A stretch of 64,000 bases of DNA. It comes from Druceiella hillmani. Its lineage: Eukaryota; Arthropoda; Insecta; Lepidoptera; Hepialidae. How positions within the stretch are numbered: the stretch's first letter is position 1; the number at the start of each line of letters is the position of its first letter. The position numbers were made by a program, and so were the translations under genes. Below, one piece after another: positions 1 to 64,000 of this stretch. Location: assembly GCA_039881145.1 (NCBI GenBank), contig JAYKKI010000032.1, forward strand, positions 14,449,501 through 14,513,500. The letters are read 5' to 3'. The notes under the pieces are model-generated. The model made no database searches, was not told the origin of the DNA, and worked only from the letters and a program-made list of their open reading frames with translations.

Positions 1-590
1 AGAACTAAATTATGTTTAATGTATTTATTTATTATTTTTGTTCTACTGAATTTTGAGTAGTTTTTCTACAATATTGATTAAGAAAGAGTTTTTAAAAAAA
101 ATTGAAAAGGATATTACAAGTTCCTTATGGATTTAATAATATTGTTCAACGGGTAGGTTGAGATAATTTGGAATACGCTTCTCTTTTACTACATAGGTTT
201 ATATAGAGCGTTTTTCCAAGAGGTCAAAATGGTAAAATGTCAATGCTGCTGTGCGAAAATCATGGTACTATTGATGTGTATTACGATAGTGGGAAGAGCG
301 AATAATGGATAGAGTTAGATGTTGGAAAGGAGACAGGGTGGGAGCGATTTAGTCATGTAGGAAAATTCTTTCAGCATGATTGTCTTCTTTTTAGCACAAT
401 TTCATATTTTCCTTTTGCCTCATTTCCAAGGCCTGTGACAGTCAAGCGGCTTAATATAGAAGTAAACGTTTAGTAGATTAATATTTTCGCCATATTTCGA
501 ATACAGCGCCGAAACAACTATGGTATTTCCACTGGAAACAACTATCGTATTATATATGTATGAATAATGACTTAAATTGTACGCGACTAC
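1..590. other. AT-rich intergenic or intronic DNA, nothing recognised
   Basis: No reading frame with coding character, RNA gene or repeat structure was recognised here. Short poly-A and poly-T runs are scattered throughout. Confidence 0.5.
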
Positions 591-659
591 TGTTAAGAGA
601 AAATAATAACAGCCGGTCTAACTATCAATTTAATTCTTTTTACAGGTCTAAAACATTCA

Positions 660-930
660 TTATTAGAATGGACGGATAGGAGGCGGGTAAGTTCGAAGCG
701 CGAGGGTACGCGGATGCCGCCAAAGACTCGGCAACGCCAGTGACAACGGAATGACAGAGCAGCGTTCGGTTTATAATCCAATTAGAAGCGATGACGGTGA
801 GACCGATCGCTGAAATAATTGTTATAATTATACCCCTACGCGGATGGTACAGGCGGGTGAAAAAATCAGCTGGAGCGCCAACTTATTATACTTCTACGCC
901 GGCGAGGTCTGTGCCTTAAATGGCGAAATA
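660..930. promoter_or_regulatory. GC-richer island, candidate conserved regulatory DNA
   Basis: The base composition is clearly more GC-rich than the surrounding DNA. Homeodomain-type cores are present (CCAATTAG at about 778-785 and ATAATTGTTATAATTATA near 813-830), along with a CAGCTG E-box near 869. A short minus-strand open frame (593-781) overlaps it but has no recognisable domain. The contrast with flanking AT-rich DNA is what one sees at conserved non-coding elements in insect introns. This is inference from composition and short motifs only. Confidence 0.25.
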
Positions 931-1089
931 AGAGAGTACACAATAAATTTTCGAACAGAAGTAGAATTTGGTAATCTGAATAGTTAATTTGACAAAAAAA
1001 AGGTAAATTTTAATAGAGAATAAAACAATAAAAATGTGTTTATTATTTTTAAGTTCATTTGTTCAACGGTAGACTTTACACAATGTTTC

Positions 1090-1093
<4 letters not shown>

Positions 1094-1159
<66 letters not shown>
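1094..1159. repeat. (AT)n microsatellite
   Basis: An uninterrupted TA dinucleotide tract of about 65 bp. It generates spurious Ile-Tyr open frames. Confidence 0.97.
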
Positions 1160-1160
<1 letters not shown>

Positions 1161-1255
1161 GATCACGTTTCTGAAAACATGTAGCAACCTGAAAGGTTGA
1201 AGTTTTGTAACATACCTTTAAATATTCATGTTTCCGTAACTTAAATATTTCAACT

Positions 1256-1690
1256 ACTTCGGATTATCTGATTAGTTGATTTAAAGACTTAACCACTTTT
1301 GAATTAGATTCTCAAGTACTTCGAATTATCTCATTAGTTGATTTAGAGATTTGACCGCTTTTGACTTAGTTTCTTAAGTACTTCGAATTATCTGATTAGG
1401 TGATTTAAAGACTTAACCACTTTTGAATTAGATTCTTAAGTACTTCGAATTATCTGATTAGTTGATTTAAAGACTTAACCACTTTTGAATTAGATTCTCA
1501 AGTACTTCGAATTATCTGATTAGTTGATTTAAAGACTTGACCACTTTTGAATTAGATTCTTAAGTACTTCGAATTATCTGATTAGTTGATTTAAAGCCTT
1601 AGCCACTTTTGAATTAGATTCTTAAGTACTTCGAATTTTCTGATTAGTTGATTTAAAGACTTAACCACTTTTGAATTAGATTCTCGAGTT
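1256..1690. repeat. 62-bp minisatellite, 7 tandem copies
   Basis: Seven head-to-tail copies with a period of 62 bp, each starting ACTTCGAATTATCTGATTAG and ending in TTCTTAAGT or TTCTCAAGT. Copies 4 to 7 are almost identical, while the second copy carries several substitutions. No coding content. The array stops shortly before the left arm of a long inverted repeat. Confidence 0.95.
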
Positions 1691-1764
1691 TATTCCCCTT
1701 TCTCCTGTACTAACGTAAGGTAGAATCCTTAACAAAAAATTGTTTTCCATTTAAACCACCAATC

Positions 1765-2185
1765 TCAACAAATATTTTTGTAATTTTTATTGTTCATAAT
1801 CTCCATTTTTTCTTCTTTCTTGTTCTGTTTATTTTTCAATTAAATATTTTGTTCATATTTTTACATCGCTTTCAATTAAATTAAACTACTATTTTTTCAC
1901 TTAATAATGATAGTTGATTAGAAGACAGGTATATAACTTATATATACCAATGTTTCTAAAAATTAAAGCTATAATATGTTTATACACTTAGGATGGTTGT
2001 CATAAGATGAATGCTGTACCATAGTGTCTTAGAGAATTAAATCATTTCAAATAGTATTTTACATACTGTAACGATACATAAATATTGAAACTATTGCTTA
2101 TTGTTTTGATCCGCGTTATCGCTCCCGTGGAGAAGGGAAAAGCAAAGGCTAAATTTAAAAATGGAGTTCGTGTGAAAATAATGGC
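1765..2185 (+). repeat. Left arm of long inverted repeat (1.7-kb fold-back structure)
   Basis: The reverse complement of 2985-3430 aligns along this whole stretch. Shared landmarks include TTCTTGTTCTGTTTATTTTT, AATGATAGTTGATT, AGGATGGTT followed by CATAAGA, CTGTAACGATACATAAATAT, and TCCCGTGGAGAA. Identity is roughly 75-85 percent with small indels. A pair of long arms around a non-coding loop is typical of fold-back or other non-autonomous DNA transposons, but no transposase or clear target duplication was found, so the superfamily is unassigned. Confidence 0.8.
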
Positions 2186-2195
2186 TAAGTAGTTT

Positions 2196-2353
2196 TAAAT
2201 ACACAAAACCTCAGGAAATGGCATAAATAAATACATTTAAATACACAAAACCTCAGGAAATGGCATAAATAAATACATTTAAATACACAAAACCTCAGGA
2301 AATGGCATAAATAAATACATTTAAATACACAAAACCTCAGGAAATGGCATAAA
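2196..2353. repeat. 42-bp tandem repeat, about 4 copies
   Basis: Near-perfect head-to-tail units beginning TAAATACACAAAACCTCAGG at 2196, 2238, 2280 and 2322; the last is partial. It sits just inside the left arm of the fold-back structure, so it is part of the loop. Confidence 0.95.
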
Positions 2354-2731
2354 AAACAAACCTGTGTCCTGCGGTTGGCAGCTGTAGGTTGCTATGTTGT
2401 CCTAATATATATTATTATATATATAAATAGTACATCAGGGCAACATGTCTCATTCCTAACGACATATTTTCACATGCCGTTGTTTGGTCCGTTACTCTGA
2501 AAGAAAGAAAAGTGTAAATATTTTGAAAAATATTTTTTAAATATAATTTTAATTCCAATTATGGGAAAAACGTCATATCCACACTATAAATTGTCAACTG
2601 ATCTATTAGTTAAAGTTAATTTTGGAAGTGGGTTTTCTGATATAAGTGTAATTTTTGGGAGTCGTAGAATTTGATGTAATAAATGTATGGAAGTGATTTT
2701 AGGACAAAAATTGAATTTTTTTCGTTTTCGA

Positions 2732-2915
2732 ATTTTATTTATTTATTTATCTAGTTTAATGCATCTAATTGAAACGTATGGCGGACTTATTACTACGAGA
2801 GCAATCTCTTACAGCCAACCACAACACCAGTCCAGCCCCGTTCGACGAACGGCCGGGAATCGAACCCGGGTCGCCGCGGTGTGCCTTGTGATCAACCCAA
2901 TACACCACGGTAATA
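2732..2915 (-). mobile_element. tRNA-derived SINE
   Basis: Read on the minus strand it has an RNA polymerase III A-box-like TGGTGTATTGGG (2896-2907), an excellent B box GGTTCGATTCCCGG (2853-2866), a unique body, and a 3' tail of AAATAAATAAATAAA (2732-2748). The tRNA-like head lacks a full cloverleaf with a proper acceptor stem, so it is a SINE and not a tRNA gene. Its 3' half, including the AGTAATAAGTCCGCCATACG region, is shared with copies at 37936-38101 and 41304-41560. It lies in the loop of the 1765-3430 inverted repeat. Confidence 0.75.
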
Positions 2916-2984
2916 ACATTTGTATGTAATGTCGCGGAAACGGTTAGAGTTTTCAGATGATGGATTTCAAAAGATCGCCAGAAT

Positions 2985-3430
2985 TCCATTTTTTGAATTT
3001 CGCCATTATTTTTACTTTCTCCACGGGAGGGATCATACGGATCAAAATAATAAGCAATAATTTCGATATTTATGTATCGTTACAGTATATACTACTGTTG
3101 TAAACTATTATTTAAATGATTTACGTCTCTAAGTCGCTATTGTACAGCACTCGTCTTATGATAACCATCCTAGGTGGATAATCATATTATTGCTTTAATT
3201 TGTATAAACATTGAAATATACAGGTATATAATGTCTTCCAATCAACTATCATTATTGAGTGGTATAAATATAAGTATAGTTTAATTGAAAGTAGCAAAAT
3301 ATACTAAAAACTACAGAAAAGTGAAGTAAAAATATGAAAAAAATATGTAATCGAAAAATAAACAGAACAAGAAACAAGAAAAAATGAAGATTATGAAGAA
3401 TAAACATTGCAAAACTATTTATTGAAATTG
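2985..3430 (-). repeat. Right arm of long inverted repeat
   Basis: Mirror of 1765-2185. It contains TTCTCCACGGGAGGGATCAT, GTATCGTTACAGTATA, TTATGATAACCATCCTAGG and AAATAAACAGAACAAGAAAC in inverted order. Beyond 3430 the pairing with the left side is lost. Confidence 0.8.
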
Positions 3431-5606
3431 TTTTCTTGCACCAGGTTCCTTTTTTTTATTTGTCTTATAATTTTTTTTTTTCAATTAAGTCTTCAGATTA
3501 ACAAGTTCTACTTTTGTTCGAAAATTTGTCTGTGTATTCAAATATATAAATTTACAGGAGAAAAACTAAAATTTTAGATGTATCCTTATTTCGACATTTA
3601 ATGCACAAACCTTGTAGGAGGATGAAAAGTCGACCCTCCTGCTGAGTTTTTCACCGCCTGTGAAATTTTACCAAAAATATACTTGGAAACGGTTGGAGTT
3701 TTCAAATGATAGATTTAAGAACATTTCACGTTCAGAATGATGAGGACTATCAGTCCTTTGAAAATACGTTGTAAGAAAAAATACATCCTGTATACTTATG
3801 TCCGTGCTCTTACTTAAGCTATGCTCTTATCACCGACCAACGTAATGATCAGCTACATTTGGGCTAGATTTAATGGAGATAGATGAATATTCGAAGTGCA
3901 AAAACAGGACAAATGAATATACCAACTTCCTTTTCTTTTTTACAATATTATTTATAAGATTACTGGTTTTTTACATTTAATATATTTTTCGTGAAATTTA
4001 ACTATAATTTTAGAACTCTAGATGCGATATTGGAATCTATCATCGAAAATATTCATCCAGGGATAGCAATATAACCGCAAAATGACACTTTACACAACTT
4101 ATCGACAGTAAATAAGTACATTAATAAACCTTTATGATCTATGTATTCAATATTAAGGTACTTTGATTTTCAATAGGCACATACCACAATCCTCACTAGT
4201 TTAATATTGAATCAGCCATTTAGTAATTTCCCTAGTTATTTGAAAATTACTGTGATTAATCGGAATTCTGGAGAAAATTCATGAATCAAAGAGAAGGAAA
4301 AACAGGAAGGAGAATATGAACAAATTTAGATTGCTTTAAATTTATTACATAAATCTAGGATCTGCTTGTGGAAATTAGTGATATTGTACCAACAATATGA
4401 ATATTAAAAAAATATTTAATCGTGCTTTTGCGCGAAACTGTATCAGTTGGCAGGTAGAGAATAATAAAGAAGGGAAGAGTTAAAAATACGGTCGCGTCCT
4501 TTAGCGGACGAAGAAGGAGAGGGATACCGCGATAGATAGGCAGGTATACGCATGACATTATTATGTCGGGTACGTCCTTTTGTATTTTGGACAATCGGCT
4601 TCGTGTGTAATAAAGATATTATGACGACGCAATTCTTCACAGGTTCTCATGGCTCTCAAACTGTTTTCTTATTTTTGAATGATTTGTAGTTTAACGCACC
4701 ATAATTAAGACGTGTATATATTTTATAATCTTTTAAAGAAATCTATATTGCACATATAATTGTTGTATGCTTTTTATTATCTAGCGAGCATGGCTAACTT
4801 AAATTATGATGATAGAATTAATTATAACTCGCGTAATTTTACAATTAATGAAACTCTAAAAAATGGTAAGGTTTTTGAAATATTTTTAACTATTTGTAAC
4901 CATCTTAATTCAGTTTTGAAAAATGACATGGTTCCATCCGTTGGCCTGTAAGTACGTCTGTACGTGTGTATGTGCGAAGACACGGTCCAAGCGAGACTCT
5001 TGATGGATTTTGTTGACTTTTTCTATCGATTCAAAATAAAGCACGTTTTTACAATGGTTCACAATGAAAACAAAAATAAAATCTGATAAAACGAGATGAA
5101 ATATATAAATATTTTACAATATTTGACAGAAAAAATAGTTTTTTTGTATGTTTTTAGCTGTATATCTTTTGTCAACCTAATTTAAAATAAAACGTATTTT
5201 TTTTCAGAATAGTTTGATTAAACAGTTGTTAACATATAGTTTTTCACACACAGCCTATTCTAGTGATGGTGTAGATCGTTCAGTGATTTAGAACAATATT
5301 TACGAAATCAGCTTCATAATTAAGATTTTACGTTTCACGTTTTCAAAATTTTAATACTGAAATTGCTTGTTCAGTAGCAACAAATCCACGTTCCAATATT
5401 TTCGAAAATATTCGTGATCTTTCAATATGGAACTGCATTCGACTGTCGAATCCTTACTGGTCATAAAATTGGGTCATTAAATAAACTTTATTCAAATATT
5501 GTATTAAACATGTTTGTGGCAACACATTTTATTGTTCAATATGTTATGGAAACATGCTTGTATTAAACATGTTTATGGAAGTATATATCACATCTATATA
5601 TATCAT
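3431..5606. other. AT-rich DNA, mostly featureless
   Basis: No gene recognised. At 3685-3715 a GGAAACGGTTGGAGTTTTCA segment repeats one at 2937-2956 (GGAAACGGTTAGAGTTTTCA), which suggests an old shared repeat. A GC-richer patch at 4440-4640 has open frames on the minus strand without recognisable domains. A pair of near-direct repeats containing TGTATTAAACATGTTT lies around 5499-5577. Confidence 0.4.
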
Positions 5607-5706
5607 ATATTGAATATATTTGGCGTTAATTTTGTAGAAATTCATTATTCACAATTAAATGAAACTACGTGATGTAGTATTATTTCTACTATCTTTAATT
5701 TCTTTA

Positions 5707-5747
5707 CCACGACCTAGGTTTCGTTGTATTACAACATCTTCAGGTGG
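5707..5747 (-). ncRNA. Hammerhead ribozyme-like motif, copy A, minus strand
   Basis: On the minus strand the order is CCAC (stem I), CTGAAGA (core; TCTTCAG on plus at 5737-5743), an extra T, GTTGT-AAT-ACAAC (stem II), GAAA (core), CCTAGG (stem III), the cleavage triplet GTC, then GTGG closing stem I (CCAC on plus at 5707-5710). All conserved core residues are intact. It is the exact mirror of the plus-strand motif in the same element. Confidence 0.5.
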
Positions 5748-5798
5748 GATATAGGCAAAGATCTTTGCTTATATCCCACCTGAGTCTTTGCTTATATC

Positions 5799-5839
5799 CC
5801 ACCTGAAGATGTTGTAATACAACGAAACCTAGGTCGTGG
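5799..5839 (+). ncRNA. Hammerhead ribozyme-like motif, copy A, plus strand
   Basis: Stem I is CCAC (5799-5802) with GTGG (5836-5839). The C3-A9 core is CTGAAGA (5803-5809). One extra T (5810) precedes stem II, GTTGT (5811-5815) with ACAAC (5819-5823) closed by an AAT loop. G12-A15.1 is GAAA (5824-5827). The stem III strands form CCTAGG (5828-5833), then T16.1 and C17 (5834-5835), so cleavage would fall between 5835 and 5836. Open ends lie in stem I, so it is type I. A stem III this short cannot close well in a monomer, but CCTAGG is self-complementary and could form a dimer, as proposed for Penelope and retrozyme hammerheads. An extra base at the same place is known in a viroid hammerhead. 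Confidence 0.55.
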
Positions 5840-6433
5840 TAAAGAAATTAAAGATAGTAGAAATAATACTACATCACGTAGTTTCATTTAATTGTGTATA
5901 TATATCATATCTATGATTACTAATTTTCCGTTACTATTTCCTTCCTTACTGGCTTTTAAGTCATAGAAATTGCTATACGATCGTAGAAATTACTATATAA
6001 TCGTAGAAATTAATATATCGTTGTCTACGGATAGATTCCGATATGAGTTATAAATAAAAAAAAGACATTTAGTCCATCTTGTTTCCTTTGTTGAGCGCTA
6101 AATCAAATGTATACAGATAATGAAATTATGACAAAATCAAATTTGTGGGTGCATAACCATGGATAAGTTAACCACTGGATAGTGCCTAAGAACACAGTTG
6201 TATGAAAACCAAGTTAGCCACTACTCATTAGGGTAAACGTACCACTTGACACCGTTAGCCAATTAGTGCTTTGTCCCTTGGGGTAGCATAGTGACGTAGT
6301 TTGCTCGATACTTACGTATTTTCGATATGTGTCAAAGGGTTTTAACAAATTAAAAACATCGTTATTTAAAACGAATATTTTAGTTATATTATAATCACAA
6401 TAATAATTTAAAAAACTATTGCCCGAAATAATG

Positions 6434-6499
<66 letters not shown>

Positions 6500-6500
6500 T
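6434..6500. repeat. (AT)n microsatellite
   Basis: A TA dinucleotide tract with one G interruption near 6489. Confidence 0.95.
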
Positions 6501-6799
6501 ACACCGTTATTTTGCTAATATGAATTGTGAAACTTACTGGAGAAAAAAGGACAATACTTCTTGTCGATTATACTATATTCAGAGATATAAACAATTTTAG
6601 TAATAAATGCCAAATAACCATGACTCGCATTGCCCAGCCACCTGTATCCATTTTTCTTTTCGGTGCCGGCAGTTCGGGAACCTAAAATGTGAAGTGAAAT
6701 AGAAGTAAAATATAATAGTACGTGCTTAGAAATCAATGAACTTATTTTACTTTTTAAAAAATATCTTATTTATAATTTTTTACATGTTTAAGTAGTAAC

Positions 6800-7175
6800 A
6801 AAAGTATCGATTTAGTTATCGATAACGGCGCGACGCATCTCTAGTGGCGAAAATATCAACAATATGGCGGAATCGCTGCCGGTGATCTGACTGTAACGTA
6901 CGAATATATACTTGCTTAAATAATAGTTAACAGTGTACTTAATTGTGAAAAGTAATTCCATTTTTCTGAAGTGATGATGCTTCTGTTTTGGCAATATTTT
7001 ATAGACAAGAAGACATGGATTATTTAATTTTGATTTAAAATTTGGAGAAACTTTCGCTTTGACGTTCATATTCTTACTGAAGGCGCGTAAGCTCTTCGTC
7101 CGGAGCGGTGGCACAACTTGTGCCAGCGCGCGGCTAGAAATTTTGTATTGATGCGTCATCAATACAAAATTTTGA
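6800..7175. other. GC-richer segment with TATCGATA site and a perfect hairpin
   Basis: TTATCGATAA near 6817-6826 matches the DREF-type TATCGATA core, and CTAGTGGCG follows near 6841. At about 7137-7172 a 16-bp inverted repeat (AAATTTTGTATTGATG and its complement) is separated by only 3 bases. The minus-strand open frame 6812-7162 has no recognisable domain. This may be a decayed transposon end or a regulatory island; the evidence does not decide. Confidence 0.3.
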
Positions 7176-7358
7176 TTGACTTATCCATGCGCATAACATA
7201 AAGCTGTTGGGTGAATTTCAATGAAACTTTTCAGTTTTAGTTATGTTTTAAGCTATTTACAAGCAACTTTCAAAATGCACAACCAGCAGAGAGAGAGAGA
7301 GACGCTGCTATATAAGAAATCGAGATATTTATACTGCTAAATCTGTCCTCGTTTTCAG

Positions 7359-7660
7359 GGTTCCGTATCTCATAAGAAAAAAGGAACCCTTATATGATCT
7401 CTTCATTGTCTGTCCGTCTGTTTGTTTGTCTATACCCTTTTTGTCAAGAACGCGTGGAGGTATCAAGTTGAGGTATCGGGGAGGTATCAAGTAATATTAA
7501 ATACTTAGGTATAAGGCCACTTGAAGTTGTAAAAAATCAAGCTTCTAAATCAAAGCAATAAAAAAATACGGCCAATTATGCCGCATATATGACACTTGCA
7601 AATAAAGCAAAAATTATAGGGTACTTCCCGTTGACGTAGAAATGAAATTTGGCAACTCAC
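7359..7660 (+). repeat. Lepidopteran-type GGTTCCGTA interspersed repeat
   Basis: Starts with GGGTTCCGTATCTCATAAG followed by AAAAGGAACCCTTATATGAT and TGTCTGTCCGTCTGTTTGTC, then at about 7620-7655 TAGGGTACTTCCCGTTGACG followed by AATGAAATTTGGCAACTCAC. This order of blocks is recalled from abundant dispersed repeats of moth and butterfly genomes. The copy is decayed and its 3' end is not sharply defined. The family name was not checked. Confidence 0.6.
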
Positions 7661-8389
7661 AGCATAAGTAAAGCAAAAAGTCGTTAATTTGTACAAGTGT
7701 ATTGATACAACTGTATGAAATACAAAAATATTTGTTAAATATGAAATATGTAGTAGGCAATATATTTTCGTTCTAAAAATTAAAATTTTATAATTAGTTC
7801 AATAGGAATATTATACAACCTTAAATATTTATAATTGCTAAATGTGTACGGATTCTCTCGAAGTGCGAGTTTTACTCGTAATTGACAGGTTTCTTTCTAA
7901 TAGCGGCATCTTTCAGTTCTATTCGTGCATGGTGGTTAGTGAGGATAGTGCTTGAGTAGATTGGTCAACATTTGTTAAAGAAATCATCAAGGTTATTTCT
8001 CGACTCAGTTATTCATTAATTAACGGATAAGTACATATTTGGTTGAGAGGCATTTCTATTTTTTCTATAAGCGACCATTAAAAATGAATAGTTTTTTTAA
8101 CTGTCTGTTAGACAATGGTATTTATTTTGTTATTCATAAATAGTTTTAAATAAAATTAATCATTTATATTTTCATTTTAGTAACTATAGTAGCTATCTAA
8201 TAGATTCTATGGCATCTTCTTTAGGTGAATACCAGAGAAATAATGTTTGAATATCTAGAAATATATAATATATTGTACCATAACTTTCTCGCGTGGCAAG
8301 TGAGCAAAGTTGCTAGTTATTGGATATCTAACATGATACTTTCACAAAGTACTAACCACGTTTCGCTGTTCGCGCTGGGCAATGAGACT

Positions 8390-8600
8390 TTGAGAACCGT
8401 TTCAGTTTACGATGGCCATCACAAGCCGGCCGTGGCTTTACGACCCGCACAGCCTTCCAGGAAGCCGCGCTCCAATAAACGGACGCCACCGCCACTGTCA
8501 CCCCGCCGTCCTCTCATTAACGCCGCCCGATGTGGGAACAGCAATAGAGCAGACGATCCTTGCTGTTGGAGAGCGAGTTGGCCAGTTATGGATTACTTAA
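8390..8600. promoter_or_regulatory. GC-rich island, candidate regulatory or conserved DNA
   Basis: A sharp rise in GC content against AT-rich flanks. Two overlapping open frames (8225-8653 and 8412-8600) exist on the plus strand, but their translations are proline and arginine rich without a recognisable domain and look like composition artefacts. A coding exon cannot be excluded. Confidence 0.2.
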
Positions 8601-9073
8601 TTATTGCCGCGAGATCTGTCAATATTCTAAGAAAAATTATCTTTGACGCGTGATCATTGCGTCAAGTACCGTATATAGTTCGTTTAATATCGTTTGATAT
8701 CATCTGAAATATTTCTGTATTTTATATTTAGATGTCGTATTTGATATCATCTGTCATATTGCTAGTCTCTATGCGGACGTTTAAAATGTCATTTGCATTT
8801 GTGTGGGACATATACAAGACCATATATTTTAAATGAAATATTACTAAAATCTTACAAAATTAGAAAACGAAAGTAGACAATAGTGTAATAACGAAATATT
8901 ATATCTATTTTCTCACTTACTCGTAAAATCACTAAACCTTAAATATTAAATTTTTATAACAATGATTTATGTGAATAATATATATAGTGTAGTTTTGGAT
9001 TTTATGGTTTTAAACATTTATTTATTTTTATTGAAGTACCTGCCTTCTGCGGTATTAGAGTGATAAAAATACC

Positions 9074-9993
9074 AAAACTTTTTCCTTAATTCATTTTATT
9101 GCAAGTAATTATACCAAACTAATTTTGTTGTAATATAATAAAATGGTAATATTGACTAGGTAACAATAGTGAGTTAGAAAATTTATTTTTCCCTTTATTG
9201 ATTGAAGTTCTATCAAAATCAAAAAAGGGTTTCCTTTCATATTCATTCATTTATCCCAAAACTTTTTCCTTAATTCATTTTATTGCAAGTAATTATACAA
9301 AACTAATTTTGTTGTAATATAATAAAATTGTAATATTGACTAGATAACAATAGTGAGTTAGAAAATTTATTTTTCCCTTTATTGATTGAAGTACTATCAA
9401 AATCGAAAAAGGGTTTCCTTTCATGTTCATTCATTCATTAAAAAACTTTTTCCTTAATTCATTTTATTGCAAGTAATTATACAAAACTAATTTTGTTGTA
9501 ATATAATAAAATGGTAATATTGACTAGGTAACAATAGTGAGTTAGAAAATTTATTTTTCCCTTTATTGATTGAAGTACTATCAAAATCGAAAAAGGGTTT
9601 CCTTTCATATTCATTCATTCATTAAAAAACTTTTTCCTTAATTCATTTTATTGCAAGTAATTATACCAAACTAATTTTGTTGTAATATAATAAAATGGTA
9701 ATATTGACTAGGTAACAATAATGAGTTAGAAAATTTATTTTTCCCTTTATTGATTGAAGTACTATAAAAATTGAAAAAGGATTTCCTTTCATATTCATTC
9801 ATTCATCTGAAAACTTTTTCCTTAATTCATTTTATTGCAAGTAATTATACAAAACTAATTTTGTTGTAATATAATAAAATAGTAATATTTACTTGGTAGC
9901 AATTGTGGATTAGAAAATTTATTTTTCCTATTATTGATTGAAGTACTATCAAACTCGTAAAAAAATTTCCTTTCATATTCATTAATATAACAC
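9074..9993. repeat. 184-bp tandem repeat, 5 copies
   Basis: Units start with AAAACTTTTTCCTTAATTCA at 9074, 9258, 9442, 9626 and 9810, exactly 184 bp apart every time. Units 1 to 4 are highly similar and the fifth is more diverged, especially in its 3' half. Each ends with ATTCATTCATTCATT-type sequence. There is no coding content. Confidence 0.95.
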
Positions 9994-10386
9994 CACTTTA
10001 TGTTCTCTTTCCATCCAAATATTTTCTTTACCTTATTTTAATTGTTCCTTGGATAAAATTACACGGTTTTCATAATTATTATTTATTAACTAATTTTACG
10101 TAATTTAATTGTCAAAATTATATGTATAAATCCGTAAATTAATAATTAATTTTGGTTTTCAATTCTATAATGTGAAACACTATATGTTAAATTGTTCCCT
10201 AACATCGATGACATCTTTAAATTTGAATTCAAAACTAACCACTGAAATCAAACAGACTACATAAATATTTTTTTAAACGATTACTTGCTATCATTAGTTA
10301 GTCTTAAATTTAAACTTAATAATACTTATTTTTGGATTAAATGTTATATTTATTACTAATTTTTTTTAACTAATTTTTATACAGGA

Positions 10387-10504
10387 TGTCCTTTTGTGTA
10401 AATTATCATGTCGTTTACTTAAATACTGTGCAATGTTAGTTTTGTTTGATAAATATTTTTAAGCAGTTTAAACTATATAAATCTTGTTTATTAATGTAAC
10501 TCAA
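10387..10504 (+). repeat. copia 5' LTR remnant
   Basis: About 118 bp that match 12342-12475, sharing TACTGTGCAATGTTAGTTTT, GTTTGATAAAT against GTTTGAATAAAA, and TTTAAACTATATAAATCTTG. It begins TG as LTRs do. It runs directly into reverse transcriptase sequence at about 10503 with no primer binding site, gag or integrase, so the 5' part of the element has been deleted. Confidence 0.7.
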
Positions 10505-10723
10505 ATTGGTTGTGTCCAAATCTCTATACGGTTTAAAACAAGCATCTCGTTGTTGGAGCAAGAACTTTACTAATTTTTTATTGAACTTTGATTGTGTTCA
10601 GTCACAACCAGACAATTGTGTGTTCGTAAGTAATTTTCATGCCATTAAAGCTTTATTGATTTTATATGTTGCCGATGCTTTGATTATGTCTCAGTCAAAT
10701 ATTGTACTAAACCAAATTGTAAG
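10503..10723 (+). pseudogene. Ty1/copia pol fragment: reverse transcriptase
   Basis: The translation contains SLYGLKQASRCW, the hallmark (S/K)LYGLKQ(A/S)xRxW motif of copia reverse transcriptase, followed by a DNCVF-type stretch and ALLILYVADAL, where the catalytic YVDD is changed to YVAD. It therefore lacks a catalytic aspartate. The N-terminal half of the polymerase is missing, because the 5' LTR abuts the fragment. The frame is interrupted at 10724 by a DNA transposon and resumes at 11300. It is a dead fragment. Confidence 0.88.
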
Positions 10724-11299
10724 GTACTTGCTTAGATTGAAACGAAAAGGAAAGATACGGTACGTTTTAATGGTGCACGTCCACGTAAACCAGGTCCAAT
10801 GGACCTGGTTGTGTTTTGTTGAATTCAGTCGTATGCGGACCGGCGGTTCGCATAGACATGGAGTTCATGAAATTAAAATTGCCAACATTTTCAGTGAAAT
10901 CGATCCAAAATTGCCTTTTAGTATTTTTACCACATCCATTAACAATTTACAAAACAAAAACATGACACATGAAGTTAATTTTTATGCGTAATTATATAAC
11001 AATATTACAAGTTTTCATAAAAATGGTTTCTTTCATTACCGTCATGTTTGAATGACAGCAGCACGCGCAGACGCCGTGAGAAGCTAAGATACTAACAATG
11101 CGTTTGATGCAAATTGTCAATCGCTCGCCCTGCAGTCACAATGCACTGCTTTGTCTCTTTCGATTAATTTTACATGTAGGCAATTTGTAATTGCAGCTGT
11201 GGGAGTTTGTGTGGGTGTGTTATACCTATGCTCGTTTTGTATTTATGTACAGTAATAGTGTACCGTATCTTCCCATTTTTTGTTTTAATCTAAGGGTAC
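10724..11299 (+). mobile_element. Non-autonomous DNA transposon flanked by GTAC, inserted in copia pol
   Basis: Flanked by GTAC at 10724-10727 and 11296-11299. Just inside lie inverted ends of about 35 bp: CTTAGATTGAAACGAAAA then GGAAAGATACGGTAC on the left, and on the right the complement of CTTAGATTAAAACAAAAA then GGGAAGATACGGTAC. Removing the element with one GTAC puts the copia reading frame back in phase across the junction, which strongly supports GTAC as a 4-bp target duplication. The interior has a perfect 11-bp hairpin at 10789-10811 and no transposase. The superfamily is not assigned. The open frame running from copia into it (to 10991) is a chance read-through. Confidence 0.8.
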
Positions 11300-12169
11300 A
11301 TGAAGCGAAGATTTAATATTAAAGAGTAGAATTTAAATTACTTTTTTAGGTTAGAAATTTTAAAAACTGATAATTCTGTGTTTTTATCAGTCAACGACAA
11401 TATATTAAGCAGTTAATAAATAAATTTAATATGAGTATGGCGCGTCCCTGTAATACATCTGTTGATGTAAATGTTCATATAAATAAAAATGTTGATAATC
11501 AGCAGATTAATTTTCACTACAGGGAGGCCATAGGGTCATTATTGTTTTTATCTACAGCAACTAGGTCAGATATTTCATATGGTGTCAATCTATTAAGTCG
11601 ATATACTTATAAGCCAAGTATACATCATGTTACTCAGATTAAGAGAGTAATTCGTTATCTTATTAAAACTAAAGATTTATGTGCAAAGTATCGAGGCGAT
11701 GAAAATTTCATTGGATAGCCAGACTTAGATTTTGTTGGGAATTTGGAAAATCAACCACTGGTTATATTTTTATATTGAATGGTAGTCCTACATCAAGAAC
11801 TGGTCAAAAATAATTTTGTATTGCCTTATCGACAACTGAGGATGAATTTAAGGCTGGATGTGAAGCTGCCAAGAATATTTTATGGTTAAGACACTTTTCA
11901 AAGAAATTGATATTAGTCAGAACTGCATAACTCTATGTATTGATAATGAAAGTACTCTTAAAGTAAACTGGAATATTTATATCCAGTTTACCTCAAGAAG
12001 ACAAAGCACATTGATTTTAAATTTCATTTTATTAGAGGGACCTCCCTCACAGCAAAAGTTAATTGATATTAAGTATGTACAAAGTTAACAACTGGCTGAT
12101 ATTTTTGATAAGGCTCTACCTACTCCTAAATTTGGACATATAAGAGATGTAATATTGTCTGTTATGTAG
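11300..12169 (+). pseudogene. Ty1/copia pol fragment: RT thumb/connection and RNase H
   Basis: Continues the copia polymerase after the transposon insertion. There is a FNIKE and LGLEI-type segment with frameshifts (11310-11365), a YIKQLINKFNM stretch, then YREAIGSLLFLSTATRSDIS with GVNLLSRY, the classic copia connection domain (11431-11718). RNase H-type sequence follows at 11882-12088, and LADIF, KALPTPKF and a terminal stop lie at about 12092-12169. Several frameshifts and a TAG at 11716-11718 break it. Last comes the 3' LTR remnant. Confidence 0.88.
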
Positions 12170-12341
12170 TTTACTGATAACTTATTTTTATTTGAAGCAG
12201 GCAAACTTAAGTATTTTTTGTTATATAAAATTTAATGAGAGTATTTGATTAAATTTTATATTTTTACTTCGCTTTTTGCATGTTTGCCAGTGCCTAAGTT
12301 AAATAAAGAAAAAAATATAACTTACTAATTTTAACACTAGA

Positions 12342-12475
12342 TGCCGTTATGTAGAGTTACAGATGCGAAATGTCATGTCGTGTACTTAGATACTGTGCAA
12401 TGTTAGTTTTGTTTGAATAAAATATTCTAGATCAATTTAAACTATATAAATCTTGTTTATTAATGTAACTCGAAT
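12342..12475 (+). repeat. copia 3' LTR remnant
   Basis: Matches the 5' remnant at 10387-10504 but carries about 16 more bases near its start. It follows the pol stop after a purine-rich AAATAAAGAAAAAAA stretch (12300-12315) that could be the polypurine tract. A GAATAAAAT polyadenylation-like signal lies at about 12415. Confidence 0.7.
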
Positions 12476-12479
12476 TCTT

Positions 12480-13399
12480 ATTCTTTTATAACGGAATGTA
12501 ATATGAGCAGAGAGTGTAATTAAAACTTGACACACGAGTGTCAAAGTGTGTCACGTGTTCCACTATAATAAAAGTTTATAAAATATTTATTTGCTGCCAT
12601 TCTTAAAATTACTTTGATCATGGATGAATTTCTAGTTGAAATTATATTTATTATCTCACGTTTTATGAGCTCTAAGATCTAGAGTACAATAAAATTCAAC
12701 ACATTAATGTCAAAAATGTCTAAATAATAAATTGGAAATGAACAAACGCTAAAACGCAAAATGCGAAAATTATAAATTGGAAATGAACAAACGCTTTTTC
12801 ACAAAATTTTAAAAATCAGTGACATCTAACGAAAAATTGATTAATATTTTAAGGCATAAACTTTGGATTGCCTAGGGGAAATTTGGTGAAAGTTACTTTT
12901 GAGTTGGGCGATCACGGTTTCATTTTGGATAACCATACTGATTATTTCATTTATTTTTCTTTAATTAATTAGAATAAACTTATGTTGTTTTTACAAAGTC
13001 AGTTCAGTTAAGCTTACCTTTTGGTTTTATGTAGTGAAACAGAGTAGTCAAACTTTATAATTTCATGATAACCGTTCGTTTATTCGTCCCACATTTTTGA
13101 GTTTCAGGGCTAAGAGTAAATATTCATAATTTGATATGTAGATATCAATTTACAAGTATCATTTTTTAAATGGAGGGTGGTTATACAAATAAAGTTGGGA
13201 GAGAAAAAATATTTTCCTATGTCCCATTGAATTGAATATTAGTAGATAGATATTTTAAGATTACTTTAATGTTTCTATTGGCACTTATGCTACTAATATC
13301 GATGACGACCTAAAGATGAAACTGTTAAATCGAGAATATAATATGTTCCTAAATTTCTTCGATATCTTTGGTAGTTAATCTACGAATATCCTACACATG

Positions 13400-13400
<1 letters not shown>
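12480..13400. other. AT-rich DNA, nothing recognised
   Basis: No gene or well-defined element. A small direct repeat, AAATTGGAAATGAACAAACGCT, occurs at about 12730 and 12774. Confidence 0.4.

Positions 13401-13402
<2 letters not shown>

Positions 13403-13451
<49 letters not shown>
13403..13451. repeat. (AT)n microsatellite
   Basis: Pure TA dinucleotide tract. Confidence 0.95.
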
Positions 13452-13455
<4 letters not shown>

Positions 13456-14079
13456 TATATATTTCATGTAATTACGTGAAAATCCAATTAAAATTGGCTT
13501 TTTGGAACTGTTGACATCATAGAACAAAACACAAAGCACGTAAGAGAATTTAGCTTAGCCGAGATCCCTTTAAAACTAAGCGAAGTCAGGAAAACCTAAG
13601 AAGACAGGGGGTGGGCTGTCCCCTTGATTACTGTCTGTTTGTCATGTCCTCGTAGTTTCTAAAGTTTTAGCCCTACGTGCATGAAATGCTGCAAATGTCA
13701 TACTAAATAAAATAATACGTAGCAAGAACTATTTTACTTATTTTTTGACTTACATCCTTTTTTAAGAATTGGAGTTCAAACATTTTTCTTCTTCCATTGG
13801 GTGGTAAGAAGCATTAATCACTTTGTAAATTGAATATTAAACTGCAAACATACACAAAATCACTTTTATATATAATAGTAACATTCTTTGTTATGCAGGT
13901 ATAAATACTCGCTACGTAAAATACATTCCTTATAACGATACACGATACCTAGTTACGAGGTTATAGACATCCAGAAACATCAGCTGTTTTTCATTCTGAA
14001 ATTGATTTTTACATACTGCAAAATACATATGTTATATAAGATGTGCCTTTATACAGTAGAAGGTACCATATTTCTACAG

Positions 14080-14320
14080 TCTTCTCACATTCGCAGTGGC
14101 TACATTGCCACAGCGGATCCGTGAAGAAACTAGCATCGCCGGCGCGTGAAGGCTGCCACGATGGTATCTCAGGTAACCGTCGTCGGACAATCAGCTGACG
14201 CGGCGAGCGGCCGCATAATTAAAAGCAAACGAGTGAAATTGGTCTCGTGGTGCGCATCGGGCCAGGCTTATTGGCGGACGTTATGTGGCGCCCTGGGTAC
14301 GCCCGTAGGATGAATATGCG
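14080..14320. promoter_or_regulatory. GC-rich island, candidate conserved regulatory DNA
   Basis: GC-rich segment in AT-rich surroundings with GCGGCGAGCGGCCGCATAAT, a CAGCTG E-box near 14191 and ATAATTAAAA. It has no sustained open frame and no repeat structure. Composition and isolation suggest a conserved non-coding element, but this is inference only. Confidence 0.25.
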
Positions 14321-15028
14321 CATAGTTTTAAAGAGAACTCGTCTAAGCTAAACTCTTTTATCTACTTTGTGTTTTGTCCCATGATGTTGACTGTCACTGA
14401 AATGTCAAAAAGTTGCGAATGAAAGTATGACTTGTACATGCCGATTTCTTACTTTATTTTAATTTAAAAATAAAGTTTTATGTAAGAATATACTTAATGA
14501 CATGAAATATAGGTGTTCACGGTGTAACTACTACTGATATCAAAAGCAATCTAGCCTGCGTGTTCATTCTAGATATCATTTTTTTTTGTCAATTTCTTTA
14601 AAACCCGCACAAAAATATTAGTTATGATAACTATGTTTAAAATAAAATTATTCTTATCATTTCCTATGCTCCTTGGATGGAACGAAGGGAGTCTATGGTG
14701 CTTTGTCATGCCGATAGATTCTGGGCATAAACGATCGGCTACGCGTTTCTGCGCGGAGTGACCAGCCGATGTTGTAGCGTACAAAATGTATGATAAAGTA
14801 AAACTATATTTTTGTTGAATAAATATTTTCTTTTTTCTATCTTCCTATTGCGTCAATCAAAATTTCATTGAATTATTGAAGAGGAAATGAGTACTTCCCA
14901 GTTTTACTGGTGCATGATTGGGACGATATCGCTTCCTTTTCCTTTAAATATCCAATTTAACTGTTTAAAACACGGGTTCCATTTGAAACGTAAATGGTAA
15001 GGGGTGTTCATATTAGAATTTAGTTTAT

Positions 15029-15644
15029 ATTAATTACATAAATTCTATTCAGAGTTGACTAGATTAATTACATAAATTATATTCAGAGTTGACTAGATTA
15101 ATTACATAAATTCTATTCAAAGTTGACTAGATTAATTACATAAATTCTATTCAGAGTTGACTAGATTAATTACATAAATTCTATTCAGAGTTGACTAGAT
15201 TAATTACATAAAATCTATTCAGAGTTGACTAGATTAATTACATAAATTCTATTCAGAGTTGACTAGATTAATTACATAAATTCTATTCAGAGTTGACTAG
15301 ATTAATTACATAAATTCTATTCAGAGTTGACTAGATTAATTACATAAATTCTATTCAGAGTTGACTAGATTAATTACATAAATTCTATTCAGAGTTGACT
15401 AGATTAATTACATAAATTCTATTCAGAGTTGACTAGATTAATTACATAAATTCTATTCAGAGTTGACTAGATTAATTACATAAATTCTATTCAGAGTTGA
15501 CTAGATTAATTACATAAATTCTATTCAGAGTTGACTAGATTAATTACATAAATTCTATTCAGAGTTGACTAGATTAATTACATAAATTCTATTCAGAGTT
15601 GACTAGATTAATTACATAAATTCTATTCAGAGTTGACTAGATTT
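15029..15644. repeat. 34-bp minisatellite, about 18 copies
   Basis: Head-to-tail units of 34 bp (GTTGACTAGATTAATTACAT plus AAATTCTATTCAGA). Almost every copy is identical, with only isolated substitutions in copies 1 to 6. The homogeneity implies recent expansion or gene conversion. There are no unique spacers between units, so this is not CRISPR-like. Confidence 0.97.
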
Positions 15645-16509
15645 AAAACATAAAGCAATGAGAAAAGAATGTTCGACTTGTTTCTTTTTCATATCTTTTT
15701 CCTTTCTATTAAAATTATTTTGTTATATTTGTCCTTACTTTAGTTTCAAGCATAGGTTTGTTTTAGGACTCATATTATAAATAAAAACCTAAATCGTATT
15801 TTTCTGTTTATTCAGTCTTTCTGACAAATGAATTTCCTCGTTAATCCAGTTGAATTGTAAAGTATTATGATTTCTTTCGGAAGAAGAAATAGCTGATTAT
15901 TATAACTAGTCATTGTGGGCTATTTAATAACTTTTTTACTAAAAAAAACTTTTATTTTCTATTTGATTGACTTTTCAAATAGTTTCTTTGATTATACATT
16001 ATTAGATTTAATGTTTTTTAAAAATACATTCATTGAAAAAATTTAAAATAATTTTTGCATTTCAAACCGAAGTAGAAACTTTTAACTAATGTTAACTAAT
16101 TACTGCATACTCGTCATATATGATAAAATTATTTTTACTATTTAATTACGCTTTGTTTTGTGTAAATCAAGTAGATTTTAAAATTATTTAGATTTAGAAA
16201 TTAACGGAAAACTGGCTACATTTTTTAAAAGATATGTCCGTCTCTAACTCCGAAATGTCACTTTCCCTTCAAATTTGTATTTAGTTTGTGATATTAGAGA
16301 TTGAACATTATGTAATATATGTATATTACAAAATTTTTTTTCAAAATCTACCTTTTCAAACACATCTTGCGTTTTTCTACACTTCTCCACCAAAATCCCG
16401 ATTTAACCATACAGCCGCATGGTCATCTGAAGCTGAAACCAAATCAAAATGGCCATGTGTGTGTCTCAATGCTCCGCACGCGTTCTTATATTTGATTTTA
16501 TACGCGCTC

Positions 16510-16650
16510 TGTAATTAAACGGACTGCCTGCGCCGCTGCCGGTAATTACCGGCATCTACATGACTGTGGCGATATTGCGCCGCTTAATGAAGACGACGCT
16601 ATCTGGTTTCTGGTATCAACCGCCTTTATTGGTAGACGGTTTAAGTGTTG
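16510..16650. promoter_or_regulatory. GC-richer island with CCGGTAATTACCGG palindrome
   Basis: Contains CCGGTAATTACCGG (about 16540-16553), a perfect palindrome with a TAATTA homeodomain-type centre, inside a GC-rich stretch. The minus-strand frame 16546-16830 shows no domain. Candidate regulatory DNA only. Confidence 0.25.
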
Positions 16651-17109
16651 GCACTCGCCGCTATTAATTGTATTTTTATTAGTTTTATGCCAGCCAAGTA
16701 TCGACAAAGTACACTGCTTGACTTTCTTTAGAAACTGAAGTTGGAGATTCCTGATTAGTTTGTGTTTAGGAAAGCTTTCTAATGCTCGTAAAATTATGGT
16801 TCGTTCTGTATTTATCGTCATAATTATCAATTTGTCTTTTATACCGTTTTAAAATGTTTGTTTTTTTTTGTTTAGCACAAAATTTATGTGAGTTTTATAC
16901 ACATTGTTCGTGCATAAATATTAATCTTAGAAACCGCAGAAATATCAGAAAAAATTATAAATTTTGCCATTCCAGTAACAAAATATACTTTAAATAAAAA
17001 AATCAAAACAAACTTCGAATATTAAATCATGAAAAACAAATCATCGTTTACATATGTTTAAATGTTTGCTGAAATAAAAGATTTGAGCTATAAAAGTCTA
17101 CCTGTATTA

Positions 17110-17455
17110 TTACTAAAACTTGTAGCAAGAACTATAACGAACTTTGCATCCGAATTGATTTTTTTTTAAAAATAACTTGTTTTATTTTTTTATCTCTTAA
17201 AAAGTTTTTAATCATATTAATATTGGTCTCATGCCTATTCACTTTACTAAGTTAATAATTAAGGAAAGTATTTACTTAAAAGGCTATATTATCTGTAATA
17301 ATTGTAGCAGATATTATAACTTATTTTGCTTTGGTATTTAATTTTTTTAAAAATAACTTTTATTTCCCTCATTTCTTAAAAAGTTTTTAATCACATTTTT
17401 ATTGGTATCACGTCTATTCACTTTAATAAGTTAATCATTAAGGAAAATATATTTG
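17110..17455. repeat. 185-bp tandem duplication, diverged
   Basis: Two units starting TTGTAGCAAGAACTATAACG (17119) and TTGTAGCAGATATTATAACT (17304) share AAAAATAACTTGTTTTAT-like blocks, CTTAAAAAGTTTTTAATCA and CTATTCACTTTA. Their spacing is about 185 bp. Confidence 0.75.
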
Positions 17456-17869
17456 TATAATCAGACAATCAATTTTTGTATAAAAAATAAAAACCAGACG
17501 AGCATTTCCACTAGTCCTCGTTGAAATTAATGAAAGGGAAGCCAATATACGCAGTATTCCATGAAGTTAGTTATACAGGTACTGACCGTGTTCGACTGTA
17601 TTCAATTCTATTGATTAAAAAAGCAGTAACTCCATTGGTCTATCATGATAAATATTAAGTCACCACTTGTAAAATTTACATTGGTTGGAAATTTAAAAAA
17701 CGTTTAGTGTCATTTTGTTACAAAATGTGCAAGTTCACTTTTTATATACATATTTGTTTCGATGTTATGCTGTAATACTTTAACAAAACTTAAAGATAAT
17801 TAGCTAATGACATGAACCCGATAAATATTCAACAGTCATCATTGCTTTGCAATTATGTATTAAGACATG

Positions 17870-18010
17870 CTGTTCGCACGTGATTGCCCGCGGACGGCTG
17901 TGATATAACACGAGCGCCGCTAACGGGACGTGAAAAAGTGATTTTCATTGTTTTATTTGCAGAATCTTTACGCAAAACGGTCCAGTTTATTTTCAACGGA
18001 ACTTACGGGA
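17870..18010. other. Small GC-richer patch with short direct repeats
   Basis: GCACGTGATTGCCCGCGGAC is followed by two copies of ACGGGACGTGAAA (about 17922 and 18005). No gene recognised. Confidence 0.25.
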
Positions 18011-18171
18011 CGTGAAAGTTGTAAAAAAGTAGGCAATCAAAAGGAACGGTCTAAAATATCAAGGAAAGTCAGAGCTCTGCAAAAGCTGGAGCGATAGAAA
18101 AGAGGTCTATTTTTTGTTTTCGTGTCTAAAAAATATGTTTTTGTTTCTTGTCTTGGGAAAAGACTGTACAT

Positions 18172-18238
<67 letters not shown>

Positions 18239-18241
18239 CAA

Positions 18242-18307
<66 letters not shown>
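18172..18307. repeat. Compound (AT)n microsatellite
   Basis: About 135 bp of TA with TAC and CAAA interruptions. All overlapping open frames are Ile-Tyr artefacts. Confidence 0.97.
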
Positions 18308-18309
<2 letters not shown>

Positions 18310-18370
18310 CGAGTGCTTAGTACAACAATCAAAATATATTAATATCCGATGCTAAGGGCGGCACCCTTAT

Positions 18371-18392
18371 ATCATCATCATCATCATCATCA
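18371..18392. repeat. (ATC)n microsatellite
   Basis: Seven ATC trinucleotides, about 65 bp after the AT tract. Confidence 0.95.
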
Positions 18393-18574
18393 TATATATT
18401 AATACGCTAAGGTTAAGATGTTACACTCCCTTTTTAGAAAAAACCTCACAACTAATCCACATAAATTATATATCATTTTATAGATAATTGCTTGCTCTAC
18501 CGGCATCCACAACTAAAAAAATTATTATTGCTATTGTTTTTGCAAATTAATTAATTATTAAATTTATATACACA

Positions 18575-18755
18575 AAACAGCAATGCTGCCATCTAACGGC
18601 TCAACGTCAATATGATTGACGGTCGGTAAAATTTTTGTTTAATTTCAAATCCACTCACGTAAATTTTAGTAAAATATTTGTTTGATCTGTCATCTGAGCT
18701 TCATAATGGAATAAATAATGCGAAGACTTCGCACGGGTCACGCTAGTTTGAATAT
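18575..18755 (+). repeat. Decayed interspersed repeat fragment
   Basis: GCTGCCATCTAACGGCTCAA near 18584 and CGAAGACTTCGCACGGGTCA then CGCTAGTTTG near 18721-18750 resemble short blocks I recall from insect dispersed repeats. An internal GCGAAGACTTCGC hairpin is present. The family is not assigned. Confidence 0.35.
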
Positions 18756-19224
18756 TATTATTATAGTTCATGGAAGTTAAACAATTGAATTAAATAAGTC
18801 AAACAAATGAAATAAACGAACTACTCAAAATATTTTTTCTACTACTGTCACATAAATCGTCTACGAGCACATAAGTTGCCATGAGATGATTATTAGGAAT
18901 AATTTCTTAAAATATAAAGAGTTTTGAGCAGCCATTTGGTATAAGTTCCTGCGAAAGCGATTGCATTACCGCGATTAAAAACTGGGTTGTTTTGGGTAAA
19001 ATAGAATAAAACTTGAGATAAACATACAAGATATGCCAATTGTACAAACATCACCGCTACACAATACTTCCCTTTTTCAATATCCCACGATCGCACACAC
19101 ATGAACGCGTGCCGAGTTTCCACCCACCTATAACTTACACTAAATTACAGAGCAAGATATTATCACCGCAGAACCTCGGGCGTTTTCACTTAAATTTGAA
19201 TATAAGAGTTAAAATTACCTTATT

Positions 19225-19380
19225 GTTTGTATCGCAGTACGTAAGGGGTGCAGGCGACCCCGGCCGCTATCTGCCAGCGAGATCTGGGAGGCTATTATTG
19301 TTGTGTGGACTGACGTATTGCCGAGGGGTTGTATAGACTCCGCTTGTACGTGTGGTGGAGTCGGTTAAGGGTTATATTAT
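19225..19380. promoter_or_regulatory. GC-rich island
   Basis: GC-rich segment with CAGGCGACCCCGGCCGCTAT and CCAGCGAGATCTGGGAGG. The short open frame 19040-19336 carries no recognisable domain. It could be regulatory or an old repeat fragment. Confidence 0.2.
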
Positions 19381-20245
19381 TTTTATTTTATTTATTGACT
19401 TCTGCATACAACATATATTCAAGCTGTCACAAATAATAGATCTATGACTCCTAGAATTATTTTTTGGCAATCTGTTTCTTAAAGTGATAAAAATCAACTT
19501 AAAACTTTAATGAATTAGAGGAAGTATTTTATTATAAAATATTTTATTAAAAATAAACTGCATTATTAAATGCTTACTTAACAATTAAGGGAACAAAAAA
19601 TCTATATTAAATAAAAAAATTTGAGTATTTGGATATTAGCTATAAAATTCAAGAGAAACAGTATAAATTGAATAAATCTTAAAAAGCATTGGCTTACGAA
19701 TTTCCTAAACGAGTTACTTCGTAAAGATGAAGAAGTAATGGTAAAATACTTTAAAACCATCATACACAACTAATGTTGATACTGAGAAATTTTACTTGAT
19801 GATAATCGTATTGGTTTATTTTGTAAACAAATTAAAACCGGTTAATATTTTTAAATGGATTCTTACATATACGACAATTTTTATGAAAATATTTTTACTA
19901 ATTGTAATGTATTCTACTAGTTAAGACAAGTGTCTCTATATTCGGAAACATAGTTATTTAAATGGTGATTTTAGTAACAGTAAAAATGGTTAAAAAATTA
20001 CGTTATCTATTTTGCTCATATATTTATATTATATATTAATCTCGTTTCTACACCGGGTATTCTGCTAAATAACATAATGAAAACATTACAAGTTTTAGTT
20101 GATTACAATTTTTAAAATTAATTTTTTTATAGATGGTTTATTTCTATAAAAAAGATGACGTACTCAAAATATGGACAAAGTTTTTATACACTATCTGGAA
20201 GTCAAGGGAAAACTCAATTTAGTCAAGTTTTCGTTTAAATGTAAT
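19381..20245. other. AT-rich DNA, nothing recognised
   Basis: Long AT-rich stretch without coding frames or repeat structure visible by eye. Confidence 0.45.
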
Positions 20246-20249
20246 AAAT

Positions 20250-20630
20250 TTAGCCGACCCTTAACCGTATTGCAGCTTTAAGCTTCTGTCACAACACAGC
20301 GACCGGTCGAAGGTGACCCGCCTCTAGCCGCAACGGGCGACCTAAAGCCTCGAAACCCACTTATACACCCGCGCCTCCATCGCTAGCACGGTCGATCTTT
20401 ATCTCAAACCGTAACAAACTATCAGCGGCGGGCGTCGGGCACGCAGATCACGTAGACCGATACGGCGATTCTGAGGGGAGCTTTCGTGCGGCGCCGCGAG
20501 CTTTTTGTCGAAAGCTTCGGTTTAAAAAGTGTGAAGTTGACGATTTGTTGTGAAGGGTTGTGTGGGGGATGAGTTATGGGTGTGGTTGACTGTTTGGTAG
20601 TTCCGTGATTGATGGTCTTTTTGTGAGAAG
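20250..20630. promoter_or_regulatory. GC-rich island, promoter-like composition
   Basis: About 280 bp of high GC (20260-20540) with many CpG dinucleotides, followed by AGCTTCGGTTTAAAAAGTGT and then a G/T-rich stretch (GGGTTGTGTGGGGGATGAG). A similar composition switch, GC-rich then G/T-rich, occurs at 24230-24480. There is no open frame of note. It could be a CpG-type promoter or a conserved element; no transcript evidence is available. Confidence 0.25.
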
Positions 20631-20639
20631 GCAGTTATA

Positions 20640-22300
20640 GAAGATATGAATTTTAGTATATATTTTAAAATGATCTCGAAAAACTTAACTTATTACTAGG
20701 GGTTGAACTCATAAAATAAAATCTAAGTGCAGAAGTAAGAGCAAAACTGACAAGGATATATTATTTTACGTGTAGTATAGTAATTTAAGTCTCTAAGTTT
20801 TGATTTACATAAAGTTCAATTTTAAACTTTAAATGAAAATTTTCAATTAATTTATCTCACTACTCATACTCTACATACGATTCCTACGATAATATAAAAT
20901 TATATGTCCATTAGGTTGGTAATGTTTCACTAAATATTTTATAATAGATTATGGTAACTAAAAAAATCTGCCTTACGTATTATTAAAGAAGTTTCGTTCT
21001 TAACGCTGTCGCATAAGCTCTTTTCTGCAATACTACTATCTACGATCGATTTATATCTTAACTTTATATTCCTTAACTTTTTACTTGTTTTCCTTCTTAC
21101 ATATAAAATTAATAAAAAAACAGCCAAATGCGAATCAGGTTCGCTCATCGAGGATTAATGCCTCTTTCGAAGTTAAATTATTTTATTTATCATAAGTCAT
21201 CATTGTAACAATATGGAGTTCGTAGAGCATAAAGTATTTACTAATACCAATACAATTAAACAGGGGGATGCATTATCGTGAATATGTCAAAAACTATGGC
21301 ATCTCGAGTCATAGTTATAGTTTTTCTACAACCTATGCGTATGATTCTAAAACCAATGGTAACACTGCCTTTTCTCAATGTTAGGTTCAGTAGTTTCAGA
21401 AGCATGGGCGAAAACATATTTTGTTGCACATTTTTTAGTATATTTTTTTTACATTAAAAACATTATATACAAATTTCGTTTTAAATTGTAAATTTCCTTA
21501 AAAAAATACTCATTATTTCCTTTTATGGACTTCACCATTATTCCTAACAAATTAACATTGTAAAATTTAATGTAAAGTCGCACACATATTAATTATTTTT
21601 TTATGTTTTTTTAACTTGACGTATTTATGCATTACTTTTGCTATGTATTTCCTTTGCTTATTATCGTAATAAAATCTTAATAAATTATATACACATGTAA
21701 AGGTTAAACAAATTCAAAAATGTCATACGGAAATAAAATATCTAATCAACATTAGGAAGATCCTGTCATATAATATACAGTATTTATAATCTATATTATA
21801 TAACATCGACTGAGTCAAGAAAATAAAATTATATATTTTTTTAATTATGGTGTGGAATATCAACAAACACGTTATTTCGTTAATACAAACTTGTTATTTC
21901 GTCATGTGTTTAACCTGTCTAGAGTATAGCTAATTTTAATAAAAACTTATACAGTTTTTTTATTAAAAAATGGGACTTTTTAAATTATTTTTTAACTTTT
22001 TTTTAATGGAATTCTCCGTCCCTTTTTACAGTGTCCTAAAAACTTGGTCATTTAAATCAATCCACATTCTATTTTGCGCAAAATTATATACAGGTATAAA
22101 AAGATAAATATTTTAATAAGGAATAAATTACAATAAATAAAACTTTCATATTTCTTAAATGCATTCCCGAACATATACCCTTACCCAGTAAAAGCTCCAA
22201 AACTCCACTAATTACAAGCTAATTAAAAAAATAACATCAATCTGCTGACGGTATAACAATAACCACGATAAGTTCCACTTAACAAGTGTTTAACATACGC
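20640..22300. other. AT-rich DNA, nothing recognised
   Basis: No gene or clear repeat. The minus-strand frame 20939-21148 has no recognisable domain. Confidence 0.4.
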
Positions 22301-22304
22301 CGAG

Positions 22305-22445
22305 GGCCGACGCAATATCCATAATGGCCGTTGGAATTAATGTTGACAAACTGCCCTCTTCCGTTTCCGCAGGGCGCCGCCCGCCCATGCGCTCTAAACC
22401 TCTTTATGCGATTTTAATTAATGAGTTTGTTGCATCGATATGAAC
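22305..22445. promoter_or_regulatory. GC-richer island with homeodomain-type sites
   Basis: CCATAATGGCCGTTGGAATT then AATGTTGACAAACTGC, a GC-rich core (GCAGGGCGCCGCCCGCCC), and TTTATGCGATTTTAATTAAT. The mix of TTTATG and TAATTAAT cores with a GC-rich centre looks like a developmental enhancer. Inference from motifs only. Confidence 0.3.
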
Positions 22446-22689
22446 GTTTTAGTTTAGTTTATTGAGTTTTAATTTAAATGTTATTATATTTATTAATTAC
22501 TTTTAGTTGATCGATCCAACGGTTGATAATCAAAATACTTTGATGAATTTTAAAGGTATAATGTATAAAACCAAAATCAGAAATATGCCCTTGAAATGTT
22601 CTCATTAAAAGATCGAACAAATACTGCCTAATACATTTTTATTTCAATATCATTTCTAACTATACAATTTAAATTTAATTACCAATCAT

Positions 22690-22940
22690 CATCACAATCA
22701 TTAGTTCGTCGACTTCCAGTATTGGATATAAGCTTTTCATAAATCTCTCTATCTACTTCTGCTGACAGTCTCCCGATTCCGGCGTTTATCAGTCACTGCC
22801 TGGGTATCATTAAGTTGATTGTTTGAATGCTTCTGATATTATTAATGTAAGTCTTATGCGATATGACCCCATTTCTGATATAGTTATGAGGAGAAAATCG
22901 CAATGCAGACTTCCCCGTTATTCCTTGTACTGCTTTTAAC
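22690..22940 (+). repeat. Decayed LINE-type repeat fragment
   Basis: CGTCGACTTCCAGTATTGGA followed by TATAAGCTTTTCATAAATCT and CTGACAGTCTCCCGATTCCG resembles a degenerate version of a non-LTR retrotransposon block common in moths (CGTCCACTGCTGGACATAGG type). It is too decayed for confident assignment. Confidence 0.35.
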
Positions 22941-22984
22941 TTCAGCGCGATTATGTTGGTGCATGTTCATGTGTTATATTCGTA

Positions 22985-23355
22985 TATTACATTATGCATT
23001 GATTACTGTGAACAATTAGACCGATTAGCTAAAAAATTGAGTAGTCCACAGGATCGAATTTATTTTCTACATGATAATGCTAGACCACATGTTGCAAAAC
23101 GTACTTGTAATAGATTAGAGGAACTCTGCTGGGTTCTACTCACTCGTCCACCATATTCGCCGGACATTACACCCTCTGATTACCATTTATTCAGGGCTCT
23201 AAGTAACCGTTTACGTGAAAAAAAATCAACGTTAAAGAAGATCTCCAAAACGGCCTCAAACAGTTTTTTGAATCAAAGTCACCGGAATTTTACAAGAAAG
23301 GTATATATTGTCACCGCCAACTAGATGGTGACAAGTATATATATAACGACTAAAA
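22985..23355 (+). pseudogene. mariner transposase C-terminal remnant
   Basis: The translation has YCEQLDRLAKKL, then FLHDNARPHVAK and LLTRPPYSPDITPSDYHLFRAL. These match the mariner (DD34D) blocks around the second catalytic aspartate (HDNARPH) and the PHPPYSPDLAPSDYHLF motif holding the third. The catalytic residues of these two blocks are present, although histidine in the first Pro block is replaced (TRPPYSP). A frameshift lies between about 23210 and 23245; the C-terminus continues in another frame as FFESKSPEFYKKGI and ends near 23350. The N-terminal half, with the helix-turn-helix and the first aspartate, is absent, and no terminal inverted repeats were found. It is inactive. Confidence 0.9.
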
Positions 23356-23399
23356 ATAATGAATTATAATTTTTTAAACAAATATTTTAGGGTACCAGC

Positions 23400-24225
23400 C
23401 CTGCATTTAAAATGAGGGTAAATGTGGAATCGTTAGCAATATAGGGTATCCGATATAGAAATTGTCCGTATTCCGATATAGAAATTGGTTTACGAAATAT
23501 TAAGCTTTAATTTGGTAATTTTTATCATTTTACGTATCTCCACATATTTTTGTATAAATAAAAAATATTCATAATAGTAAAATATATAATGAAATTATAA
23601 GGAAAATTATCACAGCTAAGTAGGTTCTACTAGTTTACTAATAATATTCGTTTAACTTATGATATGCAGTTGGGCCTTTAAAAGTTCGTGAAAACTCCAT
23701 ATAAGCTACTTAGATCAACGGCGAAAGTTACCTAGTATTTTAAAATATATATTCATTATATCTGTGAAAAATATACTAGGTAATTTATTTATTTGGCGAA
23801 TAATAATATAATTTAAATATGCACCATAATTTTATGCCTGCGGAAGACATACTAAATAATATATTGTAAAATTGAAATCATTTAATATAAAAACTATGTG
23901 CCCCTAAATGTTCTTTTTAGGTCTACTACTTGTACTTGAGACTTTTTAGAGTGAATTTAATGAAAGGGCTCTTCTATATTCTGTAGAAAATTGTGACACT
24001 AAATACCACGCCCGTTTCTGTTCAGCTAAGTGTAAGCTAATTAATACACGCTTTTTGAGCTGATTCAACTTTACACAAAATCTGAAAAAAATAATTATCA
24101 TTAATAATAAACTCACTGCTAATTATGATGAATTCTTACATACTATAAACACGTTCACCTCATAAAATAACGATTTAATCTACAACACTACGCGCTGACT
24201 TACCCTACCTGTCTCTACTTCCATT
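23400..24225. other. AT-rich DNA, nothing recognised
   Basis: No coding or repeat structure recognised except a small direct repeat of CCGATATAGAAATTG at 23450-23487. Confidence 0.4.
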
Positions 24226-24229
24226 GTCC

Positions 24230-24480
24230 TGTATAATACAGCTGGTATAACTAGCCGGATGTAAGGACGCAACTACACTATAGGCCGTATCATGGAGCTG
24301 TAAGGGTGCGACTCATTGCGCGGGGTCACGCGACTCCCGCCCCTGTTTACGACTTCCGGTCGCGACGGGCCACGCACCGCTCTTCCGTTTCCGTCTAGCC
24401 GAAGGCTTTGGTCGCTTCGTGTGGTGTCGGGTATAGGTTTAGTCGGTTGTGTATGGGAGTATTAGTGGAATGTACGAGTA
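24230..24480. promoter_or_regulatory. GC-rich island, promoter-like composition
   Basis: About 200 bp rich in CpG, including TGCGCGGGGTCACGCGACTC and CTTCCGGTCGCGACGGGCCA, then a G/T-rich run (GTCGGTTGTGTATGGGAG). The layout resembles 20250-20630. No open frame of note. Confidence 0.25.
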
Positions 24481-24489
24481 GTTTGTTTT

Positions 24490-26330
24490 CAGAAGGCTGT
24501 AGCTAAAAATGAAAATTTTACTGCTTTTTTTACGAAAAAGGTTCGTTTCAAGCTCTAATGTAACAACGTTTTGTAATAATCAACCAAAACAGAAATAGAA
24601 AATGATTTTTAATGTTTATTTATTTTTTGCCAAAAAATGTGTGACCTACAACTTAGAGTTATATTAATAATTTTTTCATTTTATTGTCTGCCTTACACGT
24701 TGGAAAATGTTTATACTTTACGTCCATGTTTTGGCTTTTGATATTTTGGGTTTGGTATTTGGTTTATTACTGAGTATATATAATAATATCAATTTTTTTT
24801 TCTTCTTTCCGTGGTGTCTAAAAAAATGGGCTGTGGAAAGATATATGGGTAAACAGAGGATAAATATTTGATTCTATAAGTGTTTATATTTCCAATTTTG
24901 ATACGTAACAATAAAAATGGTACGTTAAATAAACAGTCAGCTAACTGACGAGATGACGAGGGATGAGATGGTGACTATTTGCATATCAATCAGTTTTTTG
25001 TATATAAAATAAACACGTTTACTTTAATTTCGTATTGAAACTTACGTGAGATTTAAAAAAGTTTCGTTTATTACACATATTGTATATTTCTATTCACTTT
25101 ATATGGAAACTGAAAAACATACCGAAAATTTTTTGTCGACACATATTTACAAACCTTGCAAAATATATTGAAAAATGTTTGACAGTATATATCTACAAAT
25201 TGTAAAGGTATAGGTATTGATAAATTTTTAGCAACACATATCTACAAACCGTGAAAAATAAATTGAAACATTTTTGACGACAGAAAATACCTATATTTAT
25301 TTTTTTGTTGAAATAGTCAAAAGGTGCTCCCTCTTCAATAACACTCAATGAGTGCTCGAACGGTTTGGTGACTGACACAGATTCTATGATACTAATATTT
25401 TATTTAGATTTTAATTTTTCCATTTTTGTAAAAAAAATTATCACGATAAGGGAAACGAGCTCAAATCGTTAGGAGTTCCTTTGTTCACCTTCTATCTCCA
25501 TCATCAGATCTTAAATCAATCATCATTTTCATATGTTGCTACCGGAAACAAGAATGTGTGTCTCGTGTGTGTACTTCTTCTCAATTTCACTCTTTATATG
25601 TGTATACTTTCAAATCTGTAACCTATCGAAGACTGGATAAAATACCAGTTACAAAATTTTTAGCAGATACAAAGAGAAGAAAAAAAATGACATATGATAT
25701 TTTAGTATAAACTGAGGACCAAGAAATTGCTTTTGCGCGTACTCATTGTCATTGAATAAACCTTTGAACTGATATCATTCAAAATATCTATTCAATGAAC
25801 TTCAGAACAAAAAATATTTCTTTACACTATTTTTAATTTTTAAGTCCAAAAGAAAAAGAGTATACAGCAAAACAAGTTATATGAATAATGTAATATATAA
25901 AAACAAAGCGTAAAAAAATCTAGAAGTAAATTTTTTCGAGTGATTCATTTTATCGAAATAATTTTAATATTTCATCGCAAGTTTGAAAAGCTATGTTCCT
26001 TACTAAATAAAAGGTATTGTAATGGTTATAACTATAATTTCTAAAACTGACCTTGAAATATCCTTTATTTTCAATCAATTTTGACAGTTCAAGACGTAAT
26101 CAATACATACAGAATATTTAAAAAAATAGTGGTGTGTTTATGACCACACAATAGAAGTGAAACTAAACTAAAAAAGTCAAAAACATGCGCGTATTTTATT
26201 AAATTACTTTCAAATAAAATATTAAACGATAACTGTATAATACTTGAATTATTACAAGATACGCGAACTATATTAAATTATAATTTAATAAAATATTAAA
26301 AAAAAAATAAAATATAATTCTTGAAACGAT
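24490..26330. other. AT-rich DNA, nothing recognised
   Basis: No gene recognised. A diverged repeat of ACACATATTTACAAACCTTG / ACACATATCTACAAACCGTG with GAAAAATAAATTGAAA-like continuation lies at 25139-25275. Confidence 0.35.
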
Positions 26331-26339
26331 GCACTTCAT

Positions 26340-26475
26340 ATTAAACAGCACACTCTCTCGGTCGATGCCGAATTTACCGGAGACGAATTTACCGGAACAG
26401 TAAACTCGCTTGGCCGATGTCGAAAGTCGAGTTTACCAGATTTAGTGTCACCGACCCGAGCGTCGTGGCTCAGTT
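26340..26475. other. GC-richer patch with short internal repeats
   Basis: GAATTTACCGGA occurs twice (about 26369 and 26385), and GTCGATG/GCCGATGTCGA variants flank them. It could be a regulatory island or a decayed element end. No gene recognised. Confidence 0.25.
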
Positions 26476-27830
26476 TCATTCACTGTTAAATGCACATGGA
26501 GCGCCTAAAAAATTTCTACTTCAAAAAGTTTGGCGATCGATGTTTAATATTTAATTCAATAGTTTTGAAGGATGACAGTAATATTTTCATTTCCTATTTT
26601 AAAATTTGATTTTCATGAAATCATATTAGACACATTTCTTATAACGGAAAAGTAAAGCGCAATGGAAAATAATGTTACCCCCTTTCCCCATACACCCGTC
26701 GCGTCTAGTAGATGTGTTACACGCCCCATAACCTATTCATATTAGTTAAAATAATGACTTTTTATTACTCTTTATTATACCCCATTACGTAATCAGAGCT
26801 ACTTTAAATTATTACCCGATAAGTACTTCGCCATGTTTACACTCAGTTTTCACACTCGTACTTTGGCATTATGACACGTAATAAATAGGTTTGGGGCGGG
26901 GCTAACAGTTAGATGATTATGAAGTGGGTTAAAGTTCATATCGGGACGATAATTAATTCTAGATTTTTAGTTTTTGGTTGAGTCACGGAAGCCGAGCACG
27001 AAAATAAGTACTAAAAGAAGAATTTACCTCTCAAACCTGCCAAGGGCGTAAGCAATTAAGCTTATATACAGTACGGTGTACAAGAATCAGAATAATCACT
27101 AGAATATTAGTCAATATATAATATATAGTAACTAATATATTTAACGATATCCAGTAAATATTGCTTGTATATAAAATAAGACATTTATAATTTAAGCAAT
27201 TGCTGGATAATGCCGAAGATTTTCAAAAATTTTTAAATTATTATTTTTAAATTGGAAAATTATGGCATTGATCATAGAAAATACATTTTTAGAATAAAAT
27301 AATTATATTTATTTATTATATACTTAGATACAAACATTAATGTCGTAACTTTAATATTTCTATTAAACAAGACAAAATAAATAATTTCTGTGACAACACT
27401 AAAAGAGTCAATACAGCATGGTTAATCAAGTGGTAGGTATATTTCAATGAGTTTAATTAATTAATTTAATTCCAATGAATTGAAATAATAATTAGTAACT
27501 AAATTTATCAACGAAACAGACAGTTAAATAAAATGATTTAAAGTTAGAACATAACAACTGAAGTCAGTAAATTAAATTAGGTTAAATTTTTATAAATAAA
27601 AAATTTATGAAAACATTGGTTTTTCTATTAAGGAGTTACTTGATAAGACTATAATATGTGAATAAGTTTATTTTTAAAGGACGAGGCTAAATATATAAAC
27701 AAATTTCCAAATGAAGAAAAAATGTTTTAGGTGTGACTTAGTCTATTGATTGAAAATTTCTATGTCAATACGACATTTCGAAGAAGTGATGGGACGATAT
27801 CGTCGACTGTTGTAGATAGAAATGTTAACT

Positions 27831-28461
27831 TAACCGTTAGAGTGCTGACGAGCACCATCGCGCTCGTGCGCGTTCTAACTAAATTTGTGAGCGCGATGGC
27901 GCTCGCAAAATCAGTTGCTGTTTAGCGCGCGGTAGGGTAGGTCGCTCGCACGCATCGCTAAGTTTTTATTTTTCTGCGTGTTACATAAAGTTCAAATAAT
28001 AATATTATTAGTAATGACAATATAAAAAGGATCCAGGAAAAGAAAATTTTTAACCCATAATGTCGGAATACGAAAATAATTCGATTGAATGAAAATGATC
28101 GTTTTTCAAGTTGTGAAGAAAGTGATAGTGGGAGTGACATTGTGGTACGCTCACAATTTGTAATGCAAATTTTGAGTGATAGTGATAATAGTGACCGAAC
28201 TGCGAAAATGACGATGTGACCTTGATTTCAGTTTTTGTTATAATTTTTGTTCACAATATATATTTCCATAATTTTCTTTGTATTTTATTATCCTTGTACA
28301 AGTTTTTATTAAGAAAACACCGAAAAATTTATTCAAATTGGATAATTTTTGGAAAAGATGCAGTTTTTTTTCGAGACAAGGGTAAATGACATGAAAACAA
28401 AAGATTTCTTTGGCACTTTTAAGTATACATGAGTAAAAAACAATGGCACTAAAACGGTTAA
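27831..28461 (+). mobile_element. piggyBac-like element, internally deleted (631 bp)
   Basis: TTAA at 27831-27834 and TTAA at 28458-28461 flank inverted ends: TTAACCGTTAGAGTGCTGAC on the left and, on the complement of the right end, TTAACCGTTTTAGTGCCATT. Immediately inside the left end are GC-rich subterminal inverted blocks (CATCGCGCTCGTGCGCG and GAGCGCGATGGCGCTC). A remnant of an acidic, serine-rich transposase N-terminus follows (28053-28217). TTAA targets and an acidic Ser/Asp/Glu-rich N-terminus are hallmarks of piggyBac transposases. The catalytic domain is missing, so it could only have moved in trans. Confidence 0.78.
28053..28217 (+). pseudogene. piggyBac-like transposase N-terminal remnant
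   Basis: From the ATG near 28059 the translation begins MSEYENNSIE and then hits a stop. One frame over it continues as NENDRFSSCEESDSGSD and ILSDSDNSD, ending at a TGA near 28217. The Ser/Asp/Glu-rich composition and its location just inside TTAA-flanked inverted ends suit a piggyBac N-terminal region. The DDD catalytic core and the cysteine-rich C-terminus are absent. The frame is shifted at least once. Confidence 0.6.
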
Positions 28462-28784
28462 ACCGTTGAAGTATTGAATCACTATCAATTACATCGTGAA
28501 CGATCTTATGAAGAAAGGTGCAATTAGTGTGTTTGCTAATATAGAGCATAAAATAATAACTGAGTACTATTTTGTTCAATACTGCACGGTACGAAAACTA
28601 ACATAAAAATATATTTTGAGTCCTTTTGATATTGTCACAGTATTTCGTAAATATATGATATATATTTTAGACCTCTACAAGGTATATTAATGTATTTATA
28701 TGCCAATTAATAATAATAATAATTATTGTGAATAGTTTAATAACAATACTCTACAGTAAAGGCAGTTGAATTTGTAAAAATATA

Positions 28785-28875
28785 CCTAAGAGTGTACTGA
28801 ACTCGCATAATACACCTAAGAGTGTACGGAACGAAAAATATACCTAAGAGTGTACGGAACTCGTATAATACATTT
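28785..28875. repeat. Short tandem repeat, 3 copies of ACCTAAGAGTGTACKGAA
   Basis: Three units of about 32-40 bp carry ACCTAAGAGTGTACTGAACT or ACCTAAGAGTGTACGGAAC with small length differences. Confidence 0.9.
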
Positions 28876-28879
28876 TCCA

Positions 28880-29980
28880 CTCTTACTTAGCATTTTTTTT
28901 GTTACTTATAGAATTGTCTAGGAATCATTTAAAAAAATTTGGTGTTTATTTTTTTATTAATGCGGACAAAACTAAAACTTAAAAAAAATTATTATGGAGA
29001 TTCAAATTGAGAAGATTATCGTAAAAATATCTTGTTTACAAAAGAAACAGATGTCGCTGTTAAATATCTAAGTAGAGTTATGTTGATTAATACGCAGCCT
29101 CCATAAGGAATAGCGTCACGTCTTATATTAGAGTTATTGACCAAACTTAACAACAATTACATCAAATGGCTTAGAAAATAGCAGCATGTGACACTAAAGT
29201 AGGTAATTATTTTCTCTCCAATTAAATTTCGTTTCGTAAAATCGTCTATATTATACTATAAACAGCATTAATGACAGAATACTTATAAAAAGCCTTCTGC
29301 GATAACTAAATCATATGCAATTTATCTGGAGTACCTACAAGTTTTTGATAGTAGGTAATATATGATTACTTCTCTTAACACAAAAACTAACTTATTAAGC
29401 ATTTTCTTCCGAAACTGTGCCTCAATAGAAAGCCGATTTCAATATTTATATATAACTTTTGCACAAGAGGAAATTAATGTTTTATTTACAACTTTAAATA
29501 GACAACAATTTAAAAAGAAAAACATGGGACTGCCGACAGAAGTGAAAACTTAAAACTATGAAATAACAGTGGTTTTATAAAAGTTTATAAAAATTTTAAT
29601 TTTAAAATCCATAACAAAAATATAATGCAACCACCAGAAATATGTTTTACCACTCTAGTAATATAACTTCTAGGCCACTATGAAATACTCATTGCATGAT
29701 GTGCAGAGGTCAAATATTAAAAATTAAAAATATCAAATTTTTAAAATTAATAAAAATATTTGTAAATAAATGCTTTGTTTTTGTTATTCAATTGTCTACA
29801 TAATAATATTAACATATTTAGTACTTACTGTTATACTGCATAGTGATCCTACAATTAATAAAATAATAATTTAACTGGAACGCAATTTAAACAATGCACT
29901 GTATACACACATTGAAATTTCAGCGCAGTCAATTTAACTTGTACAGGTATACGTAGCACTAATATTACACAACACATCAC
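28880..29980. other. AT-rich DNA, nothing recognised
   Basis: No gene recognised; open frames here are short and AT-driven. Confidence 0.4.
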
Positions 29981-29989
29981 CTCTATAGC

Positions 29990-30290
29990 TATAAATATAC
30001 TGCTATTACAGCGTGTCGGTGACGCAAACTCACAAAATTTTACTTGTTCAAAAAGCGTCCAACGCGCACATCATACAGTTGGGTATAAATAATATGTTGG
30101 TGTATATGTGCACACACACACACACATATATGCTTTCACTGCTGGATACATCAAGACGCATCAAGCCATACTCATAGCTGAGATGCTACTGTTATCAGAT
30201 ATACTGATAACATTAGCATGTCGGTAACGCGAACCCATAAGATTTTCCCCTATCAAAAATCGCTCAACGCGCCTAAAGAAGCTTAAGCTT
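29990..30290. repeat. Diverged duplication with CA microsatellite
   Basis: GCGTGTCGGTGACGCAAACT ... CGTCCAACGCGC (30011-30068) is paralleled by GCATGTCGGTAACGCGAACC ... CGCTCAACGCGC (30208-30266), about 195 bp apart. A (CA)n run lies between them (30110-30126). Confidence 0.7.
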
Positions 30291-30317
30291 CAAAAATCCC
30301 TAGTATCTTTCAGACTG

Positions 30318-30382
30318 GTATTAATTACATTGTAATTAATTACAATGTAATTAACATTGGTTATTAATTACATTGTAATTAT
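30318..30382. repeat. Perfect ATTAATTACATTGTAAT palindromes
   Basis: TTAATTACATTGTAATTAAT is followed by its own complement and a third copy. The result is a nearly perfect palindrome of about 35 bp plus a further repeat. Confidence 0.9.
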
Positions 30383-31019
30383 CGTTACTCTTATAATATG
30401 TAATCAATAATGAAACGTACTTTTTATTCATTTAATGTTAATTAGTCTTAAGTATTTGCATTGTGAATGTTCGTAATTTAGTTGCAATACAATATGTTAA
30501 AATCAATCATACTCCAGTCGCTCATATATCTATTGACGTTATTTAGTACATAGCATTTATAACAAAATAATGTGCAGCTGTTATTTGTATCTAGTAAAAA
30601 AAGCTAGCTAACAGTCACATTAGTTACGGAACGAGATGTATAAAAACGATCTGATATGCAATTTTAAACATCTGATGGACACTTGCGGAAGACTACCATC
30701 AACCCATACTTAGTTTTTAGTTATTTTCAAATCATTACGATATTAAACCTCGTGGTAATACCTTTATAATTCGTGTTTATGTGAAGCGAGAACCTCGTGT
30801 TAACGCGAATTATAATTAACTGTCCAACATTGTCGGAAGTTAAGCCAGAACCTTGCTCATCCATGAATAAAGAAGACGTTATAGGTTTTAGAAACAAAAT
30901 CTGTTTTAATGAATTTATTTATCAAAACGTATATTGGAAATAAGATATATGTTAATAAAATCATAATTGTAACGAAATTTGTCGTCATAAGTACTCATAA
31001 CTGCACGCACTTATCCGAG

Positions 31020-31190
31020 AATGCGCGAATACGCCCATATAATGTACTGCATGAATGTGACGAACTAATGCACATATATAAATACACAAACGCTCGCCCG
31101 TTCGCATACACGCACTCACGAATGTGTGAGTGCACGCACAGCCGAACACACGTAGGTATTCACTCGTGTACATACGCACATGTATAAGAT
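31020..31190. repeat. CA/GT- and CAC-rich low-complexity tract
   Basis: Alternating purine-pyrimidine sequence rich in CACA, CGCA and TGTG. The Thr/His-rich open frames on both strands reflect this composition. Confidence 0.6.
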
Positions 31191-31739
31191 TTTGCGTTTT
31201 ACAATTAATTTTTTGATTCATTGTTGACACTATATATAACTGTGTCAAAGTTCATCTGCCTACGTCGCATGATCACTGAAAATATTGGCTGTGACACGGA
31301 CGTAACATATGTAAATGGAATTTTAAATATTTTATATGTAATAAAAAGATATTCATATAAAATTACTTAGGTGCGCTAAATCTCTCGTCAAAACGATTTT
31401 TAATACAATTTATATAAAATATTGAGCACTAGTGTAGGGTATATCTCATGGATTTCTAAATAATATGAATGTTTCGAAAATTCAACAAAATCTTGAATAG
31501 ATGCTCAATAATGACATTTAAAAAAAAAACATTGAGCCGTCACGGGACGCCTGGCAGATGTGAAACATCGTGTTCGTACAAGTAATATGCATAAAAGACA
31601 ACATTATTACAGGAACTAAATATAGCATAATAAAAAATAAAGTATTACGAATTTCTTACAGAAAATGGTGACTTTATTTAATTAACATTTATTTACAATT
31701 AATACAAAAATAATAAAGCACAGGTTATGTGTACCGTAG

Positions 31740-31925
31740 TAAACAACAGCGTCGAACTGAGTGAGGAGGGGGTCGCGTAGTCGGTTGCGCATGGCGACAC
31801 GTCGCCATACCATACACTCTACTACATATAGACTATATATATACCTTAGTATAGCGTGGCTACCCGTCACCGCGGCAAGCGTCGCCACACCAACGATCCG
31901 GTTTATACCTGCGCCTATAGATGTT
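31740..31925. other. GC-richer segment with open frames on both strands
   Basis: Overlapping frames (31682-31945 minus, 31761-32081 plus) have no recognisable domain. An inner near-palindrome, GGCGACACGTCGCCATACC, lies at about 31792-31810. The sequence GAGGAGGGGGTCGCGTAGTC is GC-rich. It may be a repeat fragment or a regulatory island. Confidence 0.25.
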
Positions 31926-32583
31926 TCACATAAAAAAAATACCAAACTTTTATGTCAGCGTGTTGTTGATCTTATAGTACTTTATAGTGAGTTTGCACTA
32001 CAACCTAAATTTGTCAACCAAAATAACAAAATAACTACTTTACATTTTTGTTATAATAATGCTCAATTTTTAATCACCTAAATTCTGACAGCTTCGATAA
32101 ATTTTTGAAAGTTGGCGGAAAACATCTTACCTTTCCTAATCCTAGTCCCTGCTACGTTTTACTTCCTTTTTCCCTGTTATATAAACAATTATTTATCACT
32201 ATAAAACGCAAAATATACATGCGTATCCGATTATATAAATAAATAGCAGATAACATAAAGTATATTACTATTAATAAGAACCACCTTAAATAAGTAATAC
32301 TTTCGATGAAGCAAGAATTTACAGAAATATTGATAGAGTTTTCCTAATTACCAAATCGAATTTGCCATTCTTAAGAGTATGTTATTTAAAAGTACATTTC
32401 TATATACGTGAAGAATAAGTAAAATATTTTAATGCAGTATTCACACAATGCAGTTTCCTTACAATAAATAAATTATCAACAATTTATTGACGAGATGATT
32501 AGGAATAGATCAAATGGAGAAATTGCGGATTAAATTTATTTTTGGTTCTGAGTTCAGCGGAGAATTCAATGTAAATGTTTTGT

Positions 32584-32648
32584 ACTTAAGCTAATAATAC
32601 ACTTTACGACTACAGATTAAGCTAATAATACACTTTACGACTACAGAT
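32584..32648. repeat. Short direct duplication (about 31 bp x2)
   Basis: TTAAGCTAATAATACACTTT plus ACGACTACAGAT occurs twice in tandem. Confidence 0.95.
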
Positions 32649-32789
32649 ATTTACGACTATCTACATGTTTTTTATTTAAATATACCATAAAGACTTCTAG
32701 AAATTTTTTGAAAATAATTTTAAAATAACAGTTTCGTGAATATAAATTAACTGTGTTACCTTGGCTGTAATAATTTGCACTCCTTCATT

Positions 32790-33090
32790 CATTTATGAAA
32801 AGTACCGACTAACCAGCCACAAGCAGAATACTTAAACCTATTTTTATGAATATTACTACATAATGACGAGGCTGGCTAGCGACATATGGCTTTCTCACGT
32901 TTAATGCATACCGCTTGCTATTCATCTCAACAGCCCCTATGCCACTTGCATGCCGGTAATAATCTGTTTGCTGCATGTAGATTATTCAAGAATACCTCTT
33001 GACCTTCGGAGCAAACAAGTTTTATTTGCTGTCACTAAGAAACGTGTGGCGCCGACGATAGTCAAAAGCATTACGTCTGTGGGAGCCTTG
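32790..33090. promoter_or_regulatory. GC-richer, motif-dense segment, candidate conserved element
   Basis: Balanced composition without repeats over 300 bp, unlike its surroundings, with many distinct short words (GACGAGGCTGGCTAGCGACA, CATGCCGGTAATAATCTG). No open frame. This kind of complexity in a repeat-rich landscape suggests constraint, but no alignment is available. Confidence 0.25.
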
Positions 33091-33399
33091 TTTTTATAGC
33101 AAAGGTAACTTATTCTATTGCAATATTATGGACGCTTTTGGTCCAAATATTCTTTTAAAACATTCCGGCATATTAAGTATAATTCGGGACGACACGGCAT
33201 AGATTTTTCTTATTTTATATAACCTGATTTTGATACAATTAAAACGATGATATTAATAGTAAAACCTTTCCAGATTTTAAAACCTTTGAAACACCAGCGA
33301 TAAAACATTAACTTCTAATTAAAAAAAAAAAACTGCATGAAATCATATTTAGAAAACCTCTGTCAATGTTATTTTTAAGTAGACCAATATTTATTAATA

Positions 33400-34140
33400 T
33401 TTGATAAATAGAAACAAAACAAAGACATTTTAAAAAAAAATTGAAATGTTAAAAAAGACATTCTAGAATTCTGAATTGAACAAATCCAATAACGAGTTAA
33501 ACATATTTAACTCACCATTTATGGGGGATTGCAAATTCAGGGCACTATTTAACATTGATCGCAAATATTGCGCACGACCTATCAGTGATTACAAACGTAT
33601 GGTAAGAAATTGCAGCGAACCAGATGATATAAATATTAATAGGATTTTTATTTAAAAATCTTTGAAAATAAGAAATAAAACATAAATCTCAAAGTAAAAT
33701 AAACGTTTAAAATCAAATTTAAAAGACCACCGTCAATATTATAATTATAGAGATCTGCATTTATTAACCTTTGAAAATTAGCAACGAAACACAGATCGTT
33801 TTAAAATTAAATTGAAATATTAAAGAAAATAATTCTAAAGTCCTGAATCGAACAACACCAATAACGAGTTGAGGACATTCATGACACGATTTACCGGGCA
33901 TCGTAAGTTCAGAGCACAATTTATGATGTATCGCAAATATGGCGCACAAGATATCAGGGATTGCAAACATATGGTAAAAAAATACAGCGCACCAGTTATC
34001 GGCGATCGCAAACTCAGCATATCATTTATCGGGGATTGCAAATTTAGGGCAAGAGTTATCGGGAATTGCAAACGAATCGTAGGTGAGTAAATACAGCGTA
34101 CAAGTTATCGGATATTGTAAACATGTGGTAAGCAAACTTA
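33400..34140. repeat. About 370-bp diverged duplication containing about 30-bp GATTGCAAAT repeats
   Basis: CCAATAACGAGTT recurs at about 33486 and 33858, and the sequence after each contains a degenerate unit of about 30 bp (ATCGGGGATTGCAAATT... variants). This includes GGGGATTGCAAATTCAGGG, TGATCGCAAATATTGCG, GGGATTGCAAACATATGG, CGATCGCAAACTCAGC and GGGAATTGCAAACG. Open frames in this block (33764-34090, both strands) follow the repeat and are not genes. Confidence 0.75.
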
Positions 34141-34184
34141 GTGTTAGTGTAACTCCATTCCTTTGATATAAAAACAACATTATT

Positions 34185-34265
34185 CTCAGCACCGATCGCT
34201 TATCATCAATCGCTTATCTCAATCTCAGCACCGATTGCTTATCATCAATCTCAACGCCGATCTCC
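34185..34265. repeat. Short GCACCGATCGCTTATCATCA tandem repeat
   Basis: Two to three imperfect copies of about 40 bp, with CAGCACCGATCGCTTATCAT, CAGCACCGATTGCTTATCAT and CAACGCCGATC variants. Confidence 0.85.
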
Positions 34266-34664
34266 TCACTTGCTGGGTGTTATCTTTAACCAAGTCTTAA
34301 ATGAAAAGTGAGCGGTACATATAATGATAGCATCCGTAACTTTTAAAGTAGAAAAATCGAATGATTTTTTCTGTATTTTCCCCAAAGTAAAAAGTAAGTT
34401 ACATCAAACGCAAACCAAACAAAAGTGGATCAAAGAGTGTTCGTTCCAACTTATGATGAATTAGAGTTTAACAGAGCTTTAATGTAGTTTTAATTCCCAA
34501 TTCCAAACCTGTAGTGTTCATTGTAGGGAATTACTTTAATAAGTGAAGAAAAAATCTATTTTGAAAATGTTCCAAATAAATCGACAATATTTTTTTACAC
34601 GTCTGTTCAATACACCAAGTCATATCTCACTAAACACTTAAACGTTTACATGCCAGTACTTAGG

Positions 34665-34880
34665 TAAGGTTCACATTAAAAGACAAAGACATCGTCCGCG
34701 CCTCACGTCACTAAGTGGCGCGCTGCTATTGGTCGACGTCGGTTGACAAATGGGCGACAAATTGACGCAGGCAGCCAATCAGAAGCGTCTTCCGATAGCG
34801 TGATGCGATAAGGAAGCTGAACGTTCATATTTGAAATGAATGAATGCGGTGTATTCATGTGATTATTCAGTTTAAATAAG
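34665..34880. promoter_or_regulatory. Island with opposed CCAAT boxes
   Basis: A GC-richer stretch with GCTATTGGTCGACGTC (inverted CCAAT, about 34726-34741) and GGCAGCCAATCAGAAG (CCAAT, about 34771-34786), followed by GATAAGGAAG. Paired CCAAT boxes in a CpG-containing island are promoter-like. No transcript or open frame can be tied to it. Confidence 0.3.
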
Positions 34881-36904
34881 GACAGTTTAAAGGATTAGCA
34901 AATAATGGTTTATTTGCTGCCATTGTGAGTTACCAGCATTTATGAATTTATATGGACGAGTATTTATTTAGCAAGGGAAAGTTTTCGTTTATAATCTTTT
35001 CCGTTTGAAAAAAATTTCGAAGTTAGATTCCGAAATATCGTTTCGCGTCGCGTTGTGTCGTCATTTCCTGTTACGAGACAAGAAATTTGTGCCTCTTAAT
35101 TAAGTAATTTAAGAATGTTGATAATTTTTCAAAATTTTGTCAAGAGTATGTACTACAAAAGTGTCTCCTCCATATGATTTTACTTACCTACACTTTAGTG
35201 GTATACATCTTTGAAGGTTGACCTAGAGAAAACTGGGTAAAATACCACTTAAATAAGAATATTTTTAGCTTACAATAGTTACCAATTTCTGTATAACATC
35301 CAACAAGATATACTCTTTATAGAATATTATCAAAATCGTCTTTCAGTTTCGGCATAAAACTATGGATATTTCGTCGTAAACTGTAAACTGAATCTATTTT
35401 TACAGAAAGCTCATCAAACGTTATATATGTGCATTAATATCACCCTATCCAACAGTTATTTGCAATTGATTGATGATGTCTGACTGTTCTATTCATCTGT
35501 TGATTACAACTGACTGATGAAGTCCAATAATTCTAATTAAGTGTTAATTACAATTGATCGATGGAGTTAGTAGTATTTTAGGAGTTAGTAGTTTTTTGTT
35601 TAAAATTAACTAATTTCTAATAAATTTTAATTTTTTGTTATTATTCGAATTCATCAAAATAGTACCTACATTAAACACGGAAATCGACGAAAGTATATAC
35701 CACATTCATAACAGCTATTCTCGATGACTCTATTAGACCTTGATGCATTGGTATTGAGAATAGCTATTATATACGTAGAGAGTTACAACCTTTTTAAAAT
35801 GGATCCTTCTCTTTTATTTGAAATTTAAAACTTAGTTTTATCTCTATATTAGCGACCCGCCTCGGCTTCGAACGGGTGCAATGTAGGTACTAATGTGGTG
35901 TAATTGAGAAGGGATTAATAATATTACTGTCATTTATGTGCCCCCGCCGCCCGCCACCGCCGCCGTCCGTATACGGCATCGGTATACTGATTTTTAATAC
36001 TGATTTTTGGTAATTTTAAATCATTGATATCTTATAAAATATTAATGATAATGATTTGCTGTAAAGAGCAGATTTTATCTACATTAAATGTCCAACGGAA
36101 CCAACTAAACAACTAAGTATTTAATTAAATAAAGATTAATATAATATTTATTATAATAACTTCGAAAGTATAACCCACAAAAAAATTAATAAAAATGGTC
36201 AGTGTAGATATCCGTAGGATATAGACAGATATGCTATCGCTGACTTTTTTGTAGATATTTTTAAAATACACAATTCCTTTGTAATATTTGATATATCGTT
36301 TAACATTTGATATATTTCGTAAAGTTTAGTCAGCGTTGGCAATTAAAGCGCCCAAAATTTTACTGTTTTATTACGAAATATTGACTTTTTTTTATTTCCT
36401 GTAAATATAACATAAATGTGTTACACATATAAACCTTCCTGAAGAAATTATCTGAATTATAGTGAAAACCGCATCAAAATCTGTTACGTAATTTAAACAA
36501 TCTAAGCTTACAGAGGGACAGATAGATGCGGGAAGCGATTTTGTTTTATACTATGTAAGGATTTGTTACATAATAGATTAAAAAGAATGAAATAAAAGTG
36601 TATCTCCATTAAATAAAATTTTAATGTACATTTAACTAGTAGTTTCGTATGATTCTGTTTCTTACTACATGAAACTCTTACAATTTCAGATTGGCCTTTG
36701 GTTGGTTTAGTGGTTCGGTTCATCTGTCTCAGCTTAACGGTTTCTACAATTTTAGACCCAAGTTTAGTATGGAGATCTCAATTAAAACGTAGCAAAATAT
36801 ATTTTTTTTAATGCAATTTCCCATACATGCAAAGTGACAGCCAAACATTTTAAGGGGCATCATTGGATAGTCTTTTAAAATAAAATTGATAATCCATTAA
36901 CCGT

Positions 36905-37300
36905 TTTTTCATTTTGAGCACCGTTTGCAAAATATTAAGCCTCATCAGTGAAACATTAAATTCCGTTTGCATAATATTAAGCCTCATTTTCAAAATATTA
37001 AGTCCCGTTGGCGAAATATTAAGCATCGTTTGCAAAATATTAAGCCCTATTAGTGAAAAATTAAATTCCGTTTGCACAATATTAAGCCCCATTTGCAAAA
37101 TTTAAGTCTCGTTGGCGAAATATTAAGCACCGTTTGCAAAATATTAAGCCCTATTAGTGAAACCTTAAATTCCGTTTGCATAATATTAAGCCTCATTTGC
37201 AAATTATTAAGCCTCATTTGTAAAATATTTAGCATCGTTTGTGAAATATTAAGCCCTATTCGAAAAATATTGATTCCGGTTTGGAAAGTATTAGTCTTCT
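36905..37300. repeat. 21-bp repeat in 105-bp higher-order array
   Basis: The basic unit is about 21 bp (CGTTTGCAAAATATTAAGCC). Five variants form a 105-bp higher-order unit that recurs at 36921, 37026 and 37130, then decays. Because 21 is a multiple of 3, open frames with 7-residue repeats (KILSPIS, LNILQTV types) appear on both strands. They are by-products of the repeat. Confidence 0.9.
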
Positions 37301-37935
37301 AAGTGACGTGCTATGTTATTTTTCTATCTATTTTTCCCTCTGATAACTCCTACAATTTTACCCTCAAATTTTTCAATCAAAGTTTAAATTAAATTATTTC
37401 ATTTAACTTACTCCAGTGATTTCAGAAAACTTCAATAATTATGGAACCCTACTTTCTGTTAGTTTATAAACGTATTATACTAGTTTCTTTTTAAATACGT
37501 TGAAATAATTAAAAAAAATATTCTACAATTACGGGTCGTGTCTAGAACTTAAAATTTGAATTTAATTTAATATTAATATAAATTTAAAATAATATAAGTT
37601 CTAGATTTTTCATATCATTGGCGTACTATTTACTTACTTTTGTCAAACTACTTTATAAAGAAACATGTTTATGTTAACAATTAGTATAAATAATTGTTAA
37701 CATAACTAAAACTTATAGTTTAATAATTTATATACATATGTATATGGGCTCGCTTCTTTTTTTCCTTTGAAAAACTTATAACAGTGTGTCCTTGATTTAT
37801 AGAATATTGAATATATTTGGCGTTAATTTTGTAGAAATTCATTATTCACAATTAAATGAAACTACGTGATGTAGTATTATTTCTACTTTCTTTAAGTTCT
37901 TTATCACGACCTAGGTTTCGTTATATTACAACATA

Positions 37936-38311
37936 TTATTATTTATTGTTATTTTTTATGAATAGTACGTATGGCGGACTTATTGCTTAATGAGCAATCT
38001 CTTTCAGTCAACCATAACAATTTGTATTGAAATGTAGTTGGTACTGTAAGAGATTTTACAATGAGAATTCTTCATAGCACATTAGACAAAAAAAATACAA
38101 AATTAAATAAAAATAGAAAACAAAATATTGTCATGATTTGGGATGGGACAGGCAGGAAAGGGCAAGTACACAAAGGAAAAGGTTTCAGGAGATGCAGAAC
38201 TTTTTCACTCGATCTTTGAAAATATTTAGAGACGACATTTGAGAAGTGACCTGTATTCAGAAATGTGATCATATTTTCTGAGGCCGAAGATATACCGAAT
38301 GCATAAATTTA
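37936..38311 (-). mobile_element. SINE/LINE 3'-tail insertion nested in palindromic copy B
   Basis: On the minus strand it shares its 3' half with the SINEs at 2732-2915 and 41304-41560, including GTAAAATCTCTTACAGTACC, GGTTGACTGAAAGAGATTGC and AATAAGTCCGCCATACG, ending in AATAAATAATAAT. The upstream part (38101-38311) has no tRNA-like head and looks like unrelated or LINE-derived sequence. It may be the LINE partner of the SINEs or a chimeric copy. Confidence 0.55.
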
Positions 38312-38340
38312 GGCTATTAGCAAAGATCTTTACTAATAGC

Positions 38341-38381
38341 CCACCTAAAGATGTAGTAATACAACGAAACCTAGGTCGTGG
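38341..38381 (+). ncRNA. Degenerate hammerhead-like motif, copy B
   Basis: Stem I CCAC/GTGG, GAAA, CCTAGG and GTC are intact. The core reads CTAAAGA, losing G5, and stem II pairs GTAGT with ACAAC imperfectly. Loss of G5 should abolish activity. Confidence 0.45.
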
Positions 38382-38589
38382 TAAAGAACTTAAAGAAAGT
38401 AGAAATAAGACCACATCACGTAGTTTCATTTAATTGTGAATTATAGAAGTTAGGTCTAAAATAAACCTATTCGTACCAATTTTATTAGAGCTTATTTTCA
38501 CATACGCATTTAAAAATCGTTTTTAGTTTTTAATGAATTCTTACATTAGACTATGCGAGAATATTTTGAATCTGATTCATCTATGACTA

Positions 38590-38735
38590 TTCTTCATCAT
38601 TTTATTTATTATTTTAAACTCTTCTCTTCTTCATCATTTTATTTATTATTATCTTCTTATTCTTCATCATTTTATTTATTATTTAAAATCTATTTTTTAT
38701 CATTTTATTTATTATTTTAAAATCAACTTCTTCAC
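38590..38735. repeat. TCTTCATCATTTTATTTATT tandem repeat, about 4 copies
   Basis: Imperfect units of about 30-45 bp, each containing ATCATTTTATTTATTATT. Confidence 0.9.
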
Positions 38736-39354
38736 CATCCTTTTAACTTCCTCGGTCAAATCATCTCAACGTTTGTTCGAGACTTTGGTTTTTAGAAATA
38801 TTACTGAGATATTTTAGAATTTAAAAACTGTATTCATTTTAAACTTACCTTTCGAGTTTGTTTTAATGATAGGAATGATATCTGTACAACACATAATACA
38901 TTACAACTTTTAAGGGATTTTATTCCTATGAACGTGAAATACTGTGACCACTGCAAATATGTATTATATTTCTCCAAAAAATAAAATATATGCATTATTT
39001 ATTGCAAAACAAAATTTATAAAACCCGTTTTTGGTTAGCTCGTTCATTACAGATTGTTTTAATATCGGAATACTAATTGTACAGTCCATAAATAAATTCA
39101 AATGTGCCAATATATATTTCATTATTCTACAGCTTAGGGTCACAAGAATCTGATTTGTTTTCGCGCAGGAACAAAATTTCAATCCGAAGGACGAATTACT
39201 TCTATTAAAAATATAGGTAAGTAAATTGAATATTACAGGGTTGTTCTGTATATATACAGTATAATTGTTTCTATTATGTCAATTGACATATTGGTCAACA
39301 TTACGTTCGGTTTAATACGACTTGATGTATTCCGTGTTTACTCCATTTACAGGC

Positions 39355-39495
39355 CTGCACTGGAAATTCGCGTCAGAGGGGCCGCGTGGTTACGCGGTTA
39401 TGTCCCCACCGTTACCCTGACGTACAGATGTCTAGGGATGGCCTCGAGCATGCGTGTGAATCGCCAGCGGGCTCCTGTTTTGGACACGAGTTAAA
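39355..39495 (+). repeat. Possible degenerate tRNA-derived SINE head
   Basis: GGCCGCGTGGTTACGCGGTT resembles an A box and GCGTGTGAATCGCCAG a weak B box, about 70 bp apart, in an otherwise isolated GC-rich 140-bp block. The B box deviates from GGTTCRANTCC and there is no clear 3' tail, so this is tentative. Confidence 0.25.
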
Positions 39496-39499
39496 ATAG

Positions 39500-40340
39500 G
39501 GATGGCGCATTCACTATGGTCGACAAAAATATTAATACAAAAAATACATCACAATGAATGGAACATCTTTGGAATTTATATTTTTCCCATTTTTATTGTT
39601 CATTTAAATATTTATTTTAGAAATATCCTGTGCAAAGGTTTATATTTATTATGTTTTACTCAGTCAGGTAAAAGCTTGAGCACTATTAGAAATTTCACGA
39701 TATATGGCTACATTAAAATTCTACATTTGGGTGAATTAGTAAGTTTCAACGTTTTGCTATTTATATCGCGTATTATTACGAGTACTTTCGTAAAAAAAAT
39801 CGGCGCCACATTTTTTTTACTAGGTTTCTTTGACAGTTTTTTTGGATAATTTGGGAGATGACTAAAATGTTAGGCAGTAGGCATAAAGTGATCGAAATAT
39901 TTCATTTGAACTCCATTCAGATTTAATAGTTCCACAGTGTCTAAATTCAAAATGTAACAGGTATTTACCTACGCTTCTGAATCAGAAAAGTTTTTTTTTA
40001 ACTGTTTACAGCTTTGTATTTATAATAATAATACAAAAAAAAATAATTTCCAGAATGTCGTTAAAGGTGACTAAACTAATTGTAGTAATAGAGAAGCTTA
40101 AGACGTTTTCACGGGTAACTTGAGGCCTTATTTAGCACACCTTAAGTATTATTTGTTAACAAAAATAATATATCGTAATATTTAACCTACAAAATATCAA
40201 AAACAGTTCTCACTATCAGGCAGATACTCGTTAATGTATTTATTATTTCAATGAGTGCTTCCTGAAATGAAATTCAGTAAGTGCTTAATCTTAAATTTCT
40301 ACTTTATTCAATACCTTTTCATTAGGTACAAAGAAAAACA
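39500..40340. other. AT-rich DNA, nothing recognised
   Basis: The open frame 39502-39849 on the plus strand is long for the region but hydrophobic, AT-driven and without domain signature. Confidence 0.35.
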
Positions 40341-40345
40341 AATAT

Positions 40346-40371
40346 GCACGCACACACACACACACACACAC
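40346..40371. repeat. (CA)n microsatellite
   Basis: About 13 CA units with one CG interruption near the start. Confidence 0.95.
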
Positions 40372-40650
40372 CTTATTTTCTGATACAGAAATGTCGGTAC
40401 TAAATCGTAAATATTTTTGTATCAAACAATTTTGCAATAGGTGAGACAAAAGAAGCAATAATAAATATTGAAAATTTTATGGCACTTTATACAAATAAAC
40501 TCTATTAGGAATGAAGACTTGGACTAATAAAAAGACCATCGAATGATCTTTTTACATAATTCTGCATCACCTTTGGGTTTGGTTTATTTTATTTTTTAAT
40601 ATTTCCAAGTTTGAAATACTTATTGACTTAAAACAAAACAAAAAAAAAAA

Positions 40651-40670
40651 AATATATATATATATATATA

Positions 40671-40710
<40 letters not shown>
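40651..40710. repeat. Compound (TA)n(TG)n microsatellite
   Basis: A TA tract passing into TG repeats. Confidence 0.95.
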
Positions 40711-40711
<1 letters not shown>

Positions 40712-41166
40712 ACACAGATATCTAGATATTAAACGTATTAAATACCCATAATAACAAGTTATCTATATCATGCACGTTTTTGTTAACAGATATATATATA
40801 TTTCTAGTGAGTATTTCTATAAATTGAATCCAGTCAGCGCTTAATTTTAAATTTCACTTTTTATAATGCCTCTTTATCACTTGTCAAGAGTCTCTTTTTG
40901 GTGAAACACAATACGGAAATCGGATGAATTTTCCAGCAATGAAGCTGTCTATCTTAATGTACTTATGTACATTTTTCAAATGTTATTTAATATAATTCTT
41001 TGAGATATAGACATGATAATAAAAGCATTGTTTAAACTGTTCTAAGCAGGAGTCCGACCCATGTTCTTTAACTACCTGCCACAATTAAGTTTAATTGAAT
41101 ATACAAACCCGGCTTCCGCTATTGTGTTTGAAACATATAAATGCTGTTGGATATTCCTAAGAGTTA

Positions 41167-41279
41167 ATCTTTGCTAATAGCTCACCTGAAGATGTTGTAA
41201 TACAACGAAAGCCAGGTCGCGGTAAAGAACTTAAAGACAGTACAAATAATACTACATCACGTAGTTTCATTTAATTGTG
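41167..41279 (+). mobile_element. Palindromic hammerhead-bearing element, copy C (half, right arm only)
   Basis: Starts in the spacer (ATCTTTGCTAATAGCTCACC) and runs to the arm end (TTTCATTTAATTG). No left arm or unique flank is present. The motif at 41182-41222 keeps CTGAAGA, stem II and GAAA. The base after GAAA is G instead of C, stem III reads GCCAGG, and stem I has GCGG against TCAC, so it is degenerate. A SINE begins about 25 bp downstream. Confidence 0.75.
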
Positions 41280-41303
41280 CATTTTGAATATTCATGTTGA
41301 TAC

Positions 41304-41560
41304 TATTATTTATTTATTTGTCAACGTTTATGCATAATACATATGACATACTTATTACTACACGAGCAATCTTTTCCAGTCAACCATACTAGTTGGTACT
41401 GAAATTTAGTCGGTAGACTGTAAGAAATTTTACAATGAAAATTATTTATAGGACCTACATTAGACAAACAAAATTATGGTGTTATACTTTATATACAAGT
41501 ATCGAAATTCGACTTACGTCATGTTCAGTCATAAGGGCTTTACCACTGCGCTAAGCAGTG
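41304..41560 (-). mobile_element. tRNA-derived SINE, full-length-like
   Basis: On the minus strand it has the A box TAGCGCAGTGGTA (41541-41553), a weak B box (AGTCGAATTTCGATAC near 41503-41518), then a body with GTAAAATTTCTTACAGTCTA, GGTTGACTGGAAAAGATTGC and TAGTAATAAGTATGTCATAT, and a 3' tail of AAATAAATAAATAA (41306-41319). Body and tail match the SINE at 2732-2915 and the insertion at 37936-38101. Confidence 0.65.
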
Positions 41561-42027
41561 ACGAAATAAATGTATACTTATTAACACTGCCGCTTTTCAT
41601 TCGGTCACACGAGGCCTAGCGCCGACTATAACCGATGTCGAACCATACAGATATACCGCCGAGAATACCTAAAGCGAGTTACGCTTGGCGTGAAGTGAAA
41701 TCGCAAATCTTTTCCCATTAAACAATTTTGTACTAGGTGAGCCAAAAGAAGTTTTCACTTTAATAATACATATTGAAATATATTATGGCACTCCATACAA
41801 ATAAACTCGGTTAGAAATAAAGACTTGCAGTGATTAGAGAAGACCAATGAATGCTCTTAGTATATAATTTTATTTTGGCTTTGACTTTGGTTTATGTTAT
41901 TTTTTTTTTAATATTTTCAAGATTAAAATACTTATTTGACTTAAAGTGCCAAATTTGGATTGATTGAAAATTAATTTTAATGTATTGCTTGCGGTGATTT
42001 ATGTGTGGTGCTACTTTATTTCGACGC

Positions 42028-42075
42028 ATGCAAGTATTCTGTAGTTACACACGTGCAAGTATTCTGTAGTTAACA
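42028..42075. repeat. Short direct duplication GCAAGTATTCTGTAGTTA
   Basis: Two copies about 27 bp apart. Confidence 0.9.
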
Positions 42076-42477
42076 TCTGTTTTCGTGAGTTTTCTTTATA
42101 TTTTCTTCCTTTCACCTCTTTATAATAACATTGTTTCGTTAAACGTTTGTCATAAAGTGTTTCGTATTTAAGAACAAAACTTGTTTGTATCACTTTATAA
42201 ATCTACGAGCACCGCGTTTCTTAGAGTTGACAACCCTATTCTGTTCGTTATAAACATACCTACTATTATTATGGATTTTTATTCCAACGAGTACCTACAC
42301 ACAGGGCAAACTCATACCCGAGGGCATGTGCGTTACCGACTTTTAATGCGGGGATGTTACGTATTGTATTTCTGCGCTTACGTACATATTTTGATAACAT
42401 ATTAAACAGCTACATAGGCGCTTATAAAAGTGATGGGATTTACCTAGGTGGAAGTAGAAATGGTTTATGTTACATGA

Positions 42478-42545
42478 TATGACGCGGGACTTCGTCCCCG
42501 TGGATATGTTCGTATTACACGGGCGAGAATATCTTCAAATTTATT
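42478..42545 (+). repeat. Interspersed repeat fragment with GACTTCGTCCCCGTGG
   Basis: CGGGACTTCGTCCCCGTGGA matches a block (ACTTCGTCCGCGTGG type) that I recall from abundant moth retrotransposon repeats. Only a short fragment is recognisable. Confidence 0.4.
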
Positions 42546-43344
42546 TGATATTTGGGATAATCATTAATGCAAACTTCAGCTAAGTATCTATAAAAATACA
42601 GAATGTTTTTTTATGGAATATATTATAGAGTTTGATAGGATTTTTTTAGTGCCACCTTATATTAAATAGACGTAGTTTACGCAAATAAAAACGCGGTATT
42701 TGGTGTCATTACAATTGATGTCGGGTGAAAATGGACTTTTCAATTTCCAATCTCAATCCATGGATTTTCTATCTAAAGTAGCTATAGCTAAGTATTCTAA
42801 AGTAGGTTATGCTCGTTAACAATTTCCGTATTTCCGTGCTTTATTTGTACTGCTGTTTTATTGGGCGTATTTCAATTATTTGGTCCACGTTCAAAAGGGA
42901 TAAGGGAAATCGCGTCGCAAGGTTTTTTGATTACATAATTGCTGTATTATTTCACAAGGATGCTGCTGCATATTATCCTAATTTTTTCTTTGTTATTGTA
43001 AGTATAATGTCTTATTTAATTCTATTTACCTATTTGCTATATTCTTGCATGTTTACTATTCTTCGATAAGAAATCTGTCGCATTTTCTTTTAATTACCTA
43101 CTCGCTATACAATAGATATGAGAATACTATCGTGCGTTCTTCTAATTCCCTACTTGCTATAGGGTTTTATAAGAAATATGTCATTACCTCCTACATATGT
43201 TTCTGGAAAAGTACTGGAAACGTAACTATAAATTAATGAGCATCGAGCATCAGTTAAAATGTTTTTATCCCATACTATATTTTATTTCCGTTATTTCAGT
43301 AAAATAAAACATAAAATTTATCTTAACTATAATAATAAACATAG

Positions 43345-43611
43345 ACAATTAAATGAAACTACGTGATGTAGTATTATTTGTACTTTCTTTAAGTTTTTTA
43401 CCACGACCTAGGTTTCATTGTATTACAACATCTTCAGGTGGGCTATTAGCAAAGATGATATCTTTGCTAATAGCCCTCTTGAAAATGTTGTAATACAGCG
43501 AAATCTAGGTCGTGGTAAAGAACTTAAAGAAAGAAATAATACTACATCACGTAGTTTCATTTAATTATGAATAATGAATTTCTACAAAATTAATGCCAAA
43601 TATATTCAATA
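43345..43611 (-). mobile_element. Palindromic hammerhead-bearing element, copy D
   Basis: The left arm (43345-43453), spacer, right arm (43461-43567) and unique flank (43568-43611) are arranged in reverse orientation relative to copy A. The minus-strand motif in the left arm (43401-43441) keeps all core bases. The plus-strand motif in the right arm has C3 to T and G8 to A. Confidence 0.8.
43401..43441 (-). ncRNA. Hammerhead ribozyme-like motif, copy D, minus strand
   Basis: Relative to copy A only one base differs: C to T at position 11.1, giving a G-U pair at the base of stem II. Core CTGAAGA and GAAA, stem III CCTAGG, the GTC triplet and stem I CCAC/GTGG are intact. Confidence 0.45.
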
Positions 43612-44532
43612 AATATAGAATTTTAATACTTAATAACTCACGTAAAACCCTAAGGATTTTTCGTATTTAAGAACTTTCCTCTGATAAAGGACATCAACGC
43701 GGTCCGATAACTGTTTCAATTTAATATCGTGACGGCCTAAATATCATGTAACTAATAACTCACACATTAACCCCGAAAAAGATACACGCCGAAAGAATGT
43801 CCTAAAAAAATATATCTTTTTTAATCTTTAACATTAGGCAAATGTAAAAAAAACGTAAAGACAAAAATATTTATTCATTAAAATACTTAGTCGTAGTGAA
43901 AAGATTGAAGTCTTAGTTAGTCTGAAAACACTTAGTCATAGTGATAATCGAACATGAAAAATTATATTAGTCTCTTCTTGGGCAGGTGATGCTTCTCATT
44001 ACCATAATACATATATTAGTAAGCATCATGACTTTGTTTTGAGTTCAAATCAACTCTTGTTATTTTCCTGTTGTAAAAAATAGTTTAAAATCATTAGTTT
44101 TTAAGAGTCGTTGATTAAAGGTTGTTAAAGATGGATCCTAATCTATTAATAAGACGTTGGCTATGTTAGTAATTATATTACTTTTTGTTATTTGTTTAAA
44201 GGTAATATTTTCCAATGAAAATTCTAATTTTGTTTTGTACTCCTAACATAGATTCATAATTTATTGCGCTACCGTTCGTACTGGTAAAATTACGAAATCT
44301 ACGATATTTTAACCAAGCTAATGTTAAAAATGTTTTGGTAACTTGCAGTAATGATCGGTACAGTTTGCTACTTCTGGTTTTGATGGTATCTCTATAATCC
44401 AATGATTAAGTAAATATTTATGTCATATTTTTATTAAAATAGGTATGTTATACCCGTGTATTATACTTGCGTACATCGGCGTTTCTTTTTTTTCAAATGG
44501 CATATTAATGGAAAGAGCAAATTGTACGAATT

Positions 44533-44585
<53 letters not shown>

Positions 44586-44622
44586 ATGTGTATGTATATA
44601 TATGTACAAATATATATATTTA
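44533..44622. repeat. Compound (TA)n(TG)n microsatellite
   Basis: TA tract, TGTGTGTGTGTATG tract, then a further TA-rich run. Confidence 0.95.
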
Positions 44623-44929
44623 TATAGCAATTTTAAACATCATACTAGATCTGGTATTTTACGAAAAATCGGAATGCACAGCCGATGAATGTTTTTTAAG
44701 AAGGAAAATTTGTAACAAACCTTCGTTTTATTAATATAGCAAATGATTAATTAACGCAAATGTAGATAAGATGACTTTACAAAAATTTATGTGAAACACT
44801 TAACGTTATATAACGTCAAAACTTCGAAAAGTAAGAAGTTTGACATTTGCATGATGCAGGAAAGAAAGCTACAAAGCAACTGCGACTCACGATCCAATTC
44901 GCAGACCTCAACTCCTATATAGTATTAAA

Positions 44930-45070
44930 TATACCCTCTCCCTTCCTTTAGGCCCCTTCGTCTCTCTTCGCCCCGCGGCGGGGGTAACCGCCCCCCGTGT
45001 GTCAGTCGCACACCCCCAATACGGGTCACTGTGCCACGGGGGTCGGCCCGTGATTGCAGACCTCGTTTAC
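44930..45070. repeat. GC-rich block, probably a repeat fragment
   Basis: CCCCGCGGCGGGGGTAACCG, then CACCCCCAATACGGGTCACT and CCACGGGGGTCGGCCCGTGA, is strikingly GC-rich with abrupt edges. The minus-strand frame 44925-45131 is Arg/Pro-rich and unrecognised. Abrupt boundaries favour an inserted retrotransposon fragment over a conserved element, but the family could not be named. Confidence 0.3.
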
Positions 45071-45364
45071 TGTGTGGGCTTAGAGTTTGATGGTGTTTTA
45101 GTTGACGATTTATTTGGTATGTTATATTCACTTTAATATACGTACAATATCAGTAGGTATGACATGAAAACTCGGATGGTGTGAGCAGAAGCGACTCGTT
45201 CTAAGGAGCGCTGGTACAGTGAACTCCCACAAAAAATATTAAGAAAAGTATAATGTATGAACCACTTATATATTTACGTATGCTAGTATTTATTTTTATT
45301 ACTTTTAAAAGATAAGTGTATTTTTTTTCAATCATTATTAATTTAACTGTGAGAGAAACTTAAA

Positions 45365-45945
45365 ATTCTCAGTGAGTGGAGCGCACAGACAGACGCTCCT
45401 ATGGACGAAAGTGTAAATTCAATGAGAGTGAAAAAGAGAGTTCGCTGTCTGCCTAGCACGTGAGACAAAAGAATTGTATGATAAATTAGACAAATTTGAA
45501 GCGGTGATCTTATGACTTATGTCACAATGCGCATGCGCGACTATATTACCCGACTATATTAGTCGTGCATCTTTCTCTCTTACTCAAATATTGCCAGTGT
45601 CATGTAAACAAAACAAATATATTTTTACAAATATGTCGGTGTTAATACTTATTGCAATTTGCAATTATTTTCTCTAATTAATATTTCATAGATTTGTTGT
45701 ATTTTTAGCATTCTTGTATGTTTAAAATGGAAGAATATATCTAATGTTCGAATTATATAAAACGTGAAAAGACTTTTAAAAAAAGACTGAAAATAAAACC
45801 AAAGGGGTCACCACGACATCAAATTGATTTATCTGAAAAATGTTGTTCCAAAACAAAAACGTACACTCATGTTTTTAAAAATGAACGGTACGATAAAACG
45901 CCGTGGTTATGTGATTGTGAAGAAATTAATAAGTTGTCCTGTTAA
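45365..45945 (+). mobile_element. hAT-like transposon remnant
   Basis: Begins CAGTGAGTGGAGCGCACAGA, consistent with the CAGTG-type start of hAT inverted ends. It passes through an upstream region with a GCGCATGCGC palindrome (45530-45539) and leads into the broken zinc-finger frame at 45727-45945. No matching right end was found, so the 3' part is lost or decayed. Confidence 0.45.
45727..45945 (+). pseudogene. hAT-type transposase N-terminal zinc-finger remnant
   Basis: Read from the ATG at 45727 there is one in-frame stop after five codons. The frame is then open as a lysine-rich stretch leading to RYDKTPWLCDCEEINKLSC and a TAA at 45943-45945. The pattern W-L-x-x-C-x-x-x-x-K-L-x-C is the signature of TTF-type/ZMYM-like zinc fingers found before the DUF4371 and hAT dimerisation domains of many transposases. 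Only the first part of the finger is present; the rest of the transposase is absent. It is a dead fragment. Confidence 0.6.
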
Positions 45946-46439
45946 AATGTATTTGATAAAAGTTTGTATAAATTAATAAGTCTACACAAAATTAATAGAT
46001 ATTTTTTTTAATAATAGATATTTTTTTATTTGTAAGTAAATGGTGTGCAAAATATTATTTTTTCTTTATTTTTCTCAGCGAACTTCCAATGAGAGCTTCC
46101 AAGAGCTGCCTCTGGGTATGAGGCGTCATGCAAAAAACAACGAAGAAAATAAAGTTCAGAATTGTTTTGATTGACAATGATTAGATAGATAAGATAGAAT
46201 ATTAAATTCAGAAATACGATAGAGGTTACGCAGTATTGGAAAGAAGGACAAGTTGATCTAATAGCCACAATGGAATAAGGTCGATGGACTAAAAAACGCT
46301 TAAATAAAGACCACCTGCATATACAAGAGATAGGAACCAACCTTCAAAGTGATGAACAGATGACGTAATGCTGGATTGTTTCCATTGAATAAATACAGCT
46401 TAAGACCTTCAAGAGTAGAGAAAAATGCAGCAGATATGT

Positions 46440-47095
46440 TTCGAAAGAGATAAATACTCTATAGCTGTGTATTTGCGATGAATAGGTAGATGTGTACATA
46501 CGTGCATTGCAGATTTAACAGTAATTTTAATAGTGTATTAAATAAATACTTTTATACATACTTAAACTTCGAATTAGTTACAAAGTAAAATTTAGCCTTG
46601 TCGTCAACTTATTAGTGATAAAATGACATTTGACCTATGTTGTGGGATTGTGGGGAAGAGTGCAATAGGTCTATATCCGAATGGATAAAATGTTCCATAT
46701 ATTTACGTTTGCGATGAATGGGTGGATACCTATGTACGGACAGTGCACATTTAACAATTATTTTATTAATATTTTAACTATAAATGTCTAGATAGCTGTT
46801 TAAATTTCGAATTAGTCCAAGAAGTAGTAGAAATAGTAGAAGAAAGAAATTATATTTGGCCTTACCTTCAACTAATTAGCGACAAAATTACATTTGGCTC
46901 TATAAAATTGTGGGAATAAATGCTGTAGGCCTATGTTCAAAGTGACAAAATGTTCCATATATTTATGTTTGCGATGAATGGGTGAATATCTACGTACGTA
47001 CAGTGCATATTTAACAATTAGTTTGTTAATATTTTAACTGTACATGCCTAAATAGCTGTTTAAACTTCGAATTAGTCACAAACGTACATTAGGCC
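46440..47095. repeat. Diverged tandem repeat, about 240-260 bp, nearly 3 copies
   Basis: TTGCGATGAAT recurs at 46473, 46709 and 46969. Each is followed by TACGTACAGTGCATATTTAA-like sequence, a TTTTAACTATAAATG-like block, CTTCGAATTAGT and GACAAAATTACATTTGGC-like blocks. The second unit carries an extra AGTAGTAGAAATAGTAGAAG insertion of about 22 bp. Confidence 0.85.
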
Positions 47096-47099
47096 CTAA

Positions 47100-48230
47100 T
47101 TCAGTATGTGAAAGAAATTTATGTACATAAATTGATTTAAGCGGTAAATATAATTTATATATCTGCACTTAATTATTTTGAACAAAAAATAAGGAAAGAA
47201 CAAAAAATATAATAAAATTCATAACCATGATACAAAACAAAAAAAAAACTAATTTCATAAGCGTGCATAGGTATATTATATTCTTAATATGTCAAAAACT
47301 GTTAATCTAATGAAATACGTAGGTAATATATTTTTGAAAAAAAAAACAGTACCTTTCTTTATGTTTCGCCATTGCCTAAGTAATTGAAAATAAACTTTTA
47401 ACCGACATTGGCATTAGTTCTGTGTTATTGTCAAAATTAATACCTTTTTGCTCTTTTCGAGTTTTAAATGGCTTTTCTCGACGAACCTGTTACTTGTGCA
47501 AGTTGCATACATTAGTATATCAGATCTAAGTTTTGAGGATGTACAATTTATACATTGTTTCATCTTGCTAGTTCAAAGAATTCCACAGAAAAAGCCTTCA
47601 TTAACTATTACGAAAAATAAAAAAATTCATTTTCTTCATAAAAAGCATAAGGTTTGTCAATAGTCTGACTGACTATTTGAATAAAACTTTTTAGAAGTTT
47701 GTTTATTCTTTTCCTAGTCTTTATTCTCGGCTAGCCTCCTTTACGTTAATATAATATCTACCTATCTTTTTGGCTGTAAATATAGCACCAGTTTCTAAAT
47801 TTTTCTAAATATAAAATATTTTGTTTGTTTGATGTATTTTATTGGATTTAAAAAAAAATTAATATTTCCATTATAGTCGAGTAAAATCAATCATAGAAAC
47901 ATAAATTTAATATCTTTGGTTAAAATTATGATTGACGAATGTAATAGGATTACAAAAAACTGTTTATATGGCTTATGACAGCGAACCTATCAATATTGTA
48001 TATTAATTACGTAGCCAGTATTAAAAATTTAACAACCTATTTACTAGCCCAGTTTCAGAAAAAAAAATTTACTGCGGCCATAAAGGACGATAAGAAGTAA
48101 CGTCATTACCATTAAAAAAAATTCTTGCGGCGGATCATTTGGTAATTGCCAGCTAATTTGTCAAATTTGCCGAGTCAAACGTTTATTATGATATAATAGT
48201 TTCTGACAAATCATCTCCGAATCATAAATA
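47100..48230. other. AT-rich DNA, nothing recognised
   Basis: No gene recognised. The plus-strand frame 47448-47663 lacks any domain signature. Confidence 0.4.
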
Positions 48231-48234
48231 CCCA

Positions 48235-48370
48235 CAATTCGCGTCCACCTGTTCTCTCGGACTCAAATCGTCTCCGGCTAATTATCCATCTCTCTCTCCG
48301 GCTAAACGCTTTCATCTGTCCGCGCGGACGCAGCATCCAAACCCGGGACCGATTCTTCAACACCTATTTA
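48235..48370. promoter_or_regulatory. GC-richer island
   Basis: Pyrimidine-rich, GC-richer block (TTCTCTCGGACTCAAATCGT, CTCCGGCTAATTATCCATCT, CGCGCGGACGCAGCATCC). It contains two CTCCGGCTAA words. Candidate regulatory DNA. Confidence 0.2.
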
Positions 48371-48917
48371 GGCAGTAATAACATTTCGGCTGTTTTTTTA
48401 GAAAATTAAACAAGAAAAAAACACCTTTCAAATCGTCTTTCATTCTAGTATTCTTCTGAAATTTAGTGTCTTAAAAATTATTCAATGATTGAAATTGATT
48501 TGAATTATTTGCTTAATTGTGATCTTTGTGATCTTTTTTATCAAATTCAACGATAAACGAGATGAATTTTCCTTATGCCAACGTGATGTTTTTCAGAATT
48601 CCAGATTTACTAGTAAATCCTTAAAATATATGTGGTGACTTGAACCTTTGCATAAGCGACAATGATAACATCATAATATTTTTGGATGATGAAAAATTTA
48701 ATAACTTTAATAGAGCATAATGGTTGGAGAAATGATAAAGTTTTGATGTATTAAAAACTTTAGAGAATTAGGTATAGTATATGCAGGCTGTCCGGGAATA
48801 AGTAGCGGACAAAGAAGGATGTTATTCTTTGACTGAAAAATAGTTGATTGTCATTCGAACAAAATGTAAAAGATAACTTTTTTTCGAAAATTGAAAATAT
48901 TATTCATAATTATTTCT

Positions 48918-49053
48918 GCCTTTTTTCGTACACACGATACTTGCCCACATTGTTCAGCGCCCTTCGGGGGAATAACCCGCGAAGAGCTGCGAAGATATCG
49001 CCATTGCGGATAAGCACTGCACTCCGGGCAAGTATTGGGTGTGATAAAAAGAG
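48918..49053. mobile_element. Small GC-rich inverted-repeat element (MITE-like)
   Basis: ATACTTGCCC (48937-48946) and GGGCAAGTAT (49026-49035) are perfect inverted ends. Imperfect pairing extends outward through CACAC-type bases and poly-T to about 26 bp per side. The 79-bp interior is GC-rich. Frames on both strands cross it without a recognised domain. It is either a miniature element or a structured repeat. Confidence 0.4.
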
Positions 49054-49239
49054 TTATTTGCAATATTTTTATTACACTCAATCAGAAAAAAAGGCGTGTT
49101 TTATGTATTATTTCAACGACAATTTATTCCCTTATTGTGAACGAATAGCGTCTTTCTTTGTCCAACATCTGTTCCCGCTGAAATCAAAAGTAAACGTCCA
49201 TGAAATCAAAGGTACCAAGAGTGAAATTTTATGTTAAGC

Positions 49240-50640
49240 GTAATTTAAGTTTAAGCTATAAGTGCTTAGGACAAGTGTTATTTCTACAACTTTTGGTAGA
49301 TAGTTTAGTCAGTGTTGGCATTCACAGTAAAGCACAGAAGATAAATTGAAATATACTAGGTAAGAAACTCGGAGCATGCCTCTTAATTTAAACACACAAT
49401 GAGTTAGATACACTTAACGAAAAGTTTTTCTCCTATAGGGGACGTGCAACATGCCATCAATTCTCTCTGGTTATAAATAAATGGAAACTTAAGTTTGAAA
49501 TATTTACAAATTTTCATTTTATTTAATAAAGTATTATTTAAGTTCACTTCTAAAGTTATGACTATTGAATATCTGTTTTTTAAGCGTCATTACCACATAT
49601 GGTCAAACAAGTTATGAAAATTAATTTGGAAAATTAAAAATTAAACTTGAGGTTGAAAGGTTTACTTTACTATTTCAACAGGTGTATTATGTATAATGTA
49701 TTATGTATTCGTCCGAGTTCGTCCGAGTGTAATTCAGTGTAAGCGAAGTTATTAGGAATGTTTGTGTTTTTTTATTTATTTTATTCTTTCATAAAGTTTA
49801 ATAAAAACGCTAAAAGATAGCGTTTGACCATATCGTAATATATCTAAAAGTAGTTTGCCGACTTTTCATCAATTTATCATTCAAGTCAAAATGCATGCGT
49901 TCGCTGACTAAATATGTGTCGTCTCTCTTATCGCGTGTTTAGTCCTATGTTCTATCCTTTTTACGTTAGCACCTTTTTTATCTAGTAACATACGGATCGG
50001 TTTGAGTAAGTTAGATTCGCTCCGAATTTTTCCTTGAACCGATTTTTGTGGAATACATTAATTATCATCTGGTCTATTTTTTAGTTATCATTGGTTATCA
50101 ATCGTCTGTTTTGCGCCTAATTATGTTACACATTTGTTTATGGATTGACTATATTGTGTTATTTCTTCAATTACTGCTTACTTCCTTATAATTGTGAATT
50201 AATCATTTTTATATGTCGATAAATAAATAAATATATGGGTAAATAAATCAGTAATTCTTTACAATTAATTACTAACTATATCACTGTAGCGTAACTATTC
50301 TGAGTACAATATTATAACGAAGTGCCACATGAAGATGACGTGAGTATAATTTGAGACTTGCGTGACACTTTTCAACATAGTAATTAATACGAATCAACAT
50401 AGTAATGTTAATTATTTAGATATACCAGCGATTCTAAATTTAAAATAGCACCTATTGTCGGCGCTAAATATCATATTGAACATATCGCAATAAAATTTGC
50501 TATTAAAGTTTTGCTGTATTCCTTGGTTATTTATTTGTTTCAAAGTAATCATAGTCAATAAATAAGCAATCTTTTATACGCCAAAACATACAGACGACCC
50601 GCTGATATATATTATAATGGTCTTTATCAAATAAAAAATA
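49240..50640. other. AT-rich DNA, nothing recognised
   Basis: Only small local repeats are visible, such as TGTATTATGTATAATGTATT and TTCGTCCGAG x2 near 49683-49728. Confidence 0.4.
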
Positions 50641-50646
50641 TGGTCC

Positions 50647-50921
50647 ACAATTAAATGAAACTACGTGATGTAGTATTATTTCTACTATCTTTAACTTCTT
50701 TACCACGACCTAGGTTTCGTTGTATTACAACATCTTCAGGTGGGATATTAGCAAAGATCTTCGTTATCTTTGCTAATATCCCACCTGAACATGTTGTAAT
50801 ACAACGAAACCTAGGTCGTGGTAAAGAAGTTAAAGATAGTAGAAATAATACTACATCACGTAGTTTCATTTAATTGTGAATAATGAATTTCTACAAAATT
50901 AACGCCAAATATATTCAATAT
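50647..50921 (-). mobile_element. Palindromic hammerhead-bearing element, copy E
   Basis: The left arm (50647-50755), short spacer, right arm (50767-50876) and unique flank (50877-50921) run opposite to copy A. The arms pair over more than 100 bp with very few mismatches. Open frames of 72 codons on both strands encode nearly the same peptide, a direct result of the palindrome. Confidence 0.85.
50703..50743 (-). ncRNA. Hammerhead ribozyme-like motif, copy E, minus strand
   Basis: Identical in every base to the copy A motif: stem I CCAC/GTGG, CTGAAGA, extra T, stem II GTTGT/ACAAC, GAAA, CCTAGG, GTC. Its plus-strand partner at 50781-50821 carries CTGAACA, in which the catalytic G8 is C. Confidence 0.55.
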
Positions 50922-51550
50922 TTAAAAAATATGGTACTCGAAAAGAACAAAGCTTTAGTACTATTAAAACATAATATGAACTTATATGTGTTTCTTCATT
51001 TTTCGGTATGTCAATGATCAACGTCTAAGTGTGGAAGTTTCTTGACAACATTCACATGGAAATCAGTATCAGCTTCAACCAGCTTTTCTGAATGAATTGT
51101 CCTTAAGATTAAAAATTTCTTATTGATTTTGAATAGACTACCTTAGTTCCGATTTTAAGGTTGCAAAAGTTTCTTTCAATACTCTACCCATTGCATCAAA
51201 GCACTGACATTTCATTAAATCAGTACAATATTCTACAGCATTAGGGCCCTAGTATTACGTAGAGTATTCCACTCTAGCAATTTAAGAATAAACATTTAAA
51301 AAGTTTCGAATTACAAAATAACATATTATGTTTATTGTCGAGAATTGTATATTATCCGCCAATGTCTACGGTTTTATGACGCGAGAAAACTTTGAAATAC
51401 TGGTGAATAATCAGGTAATGACATTTTTTAGCATTTTATGGATTTTGAGTTATATGAAATACAAATAATATTAAGCTTCTATAAAAATGATGCAAAAGGA
51501 AAACAAATATTTCTTAATGTGGTTACTTTGCCTATATGTGAATTGCACAC

Positions 51551-51716
51551 GTGTCTCTTCATTATTTTCTTCAAAGATTTCATCATAATCGGCGCCATGA
51601 ACGTGGTCTTCCAACTCATCTCTATGCTGTCGCGTGCGCTTGGGAATCGGGCTCTCATACCGATCACCAGGCGAGATATTCATATCAAACGAAACGATAT
51701 CTTGACACGCGACCAC
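51551..51716 (-). CDS. Possible host exon, acidic hydrophilic peptide
   Basis: The minus-strand frame opens with an ATG at 51716 (a second ATG lies at 51683) and reads RYESPIPKRTRQHRDELED, then a run rich in Asp and Glu (DYDEIFEENNEE). The composition is hydrophilic and charged with balanced codon use, unlike the AT-driven Ile/Tyr/Phe frames elsewhere. A possible splice donor GT follows GAGACAC at 51549-51550, after which the frame becomes AT-rich. No domain is recognised and no partner exon was found. The upstream side is a GC-rich block that could hold a 5' UTR, promoter or preceding intron. An overlapping plus-strand frame (51438-51749) is less gene-like. It may be chance. Confidence 0.3.
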
Positions 51717-51719
51717 GTA

Positions 51720-51965
51720 GTTTGTAAACTTGTTTTTAAAAGCGCGTGACGAATTAGGTTCGTGCGCTCATCGCGTTCTCCGAGCAGATTGGCCCGTCGA
51801 CGTGTATCTAGGCCCGTGGACGGAGGCATTAGAGGTAGCGCGCCGGTAGGCCATCGGGCAATGTTGGGCAATTTGGTAACCGTTCGATAATAGCGCGAGC
51901 GCCGCTCACGGAGTACTTCGGATCGAGGGCGATTAGATTTGCGAGAATCTCGAAGGCGATTGTCT
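51720..51965. promoter_or_regulatory. GC-rich island upstream of the possible exon
   Basis: A CpG-rich stretch of about 240 bp including GACGTGTATCTAGGCCCGTG, GGTAGCGCGCCGGTAGGCCA and GCGCGAGCGCCGCTCACGG. If the minus-strand exon is real, this could be its promoter or 5' UTR. Otherwise it is another isolated GC island. Confidence 0.3.
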
Positions 51966-52344
51966 CTTTTATCTCGTAATTCGTAAGTAATTTTAAACTA
52001 TGTTTGTAGCAGTGAGTTATTTTAGTAGCAATGTTAATAGTTCATGCTATGTTGATGTAAACAAACCTGTTAAATACAAGTAGGACTCGCAATACTTTCC
52101 ATACACATTAATCTTTAACGGTATATAGCAATCTTATTGAATTATTTATAAATTTTTTATTATTTTTCACCACATAAATATTCCCAAAAACTATGAAATT
52201 TGGAATTATCGATATTGCTATTAACGCTTTCTTATTCTTTTGAAGTTAGTACCTTCAGATATGTTTTTATTCCAGAAGATTTTTATTATTTCAACATTTG
52301 CCTTCAATATGCAGCTGTTATGGAATAATCTTTGGACGACGTTG

Positions 52345-52945
52345 ATACAATGCAGGGATCTACTTGTGCAGGGTTTCCCAAGAGAACGGACTTAAAATGA
52401 ACATGGACCAAAAAAAGGTTATGTCTAACGTCCACATCGTGTTTATACCGGTACTTGCTGGGAATGTTACTTTTGAAGTTGCTGATCGCTATATGTATAT
52501 AGAACAAACTCTCCAATTAGATAAATCCAACTTCGATAAAGAGGACAAACAAGCAACTGACTTGGGCAGCATTCGAGCAGCTTCAATATATCCAAAATAT
52601 CCGAGCATTTGAAGAGAAAAATATTTAACCAGTATGTTCTGCCAATGATAACATATGGAAGCGAGATGTGCCCTCTTACCATTTACCTATTAAAAATACT
52701 CCCAGCCACTCAGTGAACGGCTATTTTCGGGATTTGTCTGCGAGGAGCTCCATAATGAGGAGATTCTAACTAAAGTCACCGACATACCTCATAGGATTGG
52801 CAGGCTGAAGTGGCCATGGGCAGTCCATACAGCATGCAGAACCTACAGATGATGGGGAATAAAATTTCGCGAATGGCAACCATATACAGGAAGACGTAAA
52901 GTGAAAAGGCCTCCGGTACCAGTCGCGAGAACTGTTAATGATCCA
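52345..52945 (+). pseudogene. RTE-type LINE reverse transcriptase C-terminal remnant
   Basis: The plus-strand translation in shifting frames gives GLKMNMDQKKVM, a DRYMYIEQT segment (usually DRYxYLGQ), VLPMITYGSE (usually VLPxxTYGxETW), and near the end RIGRLKWPWA, FREWQPYTGRRKVKRPP. The conserved order KMNxxKTK, YLG, VLPxMTYGSE, KWxWAGH and GRRxxGRPP is that of the C-terminal region of RTE-class elements. Several stops and frameshifts disrupt it. The catalytic FADD box would lie upstream and is absent, so the copy is 5'-truncated, as LINEs usually are. Confidence 0.85.
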
Positions 52946-53344
52946 TAATATATCATAATGCTTATTTTTGATAATTTTTCACATTATTAAAAAGACAAAA
53001 GTAAAGTTTGAGAAAATATCAATTAAAAATAATTTAATGGATGGAAAAACATTACATTGAGAAATTGAAAAAAACTCAAGTGATATAATATTTTTTGTAT
53101 CCGCAGCTTTGTTGCCGTGACTAATTTCACGGATCATATTATGATTAATTATGAATGAAACGGTCTCGTGATTTCGACTGACCTGACTGAACGATGAAGC
53201 TGAATACAAACAAGGGAGATGAAATTTTAAACGGACGGTGTGTAACATTCCAAAACTAAAAGTACTTTTCATTTTAATTTTGAAGTGAAACATCTAATGG
53301 CGTGTTTGGATGGGAGTTAAAACGTTCTGACAGCACGTCGCGAC

Positions 53345-53905
53345 GTGATATTAAGCCAGCTTCGCGTCTTGTTTCCGGTTTAATACAGCCAGTTTCGCGT
53401 CTTGTTGGCTCTTTCCTACTTAATTCGGGCAGCTTCGCGTCTTGTCGGGTCTTTCCGATTTAATTTTGCAAGTTTCTCATCTTGTTGGCTCTTTCCGATT
53501 TAATTCGGCCAGCTTCGCGTCTTATCGGGTCTTTCCGATTTAATTTTGCAAGTTTCTCATCTTGTTGGCTCTTTCCTACTTAATTCGGCCAGCTTCGCGT
53601 CTTGTCGGGTCTTTCCGATTTAATTTTGCAAGTTTCTCATCTTGTTGGCTCTTTCCGATTTAATTCGGCCAGCTTCGCGTCTTATCGGGTCTTTCCGATT
53701 TAATTTTGCAAGTTTCTCATCTTGTTGGCTCTTTCCTACTTAATTCGGCCAGCTTCGCGTCTTGTCGGGTCTTTCCGATTTAATTTTGCAAGTTTCTTAT
53801 CTAGTTGGCTCTTTCCTACTTAATTCGGCCAGCTTCGCGTCTCGTCGACACTTTCCGACTTAATTGGGCCATCTTTGCAATTTGTCGGATTTTTCTGACT
53901 TAACG
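53345..53905. repeat. 40-bp repeat with 80/160-bp higher-order structure, about 14 units
   Basis: Two alternating 40-bp unit types: TAATTCGGCCAGCTTCGCGT+CTTGTCGGGTCTTTCCGATT and TAATTTTGCAAGTTTCTCAT+CTTGTTGGCTCTTTCCTACT. The AB dimer (80 bp) repeats, and within it CTTATCGGG/CTTGTCGGG and CCGATT/CCTACT alternate so that the full pattern repeats every 160 bp. Edge units are more diverged than the centre. Confidence 0.95.
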
Positions 53906-55620
53906 CTTTCCTCTCCACCATATTATTATGTACACACATTACTTAACGTGTGTGTTAGTGTATAATTATTGTTTCTTATTTAGTAACGCTTACAAATTTA
54001 CTCGTTGATATCGTTATATTGCATTAAATTGTGTTAAAACTATGACGTTGATATCGTTATATTGCATTAAATTGAGTTACAATAATAAAATTGTGTAATT
54101 TAATAAAATTGATTTAATAAAATAATCATATGAAAGAAAGAAAAAAAATTAATATTGTGGTATTAAAAACTATCCGAATATTTGTTTTTTCATTTCAATT
54201 CGTTCAAATAAAAATTAAATATTACACATGTACCTGGAGTCCCATGACGGTTAACATTTTTTTTATTTGATAACATTTTTAACATCAAAAGGCAAGACTT
54301 TTTTGTTATTTCAATATATTCAATTTTCATTAGTAATCTGTAACTTTTTTCTTTGTTTCTCAAATTTTTGGCGTTGTATCGACATGAAACAAAATAGCCA
54401 TAAAAAAGAAAAATTTTAAAAATATTCTAGGTTTTTTTCTCCATATTCCGCTAGTAATTATTAATTATTTAATAAATGTTCATTATTTAATAACCTTTGC
54501 ACATTGCGTTATAAATAATTTCATTGTTGGGTAAGGATAGAGGTCTCCATCTTCTACCAGAATGTTTTTCTTTATCGCCAGTCGATTCAATGTCAACCCT
54601 ACTTTATTTCCATGCTCATTTGTACTAGTATTATCGGTCTGTCTACTGGTCTTTTGATATATCTTGTGGTATTTTTAGTCCATCTATTATCTCTGCAGCC
54701 TATAATATGTTTTATATTTTCCTATTTAAATTTTTAAGCGAATTGATCCATCATTTGACTTGTTATCATTAAAATTATGCATATGATTCCATGAAGTAAT
54801 TTTGTTTATCTTTAGTGTTTTTTAATTTTCGTATATATAGTTCCAAAGAATAAAAATATCTGTGTGCTTTATTTAGTTTCGATATCTTAGTTCACTTAGG
54901 AAACTGTTCTTTGCTGGGAACTTTCATGCTGACTCTCTTTTCTATACCTACCTCATTAATTTAGAGAGAAAATTTTGTAGTCATTTTAAGAATCTCAAAT
55001 CAATTGAGACACATCGTGTCCTTTATATAAGTATTTAATATATTTTTGGGCTAGAATTGAGAATACTCAGCCTCAAACTTGATCAGTTTGCAAAATAATT
55101 TGACCTTCAAATTTAATTTTCAACACTTCTTTGTAATCAATTTTAAAAATGTATGACTTTAGAATAATCAGGTTGGAAGTCAGGATCAGGTAACTTTATG
55201 AAAAGTCACTCATGATTAAGGAGAACGATAATTTAGGGAGGCATAGCAGTGTCCCGCCAAGTCCTGCAAGCACAACCGCAAAACTTTTCTGGAAATATAT
55301 TCATAGTGTATTTTTAAAAAACTCAAAAATTTCTAACCTTTAATTAAGGAGAATAAGATTCATTACTACTCACATCTATTAGAAAATTTGGTAAACTGAA
55401 ATAAACCTCCAAATTTGATCATTCTGCTTTTTCTAATATTCAAAATATTGGAACATAAAATTTCCCATTTTGACATTGCCTGGTCAGTAAAGCCATAAAC
55501 AACTAAACAACTAAGTCATAAAGAGTACAATATTTAGTACGAAAATATTGTTTGTTATCTAAACAGAGGTAAAATTATAAAATCCAGAAAAATCCCTATC
55601 GTTTGTGAATTCACGGCAAA
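53906..55620. other. AT-rich DNA, small repeats only
   Basis: GTTGATATCGTTATATTGCA plus TTAAATTG repeats at 54003-54074. The remainder shows no gene or element by eye. Confidence 0.4.
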
Positions 55621-55624
55621 AATT

Positions 55625-56145
55625 TAAATTTCCATTAATTCAAGGTAGCTAATATAAGGCCCTAGCATATCAAAGACATTTGGTACAATATTAAAGAAAT
55701 ATGAAGGAAATAATAAAGAAGGTCAATGTTTTAATTTCGATTAATTTAAGGTAGTTAAGATAAGACCCTAACACATCAAAGACATTTGTACAATATTAAA
55801 GAAATATGAAAGAAATAATAAAGAGTTTCAACGTTTCAATTTCGATTAATTTAAGGTAGTTAAGATAAGACCCTAACACATCAAAGACATTTGTACAATA
55901 TTAAAGAAATATGAAAGAAATAATAAAGAGTTTCAACGTTTCAATTTCGATTAATTTAAGGTAGTTAAGATAAGATCCTAACACATCAAACACATTTGTA
56001 CAATATTAAAGAAATATGAAAGAAATAATAAAGAGTTTCAACGTTTCAATTTCGATTAATTTAAAGTAGTTAAGATAAGACCCAAGCACATCAAAGAAAT
56101 TTGTACAGTATTAAAGAAATAATAAAGAGGATCAATGATCAGACT
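55625..56145. repeat. 105-bp tandem repeat, 5 copies
   Basis: AAGGTAG (AAAGTAG in the last unit) occurs at 55642, 55748, 55853, 55958 and 56063, giving an almost constant 105-bp period. Units contain ATTTGTACAATATTAAAGAA and GAAATAATAAAGAGTTTCAA. The central copies are nearly identical and the outer ones diverged. Confidence 0.95.
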
Positions 56146-56699
56146 TGTTTTGTTTTTGAAGTTATAATTCTTTAGGCGCGTTATGATAAAATGATGAGAG
56201 TGAAATTTTAAGATTCGTCACACAAAAGTTACAGTATGAAGTTGCAGCGGTTGCAGTCTCGAAACAAAAGCTATTGGCACCATCGTCGCCTCTGTTCCCT
56301 GTTTTCATATTCATAGTATTTATCCACATGTTTCTAGTGTCTACATTCACACACGTGTTTTAGTTTCATATAAGTGCGATTTATATATATGCTGATAAAT
56401 TATATTCAGTAGTGATTTAAATTCAATATTATTATTAATATATTTACTATTCGTAAATATTAGTGAAAAAATTGTGTTTATAGACTTTTTCAAGTGCTCC
56501 AATATAATTGAGGTTATCTATCCGTATGTATTATTTAATGATGCCAAAGAAGTATAACTTCTCACGCTCGTACATAAGTACACACACCCTTTTTTTTATT
56601 TAACATGATACTTATATTTTTACTACTAAATGTACTAAAAATAATAAAAGCAAGCCTTTCAAATTATTTAGAACTTAATTAGTAACAAGTCGCAAACGT

Positions 56700-57450
56700 T
56701 TTGAAGGTGTGTGAAAGTAACCGGTAAATCGATCACGAGAATTACCGACATCTGCTAATACGATTAAAAAACCTTTACATTACCCAGATGTAATGTTCGT
56801 GCTTACAGCAATTTAATTGCACGCTATCAAAAGTAATATTAATCGCCTCGGGCCCTACAAGGTAAGAATATAATCCTTCCCCATTGTGATCCGAGTTATT
56901 AGTTCAATTATTTTGGATACATCACCTTTCTCTGCCTGCCACCGTCACGACGCGAAAACAAGTGGCGTTACGGCTCTATCGACCTAACAACCGTACAGAA
57001 TCTGTTTTGATCAAAAACTTTCATCAAACTAATGGTTATTTAGACACAGTCATTCTCTCGCGCCGCTCAAATCTTTCCCAACACGCAAGTGCGCAACTCC
57101 AATAACGAAACGGAGGTCGGCGCGTATCTGGAGCAATTGTTACAATTATGCATGTCCGTCTGTCCGTCTGTCTAACTGTCATGTGAGCAAATTATATTCC
57201 GAGAGATGATTAATGTGCGCCGTCGTCGTGTCGCCGCCGATAGTCGGCGTAATTAGCTATCAAACTTTATAATTCGTGAACAGCGCTCGATTCGATTCCG
57301 ATTCGGTCGCCGTCGAATCGAAGAATCGTGCGTGAATCTTAATTGCGTTTTTGTACTTAGGCTCATTGTTGCCGGCTGTACGGCGGCCGGACGCCTCGCG
57401 ATACGTCTTAACGATTTACGATCGATGTGGTTACGATATTTTATCTTGTG
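56700..57450. promoter_or_regulatory. Long GC-richer, motif-dense segment, candidate enhancer cluster
   Basis: About 700 bp of non-repetitive, balanced composition with many CpG and homeodomain-type cores (AGCAATTTAATTGC, GCGTAATTAGC, GATTAATG, CTTAATTGCG) and a GAATCG-rich part: TCGATTCGATTCCGATTCGG and CGTCGAATCGAAGAATCGTG. No long open frame; the 57464-57649 frame just beyond it is unrecognised. It is the largest such segment in the window and the best candidate for conserved regulatory DNA. Confidence 0.35.
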
Positions 57451-58079
57451 ACGGAGTTAATAATTGTTGTGTTTAGATTATCTATTACCGGCATGTCGCT
57501 ATCTATTAATCGTCGGTTACATGCTGGTCGTTGCGGTATATGTTCGGATACGGCCTTTCCGAATATATTTTCCAATCTACGACGCTAGAAGGACTTTCGA
57601 TTATGTGAACTACACATTATTGAAACAAAAAAATTTAAATTTTAGCTGACAGGCTTAGTTAAATAATGTTACCCGCAAAATTTTCATTGAAATGTCCACT
57701 CCAGAAGGCCATCAGCAATTTATTTAAATTAAAACCAAAATCCACCTTCGTTAAAAACCCTTAGTTCATTTTTATTTTAACTTTTCTGGAAATCGATTAA
57801 GCAAATTAACCTTCAAAATTTATATATTCGCTATCAAAATTTGATATAAAAAAATAAAATCAGCTCTCTCTATTAAAGTCACTTCGTAGTGATGTAACAG
57901 ACGTGAAATTTATATAGTATTGGATTCAAATTCCTAGGTGCTCGTGGTCTTAGATTATGTTCTCAGTCCCTCCTCTCTCAGCTTTTTTCTAAACATACAT
58001 CAAAATTTTATAAACACTCCCGCGCAGCATATGCCACAAATCTCTGAAACTAACTTGATTCTGTCGTCGGAAACGTATT

Positions 58080-59065
58080 AATTTATATATGCAAAAAAGT
58101 TATCCTTATGTTGATTTATTATTAACTTTTAACATTTTCTCGTATCTTGTCCCATCTTATCCTTTTACTAGTGTCACTGACAGCATGTCATAATCGTCTA
58201 AAATACAAATTTCTTATTATTGATTTATTTATTCAAAATTAACGTATTGATTTATATATTCAAAATTATCTGAGAAAGTTATCCTTATCTTGATTGATTA
58301 TTAACCTTTAACACTTTCTGTAACTTGTCTCATCTTATCCATTTACTATTTACACTGACAGCATGTCATAATCGTCTAAAATACAAATTTCTTACTATTG
58401 ATTTATTTATTCAAAATTAACTTATTGATTTATTTATTCAAAATCATCTGAAAAAGTTATCCTTATGTTGATTTATTATTAACCTTTAACATTTTCTCGT
58501 ATCTTGTCCCATCTTATACATTTACTATTTTCACTGATAGCATGTCATAATCGTCTAACACACAAATTTCTTACTATTGATTAATTTATTCAAAATTAAC
58601 GTGTTGATTTAGATATTCAAAATCATCTGAAAAAGTTATCCTTATCTTGATTGATTATGAACCTTCAACATTTTCTCTGACTTGTCTCATCTTATCCATT
58701 TACTATTTTCACTGACAGCATGTCATAATCGTCTAAAATACAAATTTCTTACTATTGATTTATTTATTCAAAATTAACGCATTGACCTTTATATTCAAAA
58801 TCATCTGAAAAAGTTAGCCTTATCTTATTTATTATCAACCTTTAACATTCCCTTGTCTCATTGTGCACTGACAGCATGTCACAATCGTCTAAAACACAAA
58901 TTTCTTACTATTGATTAATTTATTCAAAATTAACGTATTGATTTATGTATTCAAAATCATCTGAAAAAGTTATCCTTATCTTATTTATAATCAACCTTTA
59001 ATATTCCCTAGTCATATTGTTCACTGACAGCACATCATAATCGTCTAGAATAAAAATTTCTTACT
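58080..59065. repeat. Tandem repeat, about 155-180 bp, 6 copies
   Basis: ATAATCGTCTA or ACAATCGTCTA recurs at about 58190, 58367, 58547, 58726, 58880 and 59038. Units share CTGAAAAAGTTATCCTTAT, CACTGACAGCATGTCATAAT and TTTATTCAAAATTAACG. The first four periods are 177-180 bp. The last two units are shorter by about 25 bp through loss of the CATCTTATCCATTTACTATT part. Confidence 0.92.
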
Positions 59066-60160
59066 ATTCATTTGTAACAACAAATTTATCTTATATTTGT
59101 AAGTGCATTTTAAAGATGATTAGAATATTATATCGTGTGCAGTTTGAAGCGGCACGTATTCAATCAACATAAATAATTAATATTATTGATTAAAAAAAAA
59201 CTTGTCATTTATTAACACAAGCGCATTTAATCCCTTTATATTAACATAAGCGCATTTAATCTTGTTATCTATCTAACGTGACTAACGAATGATTAAATAT
59301 TATTGTGGCAATCTCCATAATACTAAGTTCTCGATATTCTTCTGCAACAATAAGTATACGTATAGTAAACATGTATACGTAGAAGTCGATTTATCTACGT
59401 TGAGTTAATAAAAATGGATGAAATTAAATCGAACAGACACGTCATTAAATAGCTTTATAATAAGACCGACGTTTCTTGTCAAGTTAGCTGTCTAACACGA
59501 GTATCGAATAATGCAATATACTCGTTACTGTCTTTAGAATATTAAGATCTTTATATTATTTTGTAACAATAATTTGGGTTAATATCTGCATACAAGTATA
59601 TGTCAAAGTCGATAAATGTCAAATCAAAATAACCAAATGTAATTAAAAAAAATAATCATGTCATTAAGGGCTTTTATAAAGATACGGTCGTGAACCTTGT
59701 TTAACATATATACATACTAATATCAGTAGTAAATCACAAAGCAAATGATACTTCATATTTTATATCGATATTAGATTGGATCATACAGCCACGATTGAGT
59801 ACCTCTGTGCGATTTTTATCGACTTCGAAATAAAAAAAAATTACGAGTTTCAACTTATATCCAAAATTGGCAAAATAATTTACGATGGTAAATTTGTATT
59901 AATTAAGAACAAGATCAGAGCTAAGATAAAGTTTTATATGAAAATTGAGGCACTAAAAATGTTTTAAGGATAATTCAGTTATTAAGAAGGCTTTAAAGAT
60001 AGTCAAAGTTCAGTTGACGATGATTTTAGTTCAGGACGATTGTCAACAGTCTAGTGGCATTGTTCAAAAGGCAAAATTGGACAGTTAATAAAGGTACATA
60101 ATTTATTTATACACAAATACAATTTTTTTTGTTATGTGTGAAGCATTGTAGAAAACTGTT
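59066..60160. other. AT-rich DNA, nothing recognised
   Basis: The plus-strand frame 59776-59967 (Lys/Ile-rich) shows no domain. A short direct repeat of AACACAAGCGCATTTAATC type is present at 59215-59262. Confidence 0.35.
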
Positions 60161-60169
60161 TTTAGAGTT

Positions 60170-60348
60170 CTTTAAAAAGACCATTTTAAACTCGTCCTGT
60201 CCGTCCGTTTATTGTATATTCATATTTTTTACAGTTTTAGACTAATGTACATTCTTCTGTTCTTTCAAAGAACCATTTTAAACTCGTCCTGTCCGTCCGT
60301 TTATTGTATATTCATATTTTTTTACAGTTTTAGAATAATGTACATAAA
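60170..60348. repeat. Tandem duplication, about 95 bp x2
   Basis: AAGACCATTTTAAACTCGTC and AAGAACCATTTTAAACTCGT start two nearly identical units, each containing CTGTCCGTCCGTTTATTGTA and TACAGTTTTAGA. Confidence 0.95.
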
Positions 60349-60911
60349 TTGATTGTTAATGCTGAAGATAGTGATCTAACTAAATGTATGTTAAAATATT
60401 AAATAATTAATATAAATGCATAATGAGAGCTAAACATATTTTCACGCACTCCGTTATATTGTGTATCATTAAAATGACATCCTGTTTTCTCTAATTTGCC
60501 AACTGTTAATTGGAAAATTCGAAAAACTTTGGAAAAATTCCAATGTTTAATTAGAACTTTCATATAAAACTCTTTCAGTCAACTTTTATCAAAAATTTCA
60601 AGTGATATAGAAAACTATGGAATCCTACTTTATGGATGTGCCGACACGACCTTGGCCGATTTTAAGTTTGTTAATTTTCCAAGACTTACATATTGACAAA
60701 GACTTACAGTTATCAACCTAAGCGTAATAACTCATGAAAGTTTAGCTATGTAATCAAAACATCGAAAGAAAATTTCCTATTATGTTTGAACAAACTTTAT
60801 ATTTACTGCTAAAAGTCAACAGGAAAATGTGAGAACTAGACGAAACTTTGAATTTCCGAGTTTATTTCTCAATAGTGTTAATAGAGAAGAAAATCTATAT
60901 TGACAAAGATT

Positions 60912-61402
60912 TTGCTAAGTTTCAAAAAGATTTGAGAGTCACGAGGGATACAAAATGTCGTTACTTAACATTTGGGAAATGAAGTGAACGTTACATCATT
61001 CTGGAATCAAACGAAAGCGGACAGAAATAATTTCAAAACGCTGAACTCATTTCTCGCATGATTTGAGAATGAACTTCTACCTGTATTAAAAGTTAAACCT
61101 GCAATTTTTGCGCTTAAAATATACCTCTTCATTCACAATAATTTAGTAAACTCTGTATAGAAAAAGCTATTGCTAAGTTTCAAACAGATATGAGAGTCAC
61201 GAGGGATACAAAATGTCGTTACTTAACATTTGGGAAATGAAGTGAACGTTACAATCAGTCTTGAATCAAACGAAAGCGGACAGAAATAATTTCAAAACGC
61301 TGAACTCATTTCTCGCATGATTTGAGAATGAACTTCCACTTGTATTAAAAGTTAAACCTGCAATTTTTGCGCTTAAAATATACCTCTTCATTCACAATAA
61401 TT
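60912..61402. repeat. 258-bp tandem duplication
   Basis: Two units offset by 258 bp share GAGAGTCACGAGGGATACAA, GAATCAAACGAAAGCGGACA, CAAAACGCTGAACTCATTTC and CTTAAAATATACCTCTTCAT at more than 95 percent identity. No open frame of note. Confidence 0.95.
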
Positions 61403-61554
61403 ATATAAATAAAATAAGACTAACCAGAACATCGTTACAAGACACGACGTTGAATCTACACGTTTTCGTTCAACTTTTTTCTTAAGTACGTATTACCCAT
61501 CAAGTAGATATTACGTTCACGAATATGTTACCATTTTAATGCAGGTTTCACGAA

Positions 61555-61790
61555 GTCGATCTCCAGCCAAATATTTATCGTCAAATCGATCGAGTCAAGT
61601 CGCTCAGCTCTGAGCATCTGCTCAGCCGACGTGACCCGCGGCTAATAAGCGCCTTCGAGGCGGATAGCACCTCCGTGTCATTAGGAGCGTCTTATTATAA
61701 AATTACTTATCATTTTAATGCGGTACTTGCGCTGTGAGAATTGTAATTTTTACATGAAGGGGATAATGGGAGATATCTGGTACTCTTCTG
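61555..61790. promoter_or_regulatory. GC-richer island, candidate conserved element
   Basis: GTCGATCTCCAGCCAAATAT, GTCGCTCAGCTCTGAGCATC, GACGTGACCCGCGGCTAATA and a following CTTATTATAAAATTACTTAT. Contains palindromic GCTCAGCTCTGAGC. No open frame; the composition contrasts with its surroundings. Confidence 0.3.
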
Positions 61791-61799
61791 TTCGGTAAT

Positions 61800-62750
61800 G
61801 AATGATTTCATTTGAATTTTGTTTTGGACGGATGTATTACAGACAAAAGTAAAGTAAGTTTGTTTGCTTTTGGTGATGCTTATCTTCTGCTATTACGTGT
61901 CATTCTTTGTCTTAGGGAATTTTTCTCAGAACATATCTTTCTGCAAGCCATTTTGTTTTTCTTTTTAATTTGTTTTTTATATACCCCTTCCGAACCATCT
62001 TTCTGAATCACCTCAACAAAACTTTTATTTGAAATTATGCCATTTCTCATAATTCGTAATTTAAGCATTTTTTCTAATGTTTTTAAAACTACACTTGTTA
62101 GTGGCCTCTTTTTATAGCATTTTATCGGTTTTTCTCCGTCGTTATCTATAGGTGATAAATATTTTTTCAGGAAAATGTATCTGTGATTTTTTGTATATTA
62201 ATTCGTTCTTTCCTGATACAAGCATTCATTAATGTGACACTCATTAATACAATTTGTTTTTTTTTAATTTTTGTTTGGTTTTTGATTAGGAAAGGATGTT
62301 TTGATATAATAAATTATTTAATACCATATTAAAAAAAATAATACCAAAGCATGGCTCTCATTTATTTTTCTATCCCATCTCTTTTTAAACTTACGCGTTT
62401 GACAAATTAGAAATTCATTTCTATTAGTTTTAACATTTCACACACGATCTCTAGTTTAAGGATAGTGCAATTTATTCATTCGAAATAAAATTTTGATGTG
62501 GTCTCGAAACGTTTTATTATTATTAAATAAACTGCCAGTTGCAAAAAATAGTTCTTCCCTAATATTTACACACACGCTCCCCAGGTCACTTACTTAATTT
62601 TTATAAAGAAATATTTATTGGAAGGATTTAAATTCTTTTTGCAGTTTAATACAATAGTTACTCAATTGTATTAAAAAGTAAAGTATTCAGCAAGAAGGCT
62701 TGATTGGATTTGGAACTCGCCATTACTTTTATGCAGTTTTAGCTGCATAC
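61800..62750. other. AT-rich DNA, nothing recognised
   Basis: Overlapping frames at 61812-62068 on both strands are short and hydrophobic or lysine-rich without domain signature. Confidence 0.35.
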
Positions 62751-62751
62751 A

Positions 62752-62955
62752 CTCTTTTGCAGTATGTAGAATAATATTTTACAATATTCCTATTCAAACT
62801 CATTTTTTTGCAGTATGTAGAATAATATTTTATAATATTCCTATTTCAACTCATTTTTTTGCAGTATGTAGAATAATATTTTATAATATTCCTATTCAAA
62901 CTCATTTTTTGCAGTATGTAGAGTAATATTTAATAATATTCCTCTTTAAGCTAAA
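62752..62955. repeat. 51-bp tandem repeat, 4 copies
   Basis: TTGCAGTATGTAGAATAATA starts at about 62757, 62808, 62859 and 62909. Each is followed by AATATTCCTATTCAAACTCA. Confidence 0.95.
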
Positions 62956-63354
62956 ATTCATTTAGAGCTTTAAAATATATATTTATTTTCGTTTCGAAGC
63001 ATTGTACTCAACTATTTGAATTTCATGAAAAAAAACGGATAAATATAAACCTGGGTCACGCAACGATGCTTCCATAACTCGTTTGAATTGATATTTATCA
63101 TAAGTCATAACAAATATGAACTTCCTACTGCAAATAATATTTAATAATACGTTCCATAATTAAGTACATCGTATTACTATGAATATCTATAAAACTATAC
63201 CATTTAGAATCATCGTAACAGTTTTCCTATAACCTTTGCTAGGTTTCTGAAAATATAGTTTTTCATAATTTTAGGTTCGGTAGTTTCTGAAACAAGGAAG
63301 GAGAGGATATATTTTTAAATTTGAAAATATACTACTTAAATTATGATAGAAACA

Positions 63355-63625
63355 TTTTTAAGAATCTTACAAAGGACTATGCACGGAATTTTGAAACTAT
63401 TTTGTTTCTGATTTGCCCCTTCTTAAAATTTCCCTAGGAATATATTTGAGAACCTTACAAAGGACTATACACGAAATTTTGAAAGGTTTTGAGTTTTTGA
63501 TTTGCCTCCTTAAAATTTCCACAGAAATATTTTGGAGAACCTTACAAAGGATTATGCGCGGAATTTTAACACTTGAGTTTCTGGTTTGCCCTCTTCTTAA
63601 AATTTCCATAGGAATATTTTTGAGT
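63355..63625. repeat. About 87-bp tandem repeat, 3 copies
   Basis: ACCTTACAAAGGACTATACA-type starts near 63367, 63454 and 63541. Units share TTTCTGATTTGCCCCTTCTT and AAAATTTCCA. A period divisible by three keeps frames open on both strands; these are not genes. Confidence 0.9.
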
Positions 63626-63977
63626 GTTGGTGTGCAGGTTAATATGTTTTCAAGCGGTTCTTAGAAAAATGGCTGTGATCGACAGAGAGACGTATACGTA
63701 AATGATCTTATTAAGGTTCCGTTTTTTCTTTTGACACATGAAACCCGAAAAAGTTTATATTTACACTAAACTGGAATATTTTCAAATTACTTAACTTTGC
63801 TTATTTAAAGTTGTGCATTTTCGATCTGATAACCTTTTTCATGTTAAATAAGATGTAAAATATACATCTCAAGAAGCCAAACCAAGCTACCGTCCCCACA
63901 CTAATATTGTTTACGTCACTATAAGAAACCAAACTCGTAGCGGGTCTAACCCAACTCACGCCAGCCATCGAATAATG

Positions 63978-64000
63978 AATTGCCGGCAAAACCGGCAATT
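63978..64000. repeat. Hairpin AATTGCCGG...CCGGCAATT at window end
   Basis: A perfect 9-bp inverted repeat with a 5-base loop. It may be the start of a larger palindromic or terminal-repeat structure that continues past the window. Confidence 0.85.

What the first reader, a model, noticed from the sequence alone, without database searches (positions are those of the whole stretch)
5799..5839. Hammerhead ribozyme-like core inside a dispersed palindromic element
All parts of a type I hammerhead can be placed: stem I CCAC/GTGG, CTGAAGA, stem II GTTGT/ACAAC with an AAT loop, GAAA, a two-pair self-complementary stem III CCTAGG, and a GTC cleavage triplet at 5833-5835. The one deviation is an extra T (5810) between A9 and stem II; an extra base at that position is known in a natural viroid hammerhead. 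Tiny stem III with open stem I is the style reported for Penelope-like elements and retrozymes, where cleavage is thought to use dimers. I know of no description of this family in this genome.
Basis: partly seen in the sequence, partly recalled or inferred. Interest (0 to 1): 0.88.

Follow-up and report, generated by a model that had tools for sequence, protein, structure and literature searches.

The report
Penelope retrotransposon with paired-up hammerhead ribozyme
The 41 bases sit in the repeated end of an abundant Penelope-type jumping gene and are predicted to fold, probably two copies at a time, into an RNA that would cut itself, a trait already known for this kind of element.

Summary
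The motif is real: all hammerhead core bases and three stems at 5799-5839, one extra T (5810); simulation gives 0.0024 such matches per 64 kb. The 'palindrome' is not a DNA transposon but two head-to-head pseudo-LTRs of a Penelope-like element (PLE), 5609-5896, with a one-sided 41-bp tail and an exact 14-bp target duplication. In the same genome this pseudo-LTR flanks PLE genes for reverse transcriptase and GIY-YIG endonuclease: 29 of 30 fetched endonuclease loci carry it, 21 with the identical 41 bases in ORF sense. It also precedes the ORF, the predicted cut lying 65 nt before the start codon. Hammerheads of PLEs that cleave as dimers are published, so the kind is known. Rfam does not score this copy; cleavage is untested. 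Weak hints, chosen after seeing the data: variants shared by both arms avoid the motif (0 of 36 against 8 of 34 neighbouring sites, P 0.002; P 0.30 in a wider set), and 3 of 16 mapped 5' ends fall 0-4 nt after the cut (P 0.006). The larger junction search did not complete.

The parts
5595..5608 (.). left target site duplication TATATATATCATAT
   Evidence: identical to 5897-5910; 26 of 27 compared copies show a flanking match of 12-18 nt with at most one mismatch, overlap with the element ends included
5609..5649 (-). 41-bp 'tail' on the inverted (left) pseudo-LTR; in PLE sense it holds an ATG (5645-5643) that in full PLE copies starts the RT-EN ORF
   Evidence: tail of 30-40 bp known in PLEs
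5650..5761 (-). left pseudo-LTR arm, head-to-head with the right arm
   Evidence: inverted repeat 5646-5761 / 5785-5900, 98% complementary
5707..5747 (-). identical hammerhead motif on the minus strand; predicted cut between 5711 and 5710, 65 nt before the ATG at 5645
   Evidence: exact 41-mer match; distance
5762..5784 (.). centre between the arms (extra copy of TCTTTGCTTATATCCCACCTGA)
5785..5896 (+). right pseudo-LTR arm, ending CATTTAATTGTG, without tail
5799..5839 (+). hammerhead motif of the finding: stem I 5799-5802/5836-5839, core 5803-5809, extra T 5810, stem II 5811-5815/5819-5823, GAAA 5824-5827, stem III CC/GG 5828-5829/5832-5833, predicted cut 5835|5836
5897..5910 (.). right target site duplication TATATATATCATAT
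50646..50921 (-). second full palindromic copy with tail (BLAST bounds)
43332..43614 (-). third full palindromic copy with tail, more diverged (BLAST bounds)
37804..37937 (-). partial copy: tail and one arm only
38312..38445 (+). 5'-truncated copy ending CATTTAATTGTG
41167..41289 (+). 5'-truncated copy; motif GAAAGCCAGGTCGCGG, stem III and stem I damaged

Best explanation
The 41 bases belong to the pseudo-LTR of an abundant Penelope-like retrotransposon, where they lie just upstream of its RT-endonuclease ORF, and they are predicted to be a minimal type I hammerhead ribozyme that likely works as a dimer and would cut the element's RNA 65 nt before the start codon. Shown by sequence: pseudo-LTR, tail, target duplications, an ORF with RT and GIY-YIG, the motif before and after the ORF, same-strand motifs 3,096 and 3,104 bp apart as in tandem units. 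Inferred: a read-through transcript of tandem units carries two motifs, whose CCTAGG stems III pair with each other into a double hammerhead, perhaps helped by the element's own protein as in the anole PLE, and this frees unit-length RNA with a 65-nt leader. The short palindromes are inferred to arise when the enzyme primes from both strands of a staggered cut on short pseudo-LTR RNA, giving two head-to-head copies joined in the middle. In such a palindrome the arms would pair with each other, so the motif there is probably silent.
For: Core and stems complete, 0.0024 expected per 64 kb. A Penelope GIY-YIG ORF has the pseudo-LTR on both sides, inverted and direct. Own genome: 6,151 first-look candidates for that endonuclease, 150 scored, 150 matching. 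Of 30 fetched endonuclease loci (some are two halves of one head-to-head pair) 29 carry the pseudo-LTR and 21 the exact 41-mer, in all 21 in ORF sense. RVT_1 over cut-off in the L064 ORF; GIY-YIG over cut-off in the L032 ORF (34.5 bits) and just under it in L064 (21.3 against 22.6). Start codon 65 nt after the cut; motifs 3,104 and 3,096 bp apart. Flanking duplications in 26 of 27 copies. The isolated 41-mer's dimer minimum-energy fold is exactly the double hammerhead, -23.0 against 2 x -7.2 kcal/mol. Variants shared by both arms of an element: 0 of 36 motif sites, 8 of 34 near-flank sites (Fisher 0.0019), while one-arm variants hit the motif 32 times at 19 sites. 3 of 16 mapped 5' ends between -100 and +110 fall at 0 to +4 of the cut, P 0.006. 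Known precedent: the anole PLE hammerhead cleaves and loses activity with C3G or G8C. Extra U is compatible with activity in a viroid hammerhead.
Against: No Rfam hammerhead support in the window or in four PLE loci. With 8 more bases upstream and 6 downstream, or more, the predicted dimer fold is a different rod, and 170 of 500 shuffles gain as much from dimerising, so folding energy is no evidence. No covariation: copies too young. The near-flank set and the 0 to +4 window were chosen after the data were seen. Against all 75 flank sites the both-arm test is P 0.052, and the 41 far-flank sites also have none. In the wider set of 66 elements shared variants do occur in the motif (3 sites, all C-to-T) and the difference is P 0.30. 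One junction of 16 (L070) lies exactly at the cut; 13 lie outside 0 to +4. In the anole PLE, hammerhead mutants still insert in vitro, no RNA ends were seen at the cut, and the ribozyme showed no cleavage without the PLE protein. 39 of 93 copies are no longer intact.
Confidence: 0.75

Rival explanations
1. The motif is a relic: the pseudo-LTR descends from PLEs with an active hammerhead, but in this family the ribozyme no longer cleaves (extra U, two-pair stem III) and the element moves as uncleaved RNA.
For: No Rfam score; competing fold with flanks; palindrome arms start about 51 nt upstream of the cut, so their templates were not cut there; the anole enzyme used unprocessed RNA in vitro.
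Against: Exact 41-mer in 21 of 30 endonuclease loci and 21 of 40 N-terminal loci or stretches, though young copies would be alike anyway; no both-arm variant in the motif; some 5' ends near the cut.
Confidence: 0.18
2. The palindromes matter as hairpin RNA: transcripts of the near-perfect 116-bp inverted repeat feed small-RNA silencing of the PLE, and the hammerhead likeness is incidental there.
For: Predicted hairpin of -183 kcal/mol; Rfam matches to microRNA precursors below cut-off, e.g. mir-5014 72.9 of 101 bits, as a long hairpin would give.
Against: Matches are below gathering scores; no transcription data; the motif is also in PLE copies upstream and downstream of the ORF.
Confidence: 0.1
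3. The element is a DNA transposon of the fold-back or MITE kind.
For: Long inverted repeats and many short copies.
Against: Tail on one end only, flanking duplications of varying length, 5'-truncated copies with a fixed 3' end, pseudo-LTR beside RT and GIY-YIG genes.
Confidence: 0.02
4. The conservation is coding: one frame through the motif (FANIPPEDVVIQRNLGRGKEIKDSRNNTTSRSFI*) is open and in frame with the PLE ORF.
For: Frame open in several copies and in L076.
Against: It ends in TAA before the ORF's ATG; of the shared variants, those at 5793, 5797, 5844 and 5847 change the amino acid (read by hand; no formal test).
Confidence: 0.04

Closest known systems
Minimal type I hammerheads in PLE pseudo-LTRs (Cervera and de la Pena 2014; Lunse, Weinberg and Breaker 2017; neither paper held, known through)
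   Same: Place in the pseudo-LTR near the ORF start, tiny stem III, expected dimer action; an ATG at A9 (5809-5811) with the cut 26 nt after it, the same distance as reported for the anole PLE.
   Different: One extra U between A9 and stem II (whether other PLE hammerheads have it could not be read); here that ATG closes at codon 3 and the ORF starts 65 nt after the cut.
Penelope elements of Adineta vaga and Drosophila virilis
   Same: Inverted pseudo-LTRs, optional 30-40 bp tail at one end, palindromes at the junction, target duplications of 8-10 bp, pseudo-LTR reaching into the ORF.
   Different: Here a 280-300 bp palindrome of two pseudo-LTRs with almost nothing between is itself repeated: 27 such elements were compared out of 1,114 first-look candidates of unverified form.
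CChMVd plus-strand viroid hammerhead
   Same: Extra base between A9 and G10.1.
   Different: A10 there, U here; unrelated host element.
Animal non-LTR retrozymes
   Same: Short non-coding retroelements with type I hammerheads, low G+C.
   Different: Those are tandem repeats expressed as circular RNAs; these are head-to-head palindromes.
Newt and axolotl satellite hammerheads
   Same: Very weak stem III, cleavage as dimers.
   Different: Tandem satellite repeats, no PLE gene.

Membership tests
Penelope-like element (EN+) | Reverse transcriptase domain | tested here: met
   RVT_1 E 3.2e-14 in the L064 ORF; 913 homologues among the 7,991 candidates scored
Penelope-like element (EN+) | C-terminal GIY-YIG endonuclease | tested here: met
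   PF01541 34.5 bits in the L032 ORF, over cut-off; 21.3 bits in the L064 ORF, just under cut-off 22.6
Penelope-like element (EN+) | Pseudo-LTRs, tandem or inverted, with optional tail | tested here: met
Penelope-like element (EN+) | Target site duplication of about 8-15 bp | tested here: met
   26 of 27 copies, no shuffled control
Type I hammerhead ribozyme | Conserved core CUGANGA, GAAA, A15.1-U16.1, H17 | tested here: met
   consensus and numbering recalled
Type I hammerhead ribozyme | No extra base between A9 and stem II | tested here: not met
   extra U at 5810; tolerated in CChMVd
Type I hammerhead ribozyme | Three helices | tested here: inconclusive
   stems I and II fit; stem III has two pairs and a two-base loop and is plausible only as a dimer
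Type I hammerhead ribozyme | Score with Rfam hammerhead models | tested here: not met
   the models were not calibrated here on known minimal PLE hammerheads
Type I hammerhead ribozyme | Compensatory changes in the stems | tested here: inconclusive
   copies nearly identical; G-C to G-U at 5823 in 4 of 66 elements
Type I hammerhead ribozyme | Self-cleavage at the predicted site | not testable with these tools
   needs RNA, and perhaps the element's protein
Retrozyme | Tandem short repeats expressed as circular RNA | tested here: not met
   27 short elements have two head-to-head arms; circular RNA could not be tested

The most novel reading that the evidence does not exclude
Insertion junctions in this genome record hammerhead cleavage in the living animal: PLE RNA cut by a dimeric hammerhead carrying a natural U insertion in its core, 65 nt before the start codon, is itself a template for insertion, and the many short palindromes are snapshots of two-sided priming on uncut pseudo-LTR RNA.
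Probability: 0.3. Interest if true: 0.72.

Novelty: new member of a known kind. Interest (0 to 1): 0.45.

Why it matters
What the hammerhead does for PLEs is unknown: a 2020 review calls its role 'still a mystery', and in the anole element hammerhead mutants still inserted in vitro. A genome with thousands of candidate PLE copies, many nearly identical, allows a direct test: if the 5' ends of insertions pile up at the cut, cleaved RNA is used in vivo. The extra U is also a natural case of a core insertion that, in a viroid hammerhead, was reported to speed up trans-cleavage relative to A.

Tried and rejected
DNA transposon or MITE: rejected by one-sided tail, 5' truncation, duplications of varying length and the PLE genes. 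Coding constraint through the motif: considered because one frame is open; not supported by the kind of shared variants. Folding energy as evidence: rejected, since shuffles dimerise as well in 170 of 500 and flanks change the fold. Rfam: no support. Relatives outside this genome: viral contigs gave 9 loci with only short reverse transcriptase matches; genome contigs gave 8, one of them a PLE fragment (L114, in a bacterial MAG, probably contamination) in which a core-pattern scan showed no complete hammerhead. A piece of the arm found nothing in viral contigs. Pfam PF01541 alone gives only two loci in this genome, so it badly undercounts PLEs. In one search I oriented L082 and L103 wrongly; one search corrects this, and only one search is used for counts. 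One search timed out and was redone.

Full report
Observation. The 41 bases are as described. A strict scan of core and stems finds four places in the window, all in one repeat family, and 35 hits in 920 Mb of simulated sequence, 0.0024 per window. Rfam gives no support. That counts little against a minimal hammerhead: reviews describe PLE hammerheads as lacking stem III or the loop contacts (passages). I had no known minimal PLE hammerhead to calibrate the Rfam models.

The element. The palindrome 5609-5896 has two arms of about 112 bp. One side carries a further 41-bp stretch, and the whole is flanked by an exact 14-bp duplication. Six copies or parts, this one included, lie in the window. 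In the own genome (2.586 Gb, 181 contigs) a first look gave 1,114 candidates, of which 40 were scored and matched (80 rows, both strands). Of 27 full copies compared, 26 have a flanking match of 12-18 nt with at most one mismatch, overlaps with the element ends included; no shuffled control was run. The two 5'-truncated copies in the window share the fixed end CATTTAATTGTG. These are marks of target-primed retrotransposition.

The family. A Pfam search for GIY-YIG found two loci; one is a Penelope endonuclease with the pseudo-LTR inverted before it and direct after it. Using that protein, 6,151 first-look candidates appeared, of which 150 were scored and matched. Thirty loci were fetched, some of them two halves of one head-to-head pair: 29 contain the pseudo-LTR and 21 the exact 41-mer, in all 21 downstream in ORF sense. 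Three loci also hold a second, inverted motif from a partner copy. A 783-aa open stretch at L064, cut at its N-terminus by the junction, has RVT_1 and a GIY-YIG hit just under cut-off. The best of 913 matching proteins are 44-45% identical; the named ones near the top are from Parnassius (43%) and Euphydryas (44%). L064 itself is a head-to-head pair of PLE parts, the large version of the palindrome in the window.

Unit anatomy. Of 40 copies or stretches that hold the N-terminus, 21 continue through an upstream pseudo-LTR and 19 break within the stretch examined. The ORF starts (MNFYKINAKYIQ...) in the tail, 65 nt after the predicted cut. Same-strand motifs, each followed by the N-terminus, lie 3,104 and 3,096 bp apart, as tandem units would; the sequence between was not read through. 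Published PLE features agree: tail of 30-40 bp, pseudo-LTR reaching into the ORF, inverted pairs, target duplications (passages of PMC11167929 and PMC3846280). In the anole PLE the hammerhead's cut is 26 bp after the start codon, with C3 and G8 before it. Here an ATG stands at 5809-5811 with the same 26-nt distance, but it closes at the third codon.

Does it work as a ribozyme? For: complete core; a dimer fold of the isolated 41-mer that is exactly a double hammerhead; the extra U, the base that in the CChMVd hammerhead raised trans-cleavage 3-4-fold over A (passages of PMC3705267); an anole relative that cleaves and is abolished by C3G or G8C. For, but weak: variants carried by both arms of an element, which probably predate its insertion, fall at 0 of 36 motif sites and 8 of 34 near-flank sites (P 0.0019), while one-arm variants hit the motif 32 times. 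The near-flank set was chosen after one search had shown where the variants lie; against all 75 flank sites the contrast is P 0.052, and in a wider set of 66 elements it is P 0.30. For, but small: 3 of 16 breaks between -100 and +110 fall at 0, +2 and +4 of the cut (P 0.006 under a uniform model, window chosen), one of them exactly at it (L070). Against: longer pieces prefer another fold, and shuffles dimerise as well in 170 of 500; palindrome arms start about 51 nt before the cut, so those templates were not cut there; the anole hammerhead is called protein-assisted, showing no cleavage without the PLE protein, and its mutants still insert in vitro. The first of these fits the last: the naked RNA may need the protein to reach the hammerhead fold.

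How the palindromes form. In 27 elements with both arms, within-element divergence is 3.6% against 4.5% between elements (permuted minimum 4.0%), and the two commonest variants sit in both arms or neither: position 5793 in 7 elements, position 5855 in 4. Other variants are mostly in one arm only (113 occurrences against 20 in both), and two positions, 5792 and 5844, show both patterns. So the arms were probably copied from like templates at each insertion, or have since been evened out. The anole enzyme cuts and extends both strands of its target. Two-sided priming on short pseudo-LTR RNA, once with and once without the tail, would give the observed form; this is inference.

Verdict. It is a new member of a known kind. 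The open and interesting part is whether cleavage feeds insertion, which this genome could settle. Papers: PMC11167929, PMC3846280, PMC7229834, PMC6155905, PMC7761336 and PMC3705267 were read as passages only; Cervera and de la Pena 2014 and Lunse et al. 2017 were not held and are known only through those papers.

Noticed in passing
window 10500-11718 +: Broken pieces of a Copia-type polyprotein (LYGLKQASRCW..., YREAIGSLLFLSTATRSDI...); family recognised from memory in the ORF list, not searched.
   Followed up: no
window 22890-23324 +: Piece of a mariner-type transposase (HDNARPHVAKRT...YSPDITPSDYHLF); recognised from memory in the ORF list.
   Followed up: no
window 6436-6490: Long TA microsatellite about 540 bp downstream of the element.
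   Followed up: no
window 37804-38445: A left arm with tail and a right arm in head-to-head order but 410 bp apart: a broken or two-step palindrome.
   Followed up: partly
L114 (JAGLBD010000131.1, a Pseudogulbenkiania MAG): A 3.6-kb contig in a bacterial MAG encodes a Penelope-type reverse transcriptase, probably animal contamination.
   Followed up: partly
L064, L065, L069, L070, L073: Several PLE copies in this genome are head-to-head pairs joined inside the ORF or pseudo-LTR, so an open frame can run from one half into the other, as in the 864-aa frame of L064.
   Followed up: partly
window 5787-5889 +: An open frame of about 34 codons through the motif lies in frame with the PLE ORF and ends in TAA just before its ATG; possibly an upstream reading frame.
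   Followed up: partly
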